Shown: in pieces, positions 1 through 64,000 of the stretch
Numbering within the stretch: the stretch's first letter is position 1
Layout of the letters: every line of letters starts with the position of its first letter
Assembly: GCA_013824245.1 (NCBI GenBank)
Contig: PNNN01000009.1
Span: 62,001 to 126,000 of the forward strand
DNA: 64,000 nt
Direction of reading: 5' to 3'
From: Chlorobiaceae bacterium
Lineage (GTDB): Bacteria > Bacteroidota > Ignavibacteria > UBA10030 > SZUA-254
Translations under genes and position numbers: made by a program
The notes under the pieces: generated by a model
The model's database searches: none
The model's input: the letters and a program-made list of their open reading frames with translations, nothing else
What the model was told of the DNA's origin: nothing

Positions 1-1
1 A

Positions 2-1018
2 TCATTAAAATATACTCTTTATTCGCCAATCAGACGAGATACAACTGTAGCATCATCGCGTAACTCTGAGGCATCATCAACGATGTTTGGTTTTCGTGCC
101 GGCGCCATATATGATTTAGGCAACGGTTCATCTGTAGATTTCAGCGGTGCCATACGTTTTGATGATGTAGTTGATAAAATGACGCATTCACCATTGGATA
201 CAAATTCATTTTATCCTTATAACAGATACGGTGGTGAGTATTCAGCGTCTGCAACAGAGATCCAATTCAGCGCTCGCGCCAAAATGAAAGTATCAAATAA
301 ATTTAATTTTGTTCCTTATGGAACGATAATGATGATTTCCGCTGAACCAAAAGAAGATAAACGTGTACCGTTGCGGTCATATGAATCTCAATGGTTAGCA
401 AAATTTCCAGAGACTTACACATATACACTTGATGGTTTAGCATATGCACTGGGAGTTGGCGGAGAATATCATACTCAGTCATTCTATTTTGCCGGTGGTG
501 TGAGTTTACAAAGTGGCAGTATGGAAGAAGAAAGCAAATATAAATTTTCATACGATGGTTGGACAGGTTCTATGTATGACACAATGACCTATGACCAATC
601 ATATAAGTCTGAATTTAAATATACAACCATTCCCGTTATTAATTTAGGTGCAGAATGGTCAGCTACTGATTGGCTCACATGCCGCATCGGATATCAGAGA
701 GCTATTGGAAGTTTGAATCTAACAAGCGAGTCTAAAGAAACACGTTCAGCACTTCATGACTCAACATATTACCGTGTCTCTTCAGCTAATTTGGAATACA
801 ACTTATCAATGGCAAATAGTTTCATTTTCGTTGGTGGTCTAAATCCGTCAACATTCGATGGGTTAGTGACCCTCGGTGTTGGTTTCAAGTTCGGCGGTTT
901 CGCACTTGATGCAACGGTTAGCGAAGAAGCACTGCGTCGCGGTCTCGGATTATTCGGTTCAAACGATAATTTAAATACGTTTGGATTTATGACGGCAAGT
1001 TATAATTTTACCGAGTAG
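2..1018 (+). CDS. Outer-membrane beta-barrel protein, 5'-truncated by window edge
   Basis: The frame is open from base 2 with no stop before the first ATG at 83, so the gene very probably begins outside the window; about 338 residues are visible. The protein shows alternating hydrophobic/polar strands separated by Gly/Asn/Asp-rich turns (for example LGVGGEY, INLGAEW, LGVGFKFGGF) and ends in SYNFTE, which looks like a transmembrane beta-barrel of the porin or PorV-like kind. No enzymatic motif is visible. The family cannot be fixed without the N-terminus. A strong terminator follows directly, so it is the last gene of its unit. Confidence 0.7.
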   Translation, partial: SLKYTLYSPIRRDTTVASSRNSEASSTMFGFRAGAIYDLGNGSSVDFSGAIRFDDVVDKMTHSPLDTNSFYPYNRYGGEYSASATEIQFSARAKMKVSNKFNFVPYGTIMMISAEPKEDKRVPLRSYESQWLAKFPETYTYTLDGLAYALGVGGEYHTQSFYFAGGVSLQSGSMEEESKYKFSYDGWTGSMYDTMTYDQSYKSEFKYTTIPVINLGAEWSATDWLTCRIGYQRAIGSLNLTSESKETRSALHDSTYYRVSSANLEYNLSMANSFIFVGGLNPSTFDGLVTLGVGFKFGGFALDATVSEEALRRGLGLFGSNDNLNTFGFMTASYNFTE

Positions 1019-1040
1019 TTTTTAAATCAACAAATAAGTC

Positions 1041-1074
1041 AAAGGCGATCGATCATCTTCGGTCGCCTTTTTTA
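1041..1074 (+). terminator. Rho-independent terminator after beta-barrel gene
   Basis: The arms AAAGGCGATCGA and TCGGTCGCCTTT pair over 12 bp with one G-T wobble around a short TCATCT loop, followed by a run of T. It ends the unit of the truncated beta-barrel gene and separates it from the sensor kinase. Confidence 0.85.
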
Positions 1075-1197
1075 TTACAATGCTAATCATACGCAATTCT
1101 ATTTTATACCACTCACATCTCCAAATAGCTCGGTATTGTGCAATGAACGAATTATTTGTACATTTTATATAATCTTTGACAGTACATAATTCCACGC

Positions 1198-4100
1198 ATG
1201 CACAATATCGAATATTCTACAGGTTCATTAAAATTAGACAAACATTTAGGGGGTATCGTTCCGGGCGATACAATGCTCCTTCTTTTCAGCATCGAATCGG
1301 ATGTTTCATCTTTATTCAAAAGGATTCTCGATTACTCCTTCGAGAATAAAATACCGGTTCATCATTTCTTTTTCGGAAAAAGTAACATATCGGAGATTCA
1401 AAACCAAAAAAAATACAAAGCCATCGAATTCCGTATTGCCGAAATAAAGCCGAAATCTTTTCCCAGCAACTTTATTCAACAATTATTGTCGATAAAAAAT
1501 AAATCGGTTGTCATTATCGATGGTTTACATCTTTTGCAAGAGTCAGGTTTAACCGAAAAGAACATTCTGTTATTATTTCAAAAGCTTGGAGATATTAGTC
1601 GAAAGAAGAAACATTTTGTAATCGTTTCTCTCCGGCGCGATCTCTCAAATATAAAATTGATCGCCGATCTGAAAGATATATCTTCAATTTGTTTGGATAT
1701 AATTCGATTTAAGGATGAATTGTATTGTTTGCCCGTATCACGAAAGGGGAGATACAGACCATCCGAGCTTATTCCTTTCAATATCACTATGGCGTTGAAA
1801 GATAGTTCTTTAAAATCTATACAAATAATCTCTCCCGATTCAGTAATTGGAAGTTTTGAAAAAAGATTCGAACAAAGTTTTAAAAAAGCAACAGATGCAC
1901 TTCTTCTTTTCGACCGTAATGGCACTCATCGCGAGTTTAACGATCGCATGATCTCGCTCCTTGGATATGACATTGATGCGTTGAAAATAGTTAGGTTAAC
2001 AGATTTAGTAGCCCCTTCTCATCGTCGCACTTTTTTAAAATCGATTTTAGAATTGCAAAAGAAACGCTCTACCGATATTGCGCTTGACTTAATTAAAAAT
2101 AATGGAAAAATCCTACCGGTTGAAATACATATTTCAACAATAGCCGGTGGCTGGTATTTTGCAGTAGTTCGGCTCGTTGAGAATGAACAGGAAATGCTGA
2201 GGATATATCAACAGCAATCTAGAGATTTTGAATCGATCATATCAATGGTAAATGTTGCCATTCTTCTTGTTCGAGAAAATAAGATTGTGTTTGTCAATAA
2301 TAAGTTCATCACACTATTTGAATATCCGAAAGCAGAGGATATATTACAGAAACAAATTAAATCTTTTACATCGTCCGAATCGAATCGGAAACTTCAAAAA
2401 TCGATTCAATCTGTTCGTGAGTCGGGTGAATCTGCAATAATAGAAATTCCGCTCATCGCAAATACCGGTAAAGTGATTGAAACGAGAATATATTTATCAT
2501 CCGTACAGTTTCAGGGAAAGAATTGTATTCAACTTTCGATTCAAGATATCACCTTAGATAAGAAGACAGTTGCTGAAGCCGTTGACAAAATAAATTTATT
2601 CAGAACTTTGATTGAAAACGCGATTATACCCGTTACGATTGTGAATAATGGAATTGTAAAGATTGCAAATCAATCGTTCCTTGAATTAGTTCATCAGGAA
2701 TCACCACAGATAATCGGAAAAGAAATTCTTTCAGTAATAGCAGAGGAAGATAGAGATCGATTTACTCAGGTTCTCGCGAAGCAAACCGGGGCAAAATCAA
2801 AACCTGCTGTCGAACAATTTGTATTGAAGCATCATGATAACAAGAAATCTGAATGCGCACTTTCTTTTTTCAATCTTATCGATCTTAAAACGGGGGATGT
2901 TGCAATTTACTTTGAAGACAGATCGGGTCAAAACGCGATTGACAAAGAAATCTCTCAACGGCGGCAGGAGATAGAGTATCTTAAAAATATCAGTTCAACT
3001 TTATTCAGCAATTTTGATTTAAATAAATCTTTCAGAAATGTAATAATCAAAATATCAGATTTGTCCGGCTTAGAAATGGGTGCGGCTTACCTCCCGGATG
3101 GTGCTGGTGCAAAAATAATCTTAACCGAGTCCCGTAATTTACCAACAGAAGTCGCTCTTAAACTTAACGAATTTGAGAATGAACACGGCATAGGCGGCTT
3201 TATCTCGAAGACACTCTTACCGCATCTGTTCCACATTGCTCGATATCCAAGTTATCTTCCGCATCGGAGTATTTTTAAATCGGTGGGAATAAAAATTGTC
3301 GCGCTGATTCCGTTGGTGGCAAACGAAAAATTAGTTGGGATGTTCTTATTTTGTTCTCGAAAAGATCAATCTGCAGTTCATTTCACGCAAGATCTTTATA
3401 CAACTATCGGGCATTTGCTTGGCAATCATCTGATTAATGCTAAAACATTCAAAGAAGTGAAGGCAACAGCGGACTTGGCTTCTTCATTGATTGAGTCGAG
3501 TCCAGATCTACTTTATCAGGCATCTCCGTCAGGTGCATTTACGTTGGTTAACGGTAGGATAGATCATCTTACAGGATATACAAGAAATGAATTTACACGC
3601 ATTAAAGATTTATGGCTTAAGTTAATTCATCCTGACGATAAAAAATATTTTCTCGAAAGAATTACACGGCTTGAAAATATTAACAGGCGTGATGAAATTG
3701 AATACCGAATTCTCCCCAAAGGCAAAGCGGAATACCGCTTTGTAAAAGACGGAATTGAAGTTTATCGCGATGCGGACGGAAATGCTTCACATATTCTGGG
3801 AACAATAGTCGATCAGACGGAAGTCAAGAATATTCTAAAAACCCTCAATCAAGAAAATATTTTTCAGAAAAATCTTTTGGGATCGATACCGGAATCGATA
3901 ATAGTATTCGATAACAACCAACGATCTATTTACTGCAACATCTCGTTCCAAAATCTTTTTAATACAGAGTTCGAGAAGATACGGCAAAAAGATGCTCGCT
4001 CAATCTTACCGTTCTACGATGAAATGGTTTTTGATGATGTCATAAAACGTGTTTCAGCAGGCGATCAAGCCGAGATTTTAGAATTCCAGTGGAAAGAAGA

Positions 4101-7100
4101 AAGAAGCGAGAAAGAAATCTTTCTCCGAGGTATCTTCACCAATTTACTCGATAACGATAAAAATAAAATCGGAACAGTGATTGTTCTCAATGATATAACT
4201 GATCAAAAGAGAACTGAAAATGAGATCCGAGAATCTCAACATGTTTTAAGTAACGTGATAGATACGATGGGAGATATCCTGATACTCACTAATTTGCAAG
4301 GTACGGTAGTTCAGGTGAATCGGACATTCCTGAATCTTCTCGGTTATAATCGGAACGAAACAAACGGTTGTGAATTTCCTTATCCATGGTTGATTGAAGA
4401 TGAGATGGGTCGGTTTGTGCTTTGGATCGCCAGCTTACGCGAACATAACTGGCTGCACGATTTTGATATGACGCTTCGCGCGAAAGACGGAACATTGATT
4501 CCGGTAAGCTTGAGTACTACATTGTTGCGAAATCGGCTTGGTGAACCGATAGCGATGCTGAATATTGCCCGGAATATCACTGAGCGAAAGCGCCTGGTTC
4601 AAACTTTAGAAAGCAGAAATAAGCAGATCGAACTTTTCAACCGAATAATATCCAAAGCAAATCAAACATTCGATCTGCGCGATATTTTCGTTACCGTTTC
4701 GAGTGAAATAAAAAACCTTGTGCAGTATGATAATATCAGCATCAATATACTCAAAGACGATTCGAAAAATTTAACGGTTTATTCAGGAACCCAGACCGGA
4801 TTAATTGGTGTAAAGATTATACCTCTCGATCAAACTATTTCCCAGTTTATCATCAAAGAAAAGAAACCGGTGATAGTGGATGATTTACAGGTAGATGAAC
4901 ATTGCAAGGAAATAAAAAGGTACTTCAGCGAAACACGTTCGCACATTGGTATTCCTATAACATTGAAAGATAAAATCTTAGGAACGCTGGAACTCTCGGG
5001 CACGGAACCCTTTATCTACACAGATGACCATTTGCTCTTGCTCACTCCAATTGCGCAGCAAATCGGCACAATCATAGATCGGGTTTTGCTGTTCCGCCAG
5101 GTTTCCGAAGATTCGGCATATATACATAACCTCTTAGATTCGATCAACAGCATTGTTTACACCGTTGATACCGAGCTTCGGATCAGGGAAGTGAATAACG
5201 CATGGCGGCAGTTCATGAAAGAATTCGGTAAAGCCGGTACCGATGATTATGAAGGAAAATATCTATACGACTTACTGCCTAACGATGCAGTAAAATATAT
5301 TTTGCAAGGTGTTGTCGATAGAATGCTTGCAGGAGAGTTAAATATTTTCTCACAAGAAATTCTTTATAAAACATCATTAGGAGATAGAACATATCAGCTT
5401 ACCGTTAATCCGATGGAGATCGGTAAAAGAATTACCGGTTTGGTCTTCACACAAACAGATATAACAGCGCTGAAAAATTCCGAAGCTGAACTCAAGAGGA
5501 GCAATGAGCAACTTATTGCACTCAATGAGATATCGGGTATTATCAGCAGTTCTCTTGAATTTCAGAAAATGCTAGAAAAAGCATTACCGCTTTTAAAAGA
5601 ACTCATTAGTGCTTCAGCAGTTATTTTATATCTCCATGATCCCGGCGAGAACGATCTGGTTATGCTATCGCAATCCGGGTTCAATGTTGAAGAAAATAAA
5701 ACCATTCAACGATTGAAACAATCCGGCTCTGCAACGGGAACGGTAATAGCATCTAAAGAAGCGTTGTACATCGATCAGAATGCATATCTTGATGAGCGGA
5801 TCACACCGGATAATAGATCGATTCTGCAACGGTTGAGTTTGGTAGCGATGGCACTTGTACCCATTATCTCCAATGATCGAGTGCTTGGTGTAATAGATAT
5901 TTTCTATAATAATATTCATCCATTTACCGAAAAAGAAAAACAGATACTGACGTTAGTAGGAAACCAGTTCGGTTCAGCTATCGAGAATGCCCGACTTTAC
6001 ACCGAGTTACGCATGCAAGTTGAAAGACTGACCGTTCTCTATGAAATAAGTGAACACCTGACATCAACATTAAATATCGATGAAATATTTGCAACTGTTT
6101 ATAATCAAGTTAAGCAGGTGATTCCGTTCCAGATGTTCAAGATAGATTTGTACGAGGAGAAGACAAAAACAAAAACGCCTATGCTCCATGTGGAACGCGT
6201 AGGAGGTGAAGAAATCTTTATTGCAACGCAGGCGCATTCGAGCATCATCACTTCCGGGTCGATTCTGGAACGAGTGGTTGAGAGCAGAAAAGCATATCAT
6301 TCTTCCGATAATCGCACAATGTTTATCCCAATGTTATCTAAAGAAGTTTTGTTAGGTTTGATGTCGGTTGAAGCAGATAGCGAGAACTCCTATTCGGAAA
6401 CTCAAAAAAGATTGATGGAAAGTATCGCCAATTTAACGGCGCTCGCGCTTGAAAAGGGGAAACTTCACGAGGAGACGTTGCAGAAATCTGCCGAGATAGA
6501 AAGACGCAATAAAGAGCTGGACGATTTCACATATGTCGTTTCTCACGACCTGAAAGAGCCATTAATAAGCGTGGAAGGTTTCAGCAGAATATTGCAATCC
6601 GATTTTCAAGATATTATACAAGCTGAAGGGAAAGAATATCTCGATTCAATCGTTGGTGCAACTACGAGGATGAAAGGTTTAATCGATGATTTGCTTCTCC
6701 TTTCACGCGTAAGCAGGCCTGCTGAATCGTTCAGAGAAATTGCAATTGGAGACGTTATTAGAGATATTCGGACTGATATGGAATTTACTATCAGGCAAAA
6801 AAACGTATCATTCATACTACCGGAAGAATTACCTGCGGTTTATGGCAATGATACTCAGGTTAGGATCGTATTCCGAAATTTGATTGGCAATGCCATTAAA
6901 TTCAACGATAAAAAAGATCCTGCTATTGAGGTAAAATTTCAAAATGCCGAAAATAATTATTATCTTTTTGCAGTCAAAGATAACGGCATTGGGATTGACA
7001 AAGAATTTTATGAAAAAATATTTGTTATCTTCCAGCGGCTTCATCGTCGTGAGGAATATGAAGGTTCCGGTGCAGGTTTAGCTATTGTGAAAAAAATCAT

Positions 7101-7203
7101 CGAATTACATAAAGGTAATATTTGGGTCGAATCGGTCCCTGGAACCGGCTCAACATTTTATTTTACGCTACCCAGGGTAAGTTCATCCAAGGAACAGGTT
7201 TAA
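1198..7203 (+). CDS. Giant multi-PAS/GAF sensor histidine kinase with KaiC-like N-terminal domain
   Basis: This 2001-residue kinase has no obvious membrane segment and is probably cytoplasmic. Residues 1-215 resemble a KaiC/RadA-type ATPase (STGSLKLDKHLGG start, Walker-B-like SVVIIDG at about 103), but the P-loop is absent: the expected GxxGxGKT position reads FSIESDVSS. PAS-like domains lie near 225-330, 340-455, 463-575, 758-880, 885-1003, 1010-1130 and 1305-1430. GAF-like domains lie near 590-745, 1140-1300, 1440-1602 and 1612-1755. The HisKA box has His1783 (SHDLKEP), followed by a HATPase with N-box near 1894-1901, DNGIGID and GSGAGLAIVKK. The response regulator begins 1 base after the stop, so the two are surely a pair. 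Domain counts were made by eye. Confidence 0.92.
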   Translation: MHNIEYSTGSLKLDKHLGGIVPGDTMLLLFSIESDVSSLFKRILDYSFENKIPVHHFFFGKSNISEIQNQKKYKAIEFRIAEIKPKSFPSNFIQQLLSIKNKSVVIIDGLHLLQESGLTEKNILLLFQKLGDISRKKKHFVIVSLRRDLSNIKLIADLKDISSICLDIIRFKDELYCLPVSRKGRYRPSELIPFNITMALKDSSLKSIQIISPDSVIGSFEKRFEQSFKKATDALLLFDRNGTHREFNDRMISLLGYDIDALKIVRLTDLVAPSHRRTFLKSILELQKKRSTDIALDLIKNNGKILPVEIHISTIAGGWYFAVVRLVENEQEMLRIYQQQSRDFESIISMVNVAILLVRENKIVFVNNKFITLFEYPKAEDILQKQIKSFTSSESNRKLQKSIQSVRESGESAIIEIPLIANTGKVIETRIYLSSVQFQGKNCIQLSIQDITLDKKTVAEAVDKINLFRTLIENAIIPVTIVNNGIVKIANQSFLELVHQESPQIIGKEILSVIAEEDRDRFTQVLAKQTGAKSKPAVEQFVLKHHDNKKSECALSFFNLIDLKTGDVAIYFEDRSGQNAIDKEISQRRQEIEYLKNISSTLFSNFDLNKSFRNVIIKISDLSGLEMGAAYLPDGAGAKIILTESRNLPTEVALKLNEFENEHGIGGFISKTLLPHLFHIARYPSYLPHRSIFKSVGIKIVALIPLVANEKLVGMFLFCSRKDQSAVHFTQDLYTTIGHLLGNHLINAKTFKEVKATADLASSLIESSPDLLYQASPSGAFTLVNGRIDHLTGYTRNEFTRIKDLWLKLIHPDDKKYFLERITRLENINRRDEIEYRILPKGKAEYRFVKDGIEVYRDADGNASHILGTIVDQTEVKNILKTLNQENIFQKNLLGSIPESIIVFDNNQRSIYCNISFQNLFNTEFEKIRQKDARSILPFYDEMVFDDVIKRVSAGDQAEILEFQWKEERSEKEIFLRGIFTNLLDNDKNKIGTVIVLNDITDQKRTENEIRESQHVLSNVIDTMGDILILTNLQGTVVQVNRTFLNLLGYNRNETNGCEFPYPWLIEDEMGRFVLWIASLREHNWLHDFDMTLRAKDGTLIPVSLSTTLLRNRLGEPIAMLNIARNITERKRLVQTLESRNKQIELFNRIISKANQTFDLRDIFVTVSSEIKNLVQYDNISINILKDDSKNLTVYSGTQTGLIGVKIIPLDQTISQFIIKEKKPVIVDDLQVDEHCKEIKRYFSETRSHIGIPITLKDKILGTLELSGTEPFIYTDDHLLLLTPIAQQIGTIIDRVLLFRQVSEDSAYIHNLLDSINSIVYTVDTELRIREVNNAWRQFMKEFGKAGTDDYEGKYLYDLLPNDAVKYILQGVVDRMLAGELNIFSQEILYKTSLGDRTYQLTVNPMEIGKRITGLVFTQTDITALKNSEAELKRSNEQLIALNEISGIISSSLEFQKMLEKALPLLKELISASAVILYLHDPGENDLVMLSQSGFNVEENKTIQRLKQSGSATGTVIASKEALYIDQNAYLDERITPDNRSILQRLSLVAMALVPIISNDRVLGVIDIFYNNIHPFTEKEKQILTLVGNQFGSAIENARLYTELRMQVERLTVLYEISEHLTSTLNIDEIFATVYNQVKQVIPFQMFKIDLYEEKTKTKTPMLHVERVGGEEIFIATQAHSSIITSGSILERVVESRKAYHSSDNRTMFIPMLSKEVLLGLMSVEADSENSYSETQKRLMESIANLTALALEKGKLHEETLQKSAEIERRNKELDDFTYVVSHDLKEPLISVEGFSRILQSDFQDIIQAEGKEYLDSIVGATTRMKGLIDDLLLLSRVSRPAESFREIAIGDVIRDIRTDMEFTIRQKNVSFILPEELPAVYGNDTQVRIVFRNLIGNAIKFNDKKDPAIEVKFQNAENNYYLFAVKDNGIGIDKEFYEKIFVIFQRLHRREEYEGSGAGLAIVKKIIELHKGNIWVESVPGTGSTFYFTLPRVSSSKEQV

Positions 7204-7204
7204 T

Positions 7205-7882
7205 ATGGATACGGATAAGATTCGGATACTTTTAGTCGAAGATAATAAAGATTTCGCAAAGCTCGTTAGTGTTTACCTGCAACGATTCGATAAAGATAAA
7301 TTTCAAATCACGTGGAAAGAAAATTATCAAGACACAATTAAAGAGCTTGAGCAAGATCCGAATTATGATATTGTGCTAATGGATTATTTTCTCCCCGGTA
7401 AAAATGGATTGGAAATTACGAAAGAATTAAAAGCGAAGAAATTTAATTTCCCGATTGTATTTTTAACAGTAAACAAAGATTTCGATCTCGCAGTGGATGT
7501 GATGAAAATCGGGGTAGATGATTATCTTGTGAAAGAAGAAATATCATCGCCGGTGCTTCCCAAAACTGTTCTCAGTGTTATAGAAAAGCATAGATTAAGA
7601 GATCATCTGGTTCAGCTTGAGATAAGTCAGCAGCGGTTGCAAGCGATCAGGGAAACGTTGATGGGCGTTGTTGGAGAATTCGAACCGCCTATCAATGAAA
7701 TGAAATCTTTATCTGCTGATATTAAAACATATTTTCCTTCAGAAGCGCATAAAAATTATATAAAGATTATAGAAGAAAATGTTTATCGTATCAACGATAA
7801 ATTGAATAAGTTGAAAACTCTTAAAGAGTACCGCACAGTGAAATATATTAAAGATATAAAAATGCTCGATCTTTCGGTGTAA
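7205..7882 (+). CDS. Response regulator with degenerate kinase-like C-terminal region
   Basis: The 225-residue protein has an N-terminal receiver domain (about 6-125) with acidic pocket Glu12/Asp13, phosphoacceptor Asp60 in VLMDYFLPG, Thr88 and Lys110, so it should be phosphorylated by the kinase ending 1 base upstream. The C-terminal ~100 residues hold no helix-turn-helix, GGDEF, EAL or HD-GYP motif. They look helical (LRDHLVQLEISQQRLQAIRE...) and recall a dimerisation/histidine phosphotransfer helix pair in which the His position reads GEFEPP. Output is therefore probably by protein contact rather than DNA binding. It is the last gene of a two-gene unit. Confidence 0.85.
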   Translation: MDTDKIRILLVEDNKDFAKLVSVYLQRFDKDKFQITWKENYQDTIKELEQDPNYDIVLMDYFLPGKNGLEITKELKAKKFNFPIVFLTVNKDFDLAVDVMKIGVDDYLVKEEISSPVLPKTVLSVIEKHRLRDHLVQLEISQQRLQAIRETLMGVVGEFEPPINEMKSLSADIKTYFPSEAHKNYIKIIEENVYRINDKLNKLKTLKEYRTVKYIKDIKMLDLSV

Positions 7883-7989
7883 GTTATTCGTTTATGAATT
7901 ATAAATTGTATAATTTAATTTTATCTCTCAGAGTTTGAAAAATATCTCATGATAAATTTTCATTAATTAAAAATAAGAAGTAAGAACGT

Positions 7990-9285
7990 ATGATACGAGT
8001 GAGTATAGAAAATTTAGACAAGCATATTGGCGAAGAAGTAAAAATTAGCGGATGGTTGTACAATAAAAGATCGAGCGGAAAAATCAGATTTCTTGTCGTT
8101 CGCGACGGAAGCGGTTTACTCCAATCTGTTATTGTTAAAGGAAATGTAACTGATAGTGTCTTTGATCTTTTCGATACAATAACACAGGAATCATCCCTCA
8201 GCGTTTTTGGAAAGATAAAGAAAGAAGAACGCGCGCCGGGCGGATTTGAAATGGAGGTTACAAATGTTGAAATTATTCACTTAGCCAAAGAATATCCCAT
8301 CACTCCGAAAGAACATGGTGTGGAATTCTTAATGGACCATCGACATTTATGGCTTCGTTCATCGCGGCAACATGCCGTGCTTCGAGTTCGTCATCAAATC
8401 ATCAAAGCGATCCGAGAATTTTTTGATAATCGGGGATTTGTTTTAATGGATGCGCCGATTTTCACTCCTGCGGCATGTGAAGGCACGAGCACTTTGTTTG
8501 AAACAGATTATTTTGATCTCGGCAAAGCATACTTGACACAATCCGGTCAGCTTTATGGTGAAGCCGGAGCGATGGCTCATGGAAAAGTGTACGTCTTTGG
8601 TCCAACATTCCGGGCTGAAAAATCCAAAACACGGCGTCATCTTACAGAATTTTGGATGGTTGAACCGGAAGTTGCATTTAACGATTTAAACGATAACATG
8701 GAACTTGCTGAAGAATTTTTAGAACATATTGTCTTATCGGTTCTTAAGCACAGACAGCCGGAATTAAAAATATTAGAACGCAATACTAAATTTTTAGAGA
8801 CAGTAAAAAAACCTCTCCCTAAAATAACTTATGATGAAGCTATAGAGATTCTGAAGAAAAAAGGAATTGCATTCGAATGGGGAAACGATTTAGGCGGGAC
8901 TGATGAAACCGTTATATCGGAACAATTCGACAGACCTGTAATCGTTCATCGTTATCCTGCGCAGGTTAAAGCATTTTACATGAAACGCGATCCACAAAAT
9001 CCAAAACTTGCTCTTGCTATGGATGTACTTGCACCTGAAGGTTATGGTGAAATCATCGGCGGAAGCCAGCGCGAAGATGATTATGACACGCTAATAAATC
9101 GTTTAGATGAACACAAACTTCCACACGCTCCGTTCGAGTGGTACCTTGATTTGCGCAGATACGGATCGGTTCCACACGCAGGATTCGGACTTGGAATAGA
9201 ACGCACAGTCGGCTGGATTTGCGGCTTAGACCATGTTAGAGAAACGATTCCATTTCCCAGAATGATTTATCGATTAAATCCATAA
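7990..9285 (+). CDS. asnS: Asparagine-tRNA ligase
   Basis: A 431-residue class IIb aminoacyl-tRNA synthetase that charges tRNA-Asn with asparagine in the cytoplasm. The N-terminal OB-fold anticodon-binding domain (about 1-110, [23 protein letters not shown]) precedes the catalytic core. Motif 2 is near [21 protein letters not shown] and motif 3 is [16 protein letters not shown]. The ending [11 protein letters not shown] and the segment [14 protein letters not shown] are typical of AsnRS rather than archaeal-type AspRS. Length fits the family. It starts about 110 bp after the two-component pair and ends 4 bases before the ABC transporter genes, so it may be co-transcribed with them. Confidence 0.95.
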
Positions 9286-9289
9286 AGAT

Positions 9290-10210
9290 ATGCTGACCGC
9301 TATCGATGTTCGAAAAGAATTTGCAACCGTTGTAGCAGTTGATGGTGTCTCTTTGGAAGCCAATAGAGGAGAGATCCTCGGTTTGCTGGGACCGAACGGA
9401 GCCGGCAAAACCACATCGATCAGGATGATATTAAATATTATCCAACCTGATTCAGGGAAAATTTTATTCGATGGAAAACCTTTTAGCGAGGAGATACGCG
9501 ATCACTTAGGTTACCTGCCCGAAGAGAGAGGGTTATATCGGAAAAATAAACTGTTGAACACTATCCTTTATTTTGCAAGCTTAAAAGGGATTGACACTGC
9601 TGAAGGGAAACGACGCGCATATAAATGGCTCGAAAGATTCGATTTGTTGACGGCGTATGACAGAAAAATTGAAGAGCTTTCAAAGGGGAATCAACAAAAA
9701 GTTCAATTTATAACCTCGATAATCCATGAACCCGATCTTGTGATTTTAGACGAGCCGTTCTCAGGGCTTGATCCGGTTAATCAGATTATTTTAAAAGATA
9801 TAATGCTAGAGATGAAACATCAAGGGAAAGCTGTAATATTCTCAACCCACCAGATGGATCAGGCAGAAAAATTATGTGATAAGATTTGTCTCATCAACAA
9901 GGGAAAAGTTGTTCTCGAAGGTGCCTTAGCAGATGTAAAAAGCAGTTACGGTAGCAACACAGTTAGGATCGAATTTGATGGCGATCCAAATATTCTCTCA
10001 ACACATCCGGCTTTTTCGGCTGTTCAGTTATATGATAATTATGCGGAACTTGTTCTAGCCAATTCTATAAAACCTCACATCGTCTTAAGAGATATTTCTC
10101 AGTTACTCGATATCAGAAAATTTGAGAATACTGAACCGTCGCTCAATGCAATCTTCTTGAAAATGGTCGGGACGGAAAAACGGGACGGTCAAGCAAAGGA
10201 GGCGAGATGA
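9290..10210 (+). CDS. ABC transporter ATP-binding protein (NatA-like)
   Basis: A 306-residue nucleotide-binding subunit. Walker A is GPNGAGKTT (about 34-42), the signature is LSKGNQQKVQ, Walker B is LVILDEPFSGLDP and the H-loop is STHQMDQAE. The C-terminal extension of about 80 residues after the ATPase core (DUF4162-like, VRIEFDG onward) is typical of NatA/CcmA-type exporters. It overlaps the permease gene by 4 bases and should energise it. The NatAB family exports Na+, drugs or other small compounds; the real substrate cannot be read from the sequence. Confidence 0.9.
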   Translation: MLTAIDVRKEFATVVAVDGVSLEANRGEILGLLGPNGAGKTTSIRMILNIIQPDSGKILFDGKPFSEEIRDHLGYLPEERGLYRKNKLLNTILYFASLKGIDTAEGKRRAYKWLERFDLLTAYDRKIEELSKGNQQKVQFITSIIHEPDLVILDEPFSGLDPVNQIILKDIMLEMKHQGKAVIFSTHQMDQAEKLCDKICLINKGKVVLEGALADVKSSYGSNTVRIEFDGDPNILSTHPAFSAVQLYDNYAELVLANSIKPHIVLRDISQLLDIRKFENTEPSLNAIFLKMVGTEKRDGQAKEAR

Positions 10211-11457
10211 AAAAGGCATTCGCAGTTGCTAAGTGGGAATACATCGAGAAAATAAAATCTAAATCGTTTTTAATTTCTCTTTTCTTAACTCCATTGATTA
10301 TGGTAGGGGCTGGAATTATTCCATCGTTGATGATGAGCAGACCTGATACCGAAAGTATCGTTATTGGAATAATTGATGAGTCCGGGAATTACGAAGCGCC
10401 ATTAGCTAAAGCACTCGAATCGCGTTATAAACTTGCAAACGGACAACCAAATTATTTGCTTCGTCAAATTCCGTTTGGATACACGAATGATTTTGAAGAA
10501 GTTAAGCAACGTGCCGATAAGATGGTTATTGATGAGATGATTGAAGGATATTTGATTTTAAAAACGAATATCCTCGCCGATAGTATTGTTGATTACCGGT
10601 CAAAAAATGCGGGAAATATTAAAATAACCAGTCGGCTTGAACGTGCTTTAAAAGATGTTATCATGGAAAAAAAGGCAACAGAAAGAGGTATTAATCCATC
10701 GATTGTAAAAGAAATAACTGCCACGGTCGATTTGAAAACGATCAAATTGACAAAGGGCGGTAAGGAAGAAGAGGGTGGATTCGAGAAAATATTCATGTCG
10801 TCATATATTTTTATGATGATGATGTTTTTCCTGATTATGACTTCGGGTCAGCTTCTTGTACGCAGTATGCTTGAAGAAAAATCGAACAGGGTGGTTGAAG
10901 TTCTCATGTCGTCAAGTCCCGCAAATCATCTGATGGCTGGAAAAATTTTGGGTTTAAGCGCTCTTGGTTTGACACAAATTGGATTCTGGGCTTTGATTGG
11001 AATTATTGCGAGTTTGAAATTTTCAGTAACAATGATACCGCTTGCAGGCGCGGCGCTTCTTTTGGTTTATTTTATTTTGGGATATATTTTCTACGCCGCA
11101 ATCTTCGTTGCGGCAGGCGCACCGTTATCTACCGAACAAGAGGCACAACAGGTTACCGGTTACTTGGTTATCATTTTGATAATTCCGATCATGCTTACAA
11201 TAATGATTATACAAAATCCCGATTCAACTTTATCGAAAATCCTGTCATATATTCCGTTCTTAACGGCATCGATGATGGCAGTGCGGATACCTATTCAAAT
11301 GCCGTCAACGTTGGAGATTATTTCCACAATTATTCTTTTAGTGATCTCATCGATAGTTGCCATTTGGGTGGCAGGAAAAATATTCCGTACAACAATTCTA
11401 TCGTATGGCAAGCGCCCTTCAATCAAGGAATTATGGTTACTCGTAAAATCGAAATGA
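10207..11457 (+). CDS. ABC transporter permease (NatB/ABC-2 type)
   Basis: A 416-residue ABC-2 family membrane subunit. One transmembrane helix lies at about 22-45 (FLISLFLTPLIMVGAGIIP), followed by a large extracytoplasmic domain (about 50-195) and five or six further helices to residue 400. The stretch MLEEKSNRVVEVLMSSSP after the second helix is diagnostic of the ABC-2/NatB family. It partners the ATPase encoded just upstream with an ATGA overlap. The following small beta-barrel gene begins almost at its stop codon, so the three are probably one operon. Confidence 0.9.
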   Translation: MKKAFAVAKWEYIEKIKSKSFLISLFLTPLIMVGAGIIPSLMMSRPDTESIVIGIIDESGNYEAPLAKALESRYKLANGQPNYLLRQIPFGYTNDFEEVKQRADKMVIDEMIEGYLILKTNILADSIVDYRSKNAGNIKITSRLERALKDVIMEKKATERGINPSIVKEITATVDLKTIKLTKGGKEEEGGFEKIFMSSYIFMMMMFFLIMTSGQLLVRSMLEEKSNRVVEVLMSSSPANHLMAGKILGLSALGLTQIGFWALIGIIASLKFSVTMIPLAGAALLLVYFILGYIFYAAIFVAAGAPLSTEQEAQQVTGYLVIILIIPIMLTIMIIQNPDSTLSKILSYIPFLTASMMAVRIPIQMPSTLEIISTIILLVISSIVAIWVAGKIFRTTILSYGKRPSIKELWLLVKSK

Positions 11458-11471
11458 GAAGGAAATATTTT

Positions 11472-11960
11472 ATGAAAATATTTATAATTCTATTATCATT
11501 ATTCACTTTCTGTAGTTCAATGTTTGCTCAGGTGGCAGAGCCGGCACAAACTACAGAGACAATCGAGCGGTCTGTATTCGGTTTAGGAATCGCTGGTGGA
11601 GTTGCAAGTGGTTTTGGATTGAGCTTTCGTCATCATTTGCCGGGAGATTTTTCATATCAAATTATCGGAGGTGTGATTAAAGCCGATAATCAAACCTTGT
11701 TGAATGTTGGAACTGAACTGCAATATGATTTTGTGCGCGGCGAGACCACACGTTTTTTTGGATCGGGTGCGCTTGGTTATTTCTATCGGGGACGCTCGGA
11801 TAACGAGTTGTCGGCGCCAATCAGGTTTGGGTTGGGAATTGGCGGCGAACTTAAAAAGTTAGAACCGTTGCATATCAGCGGCGAATTATTGTTTACCTTC
11901 TTTAACGACGGCACAATATTGCCACTTCCACAAATTTCGGTACACTATTATTTCTTTTGA
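11472..11960 (+). CDS. Small outer-membrane beta-barrel-like protein
   Basis: I place the start at 11472 because AGAAGGA lies 8 bases upstream and the product then begins with a clear signal peptide (MKIFIILLSLFTFCSSMFAQ). In-frame ATGs at 11364 and 11454 are upstream alternatives without good ribosome sites. The mature ~140 residues alternate hydrophobic and polar residues in short strands (FGLGIGGELKKL, ISGELLFTFF) and end in HYYFF; a terminal aromatic is typical of small eight-stranded outer-membrane barrels. It follows the NatAB-type transporter with a 14-base gap. Function is unknown. Confidence 0.7.
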   Translation: MKIFIILLSLFTFCSSMFAQVAEPAQTTETIERSVFGLGIAGGVASGFGLSFRHHLPGDFSYQIIGGVIKADNQTLLNVGTELQYDFVRGETTRFFGSGALGYFYRGRSDNELSAPIRFGLGIGGELKKLEPLHISGELLFTFFNDGTILPLPQISVHYYFF

Positions 11961-12014
11961 AAATTGATTGAAAATTGTTATCTTCAAAAGAATTTTTCTA
12001 TTTATAAAACCTGA

Positions 12015-12527
12015 ATGAGCATTGAAGTTATCATATTTTTTCTGGTTGCAATATCGGCTATTGTCTCCGCAGTATTGATGGTGATTCAAAGGAATCCTGT
12101 TAAGAGTGTTCTTTTCATGATAGTGAATTTTTTCTGTCTTGCCATTATTTATCTTCTACTTCATGCTCAATTTATTGCGATCATACAAATATTGGTGTAT
12201 GCTGGGGCAATCATGGTTCTGTTCCTTTTTGTGATCATGTTGCTTAATCTGGGTGATGAATCTCTGCTTAAAGAGAAGGCGAATTTCAGAAAGATGATCG
12301 CTTATCTTCTATCGGGAGTTATCCTGTTGGAATTGATTATCGGTATCATACTTCCTCCAAATACTTTTTTACAAACTCAATCTCCTGAGGCAGTTAAAAT
12401 TGGATCGGTTGAAGCCATAGGCGCTTCATTATTCAATAACTATCTGCTGCCGTTTGAAGCGGTTTCAATCCTTCTGCTTGCGGCAATTGTCGGTGTTGTT
12501 GTATTAGCAAAGAAAAAATTTAAATGA
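12015..12527 (+). CDS. nuoJ: NADH-quinone oxidoreductase subunit J
   Basis: A 170-residue membrane subunit of respiratory complex I (ND6 homologue) with five hydrophobic helices. The third carries the family segment [25 protein letters not shown], including the Tyr/Gly pi-bulge region implicated in coupling in this family. It overlaps nuoK by 4 bases (ATGA). It is the first nuo gene in the window: nuoA-I are not upstream here, so they must lie elsewhere or the operon is split. Confidence 0.95.
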
Positions 12528-12844
12528 ATTTCACTTTAACAGACATACCGCTGAATTACTATCTGGGATTGAGCGCGACTCTTTTCAGTATCGGAATAGT
12601 CGGTGTTCTAACGCGCAGAAATGCGATTATAGTTTTTATCTGTATCGAGATGATGCTGAATTCGGTGAATCTTACACTCGTAGCTTTTTCAGCGTTTCTT
12701 GGAAATCCAACCGGACAAATCCTTGTATTTTTCGTTATGGCAGTCGCAGCCGCGGAAGCGGCGGTTGGTTTGGCAATAATTATTGCAATGTTCCGTAATA
12801 AAATGACTGTGAACATTGATGAAATTAATATTATGAAATGGTGA
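12524..12844 (+). CDS. nuoK: NADH-quinone oxidoreductase subunit K
   Basis: A 106-residue three-helix subunit of complex I (ND4L homologue), of usual family length. The two membrane-buried glutamates of the proton channel are visible in [11 protein letters not shown] and [11 protein letters not shown]. It is translationally coupled to nuoJ through a 4-base overlap. The gene normally next, nuoL, is displaced by 456 bases containing a four-helix-bundle gene flanked by inverted repeats. Confidence 0.95.
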
Positions 12845-12850
12845 TATGTG

Positions 12851-13310
12851 ATTGAATCATTGATGATTGTTTCATTTAATCATTGGAAGATTGAAATTTG
12901 TATATGACACAAGCAGAACAATTAAAGGAGAGAACAAAGCAATTTGCGATACGCATTGTTAATCTTTTTCGCTCATTGCCAAAAGAAGAAGAAGCGCGGA
13001 TAATTGGTAAGCAACTAATTCGCTCCGGAACTTCAGTGGCTGCAAATTATCGGGCAGCGTGTCGAGCAAGATCAAAAGCCGAATTTATATCAAAAATGGG
13101 AATAGTAGTCGAGGAAGCGGATGAAACTGTACTTTGGTTAGAACTGCTAATTGATACTAAGATTATCAAGAAAGAAAAAATGAGTAATATTTTACTAGAA
13201 GCTAACGAATTATTGGCAATCTTTGCAGCATCTCAGGGCACGGCAAAAGGTTTGCGAAATAAAGCACAATACGCCAATGTTTCAATGATTAAATGAACAA
13301 ATGATTCAAT
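12851..13310 (+). mobile_element. IVS-like element: four-helix-bundle gene bracketed by inverted repeats
   Basis: The left arm at 12851-12885 and the right arm at 13283-13310 are inverted copies. TTCATTTAATCATTG (12871-12885) matches CAATGATTAAATGAA (13283-13297) perfectly, and ATTGAATCATT outside it matches AATGATTCAAT at 13300-13310, with a small unpaired insertion on the left. The arms enclose one gene of the family known from intervening sequences of 23S rRNA. The right arm covers the nuoL start codon, so a folded transcript could hide it. Classification as an element is inference. Confidence 0.55.
12904..13296 (+). CDS. Four-helix-bundle (S23/IVS-type) protein inside the nuo operon
   Basis: A 130-residue protein starting at the ATG at 12904 (a TTG two codons upstream is possible). 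It carries the family signature: RSLPKEEEARIIGKQLIRSGTSVAANYRAA, then SKAEFISKMGIVVEEADETVLWLELL. This is the small helical-bundle family encoded in 23S rRNA intervening sequences and found as solitary genes. The biochemical role is not established; RNA or protein binding is often suggested. Here it sits between nuoK and nuoL, where a complex I operon has no place for it, and ends 4 bases before nuoL. Confidence 0.88.
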   Translation: MTQAEQLKERTKQFAIRIVNLFRSLPKEEEARIIGKQLIRSGTSVAANYRAACRARSKAEFISKMGIVVEEADETVLWLELLIDTKIIKKEKMSNILLEANELLAIFAASQGTAKGLRNKAQYANVSMIK

Positions 13311-15253
13311 TCACTCCCTACATAGTTCTTCTTCCGTTCCTCGGGTTCCTCATCAATGGATTGCTCGGTAAGAAAATAAATTCCGAGAAGCTAAGCGGCC
13401 TCATCGGCAGTGGTGCGGTCGGTTTATCGTTCCTCATCGCTCTTTCAATATTATTAGAGATGCTTAAATCTCCTGTTGAAGAACGGACTCACATTGTAAC
13501 AATATTTCAGTGGATAGTTGCAGGATCGCTTGATGTTGCCGCTGCCTACCAGATAGATCAGCTCTCGATACTTATGACTCTGGTTGTAACTGGTGTTGGC
13601 TTTCTTATTCACGTCTATTCAATCGGATACATGCACGGTGATAAGGGCTTCTGGAGATTCTTTGCATATCTGAATTTATTCATCTTTATGATGTTGAATC
13701 TTGTCCTTGCGAATAATTTCCTTCTGATGTTTTTAGGATGGGAGGGGGTCGGACTATGCTCGTATCTTCTCATTGGTTTTTGGCACGATAAGAAATTTGA
13801 TACAGGTGGATACAAACCGGGTGAAGCCACAACAAGCGATGCAGCTAAGAAAGCATTTGTTGTTAATCGTATCGGAGATTTCGGTTTTCTGATTGCGATG
13901 TTCCTGATATTCAATTTGTTTGGCAGCTTAACATTCGAGGATGTCTTCAGCCGTGCATCTGCTATTATTCCGATTGGCGATGAAACGATGTTCTGGATAA
14001 CGCTTTTATTGTTCCTTGGCGCTACCGGAAAATCTGCTCAGATTCCTCTTTTTGTTTGGCTTCCGGATGCAATGGCAGGTCCAACACCCGTGAGTGCGCT
14101 TATACATGCTGCTACTATGGTAACTGCCGGAGTGTATATGGTTGCGCGGTGTTCAATTCTATACGCTCTCGCACCCGCTTCTATGGAAATTGTTGCAATC
14201 ATAGGAATCGCTACTGCGTTTTTTGCTGCGACGATGGGTTTGGTCCAAAATGATATTAAGAAAATTCTTGCATACTCGACCATTAGTCAGCTTGGATATA
14301 TGTTCCTTGGGCTCGGGGTTGGTGCATTTGCTTCGGGAATTTTCCACGTGATGACACATGCATTTTTCAAGGCACTACTCTTTCTCGGTGCTGGTGCTGT
14401 TATTCATGCAATGCACGAAGAACAGGACATCCAGAAGATGGGTGGATTAAAATCAAAGATGCCGACAACGTACAAAACATTTTTCGTTGCTGCCCTTGCT
14501 ATCGCAGGTATACCACCGCTTTCCGGTTTCTTCAGCAAAGATGAAATTTTGTGGAAAGCATTCTCTCAGGGATCTTATTTATTTTGGATTCTCGGATGGA
14601 TAACTGCCGGCTTGACTGCGTTTTACATGTTCCGACTTGTCTCTTTAACATTCGAGGGTAAAGAACGCTGGTCGCACGAGAAACATCCGCACGAAGCGCC
14701 AAAAGTGATGACCATTCCACTAATCATACTTGCGATATTATCTATCATCGGTGGATTTGTCGGTATTCCACATGCTTTAGGTGGCGGGAATGCAATAGAG
14801 CAATGGCTTGAGCCAATTTTTGCGCGTGCTAATTTACACTTAGTCAGTGGTCATCATGGAAGTTTAACTGCTGAATATTTATTGATGATTCTCTCTGTAC
14901 TAGTAGGTGTTGTCGGAATTTATTTTGCCCGGAAGCTGTACCTAGAAAAACCAGAGTTGGTAGAGAAGTTTTCTGCATCATTCAGAAGTATTCACAAGTT
15001 GTTGTGGAATAAATACTTTGTTGATGAAGTTTACGACGCTGCTGTTGTTACACCAATTGTTAAAGGTTCAGATAAGCTGCTCTGGAAGGGTTTCGATGTT
15101 AAAATAATCGATGGTATTGTAAATGGTTCTGCGAAGGTTACAGCATGGATCAGCAGTTGGATGCGAAAGATTCAATTCGGTGCTGTGCAAAACTATGCGA
15201 TGGTGTTTGTTGTTGGAATAATCGTGATTTTAGGAATATTAATTTTTAGATAG
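13301..15253 (+). CDS. nuoL: NADH-quinone oxidoreductase subunit L
   Basis: A 650-residue antiporter-like proton-pumping subunit of complex I (ND5 homologue) with about 16 membrane helices. Family landmarks include FLGWEGVGLCSYLLIGFW, GATGKSAQIPLFVWLPDAM, GPTPVSALIHAATMVTAG and the Lys/His-bearing helices around THAFFKALLFL. After residue 500 there is the long lateral amphipathic region and a final helix (AMVFVVGIIVILGILIF). The length is normal. The start codon lies in the right arm of the inverted repeats of the upstream element. A palindromic spacer separates it from nuoM. Confidence 0.96.
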   Translation: MIQFTPYIVLLPFLGFLINGLLGKKINSEKLSGLIGSGAVGLSFLIALSILLEMLKSPVEERTHIVTIFQWIVAGSLDVAAAYQIDQLSILMTLVVTGVGFLIHVYSIGYMHGDKGFWRFFAYLNLFIFMMLNLVLANNFLLMFLGWEGVGLCSYLLIGFWHDKKFDTGGYKPGEATTSDAAKKAFVVNRIGDFGFLIAMFLIFNLFGSLTFEDVFSRASAIIPIGDETMFWITLLLFLGATGKSAQIPLFVWLPDAMAGPTPVSALIHAATMVTAGVYMVARCSILYALAPASMEIVAIIGIATAFFAATMGLVQNDIKKILAYSTISQLGYMFLGLGVGAFASGIFHVMTHAFFKALLFLGAGAVIHAMHEEQDIQKMGGLKSKMPTTYKTFFVAALAIAGIPPLSGFFSKDEILWKAFSQGSYLFWILGWITAGLTAFYMFRLVSLTFEGKERWSHEKHPHEAPKVMTIPLIILAILSIIGGFVGIPHALGGGNAIEQWLEPIFARANLHLVSGHHGSLTAEYLLMILSVLVGVVGIYFARKLYLEKPELVEKFSASFRSIHKLLWNKYFVDEVYDAAVVTPIVKGSDKLLWKGFDVKIIDGIVNGSAKVTAWISSWMRKIQFGAVQNYAMVFVVGIIVILGILIFR

Positions 15254-15403
15254 AACCCTCACATGGCTCTCTAGGAAGTTTCACGCAAAGATACAATGTA
15301 GCTTTAAATATATTTTTTTGTGTTCCATTGCGATCTTTGCGTCTTGGCGTGAAAAGAAACTGTTACTTTTTAGACAACCTCAGAGAGGGTAACCAAGAAT
15401 ATT
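15254..15403. repeat. Palindromic intergenic element between nuoL and nuoM
   Basis: Nested inverted repeats fill this 150-bp gap. Outer arms are ACCCTC (15255-15260) with GAGGGT (15385-15390) and CTCTCT with AGAGAG. Inner arms are GTTTCACGC plus AAAGAT (15278-15292) with CATTGCGATCTTTGC and GGCGTGAAA (15326-15354). The whole could fold into one long imperfect hairpin in the mRNA. It looks like a miniature repeat of the GCGTGAAA/ACGCAAAGATCGCAA type; only one copy occurs in the window, so its mobile nature is inferred. Confidence 0.5.
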
Positions 15404-16975
15404 TTGAATAATTTAATGTCTAATCTTCTTACATATATAATATTTCTCCCGCTTGTCGGCGGTATTTTGATTTTTTTCTATAATCGGGAAAAAATAAGAG
15501 CAATTAAAGTGTTTGGAATCGCTATAAGTGTTCTAACATTCATCCTTTCTTTATTTTTATACTTTGGATTTGATGCTGCTAATCCGGGGATTCAATTTCA
15601 GCACAAAGTTCTATGGATTTCTGGATTAAATATCTCTTACAACGTGGGTGTTGATGGACTTTCGCTGCTCCTTGTAATGTTGACAACATTTCTTACACCA
15701 ATTGCACTGCTTTCATCATGGAAGTCAATCGAAAAGCGCGTGAAGGAGTACACCATCATGATGCTCTTCCTCGAAGTTGGAATGCTTGGCGTTTTTAGTT
15801 CACTCGATATGTTCCTCTTCTACATCTTCTGGGAAGCAATGTTGATCCCAATGTACTTCATCATCGGTATTTGGGGTGGTGGCAACAGAATTTATGCAGC
15901 TATAAAATTCTTCATATACACGATGTTCGGCAGTTTGCTGATGCTGATCGCCATCATTTGGCTTGGCTACTATGCATCCACACAACCTAACGGACAATTC
16001 ACTACCGATCTATTACAACTTTACAGCATTGGACCGACAATACCACTAGCGATTCAATCTTGGATGTTTCTTGCTTTCACACTGAGTTTTGCAATCAAGG
16101 TTCCCTTATTTCCGTTTCACACATGGTTACCCGATGCACACGTTGAAGCGCCGACTGCCGGCAGTGTTATTCTTGCAGGTGTTCTCTTAAAGATGGGAAC
16201 ATACGGATTACTGCGTTTTTCAATTCCGCTTTTCCCGCAAGCAACTTTGGAGTTCATGCCTTACATCGCCGGTCTTGCAGTCATTGGAATTATCTATGGT
16301 GCTCTTGTATCAATGGTTCAAACTGATATTAAAAAACTTGTAGCATATTCCTCAGTCAGTCATTTGGGTTTTGTAGTGCTTGGAATATTTGCACTCACAG
16401 AAGAAGGCATCCAGGGCGCAATCATACAGATGGTGAATCATGGTTTATCAACAGGCGCGCTCTTCTTAATTGTCGGAATGATTTACGAACGCAGACACAC
16501 GCGTGAGATTTCTGAATTCGGCGGCTTGGCTAAAGTTATGCCTATCTTCTCAACTATCTTTATGATTGTTTCGCTTTCATCAATTGGCTTGCCGGGATTG
16601 AATGGATTCATCGGAGAATTCTTAATTTTACTTGGCGCTTTTCGGTCACCATATATGAGTCAGTGGTTTACTATCTTTGCAGCAACCGGAGTCATCTTCG
16701 CTGCCGTTTATCTTTTGTGGGTGTATCAACGAGTGATCTTTGGAAATATAACCAATCCTCTTAATCAGAATCTGCTTGATCTCAGTAAACGTGAAATTGC
16801 CGTTCTTGTTCCTGTGTTGGTATTCATCGTTTGGATTGGAATCTATCCTAACACATTTCTCAAGCAATCCGCATCGACAACAAAACAAATCGTTACAATA
16901 GCTACACAAAAACCGCTCCCTAGATTAGTTACAACTGAGCAATCGGTCAAGCCGGAAAACACGCAAGGGAAATGA
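15404..16975 (+). CDS. nuoM: NADH-quinone oxidoreductase subunit M
   Basis: A 523-residue antiporter-like subunit of complex I (ND4 homologue) with about 14 helices. Diagnostic segments are LEVGMLGVFSSLDMFLFYIFWEAMLIPMYF (buried Glu), AIKVPLFPFHTWLPDAHVEAPTAGSVILAG and MVNHGLSTGALFLIVGMIYER. The frame begins with TTG at 15404; an in-frame ATG at 15416 is an equally possible start because neither has a clear ribosome site. Its stop overlaps the next gene, a cation antiporter, by 4 bases instead of leading to nuoN, which lies 10.5 kb downstream. Confidence 0.95.
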   Translation: MNNLMSNLLTYIIFLPLVGGILIFFYNREKIRAIKVFGIAISVLTFILSLFLYFGFDAANPGIQFQHKVLWISGLNISYNVGVDGLSLLLVMLTTFLTPIALLSSWKSIEKRVKEYTIMMLFLEVGMLGVFSSLDMFLFYIFWEAMLIPMYFIIGIWGGGNRIYAAIKFFIYTMFGSLLMLIAIIWLGYYASTQPNGQFTTDLLQLYSIGPTIPLAIQSWMFLAFTLSFAIKVPLFPFHTWLPDAHVEAPTAGSVILAGVLLKMGTYGLLRFSIPLFPQATLEFMPYIAGLAVIGIIYGALVSMVQTDIKKLVAYSSVSHLGFVVLGIFALTEEGIQGAIIQMVNHGLSTGALFLIVGMIYERRHTREISEFGGLAKVMPIFSTIFMIVSLSSIGLPGLNGFIGEFLILLGAFRSPYMSQWFTIFAATGVIFAAVYLLWVYQRVIFGNITNPLNQNLLDLSKREIAVLVPVLVFIVWIGIYPNTFLKQSASTTKQIVTIATQKPLPRLVTTEQSVKPENTQGK

Positions 16976-18477
16976 CACCTCGCAATCTGATACGTTTTCT
17001 TTTTCTTCTGATCCTTTTTCTTTTAGGAACATTATCCGCCATTGCCAATGAGGGGTACGAAGTAGTGCCGGTAAATCCGTGGATGATCCTGCCGTTTGTT
17101 CTGTTATTACTTTCAATCGCGATTATACCGTTTATTAACCGCCATTGGTGGGAAAGGTACTATCCGCATGTTTCTATCGGTTTAGGGGCATTATCGGTCG
17201 TTTATTACCTGTTTTTCCTGCAGAATTCAACTCGGATAATGTATACGGGCATAGAATATCTTAGCTTTATCATTCTCATCGGCTCTTTGTTTGTTGTGTC
17301 AGGAGGGATACATATCCGCATCAAAGGAAAATCGACGCCGATTGCAAACGTAATTCTGCTTGGCATCGGAGCTGTTGTTTCAAATCTGCTCGGTACTACC
17401 GGCGCATCAATGATTTTGATTCGACCCTATCTGCGTGTCAACAAATACCGGCTTAAGCCATTTCATGTTGTGTTTTTCATTTTCATAGTAAGCAACATGG
17501 GTGGCGCGCTCACGCCTATCGGAGATCCGCCGCTCTTCCTCGGATATCTAAAAGGAGTTCCGTTCTTCTGGGTTTTGTTTTCGCTCTGGCATGTATGGGC
17601 TTTAGCAATAGCGATTATTCTTCTGATCTTTTTTATTTTCGATTCGATCAGCTTCCGGAAATATTGGGAACGCGTGAAGCATATCGATGAATCAGAATTC
17701 GATGAGGATGCTGAAGTTAGTGGACTGCACAATATTATCTTTTTATTGATTATTCTTGTCGCGGTGTTCATCCAGAAACCGATGTTCCTCAGAGAATTTA
17801 TGATGATCATCGCCGCTGTTGGTTCATACAAGATGACTAAGAAAGAGATTCACAAAAAGAATGATTTCAATTTCATCCCGATAAAAGAAGTCGCGATTTT
17901 ATTTTTGGGAATATTTGCAACGATGGTACCAGCGCTTGATTGGTTAGAGCTGAATGCCGCAAAAGTCGGCATAACTTCAGTAGGACAATTTTATTGGGGG
18001 ACAGGTATACTTTCCAGTGTGCTGGATAATGCACCGACATATTTGAATTTCCTGAGCGCTTCTATCGGACTTTTTGTCGATCAGGAAATTGTTAATCAGG
18101 TTTATCATTTAGTTACAACGAGAGGCGCCGATATTGCGAATATAACCGGAGTGCATGCCGAAGAAATTCGAAATACATTCGGTGTTTTGATGAAATATCA
18201 TTCCGATCTTGTCGCGGCGGGCAATGTACCGCTTTCGGATATTCAAATATCGTATCTCATCGGCAACCACGATATATATCTCAAAGCCATCTCGATAGCG
18301 GCTGTCTTTTTCGGTGCCGTTACATATATCGGCAACGGACCGAACTTCATGGTAAAATCTATTGCGGAACAGGCGGGTGCAAAAGTTCCAAGTTTCGGCG
18401 AGTACCTCATTCGTTATTCTCTCCCAATTTTAATTCCGGTATTCATTCTTGTGTGGCTGTTATTCTTCAGAGGATAA
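16972..18477 (+). CDS. Na+/H+ antiporter-like ion transporter (ArsB/NhaD/CitMHS superfamily)
   Basis: A 501-residue polytopic protein with about 12 membrane helices and an N-terminal signal-like segment (FLFLLILFLLGTLSAIANEG). The segments SNMGGALTPIGDPPLFLGYLKGVPFFW and GILSSVLDNAPTYLNFLSA place it in the ion transporter superfamily that includes NhaD and CitMHS-like carriers. The paired re-entrant GDPP and DNAPT motifs are the expected substrate sites. Na+/H+ exchange is the likeliest role but an organic anion cannot be excluded. Its start overlaps the nuoM stop (ATGA), so it is translated with complex I genes. Confidence 0.8.
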   Translation: MTPRNLIRFLFLLILFLLGTLSAIANEGYEVVPVNPWMILPFVLLLLSIAIIPFINRHWWERYYPHVSIGLGALSVVYYLFFLQNSTRIMYTGIEYLSFIILIGSLFVVSGGIHIRIKGKSTPIANVILLGIGAVVSNLLGTTGASMILIRPYLRVNKYRLKPFHVVFFIFIVSNMGGALTPIGDPPLFLGYLKGVPFFWVLFSLWHVWALAIAIILLIFFIFDSISFRKYWERVKHIDESEFDEDAEVSGLHNIIFLLIILVAVFIQKPMFLREFMMIIAAVGSYKMTKKEIHKKNDFNFIPIKEVAILFLGIFATMVPALDWLELNAAKVGITSVGQFYWGTGILSSVLDNAPTYLNFLSASIGLFVDQEIVNQVYHLVTTRGADIANITGVHAEEIRNTFGVLMKYHSDLVAAGNVPLSDIQISYLIGNHDIYLKAISIAAVFFGAVTYIGNGPNFMVKSIAEQAGAKVPSFGEYLIRYSLPILIPVFILVWLLFFRG

Positions 18478-18485
18478 TCCGAATC

Positions 18486-18514
18486 TGATAAGCATGAATT
18501 ATTCTCGCTTATCA
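18486..18514 (+). terminator. Weak hairpin after antiporter gene
   Basis: TGATAAGC and GCTTATCA pair over 8 bp around a 13-base loop just after the antiporter stop codon. There is no T-run, so it is only a possible transcript-end or stability hairpin. Confidence 0.3.
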
Positions 18515-18651
18515 TTCTAATCCTTTGCGATTATAAAATTACCTCGCTCCAATAATCCATTACGCAATTGCACCTTTCGATTTATTGATTCTTATCGTAT
18601 AACTCTGTATAATTAAAAGAAAAACGATTAATATGATAGCGGTAAAATAGC

Positions 18652-18846
18652 ATGTGCAGTATTCTAGCTTACATAAGCGGTATCTTAATTATTTGCACGT
18701 CTATTTCGTGCGCTCAAAAAAATAATGATGATCCGGACTGCTACCTCCAATATAATACCATTGAGAGTAAATCTCTTAAAGGAAATCTGATAGGAGATCA
18801 ATATATTCGCCAAATGGCGATTCTACTTCCACCATCGTATGTCTGA
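18652..18846 (+). pseudogene. N-terminal fragment of a secreted esterase
   Basis: The 64-residue frame has a signal-like N-terminus (MCSILAYISGILIICTSISC) followed by IESKSLKGNLIGDQYIRQMAILLPPSYV. The pattern S-L-x-G-N-x-x-G-D-x-x-x-R-x-x-x-x-L-P-P-S-Y is how putative esterases of the esterase D/antigen 85 alpha/beta-hydrolase type begin after their signal peptide. The frame stops at that point with TGA, and the catalytic body is missing before the next gene 28 bases on. I read it as a truncated remnant. A small secreted peptide is the alternative. Confidence 0.5.
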
Positions 18847-18874
18847 TGGTGAATTGAGAACGGGGATTTAATTT

Positions 18875-20338
18875 ATGCTTTCGCTTGAATTAATTCTACT
18901 GACCGGATCATTCCTGATTCTCTTAAGCATCGGTATCGCACGATTTACCGACAACTTGGGAGTTCCAACATTATTACTCTTTCTTGGCATCGGAATTTTA
19001 GCAGGGGCGGAGGGACCGGGAGGAATTCATTTCAATGATTTAGGTTTCGCTCGTTCATTAGGAATCGTTTCTCTAATCCTAATACTATTTGCCGGTGGTT
19101 TAGATACACAATGGTCATCAGTTCGAACCGTTGTTTTTCAGGCGGTTAGTTTATCGACATTTGGAGTTCTGATTACAGCAGGTGCAGTTGGTATTTTTGT
19201 ATCATACTTTTTCCACTTTTCTATACTTGAGGGTTTACTCCTCGGTGCAGTTATTTCTTCAACAGATGCCGCTGCTGTTTTCTCAGTATTGCGATCGAGA
19301 AATGTGAATCTAAGCGGTCAATTAAAACCATTGATCGAACTTGAATCAGGTAGCAACGATCCGATGGCAGTATTTCTCACCATTGGTATCATTCAGATTC
19401 TCGTTAACCCTTTCACTACATGGCTGGACATAATTGTTTTGTTCATCGTCCAGATGGGAATTGGCGCTTTGGGTGGTTTAGTGTTTGGGAAATTAATCAT
19501 TTTCTTGCTGAATCATTTAAAAATATATTATGAAGGAGTCTACCCGGTATTCACGCTTGCATTTGCAATACTCGTCTATTCGATAACATCAATTATCGGT
19601 GGAAGTGGATTTCTTGCTGTTTATCTTGCGGGAATTTTGTTAGGGAATTCCGAAGTTGTTCATAAAAAGAATATGTTTCGTTTCTTTGATGGAATGGCAT
19701 GGCTTAGCCAAATAGGTATGTTTCTGACGTTAGGATTATTGATCTATCCATCTCATATTCTTCCTGTGTTAGGGATCGGTTTAACTACATCATTGTTTTT
19801 AATGTTTGTAGCTCGGCCCATCAGTGTGTTTGTTTCACTTATCAGTAAAAAATTCCACTGGCGTGAAAAGGCGATGGTGTCATGGGTCGGACTGCGCGGC
19901 GCTGTACCAATTATACTTGCCACATTTCCCTTGATGGCTAATCTTCCAAACTCGGAAATGATGTTTAACATTGTATTCTTTATTGTTCTGACCTCCGCGT
20001 TGTTTCAGGGGTGGTCAATCCCGATTGTGGCGAAGTTGCTTAGAGTTGATGCACCCTGGCAGCATAAGAGAAAATACCCGATAGAGTTTGAGCCGCCTCG
20101 CGGTGTCGATACTGAGTTGATTGATTTCATCGTTCCGTATAATGCTGATATGATCGGGAAATCGATCGTCGAGTTGGGATTGCCTGATGATAGTCTGATT
20201 GTTTTGATAAGTCGTAATGATGAATATATTGTACCGAGTGGTGGCACTTCATTAGAAGCCGGAGATACTTTACTGATACTTGTGAACAAACAAAATATGC
20301 CGCGTGTGCGTGAAATATTTTCGGAACAAAAGTTTTAG
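18875..20338 (+). CDS. Potassium/proton antiporter of the CPA1 family, NhaP2-like
   Basis: A 487-residue protein with about 12-13 membrane helices (1-390) and a cytoplasmic TrkA-C/RCK-C-like domain (about 405-485, MIGKSIVELGLPDDSLIVLISR). The ion-binding helices read ISSTDAAAVFSVLR and ELESGSNDPMAVFL, the ND pair typical of CPA1 exchangers, and VGLRGAVPIILATFP is another family landmark. NhaP2/CvrA-type proteins expel K+ or Na+ for protons, and the C-terminal domain usually senses a nucleotide. Together with the upstream transporter it gives the block two cation antiporters. Confidence 0.88.
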   Translation: MLSLELILLTGSFLILLSIGIARFTDNLGVPTLLLFLGIGILAGAEGPGGIHFNDLGFARSLGIVSLILILFAGGLDTQWSSVRTVVFQAVSLSTFGVLITAGAVGIFVSYFFHFSILEGLLLGAVISSTDAAAVFSVLRSRNVNLSGQLKPLIELESGSNDPMAVFLTIGIIQILVNPFTTWLDIIVLFIVQMGIGALGGLVFGKLIIFLLNHLKIYYEGVYPVFTLAFAILVYSITSIIGGSGFLAVYLAGILLGNSEVVHKKNMFRFFDGMAWLSQIGMFLTLGLLIYPSHILPVLGIGLTTSLFLMFVARPISVFVSLISKKFHWREKAMVSWVGLRGAVPIILATFPLMANLPNSEMMFNIVFFIVLTSALFQGWSIPIVAKLLRVDAPWQHKRKYPIEFEPPRGVDTELIDFIVPYNADMIGKSIVELGLPDDSLIVLISRNDEYIVPSGGTSLEAGDTLLILVNKQNMPRVREIFSEQKF

Positions 20339-20366
20339 TTAGGAAAATATCCGAAGTAAGAGAAGT

Positions 20367-20386
20367 AAATCGGCGTGTGCCGATTT
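20367..20386. terminator. Bidirectional hairpin between convergent genes
   Basis: AAATCGGC and GCCGATTT form a perfect 8-bp stem around GTGT in the gap between the convergent antiporter and universal stress protein genes. T-runs are short, so terminator function is inferred mostly from position. Confidence 0.45.
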
Positions 20387-20422
20387 AGTATAATTAGATA
20401 ACCATTCCCTGTAATATTAAAA

Positions 20423-21325
20423 TTATTGTTTAATATATTCGCCGAAACGACTTTGAAAAACAACCTTGTGAACGGGATGGGTAACAGTGAGCACCGGAAT
20501 GCTCACCCGGCGCACAACCTCTTCGGTAGTATTCCCGATTTGTACTCTACGCATTCCTCGTGTGCCATGCGTTCCCATAACAATCAAATCTGCCTGATAT
20601 TCTTGCGCCAATCGAACTATAGCATTTTCCGGTTCGATATCTTTATCGATGAACTTCTCAGTATTTACATCAGCCGCTCTATCGTGGTATATCTGCAAAT
20701 CTGGAAATTTATCAATTAGACGTTCCGGATGAGCAAAAGAAATATCGGCAACATGCAGCAACAATAGTTTGGCTGAGTAGTGGCGTGCAATTGAAATTGC
20801 ATACGGAAGAGCATAGTTACCATATTCAGAAAAATCTGTTGGGCATAAAATAGTTTTTATTTGTGGAATAAAATTAGAACTCTGCGAAGCGATTGTGAAA
20901 ATGGGAGTTCGTATGAGTCGAACGACTCGTTCTGCTGTACTTCCGATGAGATGTGGTGATGAGCGTCCTAATCCAAGAGTTGAAAGGACAACTGCTGAAT
21001 ATCCGTTTGTTTCGGCTTCATTAATAATTTCAATATAAGGCGTTCCAGATCGTATCAGAACGTTAGTATGTTGATTGTCTAATTTCAGTGTTTCAATAAT
21101 TTCAGAAAATTTACGATGAGCCAGCTCCTCAATTACTTTACGATGTTCCAATCGTTGGTGTTCATTTTGCATAAAGTACCCAGGAGCTGTTGTAAAATAT
21201 CCATCAACATAAAGTAATGTAATTATTCCCTTCAAACGTTCAGCTACATAAATGCCAAAGCGAATAGCATCAAGTGAACTCGGAGAAAAATCTGTCGGGC
21301 ATAGTATTCTTTCAAGTTTATACAT
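20423..21325 (-). CDS. Tandem universal stress protein (two UspA domains)
   Basis: A 300-residue protein made of two Usp domains (about 4-147 and 155-288), each opening with the typical ILCPTDFS strand and Asp. The ATP-binding signature G-2x-G-9x-G(S/T) is nearly complete in both halves. The first has Ser in place of the first Gly (STLGLGRSSPHLIGS), and the second ends GN rather than GS (GTHGTRGMRRVQIGN). Tandem Usp proteins bind ATP or other nucleotides and help under stress. Its place between ion antiporters and the trehalose operon suits an osmotic or energy-stress role (inference). Confidence 0.9.
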   Translation of the reverse strand: MYKLERILCPTDFSPSSLDAIRFGIYVAERLKGIITLLYVDGYFTTAPGYFMQNEHQRLEHRKVIEELAHRKFSEIIETLKLDNQHTNVLIRSGTPYIEIINEAETNGYSAVVLSTLGLGRSSPHLIGSTAERVVRLIRTPIFTIASQSSNFIPQIKTILCPTDFSEYGNYALPYAISIARHYSAKLLLLHVADISFAHPERLIDKFPDLQIYHDRAADVNTEKFIDKDIEPENAIVRLAQEYQADLIVMGTHGTRGMRRVQIGNTTEEVVRRVSIPVLTVTHPVHKVVFQSRFGEYIKQ

Positions 21326-21380
21326 TCTATCCTTTATTTCATTTGTTCTAATGCGTTTCTTTTAAGATAATTGATTTATT

Positions 21381-21509
21381 GAAACTTCTGACAAATTCTT
21401 ACGGAGTCACCCTGAACTCGTTTCAGGGTCTAAAATTGGATAGATTCCGATCCCGCTTTTAGAGCGGGACGGAATGACTCTGATATTTTTTGAATATTTC
21501 AGATGTTTC
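21381..21509. repeat. MITE-like repeat, copy 1 (129 bp)
   Basis: The ends are inverted copies: GAAACTTCTGACAAATTC on the left and GAATATTTCAGATGTTTC on the right (15 of 18 match). Inside are two hairpins, CCCTGAA...TTCAGGG and a larger one centred on CCCGCTTTTAGAGCGGG flanked by ATTCCG/CGGAAT. Apart from 24 bp and scattered substitutions it is the same sequence as 62966-63118. No good target duplication is seen at this copy (flanks ttatt and ttttt). Confidence 0.8.
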
Positions 21510-21565
21510 TTTTTATGAATAATATCTTTGAAACTTTAAGATACCATTAACAAGACGTTATGATC

Positions 21566-22789
21566 CTATAGAAACAGCACATCTTTACCTTTATGGTCAA
21601 GCGAGAGAAAGAGCAGCATGTAATCGCGTAGATGTCTTGTAATAAGAAAATTCTTTCGCACATGTTCTCTGCCATTTATGCCAAGCTGTTGTCCATAAGT
21701 TGGGTTCTGTAACAATTGTTTAAGTGCAAAGGCAGTTCCTTCGATTGTATGAGTAAGCAAACCAGAATAACGGTTAGCGATTTGTAGAGGTATACCGCCC
21801 ACCGAACTTGCGATAACCGGTTTCGCTTTCCAAAGGGCTTCAGCTACCGTTAGCCCAAATCCTTCACGGAGTGATTTTTGCAAAACAACTGATGATGCTC
21901 GTTGAAGTGCATTAATTTCGATATCGCTGCTTGGTGGAAGTAGCAACAGGAAAATATCAGGATCGTTTGCTGCGATTTCCTGAACTTCAGCAAGTACCTT
22001 GGCACCCTCGGGATCATCAGTAGCTCCGCCTCCAGCAAGAACGAGCTGGCAGTCGATGTATTTTCTAACTTTCCGGAAAACCTGTACAACACCTTTCGGA
22101 TCTTTCAAATAATCGAATCTTGAGATTTGTGTTACTATCGGACGATTTTTATCTATCTTGAATTTTTCTAATACTGTATCAATTGTTTCTTGAGGTAAAT
22201 CTTTATTCTTATCGCTCAACGGATCAATCGAGGGTGCGATGAGGACTTGCGGAATCGTTAACTCACGCGCGAATGCAGGTGCCGAAAATATGCTGACATC
22301 GTATTGCTCGATATATTTTTTAAGAAAATTCCAGGTAAAAGGATCAGGACGCGAGAAATCAATATGGCATCGCCAAATCCACTTGTGTCCGATTTCTTTC
22401 CGTCTAGAAATTAGCCCAATTGGTTGAGGATCATGTATGAACATAATGTCTCCACCCAAATCCATATCCCTTACATTCATTTCGTTGGTTTGTATAAACA
22501 AATCCATTTCATCTTTTGAAAATAAAACTTTTTGTCCATGGAGAGCATTATGCATTTTCTTGGTTACTTCATAAAACTTTTCTCCACCTTTTATAACATC
22601 CCAGAAAGCATTAATACCAAGGTCTTTTAAAAGTGGGACCATGCGTATTAATATTTCGGCAACACCACCTCCAACGGCGGTCGAGTTAATGTGTTGGACA
22701 CTAACGTTGGCAAGTTTACTTGCATAAAGTTCCAATTCGTTGATTACATCCTTACCGACGATAGGCTCATATTCATAAAGGTTAGCCAT
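21566..22789 (-). CDS. treT: Trehalose synthase, glycosyltransferring (TreT-like GT4)
   Basis: A 407-residue GT4 retaining glycosyltransferase. The N-terminal Rossmann domain starts with VQHINSTAVGGGVAEIL, the donor-side loop typical of TreT. The C-terminal domain has VTQISRFDYLKDPKGVVQVF, LVLAGGGATDDPEGAKV and the nucleotide-sugar motif KSLREGFGLTVAEALWKAKPVIAS. TreT makes trehalose in one reversible step from glucose and an NDP-glucose. GGAGG lies just ahead of the ATG, overlapping the end of the preceding gene. It is the last gene of the reverse-strand trehalose operon. Confidence 0.85.
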   Translation of the reverse strand: MANLYEYEPIVGKDVINELELYASKLANVSVQHINSTAVGGGVAEILIRMVPLLKDLGINAFWDVIKGGEKFYEVTKKMHNALHGQKVLFSKDEMDLFIQTNEMNVRDMDLGGDIMFIHDPQPIGLISRRKEIGHKWIWRCHIDFSRPDPFTWNFLKKYIEQYDVSIFSAPAFARELTIPQVLIAPSIDPLSDKNKDLPQETIDTVLEKFKIDKNRPIVTQISRFDYLKDPKGVVQVFRKVRKYIDCQLVLAGGGATDDPEGAKVLAEVQEIAANDPDIFLLLLPPSSDIEINALQRASSVVLQKSLREGFGLTVAEALWKAKPVIASSVGGIPLQIANRYSGLLTHTIEGTAFALKQLLQNPTYGQQLGINGREHVRKNFLITRHLRDYMLLFLSLDHKGKDVLFL

Positions 22790-22790
22790 A

Positions 22791-23453
22791 TTATTTTCCC
22801 TCCAATCGCACTCGGACTAATCGCACAAGATTATGTTTGAGGTTATCAAGTGTTTGTGTATATGGATCAAGGTTTTTGAACGCTAATGCTAACTTTTCAT
22901 CTTCAAGTGAATTTTGGATCCAATAACAAAATCGAGATTTTTCCTGGAATAGAGGCGCTTCAAACATGTGATAATAAATTGAATAATTTGAAACGCTTCC
23001 GAGACACTGTTTGAATTCCATTAAATCATTTGCGATGTATTGTGTAGGGAATACAAAGGTTTGAGCGCCCATGAAGTGGAATTCTTCACCTGCTGGAACA
23101 TTTCGATTAGCGGATTCAGGATCATGTTGAATAGAATTTTCAACAATCTCAACAAGTCTTACTTGAATATCTTTTAATGAGGAGAATTGACGAAGATCTA
23201 TACCGGCAATCTCTTCGCCAAGCGCATTATTCTGAAGAACGTTGGTGATCCAATATGCAAAGTCGTTAGGCGGTTCAGGAGAGAGGTATTCATGCTGCTC
23301 GAGAAAGTGATGAGTGTGTTGGTAGATTGATGCAAGCGGTATTTCCTTAATTCCTGTTAGGAGTGCATTTAAGTTTTTTGCTTTCTTCCCTAAGAGGTAT
23401 GTCAGATTTTGGCGTGTGAAAAATTGGAATGGTTCTTTTGCAATGCGATTCAT
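22791..23453 (-). CDS. DUF5752-like protein in the trehalose operon
   Basis: A 220-residue, probably soluble protein without a recognisable catalytic motif. It begins EPFQFFTRQNLTYLLGKKAKNLNALLTGIKEIP and has conserved-looking segments SIYQHTHHFLEQHEYLSPEPPNDFAYWI and FPTQYIANDLMEFKQCLGSVSNYSIYYHMFEA, with several His, Trp and acidic residues. I recognise it as the DUF5752 type of protein that travels with treT and GT20 genes; the family name is from memory. Its ATG overlaps the otsB stop by 4 bases and treT starts at once after it, so it should act in trehalose synthesis or its control. Confidence 0.7.
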   Translation of the reverse strand: MNRIAKEPFQFFTRQNLTYLLGKKAKNLNALLTGIKEIPLASIYQHTHHFLEQHEYLSPEPPNDFAYWITNVLQNNALGEEIAGIDLRQFSSLKDIQVRLVEIVENSIQHDPESANRNVPAGEEFHFMGAQTFVFPTQYIANDLMEFKQCLGSVSNYSIYYHMFEAPLFQEKSRFCYWIQNSLEDEKLALAFKNLDPYTQTLDNLKHNLVRLVRVRLEGK

Positions 23454-24265
23454 AGATGATCTCGTTGATTGTGTTTTAATGAAATAATATTCTCTAAAAA
23501 TTGCCGCACTTCTGAAGTATTGCGGACAAAATATTTTGCATTGGAAGATTTATTTTTACCCACACGAATTGTTACTGCCCTCGATGGCAATAATTTAAAT
23601 GCGTCTTCATCAGTTTTATCGTCTCCAATGAATATAATAATCGATTTATCAGTTGCTCGAAACATTTTTAAGATTCGAAGAATTGCCTGACCTTTATCCC
23701 ATGAAATACAAGGGCGAACTTCGAATACTTTTTTCCCTGTCGTTATTTTTAACATTCCATCATACGGCTGAATGATTTGTTTCAAGACTCTCTTTAGTCG
23801 TCGGACGCGTTCTGGGTTCACATTCCGATAGTGCACACTTAATGTTACTCCTTTGTTCTCAAGAAGAACTCCTTTTATCGGTGTAAGTGATTTTGCGAGA
23901 ACTACATCAACTTTATTAAGTAGTGGCAATACTCGTTTTGCATCTGCGTGTGTCCATGTTTGCTTTTTGTAATGAATCTGGAACCCATGGTTAGCAGCAT
24001 ATAGTATATTTTTGATCCTAACAAGATTGCGAATATCATATAGCGAGCGTCCTGTGACGATGCCGACGAAAATATTCGGCAGTATCGATAACTGAGCAAT
24101 CAACGAACGCATCTTTACCGGAAGTATGGATAATGAGGGTTGTTTTTTTATCGGTACAAGCGTTCCGTCATAATCGAATAGTAAAAATGTTCGGTTACTT
24201 GTCGTAATCCGATGCTGAATGCTATTCCAAACATTTCCATGAAATAAATATGTTGGCACTGTCAT
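23450..24265 (-). CDS. otsB: Trehalose-6-phosphate phosphatase
   Basis: A 271-residue HAD-superfamily phosphatase that removes phosphate from trehalose 6-phosphate. HAD motif I is LLFDYDGTLVPI (about 28-39), motif II is the Thr in VGIVTGRS, and motif IV is FIGDDKTDEDAF (about 216-227). The segment YAANHGFQIH is typical of OtsB. It lies 11 bases downstream of the TPS gene and overlaps the DUF5752-like gene by 4 bases, so TPS and phosphatase are made together as in OtsAB systems. Confidence 0.92.
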   Translation of the reverse strand: MTVPTYLFHGNVWNSIQHRITTSNRTFLLFDYDGTLVPIKKQPSLSILPVKMRSLIAQLSILPNIFVGIVTGRSLYDIRNLVRIKNILYAANHGFQIHYKKQTWTHADAKRVLPLLNKVDVVLAKSLTPIKGVLLENKGVTLSVHYRNVNPERVRRLKRVLKQIIQPYDGMLKITTGKKVFEVRPCISWDKGQAILRILKMFRATDKSIIIFIGDDKTDEDAFKLLPSRAVTIRVGKNKSSNAKYFVRNTSEVRQFLENIISLKHNQRDHL

Positions 24266-24276
24266 AATTCAGTCGA

Positions 24277-26526
24277 CTAAATATTTTTTCCAATTCGTAT
24301 TCGTGAGAGTGTAGCGACCAAATTAGCCGCCCAGCGATAGACGTTATGTTCTTTTAATATTCCCTGCATTCTTTTCATTCGTAATTTTCGTTCATCGGGT
24401 GGCATAGTTAGCGAGGAATGAATCGAATCGGCAACCTCCTCGATGTCATAAGGATTTATAATAAAAGCGTCGTGAAATTCTCTCGATGCACCTGTGAATT
24501 GACTGAGGATAAGCACTCCATCTTCATCGTTTCGCGAAGCAACAAACTCTTTAGCGACTAAATTCATTCCATCGTGAAGCGATGTTACCATGCAAATATC
24601 TGATGCCTTATAATAGCGGTTTATCGTTTCGTGATTGTGATGAGCTTCGAGATAAATAATTGGTTTCCATTTTTTTGTTTGGAAGCGCCAATTAATCTTG
24701 TTTGCGGTTTCTTCTACTTCAGCCAACAAATCGTGATATCTTTTGATATGAGTTCGACTTGGTGCGCCAAGCTCAACGAATGAAAAATTTTCAATGTATT
24801 CAGGATATTTTTCAAAGAACCGCTCAACCCCCTTAAACCGCTCAATGATACCTTTGGTGTAATCAATCCTATCGACACCAACACCAAGAGATTTGAGCGA
24901 AAGACCAAGCTCTTTTTCTAAATTTAATTTCAGTGTGTCTTTTACAATAGCAGTTTGATCATCATATCCGAAAATGGGAGGGAATGCTACGCTAATAGGA
25001 AATGGCTTTACAAGTGTAACATGCTCATTGCGTTCTATTGAAAATTGTTCCCAGTTTATTTTTGATTCGAGGAACCTATCGATCGTATCGAGGAAATTAT
25101 TGCAGTGATATTGGATTTGAAAACCTACCAAATCGGCGGCTAACAGACCTAAAAGTATTTCCCGTTTCCACGGACAGATTCCAAATGATTCAGGGTTGGG
25201 CCATGGAATGTGCCAGAATATTGCTACTCTGGCATCGGGGCGTTTTGATTTAATAAGAAAAGGAAGAAGAGCGAAATGGTAATCTTGAATCAAAATGAGT
25301 GGTTCTTGTTCTTGTTCAATTTCTTCAAGTAATGCTTCTGCAAATTTCTCGTTCACCTTCTGATAGTGCACCCAATCTTCTAAACGGAAAATTGGTCGAT
25401 GGTGTGTGATATGGCAAAGGGGCCAGATACCTTCGTTTGAAAAACCATAGTAATATCCTTCTTCTTCATCTTTTGTGAGCCATACTCGTTTCAAACTGTA
25501 TCGTGGTTCATCCGGTGGAACATCGAGTTTTCCATTTTTATCTGCCATTTCTACATCAGCATCGCCGCTTCCATGAGCAATCCAAACTCCGCTGCAAGCA
25601 CGCATGATAGGATCCAATGCTGTTACTAATCCGCCAGCAGGCACAATGCACTCTATTTTTCCGCCACTCCGGATATGCATGTATGGTTCACGGTTTGAAA
25701 TAACATAAAGATTTTTACCGCCTAATTCTTGCCGAACATGTTCTTTGAGTCGTTCCGGTGTCCATATTGATTCAGCCCGTGCTCGTAGCTGGGCTTCGGT
25801 TTCTGCAGAAGCTCGGGCTAATGCGAGGTTTTTCGCTAAGAGAGTTACTTCTTTTGCAAGAGGTCCTAAAACATCTCCTCGCGGAAGGTTGATTGGTTGT
25901 CTAATCTTGCCCAGTCGCAATCCTTTCAGCCAATCTGCAATCTGTGCTATTGGACCGATCAAACTCCATCGGACTACGAGTATTGTTGTGAGAATGATTA
26001 GAAATGAAAGTGTAAGAAGTCGGACGAAGTTGTAGCGCCAAATCTCTTTAAGTCTGGCCTCAATGTACGATACATTGTGCGTAAGGATTAGTGATCCTAT
26101 AACTTGTTGATCTCTTCGGAGCGGGAAAGTGTAAATGTGTGTTTTTATACCGTTGATTGTTTCAAAGCTTGATATCCCTTCGTTCCTTGTAGTAGACTCC
26201 ATGATGTATTTTATAATCTCTTGCTTAGAAGAATCAATATTGGGACTCCTTTCAACAAATACACCTTGACTATCATAGATAGCAATACCAACAAATGGAT
26301 TACGTTTTACAAAACGTTCGATGAACTTTTTCAACCTCTCAGGTGATTTAGATAGTAACGGTTCAGTGACCGAACCTTCCATGCTTTCAGCAAGTGTGGA
26401 AGCCCGAAGAGTAAGCTCCGTCGTTAATCGCTCTTCTTCATTTTGCACTTGATAATAAGAGAAAATAGTCGCGACGAGTGCAGCCACAAATAAGAGCGAT
26501 ACAATAAGACGAAGTGTAATTTTCAT
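24277..26526 (-). CDS. Membrane-anchored sensor/HAMP-trehalose-6-phosphate synthase fusion
   Basis: A 749-residue fusion. Residues 1-240 look like the front of a receptor: a membrane helix (about 7-26), an extracytoplasmic domain of ~140 residues with the single-Cache-like stretch VGIAIYDSQGVFVERSP, a second helix (about 168-188) and a HAMP-like linker (IGPIAQIADWLKGLRLGK). After a short helical link, residues 275-745 form a GT20 synthase with VISNREPY, QDYHFALLPFL, VDRIDYTKGI (Arg/Lys near 551-556, equivalent to OtsA Arg262/Lys267) and HDGMNLVAKEF near 650. It makes trehalose 6-phosphate from NDP-glucose and glucose 6-phosphate. The front suggests activity set by an external or membrane signal (inference). 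First gene of the operon. Confidence 0.88.
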   Translation of the reverse strand: MKITLRLIVSLLFVAALVATIFSYYQVQNEEERLTTELTLRASTLAESMEGSVTEPLLSKSPERLKKFIERFVKRNPFVGIAIYDSQGVFVERSPNIDSSKQEIIKYIMESTTRNEGISSFETINGIKTHIYTFPLRRDQQVIGSLILTHNVSYIEARLKEIWRYNFVRLLTLSFLIILTTILVVRWSLIGPIAQIADWLKGLRLGKIRQPINLPRGDVLGPLAKEVTLLAKNLALARASAETEAQLRARAESIWTPERLKEHVRQELGGKNLYVISNREPYMHIRSGGKIECIVPAGGLVTALDPIMRACSGVWIAHGSGDADVEMADKNGKLDVPPDEPRYSLKRVWLTKDEEEGYYYGFSNEGIWPLCHITHHRPIFRLEDWVHYQKVNEKFAEALLEEIEQEQEPLILIQDYHFALLPFLIKSKRPDARVAIFWHIPWPNPESFGICPWKREILLGLLAADLVGFQIQYHCNNFLDTIDRFLESKINWEQFSIERNEHVTLVKPFPISVAFPPIFGYDDQTAIVKDTLKLNLEKELGLSLKSLGVGVDRIDYTKGIIERFKGVERFFEKYPEYIENFSFVELGAPSRTHIKRYHDLLAEVEETANKINWRFQTKKWKPIIYLEAHHNHETINRYYKASDICMVTSLHDGMNLVAKEFVASRNDEDGVLILSQFTGASREFHDAFIINPYDIEEVADSIHSSLTMPPDERKLRMKRMQGILKEHNVYRWAANLVATLSRIRIGKNI

Positions 26527-26649
26527 ATTATCATCCCCAGCAGGTTACTTATAAGCAAACAGTAAATATCACGTTTCCATAAAAGCTTATATCATAGAAC
26601 CATAAAATTAAGTCCAGTTTTATTACGATACTGAATTAGTTAAACAGAA

Positions 26650-26700
26650 AGTGTCACCTTTATTTTAATCGGCATCTGATCTGTATTTAAAGATGACACT
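26650..26700. other. Inverted repeat upstream of the trehalose operon
   Basis: AGTGTCACCTTTA and TAAAGATGACACT pair over about 13 bp with one mismatch and a loop of about 25 bases. It lies between the TPS start and the upstream 46-residue membrane peptide gene. It may be a transcript hairpin or an operator; nothing in the sequence decides this. Confidence 0.35.
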
Positions 26701-26755
26701 CTCGATGTTGCTTATTCAATGTTGATCGATACTAAGAGATTTTCAAAATAGTATT

Positions 26756-26896
26756 TTAACCGAATATGCCAGCAAATTGGAGCACCCAAACAAGCAAGCC
26801 AATTACAATAACACCAAGAAGTATTTTGAATTGAATAGGAACATCCTCTACAACTTGTTGCTGATCGGATTTTGTCGATATTTCATTTTTATTCAT
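26756..26896 (-). CDS. 46-residue single-helix membrane peptide
   Basis: A short frame that ordinary gene finders may miss. An AGGAG ribosome site lies exactly 7 bases before the ATG. The product starts with a polar, Gln/Asp/Glu-rich 20 residues (NKNEISTKSDQQQVVEDVP) and ends in one hydrophobic helix, FKILLGVIVIGLLVWVLQFA, then GIFG. It should be a small membrane protein with a cytoplasmic N-terminus. It sits on the same strand 230 bases upstream of the membrane-anchored TPS gene, so it might belong to that unit. I do not recognise a family. Confidence 0.6.
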   Translation of the reverse strand: MNKNEISTKSDQQQVVEDVPIQFKILLGVIVIGLLVWVLQFAGIFG

Positions 26897-27017
26897 AGTA
26901 GTTCTCCTAATTTAATTATTACGCTAACCGTGTGAAAATGGGATATGTTCGTTAGTGAAACATACCGACCATAACTGCACGCTGGTTATGAATTAGTCAA
27001 AAATATGCTAAAGAGAA

Positions 27018-27374
27018 CTAAGCTATGGGAGGATCTCGCGGGAGGTAACGAACGTATGATATCTGTGGGTTAAGTCGATACGGATTTACCAATCCGATAA
27101 TAAAATATTTTTTTGTACCCGGTGATAATTGGGGTGGAGCAATCGCAATGGTTTGTAATTCAATTTTTAAAACTGATGATCGTGGTTTTGCAGGAACCAA
27201 TTGGTGCTGTTCATTTCTGTCATCAGTTTTTGTCGCTGTTTCAAGATAAGATAAGGTCGTAGTCGAAACAATTGCAATACTTGTATGGAAAATTCCCGCA
27301 GATCCAGAAAGGGCAACAATCAAGTAAATTGTTAAGGCGAGAGAAAGAATGATATTTTTCAGATTATTATCCAC
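27018..27374 (-). CDS. Hypothetical membrane-anchored protein
   Basis: A 118-residue frame with a GTG start, the only possible start after an upstream stop. It has one hydrophobic segment (IILSLALTIYLIVALSGSAGIF, about 8-30), then a polar stretch with KTDDRNEQHQLVP and a Pro-rich C-terminus (PPQLSPGTKKYF, YLPRDPPIA). The ribosome site is weak. It could be an exported or anchored small protein upstream of the 46-residue peptide gene, or a chance frame. A weak hairpin (CATAAC/GTTATG, 26970-26990) lies just past its stop. Confidence 0.4.
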   Translation of the reverse strand: MDNNLKNIILSLALTIYLIVALSGSAGIFHTSIAIVSTTTLSYLETATKTDDRNEQHQLVPAKPRSSVLKIELQTIAIAPPQLSPGTKKYFIIGLVNPYRLNPQISYVRYLPRDPPIA

Positions 27375-27519
27375 ATTTCAAGATAACTTATATACGATAA
27401 AGATGCAAGATAAATTCATAATGTTTCTTTCACTCTTTAAATTTTATACTCGGGATATTTTGTTTCTTTCACAAAAAATCCCTAATTTATCAAGTATTTT
27501 AATAAATATTCATACAAAT

Positions 27520-28929
27520 ATGAACACTAATGAACTTTTTGCAATTGCACCGATAATTTCCGTTACCACCCTCTCAATAATCGTATTGCTTATTGAATCA
27601 CTCATCAAAAAAAGCGAACGATTAAGTTTTGGAGTTACCGTTATCGGTTTATTCGTAACTATGTATTTCTCGATCACCACGTTTGAACTTTCGGGAACAG
27701 CATTCAACCAAATGGTTACGATAGGCGGATTTGCCAGCATATTTTCGGTGCTTTTTAGTGTGGCTGCTCTCTTAACTGTTGTGTTTTCAAAAGATTATTT
27801 GCAAAAAGAAAACGCAAACTTTGGTGAATTCTATATATTAATTCTCTTCTCAACAATTGGGATGATGCTGATGGCGTCAGCCGCCGATCTGATTTTATTG
27901 TTCATCGGATTAGAATTGATGTCGATATGTTTGTACGTTCTCGCAGGATTCTTCCGCAACCGCCAATCATCGAACGAAGCGGCATTGAAATATTTCCTCC
28001 TCGGTGCATTCGCAACAAGTTTTCTGTTATACGGAATCGCATTAGTATATGGTGCAACAGGCACAACGAATATCAATTATATCATCCAAAATCTCTCAAA
28101 TATGAATAATTCATTATTCATATCGGTTGGAATTGGTTTGATATTGATTGGATTAGCTTTTAAAGTTGGTGCGGTACCTTTCCATATGTGGGTGCCGGAT
28201 GTTTATCAAGGTTCTCCAACTCCTGTCTCTGGATTTATGGCAACCGGTGCCAAAGCGGCGGCATTTTCTGCTTTTGTTATTCTATTTATCAATTCAACAT
28301 CTTCTGAGATAAAAACAGTTTTGATTTTGCTTTCTGCGTTATCAATGATTGCCGGAAATATTATTGCAATTGCACAAACAAATGTTAAAAGAATGCTTGG
28401 ATACTCGAGCATTGCGCATGCCGGTTATATGCTTATTGGCTTGGCGGCAGCCAACCAATTAGGAAGAGATGGAATTTTATTTTATTTGTTCGCATATATG
28501 TTGATGAATATCGGTGCATTCGGTGTAATATCATTGATAGAAGCGAATGAGGAAAAAAATTTGCAATTCGATGATTATAAAGGACTTGGCACTAAAAAGC
28601 CGGCTCTTGCTGCAATATTAGCTATCTTGATGTTTTCACTTGCAGGTATTCCGCCATTCGCCGGATTCTTCGGAAAATATTATATCTTTATCGCTGCCGT
28701 CAACTCGAATTTAACATGGTTGGCAATTCTTGGTGTTCTAACAAGTGTCATTTCGGTTTATTATTATCTAAAACTTGTTGTTGCGATGTACTTCAAAGAA
28801 GGAGAAGAAATATTATTTTCTAAAGTATCACCATTAAGCTATCTCGTTCTCATCGCTATTATAATCCTTATAACCGGTATTGGAGTCTATCCAAGTTCTA
28901 TTCTTACTATCCTAAATCAAATTCCATAA
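27520..28929 (+). CDS. nuoN: NADH-quinone oxidoreductase subunit N
   Basis: A 469-residue antiporter-like subunit of complex I (ND2 homologue). I start it at MNTNELFAIAPIIS; the frame is open for 57 more codons upstream, but that stretch lacks family resemblance and would make the protein too long. Landmarks are ILLFIGLELMSICLYVLAGFFR (buried Glu), NEAALKYFLLGAFATSFLLYG, AFKVGAVPFHMWVPDVYQGSPTPVSGFMA and LAGIPPFAGFFGKYYIF. nuoM lies 10.5 kb upstream, so this subunit is probably transcribed separately, together with nnr 4 bases downstream. Confidence 0.95.
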   Translation: MNTNELFAIAPIISVTTLSIIVLLIESLIKKSERLSFGVTVIGLFVTMYFSITTFELSGTAFNQMVTIGGFASIFSVLFSVAALLTVVFSKDYLQKENANFGEFYILILFSTIGMMLMASAADLILLFIGLELMSICLYVLAGFFRNRQSSNEAALKYFLLGAFATSFLLYGIALVYGATGTTNINYIIQNLSNMNNSLFISVGIGLILIGLAFKVGAVPFHMWVPDVYQGSPTPVSGFMATGAKAAAFSAFVILFINSTSSEIKTVLILLSALSMIAGNIIAIAQTNVKRMLGYSSIAHAGYMLIGLAAANQLGRDGILFYLFAYMLMNIGAFGVISLIEANEEKNLQFDDYKGLGTKKPALAAILAILMFSLAGIPPFAGFFGKYYIFIAAVNSNLTWLAILGVLTSVISVYYYLKLVVAMYFKEGEEILFSKVSPLSYLVLIAIIILITGIGVYPSSILTILNQIP

Positions 28930-28933
28930 TATT

Positions 28934-30514
28934 GTGGAAATTGTTCTAACATCTGACCAGATGCAAAAGTGTGATCGTTACGCTATCGACACGCTGAAAA
29001 TTCCCGGTTTGATCCTTATGGAAAATGCCGGACGAGGTGTTGTTGATTTGATAGAAAAAACTTTTGGCAATATTACGGGCAAAAAATTTATTGTCATTTG
29101 TGGGAAAGGGAATAATGGCGGAGACGGATTTGTTATTGCACGGCATCTTTTCGTTCGGGGTGGAATAGTTGTAACCGTCCTTATTGGAAAAGCAAATGAA
29201 CTGAAGGGGGATACAAAAATCAATTATCTTGCATTGTCTGCATTAGAGCGAAAATTTGGAAAAGATCGAAAACTTAAAATAGTTTCGATTTATAATGAAA
29301 AAAAACTCTACATGCTCCCCAAAGCTGATCTCATCATAGATGCACTTTTTGGCACCGGTTTTAAAGGGAGTGTAAAAGAACCACAACTAAGTGTAATCCG
29401 ATGGATTAACAAACGGACTGAGAAAAAAATTAGTGTCGACACTCCATCCGGCGTTGATGCAGACACAGGAATAATTGTAAATGATGCTGTGAAGGCATCG
29501 TTGACCCCAACAATGGGATTTAAAAAAATCGGTACAACCATCGGTAATGGCAGCGATTATGCCGGTAGAGTTGATGTGATTGATATATCCTTACCTCAAG
29601 AAATTATTAAAACTCAAAAACCAGATTCTTTCATAGTCGGTATTGATGATGTAAAAAATATTTTACCTAAACGACTTCCAGATGCACATAAACATTCTGT
29701 CGGAAAAATATTAGTTCTTGCGGGTTCAAGAGGAATGACCGGAGCGGCTGCAATGACTGCGCAGGCGGCAATGAGAGCGGGAGCAGGGTCTGTAATACTT
29801 GGAACGCCAAAATCTATCTATCCGATACTTGCAAAGAAATTAACTGAAGTGATGGTAGAACCGCTTCCCGAGACCGAAGATGGAACTCTTAGTGTAGATG
29901 CGTATGAATTGGTTAATAAATATGGTAAATGGGCAGATATTCTTATTTGCGGACCAGGATTTTCGAGAAATCCAGAATCGGCAGAATTAATTTGGAAAAT
30001 AGTTTCGGAATGGAAGAAGCCGCTTCTCTTAGACGCAGACGGTTTAAATAATATCTCTGAAAAATTATCAATCTTAAAAAATCATCTAACTCCTGATCTT
30101 ATCATCACTCCACACACCGGTGAATTTTCGAGATTAACAGGTCTCACCTTCGAAGAAATCAGCAAAAATCGTCCTCAAGTTGTTAGGAAGATTACTAAGC
30201 AATTTCGACTAACATGTGTACTCAAGGGCGCACCTACTATTATCGGATCGGAAAATGGAAATATTTTTATAAATTCTACTGGTAATTCAGGAATGGCTAC
30301 TGCCGGGATGGGAGATGTTCTTACCGGCTTAATTGGCGGACTATGGGCACAAGGTGTTGATAGAGATAAAGCCGCAATTAGCGGGGTTTTTATACACGGA
30401 TTAGCAGGGGACTTTGCAAAACAAAATTTCGGCGAGAAGAGTTTAATGGCGCTTGACGTTCTCTCTTTGATACCGGAATCAATTCTTCATATTGAAAAAC
30501 ATAACCTATTGTGA
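28934..30514 (+). CDS. nnr: Bifunctional NAD(P)H-hydrate epimerase/dehydratase
   Basis: A 526-residue repair enzyme starting at GTG. The N-terminal NnrE domain (about 1-215: LILMENAGRGVVDLIE, VICGKGNNGGDGFVIARHL, SVDTPSGVDADTG) epimerises damaged NAD(P)HX. The C-terminal NnrD domain (about 225-520: VLAGSRGMTGAAAMTAQAA, CGPGFSRN, LDADGLNN, NSTGNSGMATAGMGDVLTG) is the ADP/ATP-dependent dehydratase that restores NAD(P)H. Both halves look complete. It follows nuoN by 4 bases and overlaps the vanZ-like gene by 4 bases; pairing NAD(P)H repair with complex I makes metabolic sense. Confidence 0.95.
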   Translation: MEIVLTSDQMQKCDRYAIDTLKIPGLILMENAGRGVVDLIEKTFGNITGKKFIVICGKGNNGGDGFVIARHLFVRGGIVVTVLIGKANELKGDTKINYLALSALERKFGKDRKLKIVSIYNEKKLYMLPKADLIIDALFGTGFKGSVKEPQLSVIRWINKRTEKKISVDTPSGVDADTGIIVNDAVKASLTPTMGFKKIGTTIGNGSDYAGRVDVIDISLPQEIIKTQKPDSFIVGIDDVKNILPKRLPDAHKHSVGKILVLAGSRGMTGAAAMTAQAAMRAGAGSVILGTPKSIYPILAKKLTEVMVEPLPETEDGTLSVDAYELVNKYGKWADILICGPGFSRNPESAELIWKIVSEWKKPLLLDADGLNNISEKLSILKNHLTPDLIITPHTGEFSRLTGLTFEEISKNRPQVVRKITKQFRLTCVLKGAPTIIGSENGNIFINSTGNSGMATAGMGDVLTGLIGGLWAQGVDRDKAAISGVFIHGLAGDFAKQNFGEKSLMALDVLSLIPESILHIEKHNLL

Positions 30515-30909
30515 GTATACATCTTAGACATTTCATTAGATATCAATTCCCGGCTATTGGTTGGGCGTTATTGATCTTTATCGGTTCATCAATACCATCA
30601 AAATATTTTCCGCCATCATCGATATTTACATTTGATAAGTTGATTCATGCATTTCTTTTTTTCGTCTTAGGAGTGTTTGTTTACAGAGCGCTAACACCTT
30701 ATCAGGGCAGGCACGAAATAAATTGGCGACGGCTAATAATCTCAGTGGTAATCGTCGTCGGTTACGGTATTCTTGACGAACTTCACCAAGGGTTTGTACC
30801 TGGTCGAACGCTCGATTTCTATGATGGCATAGCAGATACAATCGGCGGTTTGTTAGCTGCCGCATTAATCGTTTATTTAGCCAAGTATAAAAAAACTATA
30901 AAAATTTAG
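30511..30909 (+). CDS. VanZ-like family membrane protein
   Basis: A 132-residue protein with four predicted helices, starting at GTG in a 4-base overlap with nnr. The segments DKLIHAFLFFVLGVFVYRAL and YGILDELHQGFVPGRTLDFYDGIADTIGG carry the VanZ-family pattern (Lys/His in helix 2, then DExHQ-FxPGRxxDxxDxxxNxxG; Asn is Thr here). VanZ relatives are linked to low-level teicoplanin resistance, but for most members, including this one, the function is unknown. Confidence 0.88.
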   Translation: MSIHLRHFIRYQFPAIGWALLIFIGSSIPSKYFPPSSIFTFDKLIHAFLFFVLGVFVYRALTPYQGRHEINWRRLIISVVIVVGYGILDELHQGFVPGRTLDFYDGIADTIGGLLAAALIVYLAKYKKTIKI

Positions 30910-31040
30910 GAATAGGGAATTATCTTTTTTTAAGAGAGTCGAACTTTCTTATGGTGCCCTTTTCTGCGAATGCTTCCCTAAAAATTTATTTTTATACGAT
31001 AGGTAAAAATACTGAATTTGTTTTTCCATCAAAAAAATAG

Positions 31041-32183
<1,143 letters not shown>

Positions 32184-32249
32184 AATGAAAATTAAGCATC
32201 GAAATGATTTTTAAACAAAACAATAACTTATTTCTTTAAGGAGACTAAA

Positions 32250-32588
32250 TTGAATTTATACAGCATTATTTTAATGGCGCCTCAGGGCAACGGACAGGGT
32301 GGTGGCATGTTCAGCACTCTCATCATGTTTGGCTTGATCATCGTGATATTTTATTTTATGATTTTAAGACCCCAACAGAAAAGGCAGAAAGAAAGAGATA
32401 AGATGCTGAACGATGTGCAGAAAGGTGATAAGATAATCACTGTTGGTGGTATGCACGGAAATGTTGTGGGCTTAGAAGATAAAACTGTTTTAGTTCAAAT
32501 TTCCGATAACGTGAAAGTGAAAGTAGAAAAATCGGCTATCTCTTCTGTTGTTCGAAGCACAAGTGATAATGTCGGGAAAACAAATTGA
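32250..32588 (+). CDS. yajC: Preprotein translocase accessory subunit YajC
   Basis: A 112-residue single-span membrane protein associated with SecDF. It starts at TTG with AAGGAG eight bases upstream. After a Gly/Gln-rich N-terminus comes the helix LIMFGLIIVIFYFMILRPQQKRQKERDKML, then GDKIITVGGMHGNVVGLED and VKVEKSAISSVV, all standard YajC features. The usual secD/secF genes do not follow; ribBA does, 20 bases downstream. Confidence 0.92.
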   Translation: MNLYSIILMAPQGNGQGGGMFSTLIMFGLIIVIFYFMILRPQQKRQKERDKMLNDVQKGDKIITVGGMHGNVVGLEDKTVLVQISDNVKVKVEKSAISSVVRSTSDNVGKTN

Positions 32589-32608
32589 ATTTCAGATGAA
32601 AGTGAACT

Positions 32609-33835
32609 GTGAGCAGGGATCATTTCAAATTTAATACCATCGATGAAGCAGTAAGCGATTTAATAAACGGTAAAATCATTATCGTCGTTGATGATGAAGA
32701 CCGTGAGAACGAAGGAGATTTTATTGTTGCGGCAGAGAAATGCACTTCCGCAGCAATCAATTTTCTTGCGAAACATGGCAGAGGAATTATTTGTGTGGCT
32801 CTTACAGAGAAACGCACGGAAGAATTATCTCTCGACATGATGGTGGATAGCAATACTTCGCTTCACGAAACATCTTTTACCGTATCAGTTGATTCAATTC
32901 ACGGTACTACAACAGGCGTTTCGGCTCATGATCGGAATGCAACCGTTCACGCGTTAATTAATCACAAAACCCTGGCAAGCGATTTAGCTCGGCCCGGACA
33001 CATCTTCCCATTGCGCGCAATGGAAGGTGGTGTACTAAGGCGTGCCGGACATACAGAAGCCGTAATTGATTTATGCAAAATAGCCGGTCTATATTCGGCA
33101 GGTGTTCTTTGTGAAATCATGAACGAAGACGGCAACATGGCGCGTGTTCCTGATCTGATTAAGCTTTCGAAAGAATTCGATCTTCGAATCATCTCAGTTC
33201 AAGACTTGATTGAATACAGGATGAAACGCGAGAAATTAGTCCAACGCCTCGTTACTACTCAACTCCCATCGATATACGGTAAATTTAAAATTCACCTCTA
33301 CAAAAGTGAAAATGATAATAAAGAACATGTAGCAATTGTTAAAGGTGAGATTGATCCGGAGAAGCCGACTTTGGTTCGCGTTCATTCTGAATGTCTTACG
33401 GGTGATGTCTTCGGTTCAATGCGATGCGATTGCAACGATCAACTCATCTCCTCCCTTAAAATGATCGAGAAAGAAGGAAATGGAATAATCCTTTACATGA
33501 GGCAAGAGGGAAGGGGAATAGGACTATTGAATAAATTGCGTGCTTATCGTTTGCAGGATGACGGATTAGATACGGTTGAAGCAAATGAAAAATTAGGTTT
33601 TAGAGCGGATTTGAGAGATTATGGTATAGGTGCGCAGATACTTCGTGACCTTGGTGTTCGCCGTATGAGACTGATTACCAACAACCCCAAAAAAGTGGTA
33701 GGTTTGCACGGATACGGGTTGGATATCATTGAGCGAGTGCCTATCGAAATGATACCGCATGAACATAATGAACGTTATCTTAAAACAAAAAGGGATAAAC
33801 TTGGTCATCTAATTCTACTCGATCAAAAAAAGTAA
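32609..33835 (+). CDS. ribBA: Bifunctional DHBP synthase/GTP cyclohydrolase II
   Basis: A 408-residue riboflavin-synthesis fusion, start GTG. The N-terminal RibB domain (about 1-205) shows [13 protein letters not shown] and [14 protein letters not shown] and makes 3,4-dihydroxy-2-butanone 4-phosphate from ribulose 5-phosphate. The C-terminal RibA domain (about 210-405) opens the GTP ring. Its zinc ligands are in [17 protein letters not shown], with [15 protein letters not shown] and [18 protein letters not shown] downstream. Both active sites look complete. A strong terminator 50 bases further on closes the tgt-yajC-ribBA unit. Confidence 0.95.
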
Positions 33836-33886
33836 AACTTGATTTTCTTAAATACATGTTGTAGATTTAATTAGGTATAGTATTAC

Positions 33887-33925
33887 AACAGCCATCACCT
33901 CTAAAGCGTGATGGCTGTTTTTTTC
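33887..33925 (+). terminator. Rho-independent terminator after ribBA
   Basis: ACAGCCATCAC and GTGATGGCTGT form a perfect 11-bp stem with a nine-base loop, followed by a T-rich tail. It ends the ribBA unit and rules out a greA start at the GTG within its right arm. Confidence 0.92.
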
Positions 33926-33982
33926 TTTCAGCTTGCTAATAATTTACGATCGAACTATTATAATATTATTCACATTTTTAGT

Positions 33983-34471
33983 ATGATTGAAAATAAAAAT
34001 AACGGATCAGTCTACCTCACGCGCGAGCGGTTGGTGGAGATTGAAAATGAACTTCGTGATTTAAAAATACACGGAAGATACGAAGTGGCTCAAAAAATTC
34101 AGGAGGCGCGCAGTCACGGCGATTTATCTGAGAATGCAGAATATAATGCTGCCAAAGAAGAACAGCAACATCTCGAATTGCGAATCGCAAAATTGGAACA
34201 AACTCTCTCTCGAACCAGGATAATCGAAAGCAAAGATCTTCCAAACGATAAAGTTTATATCCTGTCAACCGTAAAACTGAAAGATTTGAAAACAAAAGAA
34301 ACCGTAACTTACTTGCTTGTTTCACCGGAGGAGGCAGACTTTGAGAAAAATAAAATTTCAGTTACATCTCCTATCGGCAAAGGATTAATGGGAAGAATTC
34401 AGGGAGAAAAAATTAAAGTGCTAGTGCCTGCCGGGACTTTGGAATATGAAATTCTTGATATAAGTCGATAG
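33983..34471 (+). CDS. greA: Transcription elongation factor GreA
   Basis: A 162-residue factor that rescues backtracked RNA polymerase by stimulating transcript cleavage. I start at MIENKNNGSVYLT because the upstream in-frame start lies inside the ribBA terminator. The N-terminal coiled coil (about 10-80) carries the tip acidic pair in SHGDLSENAEYNAAKEEQQ, and the C-terminal FKBP-like domain shows YLLVSPEEAD, ISVTSPIGKGLMGR and GTLEYEILDI. The length matches the family (about 158). Confidence 0.95.
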   Translation: MIENKNNGSVYLTRERLVEIENELRDLKIHGRYEVAQKIQEARSHGDLSENAEYNAAKEEQQHLELRIAKLEQTLSRTRIIESKDLPNDKVYILSTVKLKDLKTKETVTYLLVSPEEADFEKNKISVTSPIGKGLMGRIQGEKIKVLVPAGTLEYEILDISR

Positions 34472-34487
34472 AAAACTCTTATCTTGT

Positions 34488-35009
34488 ATGCCGGTAAATC
34501 TCGAAATCAAAGCACACATTCCAAACCTGTGTTCTGCTGAAAAGATTGCAATTGAAATTGGCGCTCACAAAGCCGGAGTGCTGATTCAAACTGATACATA
34601 TTTTAATTCAGCAAATGGACGACTTAAACTGAGAGAATTCCCAGATAAAAATGCTGAATTGATTTTTTACAAACGCGATGAGGATTCTATTCAGCGGGCA
34701 AGTAATTATTCCATTTACAAAACTATCGACAGTTCCGGGCTTAAAGAGATATTAACAGCATCGTACGGAATACGTGCAGTTATTGAAAAGCGTCGGATGC
34801 TATACCTGTTCGGAGCAACGAGAGTTCATCTTGATGAAGTGAAAGGGCTTGGTTCATTTATAGAATTCGAAATACCGATTATCAGTGATGATCAAGCCGC
34901 AAGAGAACAAATGAATTTTTTAATTGATAGATTTCGCCTCTTACCTGATCAATTCATCACCAAATCATATATCGATTTGATGCTATTAAAACCAGAACAG
35001 GTATCTTAA
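34488..35009 (+). CDS. CYTH-domain protein (class IV adenylate cyclase-like)
   Basis: A 173-residue CYTH triphosphate-tunnel enzyme. The N-terminal LEIKA matches the ExExK-type start in reduced form. Basic and acidic strand residues follow in the usual order: LKLREFPDKNAELIFYKR, VIEKRRMLYLFGATRVHLDEVKGLGSFIEFEI. This subfamily is commonly annotated as class IV adenylate cyclase, but members may instead hydrolyse inorganic or thiamine triphosphate. The reaction is therefore not certain. It follows greA by 16 bases. Confidence 0.82.
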   Translation: MPVNLEIKAHIPNLCSAEKIAIEIGAHKAGVLIQTDTYFNSANGRLKLREFPDKNAELIFYKRDEDSIQRASNYSIYKTIDSSGLKEILTASYGIRAVIEKRRMLYLFGATRVHLDEVKGLGSFIEFEIPIISDDQAAREQMNFLIDRFRLLPDQFITKSYIDLMLLKPEQVS

Positions 35010-35070
35010 ATGGTGAAATTGTCTATGTTTAACCCGCTTTATAAAAATTCTACCTGAGCTAATCTTTTTA

Positions 35071-35102
35071 TTTGCGTGTGCTTGAAAATTTCAGTATATT
35101 AT
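35071..35102 (+). promoter_or_regulatory. Possible Bacteroidota-type promoter for tRNA-Gly
   Basis: TTTG at 35071-35074 and TATATTAT at 35095-35102 are 20 bases apart, resembling the -33 TTTG/-7 TAnnTTTG layout of Bacteroidota promoters, and would start transcription a few bases before the tRNA. The fit to the -7 box is partial. Confidence 0.3.
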
Positions 35103-35114
35103 TCAACCTAAATT

Positions 35115-35187
35115 GCGGGAATAGCTCAGTTGGTAGAGCGTCACCTTGCCAAGGTGAATGTCGCGGGTCCGAATCCCGTTTCCCGCT
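35115..35187 (+). tRNA. tRNA-Gly (GCC)
   Basis: Acceptor arms GCGGGAA and TTCCCGC pair perfectly. The D-arm GCTCAGTTGGTAGAGC, anticodon stem TCACC/GGTGA with loop TTGCCAA, and T-arm GCGGGTCCGAATCCCGT are complete. The anticodon GCC reads GGC/GGU. The 3' CCA is not encoded. Confidence 0.96.
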
Positions 35188-35246
35188 CAATTTTATCTGA
35201 TTGCGCGGAAATAAAAATTTGATAAGCATATAAAGATTTCAGAAAA

Positions 35247-35289
35247 CGCCCTGCTGCTTCCATTACATCATGCGGCGGGGCTTATTTTT
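35247..35289 (+). terminator. Terminator after tRNA-Gly
   Basis: GCCCTGCTGC and GCGGCGGGGC pair over 10 bp with two G-T wobbles, followed by TTATTTTT. It separates tRNA-Gly from the next three tRNAs. Confidence 0.7.
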
Positions 35290-35302
35290 AAAAATTAAAA
35301 AT

Positions 35303-35374
35303 GGCGCCGTACCCAAGTGGTAAGGGAGAGGTCTGCAAAACCTTTATGCGGCGGTCCGAATCCGCCCGGCGCCT
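35303..35374 (+). tRNA. tRNA-Cys (GCA)
   Basis: Acceptor GGCGCCG pairs with CGGCGCC. The anticodon loop CTGCAAA holds GCA, and the T-arm is GGCGGTCCGAATCCGCC. The short D-arm CCCAAGTGGTAAGGG is typical of tRNA-Cys. CCA is not encoded. Confidence 0.95.
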
Positions 35375-35466
35375 CGAGTATGGTGAGTGGTTAATAAGAT
35401 AATTTGTGGATAAGAATTTATACGATTCCGATTTGCAACTCACTAATGAATAAGTGACGAAAGATT

Positions 35467-35552
35467 GCCGGGGTGGCGAAACTGGTAGACGCACAGGACT
35501 TAAAATCCTGTTCTCCGCAAGGGGAGTGTCGGTTCGATTCCGATCCCCGGCA
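35467..35552 (+). tRNA. tRNA-Leu (TAA)
   Basis: Acceptor GCCGGGG pairs with CCCCGGC. The anticodon arm CAGGACTTAAAATCCTG carries TAA. A long variable arm (TTCTCCGCAAGGGGAG) is present as expected for leucine. The 86-base tRNA lacks an encoded CCA. Confidence 0.96.
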
Positions 35553-35569
35553 CTCAGGAAAAATATTTT

Positions 35570-35643
<74 letters not shown>

Positions 35644-35702
35644 CACGAAAGGGGAAATGAAAATTTCAGAGCTGATATTTTATAAAATTGAGCTGTTTAC
35701 TG

Positions 35703-35727
35703 AAATCGGATTCTCTCCGATTTTTTT
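35703..35727 (+). terminator. Terminator between tRNA-Val and thrS
   Basis: AAATCGGA and TCCGATTT form an 8-bp stem with a 5-base loop, followed by T residues. It lies 13 bases before thrS, so it could end the tRNA transcript or act as an attenuator of thrS. Confidence 0.7.
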
Positions 35728-35739
35728 GTTTGAAAAATT

Positions 35740-37662
35740 ATGACAACTATTGCTATAAAATTCCCGGATGGTAACACAAGAGAGTACCCAAAAGGTGTCT
35801 CCGGTTTAGATATCGCTAAGAGTATCAGTAACGGATTACTCAGAGAAGCGCTTGCTGTTGAAGTGAATGGCGAAGTGTGGGATCTCAGTAGAGCAATTAA
35901 TACTGATGCACAGGTAAGAATTTTGAAATGGAACGATATAGGGGGTAAAGATACCTACTGGCACAGCACCGCTCATCTGATGGCGGAAGCTGTTGAATCG
36001 ATATTTCCCGGTGCAAAGTTTGGTGTGGGTCCTTCGATCGATGCCGGATTTTATTACGATATTGATTTAGGCGGGCACACTTTATCGCCGGAAGATCTTT
36101 CGAAGATCGAACAAAAAATGTTGGAGCTTGCAAAAGGAGATTCACAAATTGTTCGAGAAGAAAAAAACTGGGAAGATGCAATTACATATTTCAAAAAGAA
36201 AAACGATTCGTATAAGCTTGAACTTCTCGATGAATTAAAAGGACAAATTATTACTTTTTATCATTCCGGGAAATTCACTGATCTATGCGCAGGTCCGCAT
36301 CTACCTTCGATTGGCAAAGTAAAAGCGATAAAACTTTTAAGTGTTGCCGGAGCTTATTGGCGAGGTGATGAAAAAAATAAAATGCTTCAAAGAATTTACG
36401 GCATTTCATTCCCAACTCAAAAAGAATTAGATGAATATCTCTTCCGTATCGAAGAAGCCAAGCGCAGAGATCATAGGAAATTAGGAAAAGAACTTGACTT
36501 GTTCGTTTTCCACGACATTGCCCCGGGTGCACCTTTCTGGCTTCCGAATGGGATGATAGTTTTCCGCGAGCTTGAAAAATTTCTTAGGTATGAGCTTGAT
36601 GGCTCGGGTTATCAGGAAATATCAACACCAATATTGGTTAAGAAAGAACTATGGGAACAATCGGGACACTGGGATCATTATAAAGAAAACATGTTCTATT
36701 TCGAACATGATGATGCGACTTTCAGTTTGAAGCCGATGAATTGTCCTGAAAGCACATATGTTTACCGACATCGTATGCGAAGTTACAAAGATCTTCCTCT
36801 TCGGTATTCAGAAATTGGAAGATTGCATCGAAACGAGATTTCAGGCGCGCTTGGTGGAATGTTCAGAGTACGTCAGATTACAATGGACGATGCGCACATC
36901 TATTGTCGCCCCGATCAAATTTTAGATGAAATAAATTCATTGATACTTTTAGTCGAACGATTTTATTCCATTTTTGGTTTGAAGCCAGAATACAATCTTT
37001 CCACCAGACCAGAAGGTGCTATGGGTGATCCAAAACTTTGGGAAGAAGCTGAATCCGGTTTAATGAAGGCGCTTGAGCATAACAAGATAAAATATAATTT
37101 AAAACCAAAGGATGGCGCATTTTACGGACCCAAGATAGATGTCCAAATCCAAGATGCGTTGGGACGAGAATGGCAAATTGCAACAATCCAGCTCGATTTT
37201 GTAATGCTGCCGGAACGTTTTGAATTGGAATATGTAGCTGAAGATGGCTCGCGCAAGAGACCTGTAGCAATCCATCGAGCAATCTTCGGATCGTTCGAAA
37301 GATTCATGGGGATTATCACTGAACATTTTTCAGGTTCATTCCCAACATGGTTATCGCCTCATCAGACAATTGTATTGCCGATTACCGATTCTCACATTGA
37401 GTATGCTGGCAAAGTATATCAAGCTCTAAAAAATGCTGGAGTGCGTGTTGAGCTTGACGACCGGAACGAAAAAGTGAATTATAAAATCCGTGAATGGGAG
37501 ATGAAAAAAGCTTCGTACATGCTTGTTGTAGGAGATAAAGAATGTAATTCGAACGCTGTATCAGTACGTCAACACAAAAAGGGCGACATTGGTGTAATGC
37601 CTCTCGATAAATTTGTAGATAAAATTTTAGAAGAAATAAATTTAAAAACATTAACAATATAG
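35740..37662 (+). CDS. thrS: Threonine-tRNA ligase
   Basis: A 640-residue class II synthetase of full length. A TGS domain (about 1-63) is followed by the second editing domain with HSTAHLMAEA and the class II core. Zinc ligands are Cys in LKPMNCPES, His in MDDAHIYC and His in VAIHRAIFGS; the usual NCPGH is NCPES here. The C-terminal anticodon-binding domain starts near 540 (LPITDSHIEYAGKVYQAL). It heads the thrS-infC-rpmI-rplT cluster, and infC begins 10 bases after its stop. Confidence 0.96.
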   Translation: MTTIAIKFPDGNTREYPKGVSGLDIAKSISNGLLREALAVEVNGEVWDLSRAINTDAQVRILKWNDIGGKDTYWHSTAHLMAEAVESIFPGAKFGVGPSIDAGFYYDIDLGGHTLSPEDLSKIEQKMLELAKGDSQIVREEKNWEDAITYFKKKNDSYKLELLDELKGQIITFYHSGKFTDLCAGPHLPSIGKVKAIKLLSVAGAYWRGDEKNKMLQRIYGISFPTQKELDEYLFRIEEAKRRDHRKLGKELDLFVFHDIAPGAPFWLPNGMIVFRELEKFLRYELDGSGYQEISTPILVKKELWEQSGHWDHYKENMFYFEHDDATFSLKPMNCPESTYVYRHRMRSYKDLPLRYSEIGRLHRNEISGALGGMFRVRQITMDDAHIYCRPDQILDEINSLILLVERFYSIFGLKPEYNLSTRPEGAMGDPKLWEEAESGLMKALEHNKIKYNLKPKDGAFYGPKIDVQIQDALGREWQIATIQLDFVMLPERFELEYVAEDGSRKRPVAIHRAIFGSFERFMGIITEHFSGSFPTWLSPHQTIVLPITDSHIEYAGKVYQALKNAGVRVELDDRNEKVNYKIREWEMKKASYMLVVGDKECNSNAVSVRQHKKGDIGVMPLDKFVDKILEEINLKTLTI

Positions 37663-37672
37663 GAGAACTGCC

Positions 37673-38242
37673 ATAAAAGAGACAAATCGTGTTCGCATCA
37701 ATGAAGAGATAAGGACTTCACAAGTTCGCGTCATTGATGAAAATGGTCAGGTTGGATTAATGAATCCATCTGAAGCGTTACGGATTGCAATTCAAAGGGG
37801 TTTAGATTTAATAGAGATTGTGCCGAATGCAACACCACCTGTTTGCAAGATTATGGATTTTGGCAAATACAAATACGAACAGACAAAAAAAGATAAACTC
37901 CAGAGAAAGCATCAACAAGTAACCCAAGTTAAAGAATTACGGTTCCATCCAAACACAGATGTTCACGACTTCGAATTTAAAGCACGTCACGGCAGACAAT
38001 TTTTAGAAGATGGGCATAAACTGAAAGCCACTGTGGTCTTCAAGGGGAGAGAAATTACTTATGCTCAACAAGGCGAAGAATTGCTAAAACGGCTCGAAGA
38101 AAAATTATCCGACGTGGGTAAGGTTGAACAATCTGCAAAATTAGAAGGACGTAGTATGGCGGTGATATTTGCTCCGGAACGGAGCTCGAAAAAGAAATCT
38201 GAAAAAAAGCAAAAACCTATTGAAACCCAGAAGGAAGGATAG
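37673..38242 (+). CDS. infC: Translation initiation factor IF-3 with apparent AUA start
   Basis: The conserved IF3 N-terminus is encoded upstream of the first in-frame ATG (37760): NRVRINEEIRTSQVRVIDENG from 37685. In this frame there is no ATG, GTG or TTG between an upstream TAA (37652) and that region. An ATA at 37673 lies 7 bases after a perfect AGGAG, giving 189 residues, normal for IF3. A non-canonical start fits the known autocontrol of infC, where IF3 rejects AUU-type starts. The N-domain ends near 90 and the C-domain includes QVTQVKELRFHPNTDVHDFEFK. Confidence 0.9.
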   Translation: MKETNRVRINEEIRTSQVRVIDENGQVGLMNPSEALRIAIQRGLDLIEIVPNATPPVCKIMDFGKYKYEQTKKDKLQRKHQQVTQVKELRFHPNTDVHDFEFKARHGRQFLEDGHKLKATVVFKGREITYAQQGEELLKRLEEKLSDVGKVEQSAKLEGRSMAVIFAPERSSKKKSEKKQKPIETQKEG

Positions 38243-38248
38243 AATAAA

Positions 38249-38440
38249 ATGCCCAAGATGAAATCGACATCAGGCGCCAAGAAGCGTTTCAGAAAAACAG
38301 CTTCTGGTAAATTCAAACGTCACAAAGCGTTTCGAAGTCATATTTTGACTTCAAAAACAACAAAACGGAAACGTCATCTTCGAAAATCAACTCTTGCCTC
38401 AAAACAAGAGCAACAGAAAATCGATATGATGATTCAATAA
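38249..38440 (+). CDS. rpmI: 50S ribosomal protein L35
   Basis: A 63-residue, very basic protein beginning [31 protein letters not shown], the standard L35 sequence, with the TKRKRHLRK segment near the end. GGAAGGA overlaps the infC end as its ribosome site. It is in the conserved infC-rpmI-rplT order, and L20 control of the operon mRNA is common in bacteria but cannot be shown here. Confidence 0.95.
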
Positions 38441-38486
38441 TCAAAATAATACATTAACAATTTAGAGGAAAGGAAGAAGAGCAACT

Positions 38487-38834
38487 ATGCCACGTTCGCA
38501 AAACAAAGTTGCCTCCCATCGCCGGCGCAAGCGCATATTAGCGCGTGCTAAAGGTTACTGGGGTGCGAGAAGCAAAGTCCTCACGGTTGCAAAACACCAC
38601 ATCGATAAAGCTGGTCAACACGCATACCGTGATAGGAAAACCAAGAAAAGGGAATTCCGTGCATTATGGATTGCACGCATTAATGCAGGAGCGCGTTTGC
38701 ACGGAACAACTTATTCAAGATTAATTGCGGGTCTAAATAAAAAAGGTGTGGAGATCAATCGTAAAGTGCTGGCTGACCTCGCATCGCGAAGTCCGGAAGC
38801 ATTTGCCGAAGTCGTAAAATTCGCAATTGTATAA
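38487..38834 (+). CDS. rplT: 50S ribosomal protein L20
   Basis: A 115-residue 23S rRNA-binding protein of normal length: [30 protein letters not shown] at the N-terminus, then the globular domain with [24 protein letters not shown] strong GAGGAAAGGAAG site precedes the ATG. It is the last gene before a long terminator hairpin. Confidence 0.97.
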
Positions 38835-38836
38835 CG

Positions 38837-38904
38837 AATCTTTAACTGTTAGGGCAGTGGAATATTTTCCATTGCCCATTTCTAACAGTCTGAAGATTTT
38901 TTTA
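38837..38904 (+). terminator. Long hairpin terminator/attenuator between rplT and pheS
   Basis: AATCTT, ACTGTTAG and GGGCAGTGGAA on the left pair in order with TTCCATTGCCC, CTAACAGT and AAGATT on the right, making a stem of more than 20 bp around TATT, followed by T residues. It ends 15 bases before pheS, so besides ending the infC operon it could attenuate pheST. Confidence 0.85.
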
Positions 38905-38918
38905 TTTTTACAAATAAT

Positions 38919-39929
38919 ATGATTAAGAAGATAGAACAAATCAATCAATCGGCGACCGCAGAAATAAATTCTGTAAAAACGTTAGACGAGCTTGAAGCAT
39001 TTAGGATAAAATATCTTGCTCGCAATGGACTTGTAGGCGATTTGTTCGATGCTCTAAAAACATTGGATAAATCAGATCGTCCGCTTATGGGAAAGTATCT
39101 GAACGATCTTCGTAACAATGCTCAATCACTCTTCGATAAGAAGAAAGAAGAGATTGAATCAAATACTACAATCAGGCAAGAGACTGACGATCTTACCTTA
39201 CCCGGAAGAAGAAGGTGGATTGGGAGTCGGCATCCGTTAACTCAAACACTCGATGAAATTAAGAGAATCTTTTATAAAATGGGGTTCGAGGTGGCAGACG
39301 GTCCGGAAATAGAAGATGATTATCATAATTTTGAAGCATTAAATTTTCCACCCGATCATCCTGCCCGAGATATGCAAGACACTTTTTTTATTACTGATAA
39401 AATCTTGTTACGCACACACACATCGCCCGTTCAAATACGTGTAATGGAAAAACAAAAGCCACCTGTAAGAGTAATAATCCCCGGAAGAGTTTATCGGAAT
39501 GAAGCAATCAGCGCCCGCAGTTATTGCTTGTTCCATCAGGTTGAAGGTTTATATGTGGATGAAGGCGTGACATTCAGCGAGTTGAAAGGTACATTGGTCA
39601 CCTTCGCGAAGCAATTTTATGGGAGCAGCTTGAAGTTTAGGTTCAGACCCAGTTATTTCCCTTTCACAGAACCAAGCGCCGAAATGGATATAACATGTTT
39701 TCTATGCAACGGAAAGGGATGCCGTGTTTGCAAACAAACTGGTTGGCTCGAAATTTTAGGTTGCGGTATGGTAGATCCGAATGTCTATAAGTATGTTGGA
39801 TATGATGAAGAGAAAATTTCAGGATATGCCTTCGGTATGGGAATAGAAAGAATTGCAATGTTGATGTATGGAATAGACGACATCAGAATATTATATCAAA
39901 ACGATATCCGTTTCTTAAAACAATTTTAA
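38919..39929 (+). CDS. pheS: Phenylalanine-tRNA ligase alpha subunit
   Basis: A 336-residue catalytic class II subunit. The N-terminal coiled coil (about 1-85) precedes the core. Motif 2 lies in [20 protein letters not shown] and motif 3 in [18 protein letters not shown] cysteine cluster [17 protein letters not shown] (two CxxC pairs) in the loop before LEILGCGMV probably binds zinc; it occurs in many bacterial PheS but not in that of E. coli. pheT follows 14 bases later. Confidence 0.96.
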
Positions 39930-39943
39930 TAAGATATTATACT

Positions 39944-42379
39944 ATGCGGATTTCCCTTGGATGGTTAAAAAAATATGTAGCGATAAACGTATCGCCGGAA
40001 GAGTTAGCTCATTCACTAACGATGTGCGGTTTGGAAGTTGAAAGCATTGAATATCTCGGTGCAAAATATAATCATTTCGTTGTTGGCAAGGTAATCGATG
40101 TTCAAAAGCATCCAAAGGCAGACCGGCTTACCGTCTGTCAGGTAGATATCGGTGCTGAAAAGGTACAAATTGTTTGTGGCGCTCCGAATGTTGCAGCCGG
40201 ACAAACCGTCCCGGTTGGACTTATTGATGCGGTGGTTCCTCGAGATCAACACGATCCAAATGGCAATCCATTAAAGATCTCAAAAGTTTCTCTCCGTGGA
40301 GTTGAATCAAATGGAATGATTTGCTCTGAATATGAGCTTGGATTAGGAGACGACAAGGAAGGTATTCTCGTTCTCGAAGCATCTGCTCCCATAGGTGTTC
40401 CTTTAGCCGATCAGCTTGGAGTAAACGACATAATTTTTGAAATAGGCGTTACACCCAATCGCCCAGATGCTCTCAGCCATATCGGAATTGCCAGGGAAGT
40501 AGCTGCAATTCAGAATATTAAACTGATGTTGCCAGCAATTGATGTTCAAACAAATGACACATCAATTTCAGACTTGGTAAAAGTGATTATTGAAGATGTA
40601 GAAAACTGTCCACGCTATTCAGGACGATTAATCAGTGGTGTAAAAATTGGAAAATCGCCGCTGTGGTTAGAGCGTATTTTAGAATCGGTTGGTATTAGAC
40701 CAATTAATAACATTGTTGATGTAACTAATTACGTACTAATGGAATGTGGGCAACCACTTCATGCATTTGATTTCGATAAAGTATCAAACGGAACCATAAT
40801 TGTTAAATCGGGTATCGACGATTTCAATTTTACAACTCTTGATCATAAAGAGAGAAAACTTCGCCCCGATACATTAATGATATGCGATGATAAGAAACCA
40901 ATTGCAATTGCAGGGGTTATGGGTGGTGAAAATACGGAGATTACCCAATCAACAACTCGAGTTTTCATCGAGAGTGCCTATTTTTTACCAAGAAGCATTA
41001 GAAGGACTGCAAAATATTTTGGTTTAAGTACCGATGCATCTCAGCGATTTGAACGCGGCGCCGATCCTGAGATAACCCTTTGGGCTCTCAATAAGGCGGC
41101 AGACATGATAATTTCGATTGCCGGAGGTACAGTTTTGGGCAATAGCATTGATGTATATCCCAATAAAATAAAAGAGAAAGAGATTGTGATTCGAATCTCG
41201 AAAGTAAATGAACTCCTTGGCATAACCATATCAAAAAAAGAAATTATCGATCTCTTAACAAAGATATCCTTCAAGTTATCAAATAAAGAATCTACAAAGT
41301 CAAATCCAGATTTGCTGAGTTTATTGGTGCCAAGTTTCAGACCCGATATTGAACGTGAAATAGATGTTATAGAAGAGATTGCCCGAATGCACGGATATGA
41401 TAATATCCCTGTTCATGAAATAACGAAACTGAGATTATCCGAGAATAATCCTCCAAAAGATTTTCTTCCAATTATTAGAGATTGTTTTATTGGAGCAGGG
41501 CTGCAAGAAATAGTTACAAACAGTATGCAGCCAATCTCAATAGCAACTTTAGCGTCTGATAATGTTGTCAAAATTGCGAATCCAATAAGTCGAGATATGG
41601 AAGCATTACGAACTTCTTTACTTCCGAGTATGCTAGAAGTAATCAGAGAGAACATTTTCAAGGGAAATAGTTCTCTGCGTTTATTTGAAATAGGGAAGAC
41701 ATATTATCATCACCATTCAATCATTGGCGAATATCTTCCTCAATATTCGGAAAAGACGCAATTGCTGATTGCTTTTACCGGAAATCAAAATCCTCTTAGA
41801 TGGGATGAAAAACCGAGGAATATCGATTTTTTTGATGTAAAAGGAGAGATCGAGTCTTTCTTCCAAAAAATATTTCTTGACAATATTAAATTTATTCATT
41901 ATCCTAATACCAATGCTTTAAGTGAACGAGGAGTTCACATTGAAATAAATAAGGAATATGCTGGTATGGTTGGATATGTACGCAAAGAGATTTTGAAGCA
42001 GTTCGATATTGAAAATGAGGTTATTTTTGCCGAGATAGACATCGAAAAAATAATCAATAAAATCAAAATCAAGCGGCATTACACAACATTGCCGAAATAT
42101 CCATCAATGATTAGGGATATTGCTTTAGTTATAGAACCTAATATTACGATGGATAAGATAGAAGAAGCAATAAAAGCTTCAGGTACTTCCTTATTAAAAC
42201 ACATTGAGTTGTTTGACACATATTCTGGGAAACAGATAGGTGATTCTAAAAAAAGTTATGCATTTAGATTAGAATTTTATTCTGAAGATCATACATTGAC
42301 ACAGAATGAAATTGACGGTGTTATGAATAACATAATAAATGAATTAGAACATAAACTTAAAGCTATCATTAGGCGGTAA
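39944..42379 (+). CDS. pheT: Phenylalanine-tRNA ligase beta subunit
   Basis: An 811-residue beta subunit with the full domain set. A tRNA-binding OB fold (about 40-150, VGKVIDVQKHPKADRLTVCQVD) is followed by the B3/B4 editing domain (PRYSGRLISGVKIG, NNIVDVTNYVLMECGQPLHAFD), B5 and the inactive synthetase-like core. The C-terminal FDX-ACB anticodon domain (about 715-808) reads YPSMIRDIALVIE and YAFRLEFYSEDHTLTQNEID. It forms the alpha2-beta2 enzyme with PheS and edits Tyr-tRNA-Phe. Confidence 0.96.
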   Translation: MRISLGWLKKYVAINVSPEELAHSLTMCGLEVESIEYLGAKYNHFVVGKVIDVQKHPKADRLTVCQVDIGAEKVQIVCGAPNVAAGQTVPVGLIDAVVPRDQHDPNGNPLKISKVSLRGVESNGMICSEYELGLGDDKEGILVLEASAPIGVPLADQLGVNDIIFEIGVTPNRPDALSHIGIAREVAAIQNIKLMLPAIDVQTNDTSISDLVKVIIEDVENCPRYSGRLISGVKIGKSPLWLERILESVGIRPINNIVDVTNYVLMECGQPLHAFDFDKVSNGTIIVKSGIDDFNFTTLDHKERKLRPDTLMICDDKKPIAIAGVMGGENTEITQSTTRVFIESAYFLPRSIRRTAKYFGLSTDASQRFERGADPEITLWALNKAADMIISIAGGTVLGNSIDVYPNKIKEKEIVIRISKVNELLGITISKKEIIDLLTKISFKLSNKESTKSNPDLLSLLVPSFRPDIEREIDVIEEIARMHGYDNIPVHEITKLRLSENNPPKDFLPIIRDCFIGAGLQEIVTNSMQPISIATLASDNVVKIANPISRDMEALRTSLLPSMLEVIRENIFKGNSSLRLFEIGKTYYHHHSIIGEYLPQYSEKTQLLIAFTGNQNPLRWDEKPRNIDFFDVKGEIESFFQKIFLDNIKFIHYPNTNALSERGVHIEINKEYAGMVGYVRKEILKQFDIENEVIFAEIDIEKIINKIKIKRHYTTLPKYPSMIRDIALVIEPNITMDKIEEAIKASGTSLLKHIELFDTYSGKQIGDSKKSYAFRLEFYSEDHTLTQNEIDGVMNNIINELEHKLKAIIRR

Positions 42380-42418
42380 CAAAACATTTTTAATTTACAG
42401 AAATCGGTTTGATAAACA

Positions 42419-42718
42419 ATGGAAAACATTGAGCAAGTTTTACGCATCTTCTGGGAAAAAACTCGGACAGCAGCCGAGCTAATCTCGCAGCTTCGCGAAA
42501 CAAACCAACAACTACTAACTTCTAATCAGAATTTGGAGCGTGAGTTGCAAAAAACCCATTTAGAGTTGGTTGGAAAAGAGAATGAAGTAAAGAAGCTCAG
42601 ACAGGAGCATGCTCAGATGCAGGCGGTTACCAGCGGTGATGTGTTTACAATATCCGAGAAAGAGGAAGTGAAAAATCGAATAAGAGGATTAATTGCAAAA
42701 ATTAATTCTCATTTATAA
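42419..42718 (+). CDS. Small coiled-coil protein upstream of zapA, ZapB-like
   Basis: A 99-residue, almost wholly helical protein. Residues 15-75 form a heptad coiled coil (ELISQLRETNQQLLTSNQNLERELQKTHLELVGKENEVKKLRQEH). The C-terminus EKEEVKNRIRGLIAKINSHL is a second short helix. Similar small coiled-coil genes sit between pheT and zapA in Bacteroidota. By place and shape it may partner ZapA at the division ring as ZapB does in gammaproteobacteria; this is inference, not sequence homology I can prove. Confidence 0.6.
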   Translation: MENIEQVLRIFWEKTRTAAELISQLRETNQQLLTSNQNLERELQKTHLELVGKENEVKKLRQEHAQMQAVTSGDVFTISEKEEVKNRIRGLIAKINSHL

Positions 42719-42779
42719 TAATTGATTTCGATATAAAATAATTGTATGTTTTAAGTGGCACTTGAACTAAATTAAAAAT

Positions 42780-43094
42780 ATGAGTGTCGGAAAAAATATG
42801 GCATCAGACGGAAAAAGCATAAAAGTAAAAATATTTGGTTCCGAATATCCGCTCAGAGGTGAGAGTGAAGACCTCACCAAAAAAGTAGCAGCGTACGTTG
42901 ACCAAATGATCAGTACAATACACGAGAAAATTCCAGAACAACCACCTTTAACAGTGGCTGTTCTTTCAGCTTTAAATATTACTGAAGATTTATTCAAGGA
43001 GAGAGAAAAATATCGTCTCTTAACGGCATTGATCGAAACGGAAGTTCAAAAAATGAATGAATTTATCGATCACCATCTCAATCCGGAATTATAA
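42780..43094 (+). CDS. zapA: Cell division protein ZapA
   Basis: A 104-residue FtsZ-associated protein that bundles protofilaments. The N-terminal part reads IKVKIFGSEYPLRGESEDLTKKVAAYVDQMISTI, the ZapA signature, and a helical C-terminus supports dimer and tetramer formation (AVLSALNITEDLFKEREKY). The ATG at 42798 is an alternative start, since neither has a strong ribosome site. It precedes a 6S-like RNA and rny. Confidence 0.9.
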   Translation: MSVGKNMASDGKSIKVKIFGSEYPLRGESEDLTKKVAAYVDQMISTIHEKIPEQPPLTVAVLSALNITEDLFKEREKYRLLTALIETEVQKMNEFIDHHLNPEL

Positions 43095-43152
43095 ATCATC
43101 TATTTTTACCGTTCTTTACCATAGATTGATGGTCATATGCTTTATAAGTATT

Positions 43153-43412
43153 AACCGCACCGTCAGCCGATGCCATGATTGAAATAGTCATGGATTAAGT
43201 CAAACATATTAAAGAATCTGACAAATTATTTTAATAGGGAACTTGACTTGTGAACCTCGATTGCAGGCCTCACCTGTTACAGGATTCTACGTGCAACCGC
43301 TAAACCGGATTGCACGTGAGCAGTGGAAGCAAAAAATGTTCAGGCAAGTACCCACTATGTATTACTTGAGATTCTTAAATACACTGACTTATAGGCTGCG
43401 GGCGGTTTTTTT
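43153..43412 (+). ncRNA. ssrS: 6S-like structured RNA between zapA and rny
   Basis: A long arm closes with AGTCA...TATTAAAGAATCT (43198-43219) against AGATTCTTAAATA...TGACT (43369-43389). Inside, GGGAACTTGACTTGTGAAC pairs with GTTCAGGCAAGTACCC, and the tip ACGTGCAACCG/CCGGATTGCACGT forms a strong apical stem. The size (~190 bases), the rod shape and the position just after zapA agree with 6S RNA, which binds RNA polymerase. Outside it, AACCGC...CAGCC (43153-43168) pairs with GGCTGCGGGCGGTT (43394-43407) before a T-run, plus a hairpin CCATGA/TCATGG (43173-43193). Folding was done by eye. Confidence 0.55.
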
Positions 43413-43449
43413 ATTTAAATAATATGGAAAATAAAAAATAGGTAAGAAA

Positions 43450-45018
43450 ATGGACTTTGAGACTATACTTCCCATACTTATTGCAATCGGCGCTATAGGT
43501 ATTGGTTTTGTTATGGGATGGGTTGTGAAAAATAATATCGGTAAAAATAAAATCGCAAATGCCGATGCTCGTGCTAAAAGAATCGTCGAAGATTCAGAAA
43601 AAGATGCCGCTAATCTAAAAAAAGAAAAACTCCTCGAAGTAAAAGATGAATGGTACAAGAAGAAACAAGAACACGAGCACGAAGCAAGCTTGCGCCGAAA
43701 TAAACTGCAATCATTCGAAAAACAACTTGAGAGCCGCGAAGAGAATCTTGAACGAAAAGTTGAGTTGGTCAATAAAAAGGAAAAAGAGATATCGGGCATA
43801 AAGCGAACATACGACGATAAGATTAAACAAGTTGAGGATAAACAAAACCAACTAAATCGCATGTTGAACGAGGAAAATAGCAGGTTGGAGCGGGTTGCGG
43901 CTATGTCGCGCGAAGAGGCGAAAAAACTTCTAATGGAAAATTTAACCGAAGAAGCAAAAGGCGAAGCCGCGCAAACCCTGAAAGAAATCCGTGACATCAC
44001 AAGAGCCGAGGCAAAGAAAGAGGCCCAAAAAGTTATTATCCAAGCGATTCAAAGAAGTGCCACCGATCATTGTGTTGAAACTACCGTTAGTGTGCTTCAA
44101 ATCCAAAACGATGAAATGAAAGGCAGAATTATTGGGAAGGAAGGAAGAAACATTCGCGCATTTGAAGCCGCAACAGGGGTTGACGTTATTGTTGATGATA
44201 CACCCGAAGCGGTTATTCTGTCAGCATTTGATCCTTTGCGCCGCGAAGTTGCCCGTCTTGCTTTAGAACGATTAATCACAGATGGCAGAATTCATCCGGC
44301 GCGAATAGAAGAAATTGTTGAAAAGGTTAATAAAGATTTAGACGAGGAGTTACTTCACACTGGTGAAAACACGATGATGGAAGTTGGAATAGCCGGAGGC
44401 AGTCCGGAACTGTTCAGACATTTAGGAAGAATGAAATACAGATCGAGTTATGGACAAAATCTGCTTTCACACTCGATAGAAGTTTCATACCTCACCGGTT
44501 TAATGGCTGCCGAATTAGGTCTTGATACCACGATGGCAAAACGAGCCGGCTTACTTCATGATATTGGGAAGACAGTAGATAGGAGCGTTGAGGGACCACA
44601 CGCATTAATAGGTTACGATCTTGTCAAAAAAATGAAAGAACATCCGATCATCATCAACGCTGTGGGTTCGCATCATGATGATATGCCTGTCGAGTACCCG
44701 ATCGCTGCCTTGGTTCAAGCGGCTGATGCAATCAGCGGCTCTCGGCCCGGTGCACGCCGCGAATCAATAGAAGCATACGCGAAGCGGATGGAACGGCTTG
44801 AAGAAATGGCGAAATCGTTCGAAGGTGTTGCGCAGACATACGCGATACAGGCAGGTCGCGAAATCAGAGTTATCGTTGAGCACGATAAAATAGATGATGC
44901 TATGGCAGACATTCTCGCTCATGATATTGCAAAAAAAATTCAATCTGAGATGGGTTTCCCCGGACAGATTAAAGTGGTTGTAATCCGTGAAAAAAGATCA
45001 GTCGCTTTTGCAAAATAA
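43450..45018 (+). CDS. rny: Ribonuclease Y
   Basis: A 522-residue membrane-anchored endoribonuclease that starts mRNA decay. One N-terminal helix (LPILIAIGAIGIGFVMGWVV, about 7-27) is followed by a long charged coiled coil (about 35-200), a KH domain (MKGRIIGKEGRNIRAFEAATGVD, about 219-280) and an HD domain with metal residues in AGLLHDIGK and GSHHDD. All parts are complete. It starts 38 bases after the T-run of the 6S-like RNA, so that RNA's terminator also sits in the rny leader. Confidence 0.96.
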   Translation: MDFETILPILIAIGAIGIGFVMGWVVKNNIGKNKIANADARAKRIVEDSEKDAANLKKEKLLEVKDEWYKKKQEHEHEASLRRNKLQSFEKQLESREENLERKVELVNKKEKEISGIKRTYDDKIKQVEDKQNQLNRMLNEENSRLERVAAMSREEAKKLLMENLTEEAKGEAAQTLKEIRDITRAEAKKEAQKVIIQAIQRSATDHCVETTVSVLQIQNDEMKGRIIGKEGRNIRAFEAATGVDVIVDDTPEAVILSAFDPLRREVARLALERLITDGRIHPARIEEIVEKVNKDLDEELLHTGENTMMEVGIAGGSPELFRHLGRMKYRSSYGQNLLSHSIEVSYLTGLMAAELGLDTTMAKRAGLLHDIGKTVDRSVEGPHALIGYDLVKKMKEHPIIINAVGSHHDDMPVEYPIAALVQAADAISGSRPGARRESIEAYAKRMERLEEMAKSFEGVAQTYAIQAGREIRVIVEHDKIDDAMADILAHDIAKKIQSEMGFPGQIKVVVIREKRSVAFAK

Positions 45019-45070
45019 AGCACTGCAATAATTTTTCGACAATATTCAGTTGTATCGATCTTTCTTTAGT

Positions 45071-45715
45071 ATGAAAAATATTAATCAGAGATATAACACG
45101 CTTGCTATCGGAGTAACCGGTGGAATAGGAAGCGGAAAAACAAAAGTTTGTGAAATGTTTTCTGCTTTGGGTGCCATATTTATTCAAGCCGATAAAGTAG
45201 CTCAAGAAATTATGAAATCTGACCAAAAGGTGATTAAACAAATTTGTCGAGTTTTTGGTCCTAATGCTTACCTTTCTTCAGGTTTATTAAACAAACCATA
45301 CATATCTTCTCTAATTTTTAAAGATCATCATCTGCAGGAAAAGATTAATAAAATTGTTCATCCACTCGTTATTAATTACATCAAAACAGAAATTACCAAA
45401 GCGAAAGAAAGTGCAGCAATTCCATTGATTGTAACAGAAGCCGCGCTTATATACGAAGCACGGTCCGAAAATATTTTTGATTACATGATTGTTGTTGATG
45501 CCCCTCAATCGATTCGTCTGCAACGATTAAAAGAGAGAGATGGCTCAAGCCGTTCAGATATCCTTAGCAGGATGAATTCTCAGATGCCTCCTGATGAAAA
45601 AACATTGCGTGCTGATTTTGTCATCAAAAATAACTCCACGATAGAACATCTTGAAATGCAAACTAAATTCATTTATTCCGTTTTGGTATCTTTAGCGATC
45701 CAAAAAAATAATTGA
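45071..45715 (+). CDS. coaE: Dephospho-CoA kinase
   Basis: A 214-residue P-loop kinase for the last step of coenzyme A synthesis. I start at the ATG of MKNINQRYNTL; a TTG seven codons upstream is open but lacks a ribosome site. The P-loop is GVTGGIGSGKT, the substrate-site segment reads FIQADKVAQEIM and the lid carries RLQRLKERDG. The gene starts a run of tightly spaced genes through mutL. Confidence 0.92.
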   Translation: MKNINQRYNTLAIGVTGGIGSGKTKVCEMFSALGAIFIQADKVAQEIMKSDQKVIKQICRVFGPNAYLSSGLLNKPYISSLIFKDHHLQEKINKIVHPLVINYIKTEITKAKESAAIPLIVTEAALIYEARSENIFDYMIVVDAPQSIRLQRLKERDGSSRSDILSRMNSQMPPDEKTLRADFVIKNNSTIEHLEMQTKFIYSVLVSLAIQKNN

Positions 45716-45727
45716 GGATTGGATAAG

Positions 45728-47335
45728 ATGGAAATTAGATCAGATATTTTAGTTATAGGCAGCGGCATCGCGGGTTTATCGATTGCGTTAAAAGCCGCAT
45801 CGATGGGGAGGGTAGTTTTAATCACCAAAAAAGAAAAAGCCGAATCGAACACAAACTATGCGCAAGGAGGTATTGCCACTGTTGTTTCATCTCTTGATAC
45901 CTTCGATCTTCACATTGAGGATACCCTTCACACCGGGGTTGGATTGGGTCATCGAGATTCTGTAGAAATCATGATTAAAGAAGCGCCTGAGCGTTTGAAT
46001 GAGCTTATAGAGATAGGGGTTCAATTTACAGAGAAAAACGGTTTGCTCGATTTAGGCAGAGAGGGCGGACACTCCCGAAATCGAATTGTTCATGCAAGGG
46101 ATCATACCGGTGCCGAGATCGAACGGGCGCTGCTTCACGCAATTTCAATTCATCCCAATATTACACTTTATGAAGATCATATAGCAATCGATCTGATTAC
46201 TGAACATCATTTAGGTGAAAAAATTTCCCGCGACGCACCAATTCATTGCTGGGGAGCTTACGTTCTCGATGTGAAGAATAATGTAGTCAAAAAAATCTTA
46301 TCCTCTTTCACCGTTCTTGCATCGGGTGGAGTCGGACATGTTTATCTTCACACAACCAATCCTTCGATTGCAACTGGTGATGGTGTTGCGATGGCATATC
46401 GTGCAGGTGCTTTAATAGGGAATATGGAGTTTATACAATTTCATCCAACAAGCTTATTCAATTCAGGATCACCATCGTTTTTGATATCCGAAGCTATTCG
46501 CGGTTTTGGCGGAAAACTTAAGACGAGGAAAAATGAAGAGTTCATGCTCAGATATGATAGCCGGGGTTCACTTGCCCCGCGGGATATAGTTGCTCAAGCG
46601 ATCGATATCGAATTAAAGAAAAGCGGCGATGAGCATGTAATTTTAGATTTACGTCATTTGGATCCTGCCATTGTTCGAGAAAAATTTCCGCTCATCTACA
46701 AAACTTGTCTGGAAAAATTTAAAATCGATATAACCACTGAACCTGTTCCTGTTGTGCCGGCGGCGCATTATTCTTGCGGTGGGGTTGTTACAGATCTCCT
46801 TGGCAGGACAAAGATCGATAATTTATATGCTTGCGGCGAAGTTGCAATGACCGGAGTTCACGGAGCAAATAGATTGGCAAGTAATTCGCTGCTTGAAGCT
46901 ATCGTTTTTGCTCACAGAGCATATAAAGACATGAGCACTAAAAAGATAAATCATGTTAAAGATTTTCCGGCGGTTCCTGAGTGGGATGACAGCGGTACGT
47001 TTGATGCGGAAGAGTGGGTTCTCATCGAACATGATAGAAAAGAAATACAGCAAATAATGTGGGACTATGTCGGGATCGTACGTTCCGATTTAAGGTTGGA
47101 TCGCGCTAAGCGTCGGTTACTTTTAATTAAGGATGAGATTGAAAATTATTACAAACGGACGAAAGTTACTGAAGGATTGATAGAGCTACGAAATCTTGCA
47201 ACCGTAGCCGATCTCATCATACGGTCAGCTTTGCAGCGCAAAGAGAGCCGGGGACTTCACTACACAACCGATTACCCAAAGAAGAACGACGATGCTTGGC
47301 TTCACGATACGCTTATGACATGTATTGATGCTTGA
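45728..47335 (+). CDS. nadB: L-aspartate oxidase
   Basis: A 535-residue flavoprotein that oxidises aspartate to iminoaspartate for NAD synthesis. The FAD-binding start is [18 protein letters not shown]; other landmarks are [48 protein letters not shown] and the flavin loop [23 protein letters not shown]. The ATG at 45728 is preferred to an in-frame TTG at 45719 because GAGG lies upstream at suitable distance. nadA and nadC are not in the window. Confidence 0.95.
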
Positions 47336-47388
47336 GTTGGATTGCGAAATTTTGTACTTTGAGTATTATTAAACCAGAATTTTTAAAA

Positions 47389-48876
47389 ATGGAATTTCAA
47401 AAAGATAAACCACAAGAACATTGCGCTATTTTCGGAATATTCGGTCACCCAGAAGCGGCTAAAATGGCGTATTACGGCTTACACGCTCAGCAACATAGAG
47501 GGCAAGAAGCATCGGGGATTGTAACAACTCATTCCGATCATAAAACCGGAAAGTATCATTTTCGGATTCACAAAGATTTCGGTCTTGTGAATGACGTTTT
47601 TAAAGATGATACAATTTTAACTCAGGTTCTGATCGGATCGGCAGCGATAGGACATAACCGTTACTCAACGGCAGGCGCTTCGGATAATAAGCTGAATATT
47701 CAACCGCTGATTGTGAATTATAGGGATGGAAATATTGGTATTTCGCATAACGGTAATTTGACCAACTTCCGGAAACTGCGGAAGCGACTTCAAGACGAAG
47801 GAACAATATTTCAAACAACTTCGGACACAGAAATAATATTGCATCTAATAGCGAAAAGCCGTGAACAGGACCAGATACACCAGATAATTGACGCGCTTAA
47901 TCAAGTTGAAGGTGCTTTTTCAATTGCAATTCTGACCAACAATAAATTGATTGCCGCACGCGATCCTTACGGATGGCGTCCGCTCGCGGTCGGTAAATTA
48001 GAAAATGCTTATGTGATCGCCTCGGAAACATGCGCATTCGATATTATTGGTGCTAAGTATCTTTGCGATGTGGAGCCAGGTGAGATTTTAGTCTTTGATG
48101 AAGAAACAGTGAATAACAGTGAAGCGAAATCATTCCGACTTCAAAACAAACAATCTAGACCATATCATTGTATTTTTGAGTATATATATTTTTCCAGACC
48201 GGATAGTCGGGTTTTCGGAGAGAGTGTTGATAGAGTTCGTCGCAAATTAGGGAAGGCATTGGCAGAGGAGCATCCCGTAGTTCCCGATTCTACTAACAAT
48301 ACTGTTGTTGTCATTAATGTACCTGATTCGAGCAACACTGCAACACTTGGTTATGTCAGCCAAAACACTAAACAAGGGAATAAGAGTAAATATGAAATCG
48401 GATTGATACGCAGCCATTATGTTGGGCGTACTTTTATTCAACCCCAGCAAGATTTGCGCGAAATGAAAGTGAGAACCAAATTTAACACCGTAAGAGGAGT
48501 GCTTGAAGGAAAAAAAATAGTGATCATCGATGATTCAATTGTGCGAGGAACAACATCTAAACAACTTGTTAAACTGATTAGAGATGCGGGTGCAAGAGAA
48601 ATTCATTTTAGAATCACATCACCGATGATTAAATATCCTTGTTATTTTGGCATGGATTTCCCGAGTCAAAATGAGCTTATAGCAAACTGGTGCGAAGGAG
48701 ATATTGAAAAAATTAAATCCGAGCTAGGTGTAGACAGTATTGGATATCTTTCGCTCGATAAATTACTTGCATCGGTTCCGCGCGATCGCGGGCAATATTA
48801 TTGCACTGCTTGTTTCAGCGGGCAATTACCAATCGAGATCGACGATCTCTCATCTAAAGATGAACACGAGTTATAA
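47389..48876 (+). CDS. purF: Amidophosphoribosyltransferase
   Basis: A 495-residue enzyme for the first committed step of purine synthesis. I start at MEFQKDKPQEHCAIFG because the 19 codons upstream lack family resemblance. The N-terminal glutaminase nucleophile is Cys12, exposed after removal of an 11-residue propeptide as in the Bacillus-type enzyme. The PRPP loop is KKIVIIDDSIVRGTTSKQL. Near the C-terminus CPC-type cysteines are partly replaced (YYCTACFSG; KYPCYFGMD), so the iron-sulfur cluster of that type may be present but was not proven. Confidence 0.95.
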   Translation: MEFQKDKPQEHCAIFGIFGHPEAAKMAYYGLHAQQHRGQEASGIVTTHSDHKTGKYHFRIHKDFGLVNDVFKDDTILTQVLIGSAAIGHNRYSTAGASDNKLNIQPLIVNYRDGNIGISHNGNLTNFRKLRKRLQDEGTIFQTTSDTEIILHLIAKSREQDQIHQIIDALNQVEGAFSIAILTNNKLIAARDPYGWRPLAVGKLENAYVIASETCAFDIIGAKYLCDVEPGEILVFDEETVNNSEAKSFRLQNKQSRPYHCIFEYIYFSRPDSRVFGESVDRVRRKLGKALAEEHPVVPDSTNNTVVVINVPDSSNTATLGYVSQNTKQGNKSKYEIGLIRSHYVGRTFIQPQQDLREMKVRTKFNTVRGVLEGKKIVIIDDSIVRGTTSKQLVKLIRDAGAREIHFRITSPMIKYPCYFGMDFPSQNELIANWCEGDIEKIKSELGVDSIGYLSLDKLLASVPRDRGQYYCTACFSGQLPIEIDDLSSKDEHEL

Positions 48877-48879
48877 TCA

Positions 48880-49431
48880 ATGCACCGAAAATTTTTGACT
48901 TTATCTAATTTATTAAGCATCAGCCGAGTTTTATTTGTTCTTCCATCCGCATATTTAATATTTACCGATCCGCAGTTATACAGGTGGGAAATTGTTTCCC
49001 TGATCTTTCTTGCAGCCAGCACAGATTATCTTGACGGTTTCTTTGCACGGAGATTTAATCAAATAACCGAGATGGGAAAGATTCTCGATCCGGTTGCTGA
49101 TAAAATTGCAATTGCAGTACTCTGCATCGCTTTGGTATTCTCCGGGAAAATATCGATTTGGTTCTGCACACTTGTCATTCTTCGCGATCTTGCCATTATG
49201 ATCGGCAGTCTTCGGATAATGAAGATTAAAAAAGTTACAATTCAATCGAATTGGATCGGCAAGTGGACTGTTACCATTCTCGCCATCTATATTCTATCTA
49301 CAATAATTATAATCGATGATCGGTTGTGGCTCAAAACCGGACTTCAGGTTATCAGTATCGTTATGGTTTTCGTTTCATTCATCTCCTATCTTCGCCGATA
49401 TTTGGAAGAAGTGAGATCGGTTCAAGAATAA
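48880..49431 (+). CDS. pgsA: CDP-diacylglycerol-glycerol-3-phosphate 3-phosphatidyltransferase-like
   Basis: A 183-residue membrane enzyme of phosphatidylglycerol synthesis with about five helices. The CDP-alcohol phosphotransferase motif DGxxAR-x8-G-x3-D-x3-D is intact (DGFFARRFNQITEMGKILDPVAD, starting near residue 50). Length and N-terminus (LTLSNLLSISRVLFVLPSAYLI) are like PgsA, though another CDP-alcohol transferase cannot be fully excluded. It starts 3 bases after purF. Confidence 0.88.
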   Translation: MHRKFLTLSNLLSISRVLFVLPSAYLIFTDPQLYRWEIVSLIFLAASTDYLDGFFARRFNQITEMGKILDPVADKIAIAVLCIALVFSGKISIWFCTLVILRDLAIMIGSLRIMKIKKVTIQSNWIGKWTVTILAIYILSTIIIIDDRLWLKTGLQVISIVMVFVSFISYLRRYLEEVRSVQE

Positions 49432-49449
49432 TAAATAATAAAAACGATT

Positions 49450-50394
49450 ATGGGTTTCTTCGATAAATTTAAATTAAGCAGATTAAAAGAAGGTCTTACA
49501 AAAACACGTGAGAATATTTTTGGAAAAATTCAAAAAATCCTCTCGGGCAAAACAAAGATTGATGATGAGGTCATCGATAAAATTGAAGAAATATTAATCG
49601 GTGGAGATGTTGGAGTTTCAACGACACTGATGATCATCGATGATATCAGGAAACGTGTCAAAGCTGAAGGATTCGAGAATCCTGAGGACCTTGATAGATT
49701 GCTTCGAGAGGAAATTCTAAAAATATTATCGAACGGGACCGATAACAATACCAATCCATTCACTCTTCCAGTTTCTCATAAACCACATGTAATCATGATT
49801 GTTGGTGTGAATGGTGTGGGTAAAACTACTACGATTGGAAAACTTGCATATAATTATCGCAATGCCGGGAAAAAAGTCCTAATTGCGGCAGCCGATACAT
49901 TCAGGGCAGCCGCAAATGAACAACTTGAGATCTGGGCAAAGCGTGCGGGCGTGGAAATAATTCAGCAAACACAGGGCGCTGATCCGGCGGCGGTTGCGTA
50001 CGACGGGCTGAACTCAGCAATATCACACAAATCGGATCTGCTTATCATCGATACGGCAGGGCGGCTTCATACAAAAATAAATTTGATGGAAGAACTGAAA
50101 AAAATTAAGCGCGTCCTGCAAAAACTCGATCCAGAAGCTCCGCACGAAGTATATCTTGTTGTCGATGCATCCACCGGTCAAAATGCAATCCAGCAGGCAA
50201 AACAATTTACTGCCGCTGTTGGAATCAGCGGTTTAGTACTTACAAAACTTGATGGCACTGCGAAGGGTGGAGTGATTCTCGCAATAAATCAGGAGTTGCA
50301 GATACCTGTTAAATACATCGGAGTTGGAGAAAAAATAGATGATCTGCAGCCGTTCGACCGCAAAGCATTTGTTGAAGCATTATTTGAAAAATAA
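49450..50394 (+). CDS. ftsY: Signal recognition particle receptor FtsY
   Basis: A 314-residue SRP GTPase comprising the N and G domains with almost no acidic A region, as in many short FtsY proteins. G1 is VGVNGVGKTTTIGKLA, then AADTFRAAANEQL, LLIDTAGRLHTK, and TKLDGTAKGG. It docks SRP-ribosome complexes to the Sec translocon. It lies 18 bases after pgsA and 2 bases before the epimerase gene. Confidence 0.95.
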   Translation: MGFFDKFKLSRLKEGLTKTRENIFGKIQKILSGKTKIDDEVIDKIEEILIGGDVGVSTTLMIIDDIRKRVKAEGFENPEDLDRLLREEILKILSNGTDNNTNPFTLPVSHKPHVIMIVGVNGVGKTTTIGKLAYNYRNAGKKVLIAAADTFRAAANEQLEIWAKRAGVEIIQQTQGADPAAVAYDGLNSAISHKSDLLIIDTAGRLHTKINLMEELKKIKRVLQKLDPEAPHEVYLVVDASTGQNAIQQAKQFTAAVGISGLVLTKLDGTAKGGVILAINQELQIPVKYIGVGEKIDDLQPFDRKAFVEALFEK

Positions 50395-50396
50395 AC

Positions 50397-51410
50397 GTGA
50401 AGCTTCGATTCTATAAATACGATTTAAAATTAAAACACACATTCACAATTGCCAGAAATACACGTACCACTTCTTCAACTGTTATCGTTGAATTAGAACA
50501 CGAAAACATAACTGGATATGGAGAAGCCGCACCATCGAGTCGCTATGGTGAAACATCAGAAACGGTTTGCAAATTTTTAGCGGATGTAAATTTGGATAGC
50601 GTCAAAACTCCTTTCGAGATTAAAGAGATATTAACTTATGTTGATAATCTCGCATACGGAAATAACGCTGCAAAAGCGGCGATTGATATTGCTTTGCATG
50701 ATTGGATTGGGAAGAGTGAGAAAATTCCTCTTTGGAAGAAATGGAGTCTGACTGCAAATAAGATTCAAGTGTCATCGTTTACAATCGGACTTGATACCCC
50801 CGATGTTATTGAAGCGAAGATTCGTGAAGCTGAGATGTTTCCAATCCTCAAGGTGAAGTTAGGAACGAAAGATGATAGAGAAATTATAACAAGAATTCGT
50901 TCAATCACCAATAAAACTATTCGTGTAGATGCGAATGAAGGTTGGAAAAGCAAAGAGGAAGCATTGGAAAATATTTTATGGCTCGAAAGTCAAAATGTCG
51001 AATTAATTGAACAACCGCTTCCCTCATCGCAATTGAACGATATGATATGGTTACGGCAAAGAGTACATATTCCATTGATTGCAGACGAATCTGTTTCCAG
51101 ATTAAGTGATATTCAGAAAATTGTTGGAGCGTTCGACGGTATAAATATTAAGTTGATGAAATCCTCAGGTTTGCTCGAAGCAAGAAAGATGATTTATTTG
51201 GCGAAAGAAAATAAATTAAAAGTTATGTTAGGTTGCATGATTGAAACATCAATTGGTATCTCAGCCGCATCCCAACTACTGCCGCTGGCAGATTATGCCG
51301 ATCTTGATGGAAATATTTTGATATCAAACGATCCTTTTAGCGGAGCGACTTCAAATAACGGATTGATAGAATTGACTGAGAAATATGGAATAGGAGTTCA
51401 TAAAAGATAA
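50397..51410 (+). CDS. Enolase-superfamily dipeptide (L-Ala-D/L-Glu) epimerase-like
   Basis: A 337-residue enolase-superfamily protein, start GTG. The N-terminal capping domain (about 1-115) has GYGEAAPSSRYGET. The barrel shows the KxK acid/base pair in LKVKLGTKDD, metal ligands in RVDANEGW, LIEQPLP and LIADESV, and the opposite-face Lys in GINIKLMKSSG. This pattern is that of dipeptide epimerases acting on murein-derived peptides, and the substrate is inferred from the family. It sits between ftsY and mutL in a tightly spaced run. Confidence 0.85.
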   Translation: MKLRFYKYDLKLKHTFTIARNTRTTSSTVIVELEHENITGYGEAAPSSRYGETSETVCKFLADVNLDSVKTPFEIKEILTYVDNLAYGNNAAKAAIDIALHDWIGKSEKIPLWKKWSLTANKIQVSSFTIGLDTPDVIEAKIREAEMFPILKVKLGTKDDREIITRIRSITNKTIRVDANEGWKSKEEALENILWLESQNVELIEQPLPSSQLNDMIWLRQRVHIPLIADESVSRLSDIQKIVGAFDGINIKLMKSSGLLEARKMIYLAKENKLKVMLGCMIETSIGISAASQLLPLADYADLDGNILISNDPFSGATSNNGLIELTEKYGIGVHKR

Positions 51411-51421
51411 AATTATATGTT

Positions 51422-53203
51422 ATGAACAAAACAATCAAAATATTACCTGAACACCTCGCAAATAAAATTGCGGCTGGCGAGGTGATTCAAAGACCCGCTT
51501 CTGCAGTTAAAGAATTAATTGAAAATTCACTCGACGCTAATTCAAAATCAATCAAACTGATCATTAAGGATGGCGGAAAAGAATTAATTCAAGTTGTTGA
51601 TGACGGTGATGGAATGAGTGCGGATGATGCTGTTGTTGCATTTCATCGCCATGCGACAAGCAAAATTGAAACGTATGAAGATTTGGAAGCTATAAAAACA
51701 TTGGGTTTTAGAGGAGAAGCACTTTCATCTATTGCCGCAGTATCTCAGGTAGAATTACGAACACGACGCAAATCAGATATGGTCGGCATAAAAGTTCGCA
51801 TCGAGGGGGGCAAGGATAGCCAGATAATGGAAGATGCATGTCCTGCCGGAACTTCAGTTCTCATGAGGAATTTATTCTTCAATACACCTGCACGTCGTAA
51901 CTTTCTCAAAAGTAACTCAACTGAGTACCGGCACATTTACGATGTTGTTCAACGTTGCGCGCTTTCGTATCCAGACGTTGCATTTCAATTTTACAGCGAT
52001 GATGAGATAATTCTAAACTTGCGAGGGAGTGACTTATCTGATCGGCTCAGAGATGTTTTTGGTGAAGCTCACTTTCAAACACTTATGCCTGTGATCAGTG
52101 ATAAAGAATCGGTTTCAATCTCCGGTTACATCGGTCAACCGCAGTTTGCCCGGCGTGGCAAAGCAGAGCAATTCCTTTACCTGAATAAAAGATATATTAT
52201 CAGCAAAAATCTCAATCATGCTGTCTATCAGGCATATGAGCATTTGATTGAAAAAGGATCGTTTCCTTTTTTCATTATTTTTATTTCAATCGATCCTAAA
52301 AAAATAGATGTTAATGTTCATCCAACAAAAATGGAAGTGAAATTTGACGATGAATCTTCTATTTACAAAATGATATTGACCTCTGTTCGCGCTACTCTGG
52401 GGAAATATGAGATGATACCGCAAATTCAATTGCAATCTCGGGATATGCATGAGTCTGCCAATCTAACAAGGTTGACATCTCCGCCGAGTCAAATCCGCAG
52501 ATTCACCGATGTTAACCAACAATCATTGAACGTAAAACCTTCAGGGCTAACCTCTACAGAATCTTCTGATAAATCATATGCTTCCTCGAATGCTCTGAGC
52601 AATGAAGCATCAGCGCAACAGGCAGAGGTTATACATTGGGATGTCCGCCAGCTTCATAAAAAATATATCGTGTTTAATTCATCTGATGGTTTGACGATCA
52701 TCGATCAGCACGCCGCCCACGAAAGAATATTGTACGAAAAATTCCGGACACGTTTAATCAAAGAACAAAAAACATCTCAACAATTGCTTTTCCCTCAAAC
52801 ATTGCAGTTGCCTCCCGGCGATATATCTCTTGTCAAAGAATTGCAAGGAGAATTTGAATCATTGGGATTTACGATTAAGTTTTTCGGTAACACAACGGTT
52901 ATCATTGACGGTGTTCCATCTGAAATAAAAGCAGGCACGGAAGGGAATATATTACAAGATGTTTTAAGTTTGTATAAAGATGATCGTCAGGAAATCAGTA
53001 TGAAACCGTCTGAACGCTTGGCAAAATCGCTTGCATGCAAAGCCGCCGTGAAAGCAGGAGATTTACTATCTACAAATGAAATGACATCGTTAATCGATCA
53101 ATTATCCTCTACATCAATTCCAACTGTTTGTCCGCACGGCAGACCCGTCAGCATGAATCTGACCATAGAAGAATTAGATCGAAGATTCGGTAGAACATCT
53201 TAA
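51422..53203 (+). CDS. mutL: DNA mismatch repair protein MutL
   Basis: A 593-residue GHKL ATPase. The N-terminal part shows NKIAAGEVIQRPASAVKELIENSLDA, VVDDGDGMSADD and TLGFRGEALSSIAAV. A Ser-rich linker (about 345-400) precedes the C-terminal dimer domain. That domain contains the exact endonuclease motif DQHA-xx-E-xxxx-E near residue 428 (DQHAAHERILYE) plus CPHGRP, so this MutL should itself nick the error-containing strand, as in bacteria without MutH. It is the last gene of the coaE-mutL run. Confidence 0.95.
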   Translation: MNKTIKILPEHLANKIAAGEVIQRPASAVKELIENSLDANSKSIKLIIKDGGKELIQVVDDGDGMSADDAVVAFHRHATSKIETYEDLEAIKTLGFRGEALSSIAAVSQVELRTRRKSDMVGIKVRIEGGKDSQIMEDACPAGTSVLMRNLFFNTPARRNFLKSNSTEYRHIYDVVQRCALSYPDVAFQFYSDDEIILNLRGSDLSDRLRDVFGEAHFQTLMPVISDKESVSISGYIGQPQFARRGKAEQFLYLNKRYIISKNLNHAVYQAYEHLIEKGSFPFFIIFISIDPKKIDVNVHPTKMEVKFDDESSIYKMILTSVRATLGKYEMIPQIQLQSRDMHESANLTRLTSPPSQIRRFTDVNQQSLNVKPSGLTSTESSDKSYASSNALSNEASAQQAEVIHWDVRQLHKKYIVFNSSDGLTIIDQHAAHERILYEKFRTRLIKEQKTSQQLLFPQTLQLPPGDISLVKELQGEFESLGFTIKFFGNTTVIIDGVPSEIKAGTEGNILQDVLSLYKDDRQEISMKPSERLAKSLACKAAVKAGDLLSTNEMTSLIDQLSSTSIPTVCPHGRPVSMNLTIEELDRRFGRTS

Positions 53204-53242
53204 GAATATTGACCTTTTCGAGGATATTCCGTAGTTCAGTTG

Positions 53243-53271
53243 TTGACAATCCAATTTTCATTGCTTATCTT
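53243..53271 (+). promoter_or_regulatory. Promoter-like sequence before the secreted repeat protein
   Basis: TTGACA at 53243-53248 and TATCTT at 53266-53271 are 17 bases apart, close to a sigma70-type promoter. A perfect palindrome CTTATCTTTTTTAAGATAAG (53264-53283) overlaps the -10 box and could be an operator or hairpin. Its use in an FCB bacterium is uncertain. Confidence 0.4.
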
Positions 53272-53316
53272 TTTTAAGATAAGATTATCCTAAAAAGACA
53301 ACGACGAAAAAAAGAA

Positions 53317-56300
53317 ATGCGATCGCTAATATCCATCATTCTACTTGTCAGTTTTATCACTTGTTCCTCAGACTGGACGCATGCACAAAACAAATCATCT
53401 GAGGGGGTAGAAGATTGTAAATCATTCCGCACCCGGCTTTTAGAAAATTACCTCTTTCAAAGACGAAGTTTAAACCTTTCATCCAAAATTAAACCAAATT
53501 CAACTGCATCCACAAACCAAAACGCATCAACTTCGCACTTCTTTGATTTAATATCTAATAATAATTCACAGAATAATATTTCGAATATAACCGGTGATGT
53601 CCATGAAGAATGGATTCGCCGTTATGAATCTAATAACTTGTCATCAATTGATCAGGCGAATGCAATCGCTGTGGATGATAACGGAAATGTTGTTACTACC
53701 GGTATCAGTTTTACATCTTACACCGGAGCCGATTATCTCACATTAAAATACAATGAGCGCGGTGAGGTTCTGTGGAGTAAAAGATTCAACGGTGATGCCA
53801 ATGGTTACGATGAAGCGGTTGGAATTGTAACTGATAAAAACGGTAATGTTTATGTATCAGGATTTAGCGCAATGAATCATAACAAGTATGGCATCGTCAC
53901 AGTTAAATATAACAGCGTTGGAGAGATTGATTGGATTAAAAAATATTTGTCTTTGAGCGATAGCATATCTATTCCAACATGTTTGGAGATTGATAATACA
54001 GGGAATATTTTGATCGGCGGTTATTCTGAATCAAAACTCTCCGGTGTAGATATGCTGACATTAAAGTATGACCCAAATGGAGAATTATTATGGAGTAGAA
54101 GATACGATGGGATGCAAAATGGTTTGGACTTAATATTCGCTATGGCTGTTGATTCTGCGGGGAGTGTTCTTGTCGGTGGGGCATCTCAAAATTCAGAATC
54201 GGGCAGTGATATGATTATGATACTGTATGATTCTGCCGGCTTTTTAAAATGGGAAGACAAGTTATTCCAATCTTCAAGCAACCGCGATGCGGTAACATCT
54301 GTAGCATTTGATTCTGAAAGCAATGCATACGCAACAGGTTATTATGCGGGTTTAACATCGAATTATGATTATTGCACCATGAAAAACGATATGAACGGCA
54401 GCAGACAGTGGCTGGTAACTTACGATGGTGAAGGGAATGGAAATGACTATGCCTCAATGATTAAAATAGATCAATATGATAACATATACGTAACCGGTTC
54501 AAGTTATGGAGGCATATCTGCATTCGATTACGCAACTGTCTCGTATGATAAATTCGGGAATCTTCGTTGGAGCGAATCTTACAAAGGAAGCGCAGGATAT
54601 GATGATCAAGCGATATCGCTGGTTATCGATCGCGCTCACAACCATATTTTAATTACAGGCAGTTCAAACTCATTGAACGGCGGACCTGCCGATTACGCCA
54701 CGTTGTGTTATAATTATACCGGATCTCTCGCATGGAAAACTTTTTACGACAATATCTCGAACGCTGATGACCGACCCGCTGCGATGGTCGTTGATAAGAA
54801 AGGTAATGTTTATGTTACAGGAAGCAGTAATGGTGCTTTTTCATCGTACGATTATCTAACTACAAAATATATATCGATAGAGTCTAATCAATGGCCCACA
54901 CGTTTCAATAATGGCAACGGCAGTAACATCATTTCACATCTGAGTAAAGATTCAAATGGAGACGTGATTATTACCGGAAGCGATTCATCGAAAATTGTTA
55001 TCGTAAAATTGGATTCAACAGGAGGGCTGAAATGGCAAACGAATTATGGTTATGAGAATAGCAAATCAACGGGATTAGCATTAGACAATACCGGTAACAT
55101 TTATGTATCGGGATATTCATATTACTTAGGAACATACGATTATATCACTTCAAAATATAATGTTGATGGAATATTATTATGGAGCGTTAGATATAACGGC
55201 ACTGGAAATCTCGCTGATCGTTCAGCAGGGGTTGCAATCGATTCGGCAGGGAATGTTTATGTAACCGGTTCAAGTTACGGTGTTGGCAGTCAATCCGATA
55301 TTGTAACAATTAAATACAATACAGATGGTGTTGAACAATGGATTGCCCGGTATAACGGCAATTATAATAATCGCGACAGCGCGATCGGCTTGGTGATAGA
55401 TTCAATTGGAAATGTGTATATAGCGGGAACAACCATCCGTTCCGGTTCCTCATATGATTTCATTGTTATAAAATATCTGAGTAACGGTGTTGAATCCTGG
55501 CGATCATTTTACAACGGTACCGCCAATGGCGCCGATTTTCTCAACGCAATTGGAACGGACAACAAAAAATATATTTATGTTACCGGAAGAAGTAACGGAG
55601 TTAGAACTTATGGGGACTATGCGACTCTGAAAATAAGTTATTCTGGAGTTATTCAATGGGTTGCACGGTATAATGGACCGGCAAACAATATTGATAATCC
55701 GACTTCCTTAGATATTGACTCAAGAGGAAATGTTGTTGTTACGGGTATTACATTTTCTTTCCAAGCCGGTTACGATATCGCGACAGTCAAATACGATTCT
55801 ACTGGTATGCAACTATGGTCTCGCATTTATAACGGAGACGAAGATAGAAACGATGAACCAGCTATTCTTAAAATTGACGCTGAAGGCAATACTTACATCG
55901 CCGCGACGAGTAATCAGTTAAGTTCCGGAGATGATATCGTCGCGCTCAGATATTCTCCCGATGGATATTTCGACTGGCTAATCCGTTACAACAGTCTTTA
56001 CAATCTGAATGACAATGCAAAATCAATTTTACTCGATACAGATGGAAAATATATATACACAGGCGGAAATAGTTTAAAACAGGATCATAAACAAGATATC
56101 ATCATCATTAAAAACACTTTTAGTGGTTCTTCAGATCAGCTTTGGCCCCAACGCGAAAACGGACCGGGAATTAGTTACGACGATATTAAAATGCTAAAAA
56201 TCTCTCCTCAAGGTGATGTTATCATCACAGGTAAGAGTTTAACAAACATCGGCACAGAAGATTATTTTCTTTGTTCATATAAACAAACAGGTGATCAAAA

Positions 56301-57705
56301 CTGGAATGTCATTCAAAAAAGTCTATCGGGGGGAGATATAAATATTTCCGATATGTCGTTCGACTATGGTGGAAAAATCGATTTAGTGGCGACTAATTAC
56401 AATCGTTATTCACCAAGCGATATTGAGACTATTCAATACAACTTAGACGGTGGTTTTTTATGGCAACAACGATTATCTGATGGATTTGAGAATAGCTATG
56501 ACTTTGGAACATCAATCGCGGTTGATGAGAGTGCCAATGTTATTGTTGCCGGTTATAGCTCCGGAACAACTTCATATGATTATGTGATTCTTAAATACGA
56601 TAGTATAGGCAATATGCTTTGGAAAAACATTTACGACGGCGAATCGAAGAAAGACGATTTAGCGTACGATGTGGCTGTTGATAAAGTTGGGAATATTTAT
56701 GTTACCGGATTAAGCACCGGTTCAAACACACGATCTGATTTTGCAACGGTAAAATATTCTTCCGATGGAGAACAAAAATGGGCAGTTCGATGGAATGGAG
56801 AAATTAATGGAGATGACAGGCCCGTAGCGATTGCAATTGATAAGCTTGATAATATCTACGTCTGCGGATTTTCTACCGGTACAGATACAAGCTATGATAT
56901 CGTTGTAGTAAAGTATGATTCTTCAGGCAATAATCTATTCACAGTTTCTTACCATGGTCCTTATCATACAGACCAGATACCAAAAGCGTTGGCGATTGAT
57001 TATCAGGGAAATATTATTCTTACTGGTCAAACTGAAACACAAGGTTCAAATTATTTCGATTATTTGATATTGAAATATGATCCTTCTGGAAAATTGGATT
57101 GGGAATATTCATATGATGGACCAAGTGGAATGGATGACAAACCGTCTGCACTCTCATTAGATGCCGAGGGTGGGATTTATGTTACTGGTAAAAGTATGAG
57201 TGTTGATTTCAATTACGATTATGCAACAATAAAAATTAATTCTTCTGGCACCCTCGGCTGGATCACTCGGTACGGATCGGTGATTGGGTGTAACAATGAA
57301 CCGAAAAGTATTGCGATTGATTCATCATACTCGGTTTATATTACAGGAACTTCCTCCACAAATGATTGGAGTATCGTATCAACTATAAAGTATTCGCAAT
57401 TGTTAGATGATGTGCTTGATCCGATAGTTGATAGACCGATAAAGTTTGATCTTTCTCAGAATTATCCAAATCCATTCAATTCCCGAACATCAATTCAATT
57501 TTCACTTCCACAACGGGAAAGGATAAAAATGCAAATCTTCAATATGCTGGGTCAACTTGTAGCGACAATCTTTAATGATGAGGCAAGTGCGGGAGTTCAT
57601 AAAATTGATTTGGATGCCACAATCTTCACTTCGGGGCTTTATGTTTACCGTTTGCAAACCAGCAGGGGTGATATTGCATCAAAAAAAATGTTGGTGATCA
57701 AATAA
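53317..57705 (+). CDS. Giant secreted beta-propeller-repeat protein with T9SS sorting domain
   Basis: A 1462-residue exported protein. A signal peptide (about 1-23, LISIILLVSFITCSSDWTHA) precedes a poor-complexity linker rich in Asn/Ser. From about 100 to 1370 the sequence consists of roughly two dozen repeats of ~50 residues of the SBBP type: A(I/V)A(V/I)D..GNVYVTG.S...... DY.T.KY...G...W..RYNG. These should form several beta-propellers. The last ~85 residues (FDLSQNYPNPFNSRTSIQFSL to KKMLVIK) are a type A T9SS sorting domain, so it is sent to the cell surface or medium. Ligand unknown. Confidence 0.9.
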   Translation: MRSLISIILLVSFITCSSDWTHAQNKSSEGVEDCKSFRTRLLENYLFQRRSLNLSSKIKPNSTASTNQNASTSHFFDLISNNNSQNNISNITGDVHEEWIRRYESNNLSSIDQANAIAVDDNGNVVTTGISFTSYTGADYLTLKYNERGEVLWSKRFNGDANGYDEAVGIVTDKNGNVYVSGFSAMNHNKYGIVTVKYNSVGEIDWIKKYLSLSDSISIPTCLEIDNTGNILIGGYSESKLSGVDMLTLKYDPNGELLWSRRYDGMQNGLDLIFAMAVDSAGSVLVGGASQNSESGSDMIMILYDSAGFLKWEDKLFQSSSNRDAVTSVAFDSESNAYATGYYAGLTSNYDYCTMKNDMNGSRQWLVTYDGEGNGNDYASMIKIDQYDNIYVTGSSYGGISAFDYATVSYDKFGNLRWSESYKGSAGYDDQAISLVIDRAHNHILITGSSNSLNGGPADYATLCYNYTGSLAWKTFYDNISNADDRPAAMVVDKKGNVYVTGSSNGAFSSYDYLTTKYISIESNQWPTRFNNGNGSNIISHLSKDSNGDVIITGSDSSKIVIVKLDSTGGLKWQTNYGYENSKSTGLALDNTGNIYVSGYSYYLGTYDYITSKYNVDGILLWSVRYNGTGNLADRSAGVAIDSAGNVYVTGSSYGVGSQSDIVTIKYNTDGVEQWIARYNGNYNNRDSAIGLVIDSIGNVYIAGTTIRSGSSYDFIVIKYLSNGVESWRSFYNGTANGADFLNAIGTDNKKYIYVTGRSNGVRTYGDYATLKISYSGVIQWVARYNGPANNIDNPTSLDIDSRGNVVVTGITFSFQAGYDIATVKYDSTGMQLWSRIYNGDEDRNDEPAILKIDAEGNTYIAATSNQLSSGDDIVALRYSPDGYFDWLIRYNSLYNLNDNAKSILLDTDGKYIYTGGNSLKQDHKQDIIIIKNTFSGSSDQLWPQRENGPGISYDDIKMLKISPQGDVIITGKSLTNIGTEDYFLCSYKQTGDQNWNVIQKSLSGGDINISDMSFDYGGKIDLVATNYNRYSPSDIETIQYNLDGGFLWQQRLSDGFENSYDFGTSIAVDESANVIVAGYSSGTTSYDYVILKYDSIGNMLWKNIYDGESKKDDLAYDVAVDKVGNIYVTGLSTGSNTRSDFATVKYSSDGEQKWAVRWNGEINGDDRPVAIAIDKLDNIYVCGFSTGTDTSYDIVVVKYDSSGNNLFTVSYHGPYHTDQIPKALAIDYQGNIILTGQTETQGSNYFDYLILKYDPSGKLDWEYSYDGPSGMDDKPSALSLDAEGGIYVTGKSMSVDFNYDYATIKINSSGTLGWITRYGSVIGCNNEPKSIAIDSSYSVYITGTSSTNDWSIVSTIKYSQLLDDVLDPIVDRPIKFDLSQNYPNPFNSRTSIQFSLPQRERIKMQIFNMLGQLVATIFNDEASAGVHKIDLDATIFTSGLYVYRLQTSRGDIASKKMLVIK

Positions 57706-57849
57706 AATATTAAAGATATTCCTTCATCTTAAAAATCAAACATATTCGATCAGTTGAACGTTTTTGAAGAATAGCAGAGAATTCTTATCTTAGTTCTGAT
57801 TATATTAATTAGAATCATTTAGAGATAGAAGTTATATAAGGTATTATTG

Positions 57850-59511
57850 ATGGAAAATGAATTAGACAAAATAAAATCAGAGCTAACAAAGTGGGAAGAG
57901 AAAGCAAAACGAACTCCCTCGTTACCGATTAAATTTACAACCGTGTCGGGTGAACCGATTGAAATGCTTTACACTCCGGAAGATATTGAGAACATAAATT
58001 ATTTAACCGACATCGGCTTCCCCGGAGAATATCCTTACACACGTGGAATTCATACGAATATGCACCGCGGTCGGTTGTGGACTATGCGCCAGTTTGCCGG
58101 ATTTGGAACACCGGAAGATACAAATGAACGGTATCAATATTTACTGAAGCACGGTCAAACCGGACTTTCTGTGGCTTTCGACTTGCCGACATTAATGGGG
58201 CGCGATGCTGATGATTTGCAAGCACAAGGTGAAGTTGGAATTTGTGGTGTCTCGATTAGTTCACTTGCGGATATGGAAATATTATTCAATGGAATTAATC
58301 TTGCCGATGTCTCAACATCGATGACGATTAATGCACCTGCGGCTATGCTGCTCGCATTTTATATCGCTGTAGCGCAGAAACAAGGTGCGAAGCCGGAACA
58401 GTTGCGCGGAACAATCCAGGCAGACATTTTAAAGGAGTACATAGCACAAAAGGAATGGATATTCCCACCGCATCCATCGATGCGGATTATTACAGATATG
58501 TTCGAGTATTGCACAAACGAAATGCCTCAATGGAATCCAATATCAATTAGCGGTTATCATATTCGCGAGGCGGGTGCTACGGCTATTCAAGAATTAGCAT
58601 TCACACTTGCAGACGGTTTCGCGTATGTCGAGGCAGGAATTGCAAAGGGATTAGATGTGGACGAGTTTGCACCGCGGCTTTCATTCTTCTTCAATTCCCA
58701 TCTCGATTTTTTTGAAGAGATTGCCAAGTTCCGCGCGGCTCGAAAAATTTGGGCTAAACGGATGAAGAATAAATATAAAGCTAAAAATCCGCGTTCATGG
58801 TTATTAAGGTTTCATACGCAAACCGCAGGATGCACATTGACTGCTCAGCAACCTGAAAATAATATTGTCCGCACGGCGTATCAAGCGCTGGCAGGAGTGT
58901 TTGGTGGCACCCAATCTCTGCACACGAACTCAATGGATGAAACACTCGCTCTTCCTTCAGAAAAAGCTGTGAAGATAGCGCTGAGAACTCAACAGATTAT
59001 TGCTCACGAAATCGGTGTAACAAACACAATCGATCCGCTTGCCGGAAGTTATTTTGTTGAAGCGTTGACAGCGAAAATGGAGAGGGGAGCTGAAGCGTAC
59101 TTTGAAAAAATTGACTCGCTTGGTGGAGTGATTCCTGCGATTGAAGCCGGATTCTTCCAGAGAGAAATTGCCGAATCTGCCTATCGATATCAACAACATT
59201 TAGATAGAAAAGAAAAAATTATTGTAGGGGTAAATGATTATATCGAAGAAAATGAGAAAATTGAAATTCCAATTCTTTACATACCTCCCGGGGTTGAGAT
59301 GAAACAACGTGAAAGGATTGCAGAAGTTCGAGCATCACGGGATGATTCAAGAGTTACTGGTGAACTCAAATTGTTGCAACAAGCTGCGAGAGATGGAACA
59401 AACTTGATGCCCCGCCTGATCGAGTGCACGAAATCGTATGTAACACTGGGCGAGATGAGCAACACTCTTGCAGAAGTGTTTGGTGTTTATGAAGAACCGG
59501 CAGTCTTTTAA
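57850..59511 (+). CDS. Acyl-CoA mutase large subunit (methylmalonyl/isobutyryl-CoA mutase family)
   Basis: A 553-residue B12-dependent mutase catalytic subunit (a TTG one codon upstream is also possible). The barrel is complete: [84 protein letters not shown]. There is no cobalamin-binding domain (no DxHxxG), so a separate small subunit must supply it; none is in the window. Residues aligned with Tyr89 and Arg207 of methylmalonyl-CoA mutase are Phe82 and Gln200, as in isobutyryl-CoA mutase. The usual label methylmalonyl-CoA mutase may thus be wrong. Confidence 0.88.
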
Positions 59512-59517
59512 ATCGGG

Positions 59518-60396
59518 ATGAAAACTTTCAGATATATTGTCGCCTCCATGAGAATTCAACAATGGATAAAAAATTTATTTATCTTTGCTGCACTCATCTT
59601 CTCCGGTAATCTTTTCTACCTAATCGATCTATACCTGACAATCGGCGGATTTATATTATTCTCATTGGTTTCAAGCGGTGTGTATCTTTTTAATGATATA
59701 GTCGACATTGAAAAAGATAAGTTGCATCCCGTTAAATCACAAAGGCCGTTGCCTTCGGGAAAACTTTCTCCGAAAACAGCATTTGTTGTTTCGGTCGTGT
59801 TGATTGTTTTCGGCATCAGCATATCATATTTGTTGCAACCAAACTTTGCGCTGGTTTTATTGCTCTACTTAATTCTCAATATCTGGTATTCGTATCAATT
59901 AAAAACATTTGTGATACTTGATGTAATGACGATATCAGCCGGATTTGTAATGCGCGTTATTGGAGGTGCAATCATCATTGGAGTGCCGACATCTGAGTGG
60001 TTGATTATTTGTACCATTTTATTATCGCTCTTCCTCGGATTTAGTAAACGACGCCATGAATTATTGATTCTTGAACGCCATGCTAATACGCATAGACCGG
60101 TCCTCGAACATTATAGTCCATATTTCCTCGATCAAATGATTGGAATAGTTACGGCAACAACGGTGATGTCATATGCCCTTTATACAATCTCGGAAGAAAC
60201 TATCCATAAATTTGGAACGAAAAATTTAATTTACACGGTTCCTTTCGTGTTGTACGGGATATTCCGTTATCTTTATCTCGTTCATAAAAAAGAAGGCGGA
60301 GGCAATCCAACCAAAATCATGGTCACAGACCCACCGCTCATTGTCAACTTGATTCTATGGATTGTATCCGCAATCATCATCATCTATGGGAAATAA
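59518..60396 (+). CDS. UbiA-family decaprenyl-phosphate phosphoribosyltransferase-like protein
   Basis: A 292-residue membrane transferase with eight or nine helices. The first Asp-rich motif is NDIVDIEKDKLHPVKSQRPLPSG and the second region contains LDVMTISAGFVMRVIGGA and SKRRHEL. HP-x-K-xx-RP-x-xSG together with the RRHEL segment is characteristic of the phosphoribosyl-1-pyrophosphate:decaprenyl-phosphate branch of UbiA proteins, not of quinone prenyltransferases. The product would be a polyprenyl-phosphoryl ribose used as a sugar donor; downstream partners are not visible here. It starts 6 bases after the mutase and precedes the DUF362 gene by 3 bases. Confidence 0.83.
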   Translation: MKTFRYIVASMRIQQWIKNLFIFAALIFSGNLFYLIDLYLTIGGFILFSLVSSGVYLFNDIVDIEKDKLHPVKSQRPLPSGKLSPKTAFVVSVVLIVFGISISYLLQPNFALVLLLYLILNIWYSYQLKTFVILDVMTISAGFVMRVIGGAIIIGVPTSEWLIICTILLSLFLGFSKRRHELLILERHANTHRPVLEHYSPYFLDQMIGIVTATTVMSYALYTISEETIHKFGTKNLIYTVPFVLYGIFRYLYLVHKKEGGGNPTKIMVTDPPLIVNLILWIVSAIIIIYGK

Positions 60397-60399
60397 TAT

Positions 60400-61500
60400 A
60401 TGGCAAAATCAAAAGTCGCAGTAATGAAAACGCAACCTCAAACCGTTTTAGATGATATTGTTCATCTGATGGAAATGGCAGACGTTAAGAGTGCACTTTC
60501 AAAAAATGCAGCTACAATCCTTAAGGATAATATCTCGTGGCATTTCCCATTCCCCGGAGCCAACACAACCCCATGGCAGCTTGAAGGGACTATAAAAGGT
60601 TTAAAAGCGAATGGGTACAATGAACAGGTATGTGTTCAGAATAAAACGGTTGTAACAAACGCATTCAAAGGTGAAGACCTGAACCATTATGTTCCGATAT
60701 TCAAAAAGTATGAAATCCCGGTCCTGTATAATTTCAAAAATGAGGATATGAATTGGATCCGTTACTCACCTAAAAAATCGATGCAAGTGCTTAATAAAAT
60801 ATATCCGGAAGGAATATACATCCCCGATTATTTTTTTGGGAAGAACATCGTACACCTTCCTACCGTTAAATGCCATATATACACAACTACCACTGGTGCG
60901 ATGAAAAATGCTTTTGGAGGATTATTAAATACGAAGCGGCATTATACACATTCGTGGATACACAAGACTCTGGTTGATCTTCTTGCTATCCAGAAAGAAA
61001 TTCATCCGGGCATCTTTGCAGTTATGGATGGAACAACTGCGGGAAACGGTCCCGGTCCCAGGACGATGAAGCCGGTTATAAAAAACATTATTCTCGCCAG
61101 CGCCGATCAAGTTGCAATAGATGCTGTTGCCGCGAAGATGATGGGATTCGATCCGATGAATATTGAATATATCGCTTTGGCTCATCGAGAAAAACTTGGA
61201 GTTGGCGATGTTCGCGAAATTGAAATTGTAGGTGAAGATATATCAAACGAATCATGGGGATTTGAGGTGGGTGATAATGGCGCGAGCTTAATCGGCGATC
61301 TTCTTTGGTTTGGTCCGCTTAAGGGTTTGCAAAAATTATTTTTTCATACACCGCTGGTACACATGTTTGTTCTCGGTTCTGAAATTTATCACGATTATTA
61401 TCGATGGCCCTTTATTGATAAAAATATATTCAACAATTGGAAAAAATCGACTGCATGGGGAAAGTTGTTTGAGAATTATGAATTGGGCAAAGACCGATAG
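60400..61500 (+). CDS. DUF362 domain protein
   Basis: A 366-residue protein. The DUF362 hallmark is present: a Thr/His/Lys core IVHLPTVKCHIYTTTTGAMKNAFGGLL, then FAVMDGTTAGNGPGPRTMKP and ASADQVAIDAVAAKMMGFDP. The ferredoxin domain that many DUF362 proteins carry is absent (no CxxCxxC). No signal peptide is seen. The biochemical role is unknown. It lies 3 bases downstream of the UbiA-family gene, so the two are probably expressed together. Confidence 0.85.
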   Translation: MAKSKVAVMKTQPQTVLDDIVHLMEMADVKSALSKNAATILKDNISWHFPFPGANTTPWQLEGTIKGLKANGYNEQVCVQNKTVVTNAFKGEDLNHYVPIFKKYEIPVLYNFKNEDMNWIRYSPKKSMQVLNKIYPEGIYIPDYFFGKNIVHLPTVKCHIYTTTTGAMKNAFGGLLNTKRHYTHSWIHKTLVDLLAIQKEIHPGIFAVMDGTTAGNGPGPRTMKPVIKNIILASADQVAIDAVAAKMMGFDPMNIEYIALAHREKLGVGDVREIEIVGEDISNESWGFEVGDNGASLIGDLLWFGPLKGLQKLFFHTPLVHMFVLGSEIYHDYYRWPFIDKNIFNNWKKSTAWGKLFENYELGKDR

Positions 61501-61546
61501 TGACAATGATTTCGAATAATCATTTCGATAATAAATAAGCAAATCG

Positions 61547-62443
61547 ATGACAAAACAACATCGGGCAGAATTATACATGGCGGCTGTTACCTTCATTTGG
61601 GGAAGTACATTCGTTATAAGTAAATCTCTGCTCGATTTCACATCGCCACTTGCCTATACGGCGTTACGTTTCTTTCTTTCGGCTGCAATCGTTCTGATTT
61701 TATTTTACAAGCGCGTTTCTGTCGTTCCGATCTCAACAATGCTGAAAGGGGCGGTGTTAGGAACATTTCTGTTCTTCGGCTTTGCTCTGCAAACAGTAGG
61801 ACTACAATATACAACCGCATCAAAATCTGCTTTTTTCACAGGCATGCTCGTTGTGTTAACACCTATTGTTCATTTCACCGTCCAGCATTTTTTGAAAATG
61901 AAAAAAAAACCTCTGCGCGCCGGAAATATTATTGGTGTTATTTTTGCCGCATTCGGACTTTTCCTCCTCACATCACCTGAAGGTTCTTCATTCAATTACG
62001 GCGATGCTTTAACACTCGGCTGCGCATTTCTCTTTGCATTGTATATCGTTTATCTCGATTTTGCGTCGAGCGAACCGGACAAATTGCAATTAACTTACGT
62101 TCAATTTTTAGTGTGTGGTATGCTCGGTTTAATTTCGGCTATTATTTTCGAAGATTCATATATTATATTTTCATGGCAATTTATCTCAGGACTTCTCTAT
62201 TTGACAATCTTCGCTACAATTATCTCGATGTGGGTGCAGAATCAATTTCAAGGCGATACAACTCCAACCAGAGCGGCTTTAATCTTTGCTATGGAACCTG
62301 TGATTGCGGCAGGATTTGCGTATTATTTCCGAAATGAAATTATCGGGGTGATAGGTGTTTTCGGGGGAATAATTATTTTATTAGGATTGCTTATCTCCGA
62401 ATTTTCGGATAATATTCCGTTCCTAAAAAAAGAATTATTATAA
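61547..62443 (+). CDS. DMT-superfamily (EamA) transporter
   Basis: A 298-residue polytopic protein with ten predicted helices arranged as two EamA repeats (about 5-140 and 150-288). Typical segments are AAVTFIWGSTFVISKSLL at the start of the first repeat, GLQYTTASKSAFFTGMLVVLTPI, and ALIFAMEPVIAAGFAYYF in the second repeat. These carriers export amino acids or other metabolites; the substrate cannot be predicted. It is a single gene before the decayed lnt region. Confidence 0.9.
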   Translation: MTKQHRAELYMAAVTFIWGSTFVISKSLLDFTSPLAYTALRFFLSAAIVLILFYKRVSVVPISTMLKGAVLGTFLFFGFALQTVGLQYTTASKSAFFTGMLVVLTPIVHFTVQHFLKMKKKPLRAGNIIGVIFAAFGLFLLTSPEGSSFNYGDALTLGCAFLFALYIVYLDFASSEPDKLQLTYVQFLVCGMLGLISAIIFEDSYIIFSWQFISGLLYLTIFATIISMWVQNQFQGDTTPTRAALIFAMEPVIAAGFAYYFRNEIIGVIGVFGGIIILLGLLISEFSDNIPFLKKELL

Positions 62444-62551
62444 CAAAATCATTATGAGTGCACCGTAAATATTGTCTCGTAAAAAAGTGATTTGCCGTGC
62501 TGGACAAAATGATTCTGTTTTTTGAAATTGGCAATCAATTTATTTCAACTT

Positions 62552-63329
62552 ATGAAAAATAAGTTATTTATTTCATCGATGTTAGGCATATGTTTAGGGA
62601 TTGCATATCCGCCATTTAGATTTGGCTGGTTAGCGTTTGTGGCGTTCGTTCCGCTATTCTTTGTCTTTGATAATAAAAAATAATTCCGAGAAGGATTTGT
62701 TTTTAGTTTCATCTCTTTTTTTATTTTCTCGATTATCACATTATATCGGGTCGGAGCTTTTAATATTGCAAAAGATATTTATCTTTTAATAACCGGCATC
62801 GCTCTTCTCATCGTATCACCGTTATGGTTTTCTATATTGATTGCAGTTTATTTTACATTAAGAAAACAATTCGGGGGAAAATATCTCCCTTTTAACATTT
62901 CCATTTATTTAGGTGGGCTGGGAATATATTCTAACAAAAATTGAAATTGAGTCGATTAACATAAAGAAACTTCTGAAAAATTCTCACAGAGTCACCCTGA
63001 ACGTCTCGACTGAGCTCGACGAAGTCTCGTTTCAGGGTCTAAAATTGAATAGATTCCGATCCCGCTTTTAGAGCGGGACGGAATGACTCTGACATTCTCT
63101 GAATATTTCAGATGTTTCATAAATTTATTTACCGGTGATTGGACTTTGTATCAAGATGTTTCAAAGTTGCCGCTAGTTTGGAAGAATGAAAGCATTCACC
63201 GATATAGGTGAGGCAACTACGCTGGTTGGTTCTGTTGATTTACGATATGATATCACCTTTTATACCGCTCATGGAGATATGCTCGGCAGAGGTTGCTGGT
63301 ATATATTCTTGTTTCTAATCGTTATATAA
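62552..63329 (+). pseudogene. lnt: Decayed apolipoprotein N-acyltransferase gene
   Basis: The left part encodes an Lnt-like N-terminus: GICLGIAYPPFRFGWLAFVAFVPL, then an in-frame TAA after FVFDNKK (62684-62686), after which the same frame continues with membrane-helix sequence (REGFVFSFISFFIFSII, GIALLIVSPLWFSILIAVYF) to about 62943. A MITE-like repeat follows. Beyond it, 63221-63329 encodes DLRYDITFYTAHGDMLGR then a hydrophobic tail and stop, like the end of Lnt. The middle of the protein, including the Glu-Lys-Cys nitrilase site, is missing. The gene cannot be active; a second intact lnt is expected elsewhere. Confidence 0.72.
62966..63118. repeat. MITE-like repeat, copy 2 (153 bp), inside the lnt remnant
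   Basis: Same element as 21381-21509: left end GAAACTTCTGAAAAATTC, right end GAATATTTCAGATGTTTC (16 of 18 inverted), with the CCCGCTTTTAGAGCGGG hairpin and the CCCTGAA...TTCAGGG hairpin. This copy has 24 extra bases (a GAGCTC-centred palindrome) inside the first hairpin. ATAAA at 62961-62965 and 63119-63123 flanks it as a likely 5-bp target duplication. Confidence 0.85.
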
Positions 63330-63366
63330 TTAATACGATTAGTTATAAATCGACAAAGAAAATCAC

Positions 63367-63999
63367 CTATTGCTGAATCGGGAGGCGAATAGTGAAAGTT
63401 GTTCCGACATTTTCATTGCTCTTCACGCGGATTTCACCTCGGAAACTTTTTATTATACCGTAACTTACCCATAAACCTAATCCGGTCCCTTCGCCAACTT
63501 TCTTCGTTGTAAAAAACGGCTCGAAAATCTTCGACAGATCGTCTTGCTTAATACCTTTACCACCGTCCTCAACAGTAATCACAATAAAATCATCAATCAA
63601 TGTAGAATGTACATATATCTGCTTTTTATTCTCCATGGTCGGTATTACGCCTTGTAATGCATCAACAGCATTCAGAAGCAGATTGATAAAAACTTGTTCG
63701 ATCTGATCGGGGACAAGCATAATGGGAGGGAGATTATCTTCAAGTTTAGAATTGATGATGATCTCTTTGGCTTTTTTACTTACCTTAACAATTTCTATAG
63801 CATCGCGGATGGTTTTATTTACATCTGTTAATTGTACCTCGTAAGTAGATCGACGTGAAAAATCTACAAGATCACGTATAATTCTTGAAATCCGGGTAAC
63901 CTGACTTTTTATAAGTTCAAGTTTTTCTTGTGTGAATTCATCCTCGCTGGTGCGTTGAATTATTTGAACGAGTGAAGAGATCGATGCCAATGGATTTCC
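63367..63999 (-). CDS. Sensor histidine kinase, C-terminal part (truncated by window edge)
   Basis: About 210 residues of a histidine kinase. The frame runs off the window end at [12 protein letters not shown], so the phosphorylated His of the usual HExxNPL motif lies just outside. What follows is the second dimerisation helix ([15 protein letters not shown]) and a HATPase domain: N-box [14 protein letters not shown]1 VEDGGKGI, F-box [10 protein letters not shown]2 [14 protein letters not shown], ending [11 protein letters not shown]. It is of the NtrB-like class. N-terminal sensing domains and the partner regulator are beyond the window. Confidence 0.93.
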
Positions 64000-64000
64000 C

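Follow-up and report, generated by a model that had tools for sequence, protein, structure and literature searches.

The stretch of DNA analysed here (64,000 nucleotides, called the window below) carries a gene whose product joins a membrane receptor module to a trehalose-6-phosphate (T6P) synthase of family GT20 (sensor-TPS; Table 1). The reading frame starts with ATG, and a GGGG a little 5' of it is a candidate ribosome-binding site. The gene is followed by otsB (after 11 nt), a DUF5752 gene (-4 nt) and treT (1 nt), and then by the gene of a universal stress protein (Usp), which probably lies downstream within the same transcription unit. The TreT model NF041139 scored below its cut-off on the TreT-type gene. 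Promoter-like sites near the operon numbered 20, against 22 expected by chance.

Table 1. Features of the sensor-TPS protein, its operon and the MscS fusions of other genomes (L numbers denote loci in other genomes)
Feature	Position	Strand	Basis or remark
Sensor-TPS gene, 749 aa, TM1-Cache-TM2-HAMP-like-helix-GT20	24277..26526	-	ORF, Pfam, hydropathy, model, homologues
TM1, residues ~3-22	26461..26520	-	Hydropathy and model helix 2-58
Periplasmic Cache-type domain, residues ~29-164	26035..26442	-	Profile search, structural alignment, Foldseek
TM2, residues ~167-187	25966..26028	-	Hydropathy and AlphaFold2 model
HAMP-like linker, residues ~190-236 (putative)	25819..25959	-	Collinear kinase HAMP, model helix-connector-helix, heptad-quantised helices
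Signalling helix in continuation of the HAMP-like linker, residues 237-254	25765..25818	-	Model helix 221-254; inter-clade length step exactly 7
Junction W255 and GT20 N-cap helix, residues 255-267	25726..25764	-	No variation at W255 or L260 among 52 sequences
GT20 trehalose-6-phosphate synthase, residues 272-741	24304..25713	-	PF00982 E=6e-114, 381.7 bits vs cut-off 32.5
OtsB trehalose-6-phosphate phosphatase	23450..24265	-	11 nt after synthase; PF02358 E 8e-49, TIGR00685 over cut-off
DUF5752 protein	22791..23453	-	4-nt overlap with otsB; PF19027 E 1e-53
TreT-type trehalose synthase (GT4)	21566..22789	-	1 nt after DUF5752; PF21269 E 4e-53
Universal stress protein, two Usp domains	20423..21325	-	PF00582 E 1e-44; intergenic gap 240 nt
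Na+/H+ antiporter with TrkA-C domain	18875..20338	+	PF00999 E 1e-49, PF02080 E 2e-16
MscS-DUF5752 fusions, 376-465 aa	L146:12481-13857, L147:12472-13848, L148:12622-13752		Directly adjoin treT
MscS-DUF5752 fusions, 376-465 aa	L149:8786-10165, L153:6594-7991, L154:6474-7868		Directly adjoin treT
MscS-GT20 fusion, 722 aa	L192:2681-4849	-	MscS TM/beta domain ~1-226, GT20 253-718

A chance or mis-joined reading frame, an annotation join and an assembly artefact were ruled out, because 51 non-redundant homologues share the two-TM module and most of them, in several phyla, are full length from residue 1. The preliminary description had taken the N-terminal part for a receptor, and this is borne out by a Cache fold, two transmembrane helices and homology to kinase input modules. 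The architecture, for which the lack of any sensor or HAMP fold had been named as a counter-argument, stands, with a sensor fold and a HAMP-like unit both found.

A profile of the 52 N-termini matched the WalK Cache structures 5is1, 4ywz and 7dud among PDB chains (E 4e-5 to 5e-4) and, more weakly, KinD, a LapD-like receptor and DcuS. Residues 1-270, modelled with AlphaFold2 (mean pLDDT 78), begin with a long helix (2-58), followed by an alpha/beta domain of Cache type and a helix across the membrane (153-190). C-terminal to TM2 come a helix (192-204), a connector and a further helix (221-254). The Cache plan is present in the model, with the long N-terminal helix, an antiparallel sheet and a C-terminal helix leading into TM2. 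Its best structural matches were WalK, CitA and KinD (VIA-align Z 13-14 at 2.2-3.5 Å). In NCBIfam, residues 3-246 matched the WalK kinase model (E=1e-7) and residues 63-242 the AtoS model (2e-4), both under the whole-protein cut-offs; scores this low are expected when the kinase part is missing. No curated Pfam Cache model exceeded its cut-off (best sCache_like, 17.0 vs 27 bits), so the domain is named Cache-type on account of its fold and is not assigned to any named Pfam Cache family. The likeness of the model to WalK, CitA and KinD is one of common fold and says nothing on the ligand. As Cache domains usually bind a small molecule, membrane strain is just one of several possible inputs.

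The Pfam HAMP model did not match sensor-TPS itself, and a direct match at E<0.1 was obtained in only 4 of 52 family members. The profile of the 52 N-termini aligned over residues 1-250, nearly its full length, to histidine kinases in other genomes. In these, the stretch corresponding to residues 187-236 is a Pfam HAMP domain (E 1e-12 to 3e-15), followed by HisKA and HATPase_c. It follows from this end-to-end alignment that a kinase-type input module carries a different output here. We infer the HAMP unit of sensor-TPS from the homologous kinases, the model and the helix spacing, and use the term HAMP-like rather than HAMP. The HAMP stretch of the AlphaFold2 model has low confidence (pLDDT 51-66); in the full-length AlphaFold model, the pLDDT of GT20 is below 50 over long stretches, and the junction geometry is too weak to read.

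The spacing of the coupling helices was compared across 52 sequences. In the first helix, the distance from S188 to W199 was 11 or 4; in the second, the distance from P222 to W255 was 33 or 26, with a single exception of 32. The connector between the helices varied from 23 to 35. The coupling helices therefore change length by whole heptads only (one exception in 52), like coiled coils that keep their register, which in these alignments is as expected for a signal-transmitting coupler. Both heptad deletions fall on one deep split of the tree and may have arisen together; the main weight of the coupling argument therefore lies on the absence of other indels.

The junction with the enzyme is sharp. 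The signalling helix stops at residue 254. W255, which is invariant, opens a short helix that is shared with the N-terminus of a soluble sister enzyme, L013, which begins at this GT20 N-cap helix (MWTKDRLSELIQ). The receptor plan of the preliminary description was right, and its boundary at residue 240 has to be moved to ~254. In a plasmid search, all matches covered <80% of sensor-TPS, and the best started at residue 255.

The output is a GT20 synthase instead of a kinase, as had been proposed: the PF00982 match is clear and the catalytic residues are intact. HisKA/HATPase and MCP signalling domains were absent from sensor-TPS in Pfam, which detected only GT20 past residue 272. The residues equivalent to R10, Y77, W86, D131, H155, R263, K268, R301, D362 and E370 of Escherichia coli OtsA (Met=1) are all invariant in the family alignment; their substrate and catalytic roles are established for OtsA. 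The score with the OtsA equivalog TIGR02400 was below its cut-off (408.6 vs 564.85 bits), so the protein is filed under GT20 and not as an OtsA equivalog. The glucosylglycerol-phosphate model scored lower than the OtsA model (285.2 bits). Judged from these scores, the enzyme half is a divergent OtsA-type synthase; its residues show it to be apparently intact. It resembles E. coli OtsA over the whole GT20 domain, in the catalytic residues and in the pairing with OtsB, but OtsA is soluble and sensor-free, and the two are ~30% identical.

The 51 non-redundant members of the family come from Bacteroidota, Nitrospirota and a third phylum. According to the match tables, 13 of the 98 genomes from the window's order have a full-length relative (the copy in G240 is broken by a contig end), as do ~55 of 246 from the phylum of L002 (Nitrospirae) and ~19 of 247 from that of L005 (titled Deltaproteobacteria, labelled Myxococcota by the tree tool). 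The presence is patchy, since the one same-genus genome searched (G172) does not have the gene. A tree built from 101 GT20 domains placed the 51 sensor proteins in one group (support 90) beside soluble enzymes. The tree thus points to one ancient fusion that was retained across at least three phyla. A repeated gain of the sensor was rejected, as a single change at this support accounts for the tree; the long branches of the soluble sisters and of E. coli OtsA leave the rooting unsure. Two candidates for further sensor versions were also dismissed. Nitrospirota enzymes of ~740-750 aa that match only from residue 257 were mostly OtsA-OtsB fusions with a C-terminal phosphatase, and the long N-terminus of L198 was discarded for its overlap with treT.

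Among the window's nearest relatives, pN/pS was 0.14-0.20 in the periplasmic part vs 0.10-0.14 in GT20. In more distant pairs, omega was <0.4 for the periplasmic part, somewhat looser than for GT20. These ratios indicate that the sensor is under purifying selection. Identity to relatives was ~49% in the periplasmic domain vs ~71% in the enzyme, and to the distant clade ~22% vs ~51%.

OtsB was found near sensor-TPS in 32 of 39 homologous loci, TreT in 22 and DUF5752 in 17; eight loci have a GH15 trehalase-like gene and six have antiporter genes. MscS-type genes were present in 10 of the 39 loci, and a TM protein that is MscS-like but smaller in three. An MscS family member lay within 3 kb of sensor-TPS in 10 of 32 genomes, compared with 0.18 expected from density. 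Although the loci are related, several differ in arrangement (a lone MscS upstream, an MscS-DUF5752 fusion, an MscS downstream). With as few as four or five independent events, the Poisson tail would still be ~3e-5 to 1e-6. No MscS-type gene was recognised at the window's own locus, and the one PF00924 match in its genome is on another contig.

The MscS beta-domain is fused to DUF5752 in six relatives (six by HMM, four of them also shown by Pfam). These proteins could possibly provide a membrane-tension input to the second trehalose enzyme, TreT. The apparent grouping of MscS and DUF5752 in one cluster was traced to these genuine fusions and rejected as a group of its own. The MscS-GT20 fusion of L192 lies outside the sensor clade on a contig of 492 kb. 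It is given as a single case because no second full-length copy was found in 296 genomes. The term DUF5752 was not found in the literature searched, which took in a minority of the subscription journals, and the MscS links are a first handle on this family. MscS genes were also clustered with an OtsA-OtsB fusion, or with OtsA and OtsB, in L189, L190, L191, L196 and L199, mostly together with DUF5752 and TreT.

The nearest studied precedent is the msc-gt-tpsp operon of Thermoproteus tenax, in which a TPS gene lies together with genes for a glycosyltransferase of family GT4 and for a membrane protein resembling MscS (PMC3634074). There, TPS activity depends on a complex with the GT4 partner, the MscS-like channel has been proposed as a trehalose release valve, and the layout was considered unique to Thermoproteales (PMC3634074). 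Relatives of sensor-TPS likewise group TPS, GT4 (TreT) and MscS-type genes, all three together in L136, L143-L149, L153 and L154. The bacterial clusters are comparable in layout, with DUF5752 added, and lie outside Thermoproteales. The T. tenax enzyme is a TPS-TPP fusion with no sensor module, whereas sensor-TPS has the Cache module. By analogy, the adjacency of MscS may mean trehalose release and not sensing, and TreT could partner the synthase in the window's operon, since the T. tenax TPS requires its GT4 partner. The MscS links carry the T. tenax concept of an osmotic operon for trehalose over to bacteria.

The kinases of the WalK/YycG, CitA, DcuS and KinD type have the TM1-Cache-TM2 plan in common with sensor-TPS, with HAMP in the aligned kinases; their output is HisKA and HATPase_c, whereas that of sensor-TPS is a metabolic glycosyltransferase. 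HAMP-linked adenylate/guanylate cyclases likewise use a membrane sensor and HAMP to drive an enzyme directly, but they make a second messenger and sensor-TPS makes a compatible-solute precursor. HAMP modules drive kinases, chemotaxis signalling domains, cyclases and diguanylate cyclases. The TPS activity of mycobacterial OtsA is controlled allosterically by cytoplasmic 2-oxoglutarate and 2-phosphoglycerate, which, unlike the plan of sensor-TPS, involves no membrane input (PMC6879718). Each of the three modules (GT20, Cache, HAMP-like) is known by itself. In the literature searched, which took in a minority of the subscription journals, no description of a surface receptor joined to a metabolic synthase and no relevant paper on a HAMP or Cache fusion to a trehalose synthase was found.

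Our preferred reading, which we regard as fairly probable, is that sensor-TPS is a one-component, membrane-bound T6P synthase under surface control within an osmotic-stress island. The topology, the fold, the intact active site, the conservation and the operon are read from the sequence or the model; the signal, its sign, the allostery, the dimer and the osmotic role we infer. The chain crosses the membrane twice, with the Cache domain outside and with TM2, the HAMP-like unit and the helix running straight into GT20. The protein would work as a dimer, in which a surface cue alters the geometry of Cache and TM2, the HAMP helices re-pack in response, and T6P synthesis is raised or lowered at once. 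OtsB, and separately TreT, would then finish the synthesis of trehalose, which would serve as a compatible solute during osmotic or envelope stress. The cue would most likely be the osmotic or envelope state, acting directly or via a small ligand, and the MscS-type channels of relatives may serve as a trehalose release valve or as a second tension input. An osmotic or membrane-strain context is plausible because of the trehalose operon and the mechanosensitive channels of relatives. The suggestion of the preliminary description, that an outside or membrane-strain signal might set solute synthesis directly without gene regulation, is plausible as a hypothesis. As the design recurs in at least three phyla, bacteria may use the cell surface to switch a metabolic enzyme directly.

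A passive anchor, which just tethers the synthase near channels or antiporters and perhaps dimerises it, with no regulation, would agree with the faster divergence of the periplasmic domain and with the existence of soluble sister enzymes that have no module. However, a two-TM tether needs neither a Cache fold nor a HAMP-like unit nor heptad-conserved helices, and the whole module is under purifying selection and is homologous to kinase input modules, which makes the anchor quite improbable. A nutrient or metabolite sensor, whose Cache domain binds a small molecule (e.g. a carboxylate or an amino acid) and ties trehalose or T6P to nutrition, is a sub-case of sensor control, with the coupling as in our preferred reading and a different cue. 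The nearest folds include citrate-binding CitA, pyruvate-bound KinD and DctB with succinate or malonate. We nevertheless consider it rather unlikely, given that the operon partners indicate stress (Usp, Na+/H+ antiporters, MscS channels) and that the top sequence match is WalK, a cell-wall kinase. The sub-cut-off OtsA equivalog match would also allow for a related sugar phosphate as product, such as glucosylglycerol phosphate instead of T6P. This is highly improbable, as the OtsA model is far above the glucosylglycerol-phosphate model, a trehalose-phosphatase over its cut-off comes next, and the OtsA donor and acceptor residues checked are invariant.

Beyond surface control as such, a wider proposition is put forward tentatively, with slightly less than even confidence: that an extracytoplasmic Cache sensor uses HAMP-type helix signalling to control a glycosyltransferase of primary metabolism, with no kinase, messenger or transcription in between, and that this is one of several convergent wirings of trehalose to the membrane (Cache-HAMP-GT20, MscS-DUF5752 by TreT, MscS-GT20). 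With a biosynthetic enzyme as HAMP output, a surface cue would set metabolic flux in a single step. If so, a triggering of compatible-solute synthesis within seconds, ahead of gene expression, becomes testable.

Some further genes were recorded. A HAMP-linked adenylate/guanylate cyclase of the window's own family (L184:757-2280, minus strand) has a weak match to the sensor module. Histidine kinases at L177:9835-11313 and L178:1039-2532 have a sensor module of the same type as sensor-TPS and lie beside a response-regulator-like ORF, ~7-10 kb from a sister-clade soluble TPS and otsB. In the window, four tRNA genes (Gly, Cys, Leu, Val) are clustered at 35115-35644, and two very long ORFs of 2001 and 1462 aa are located at 1198-7203 and 53317-57705.
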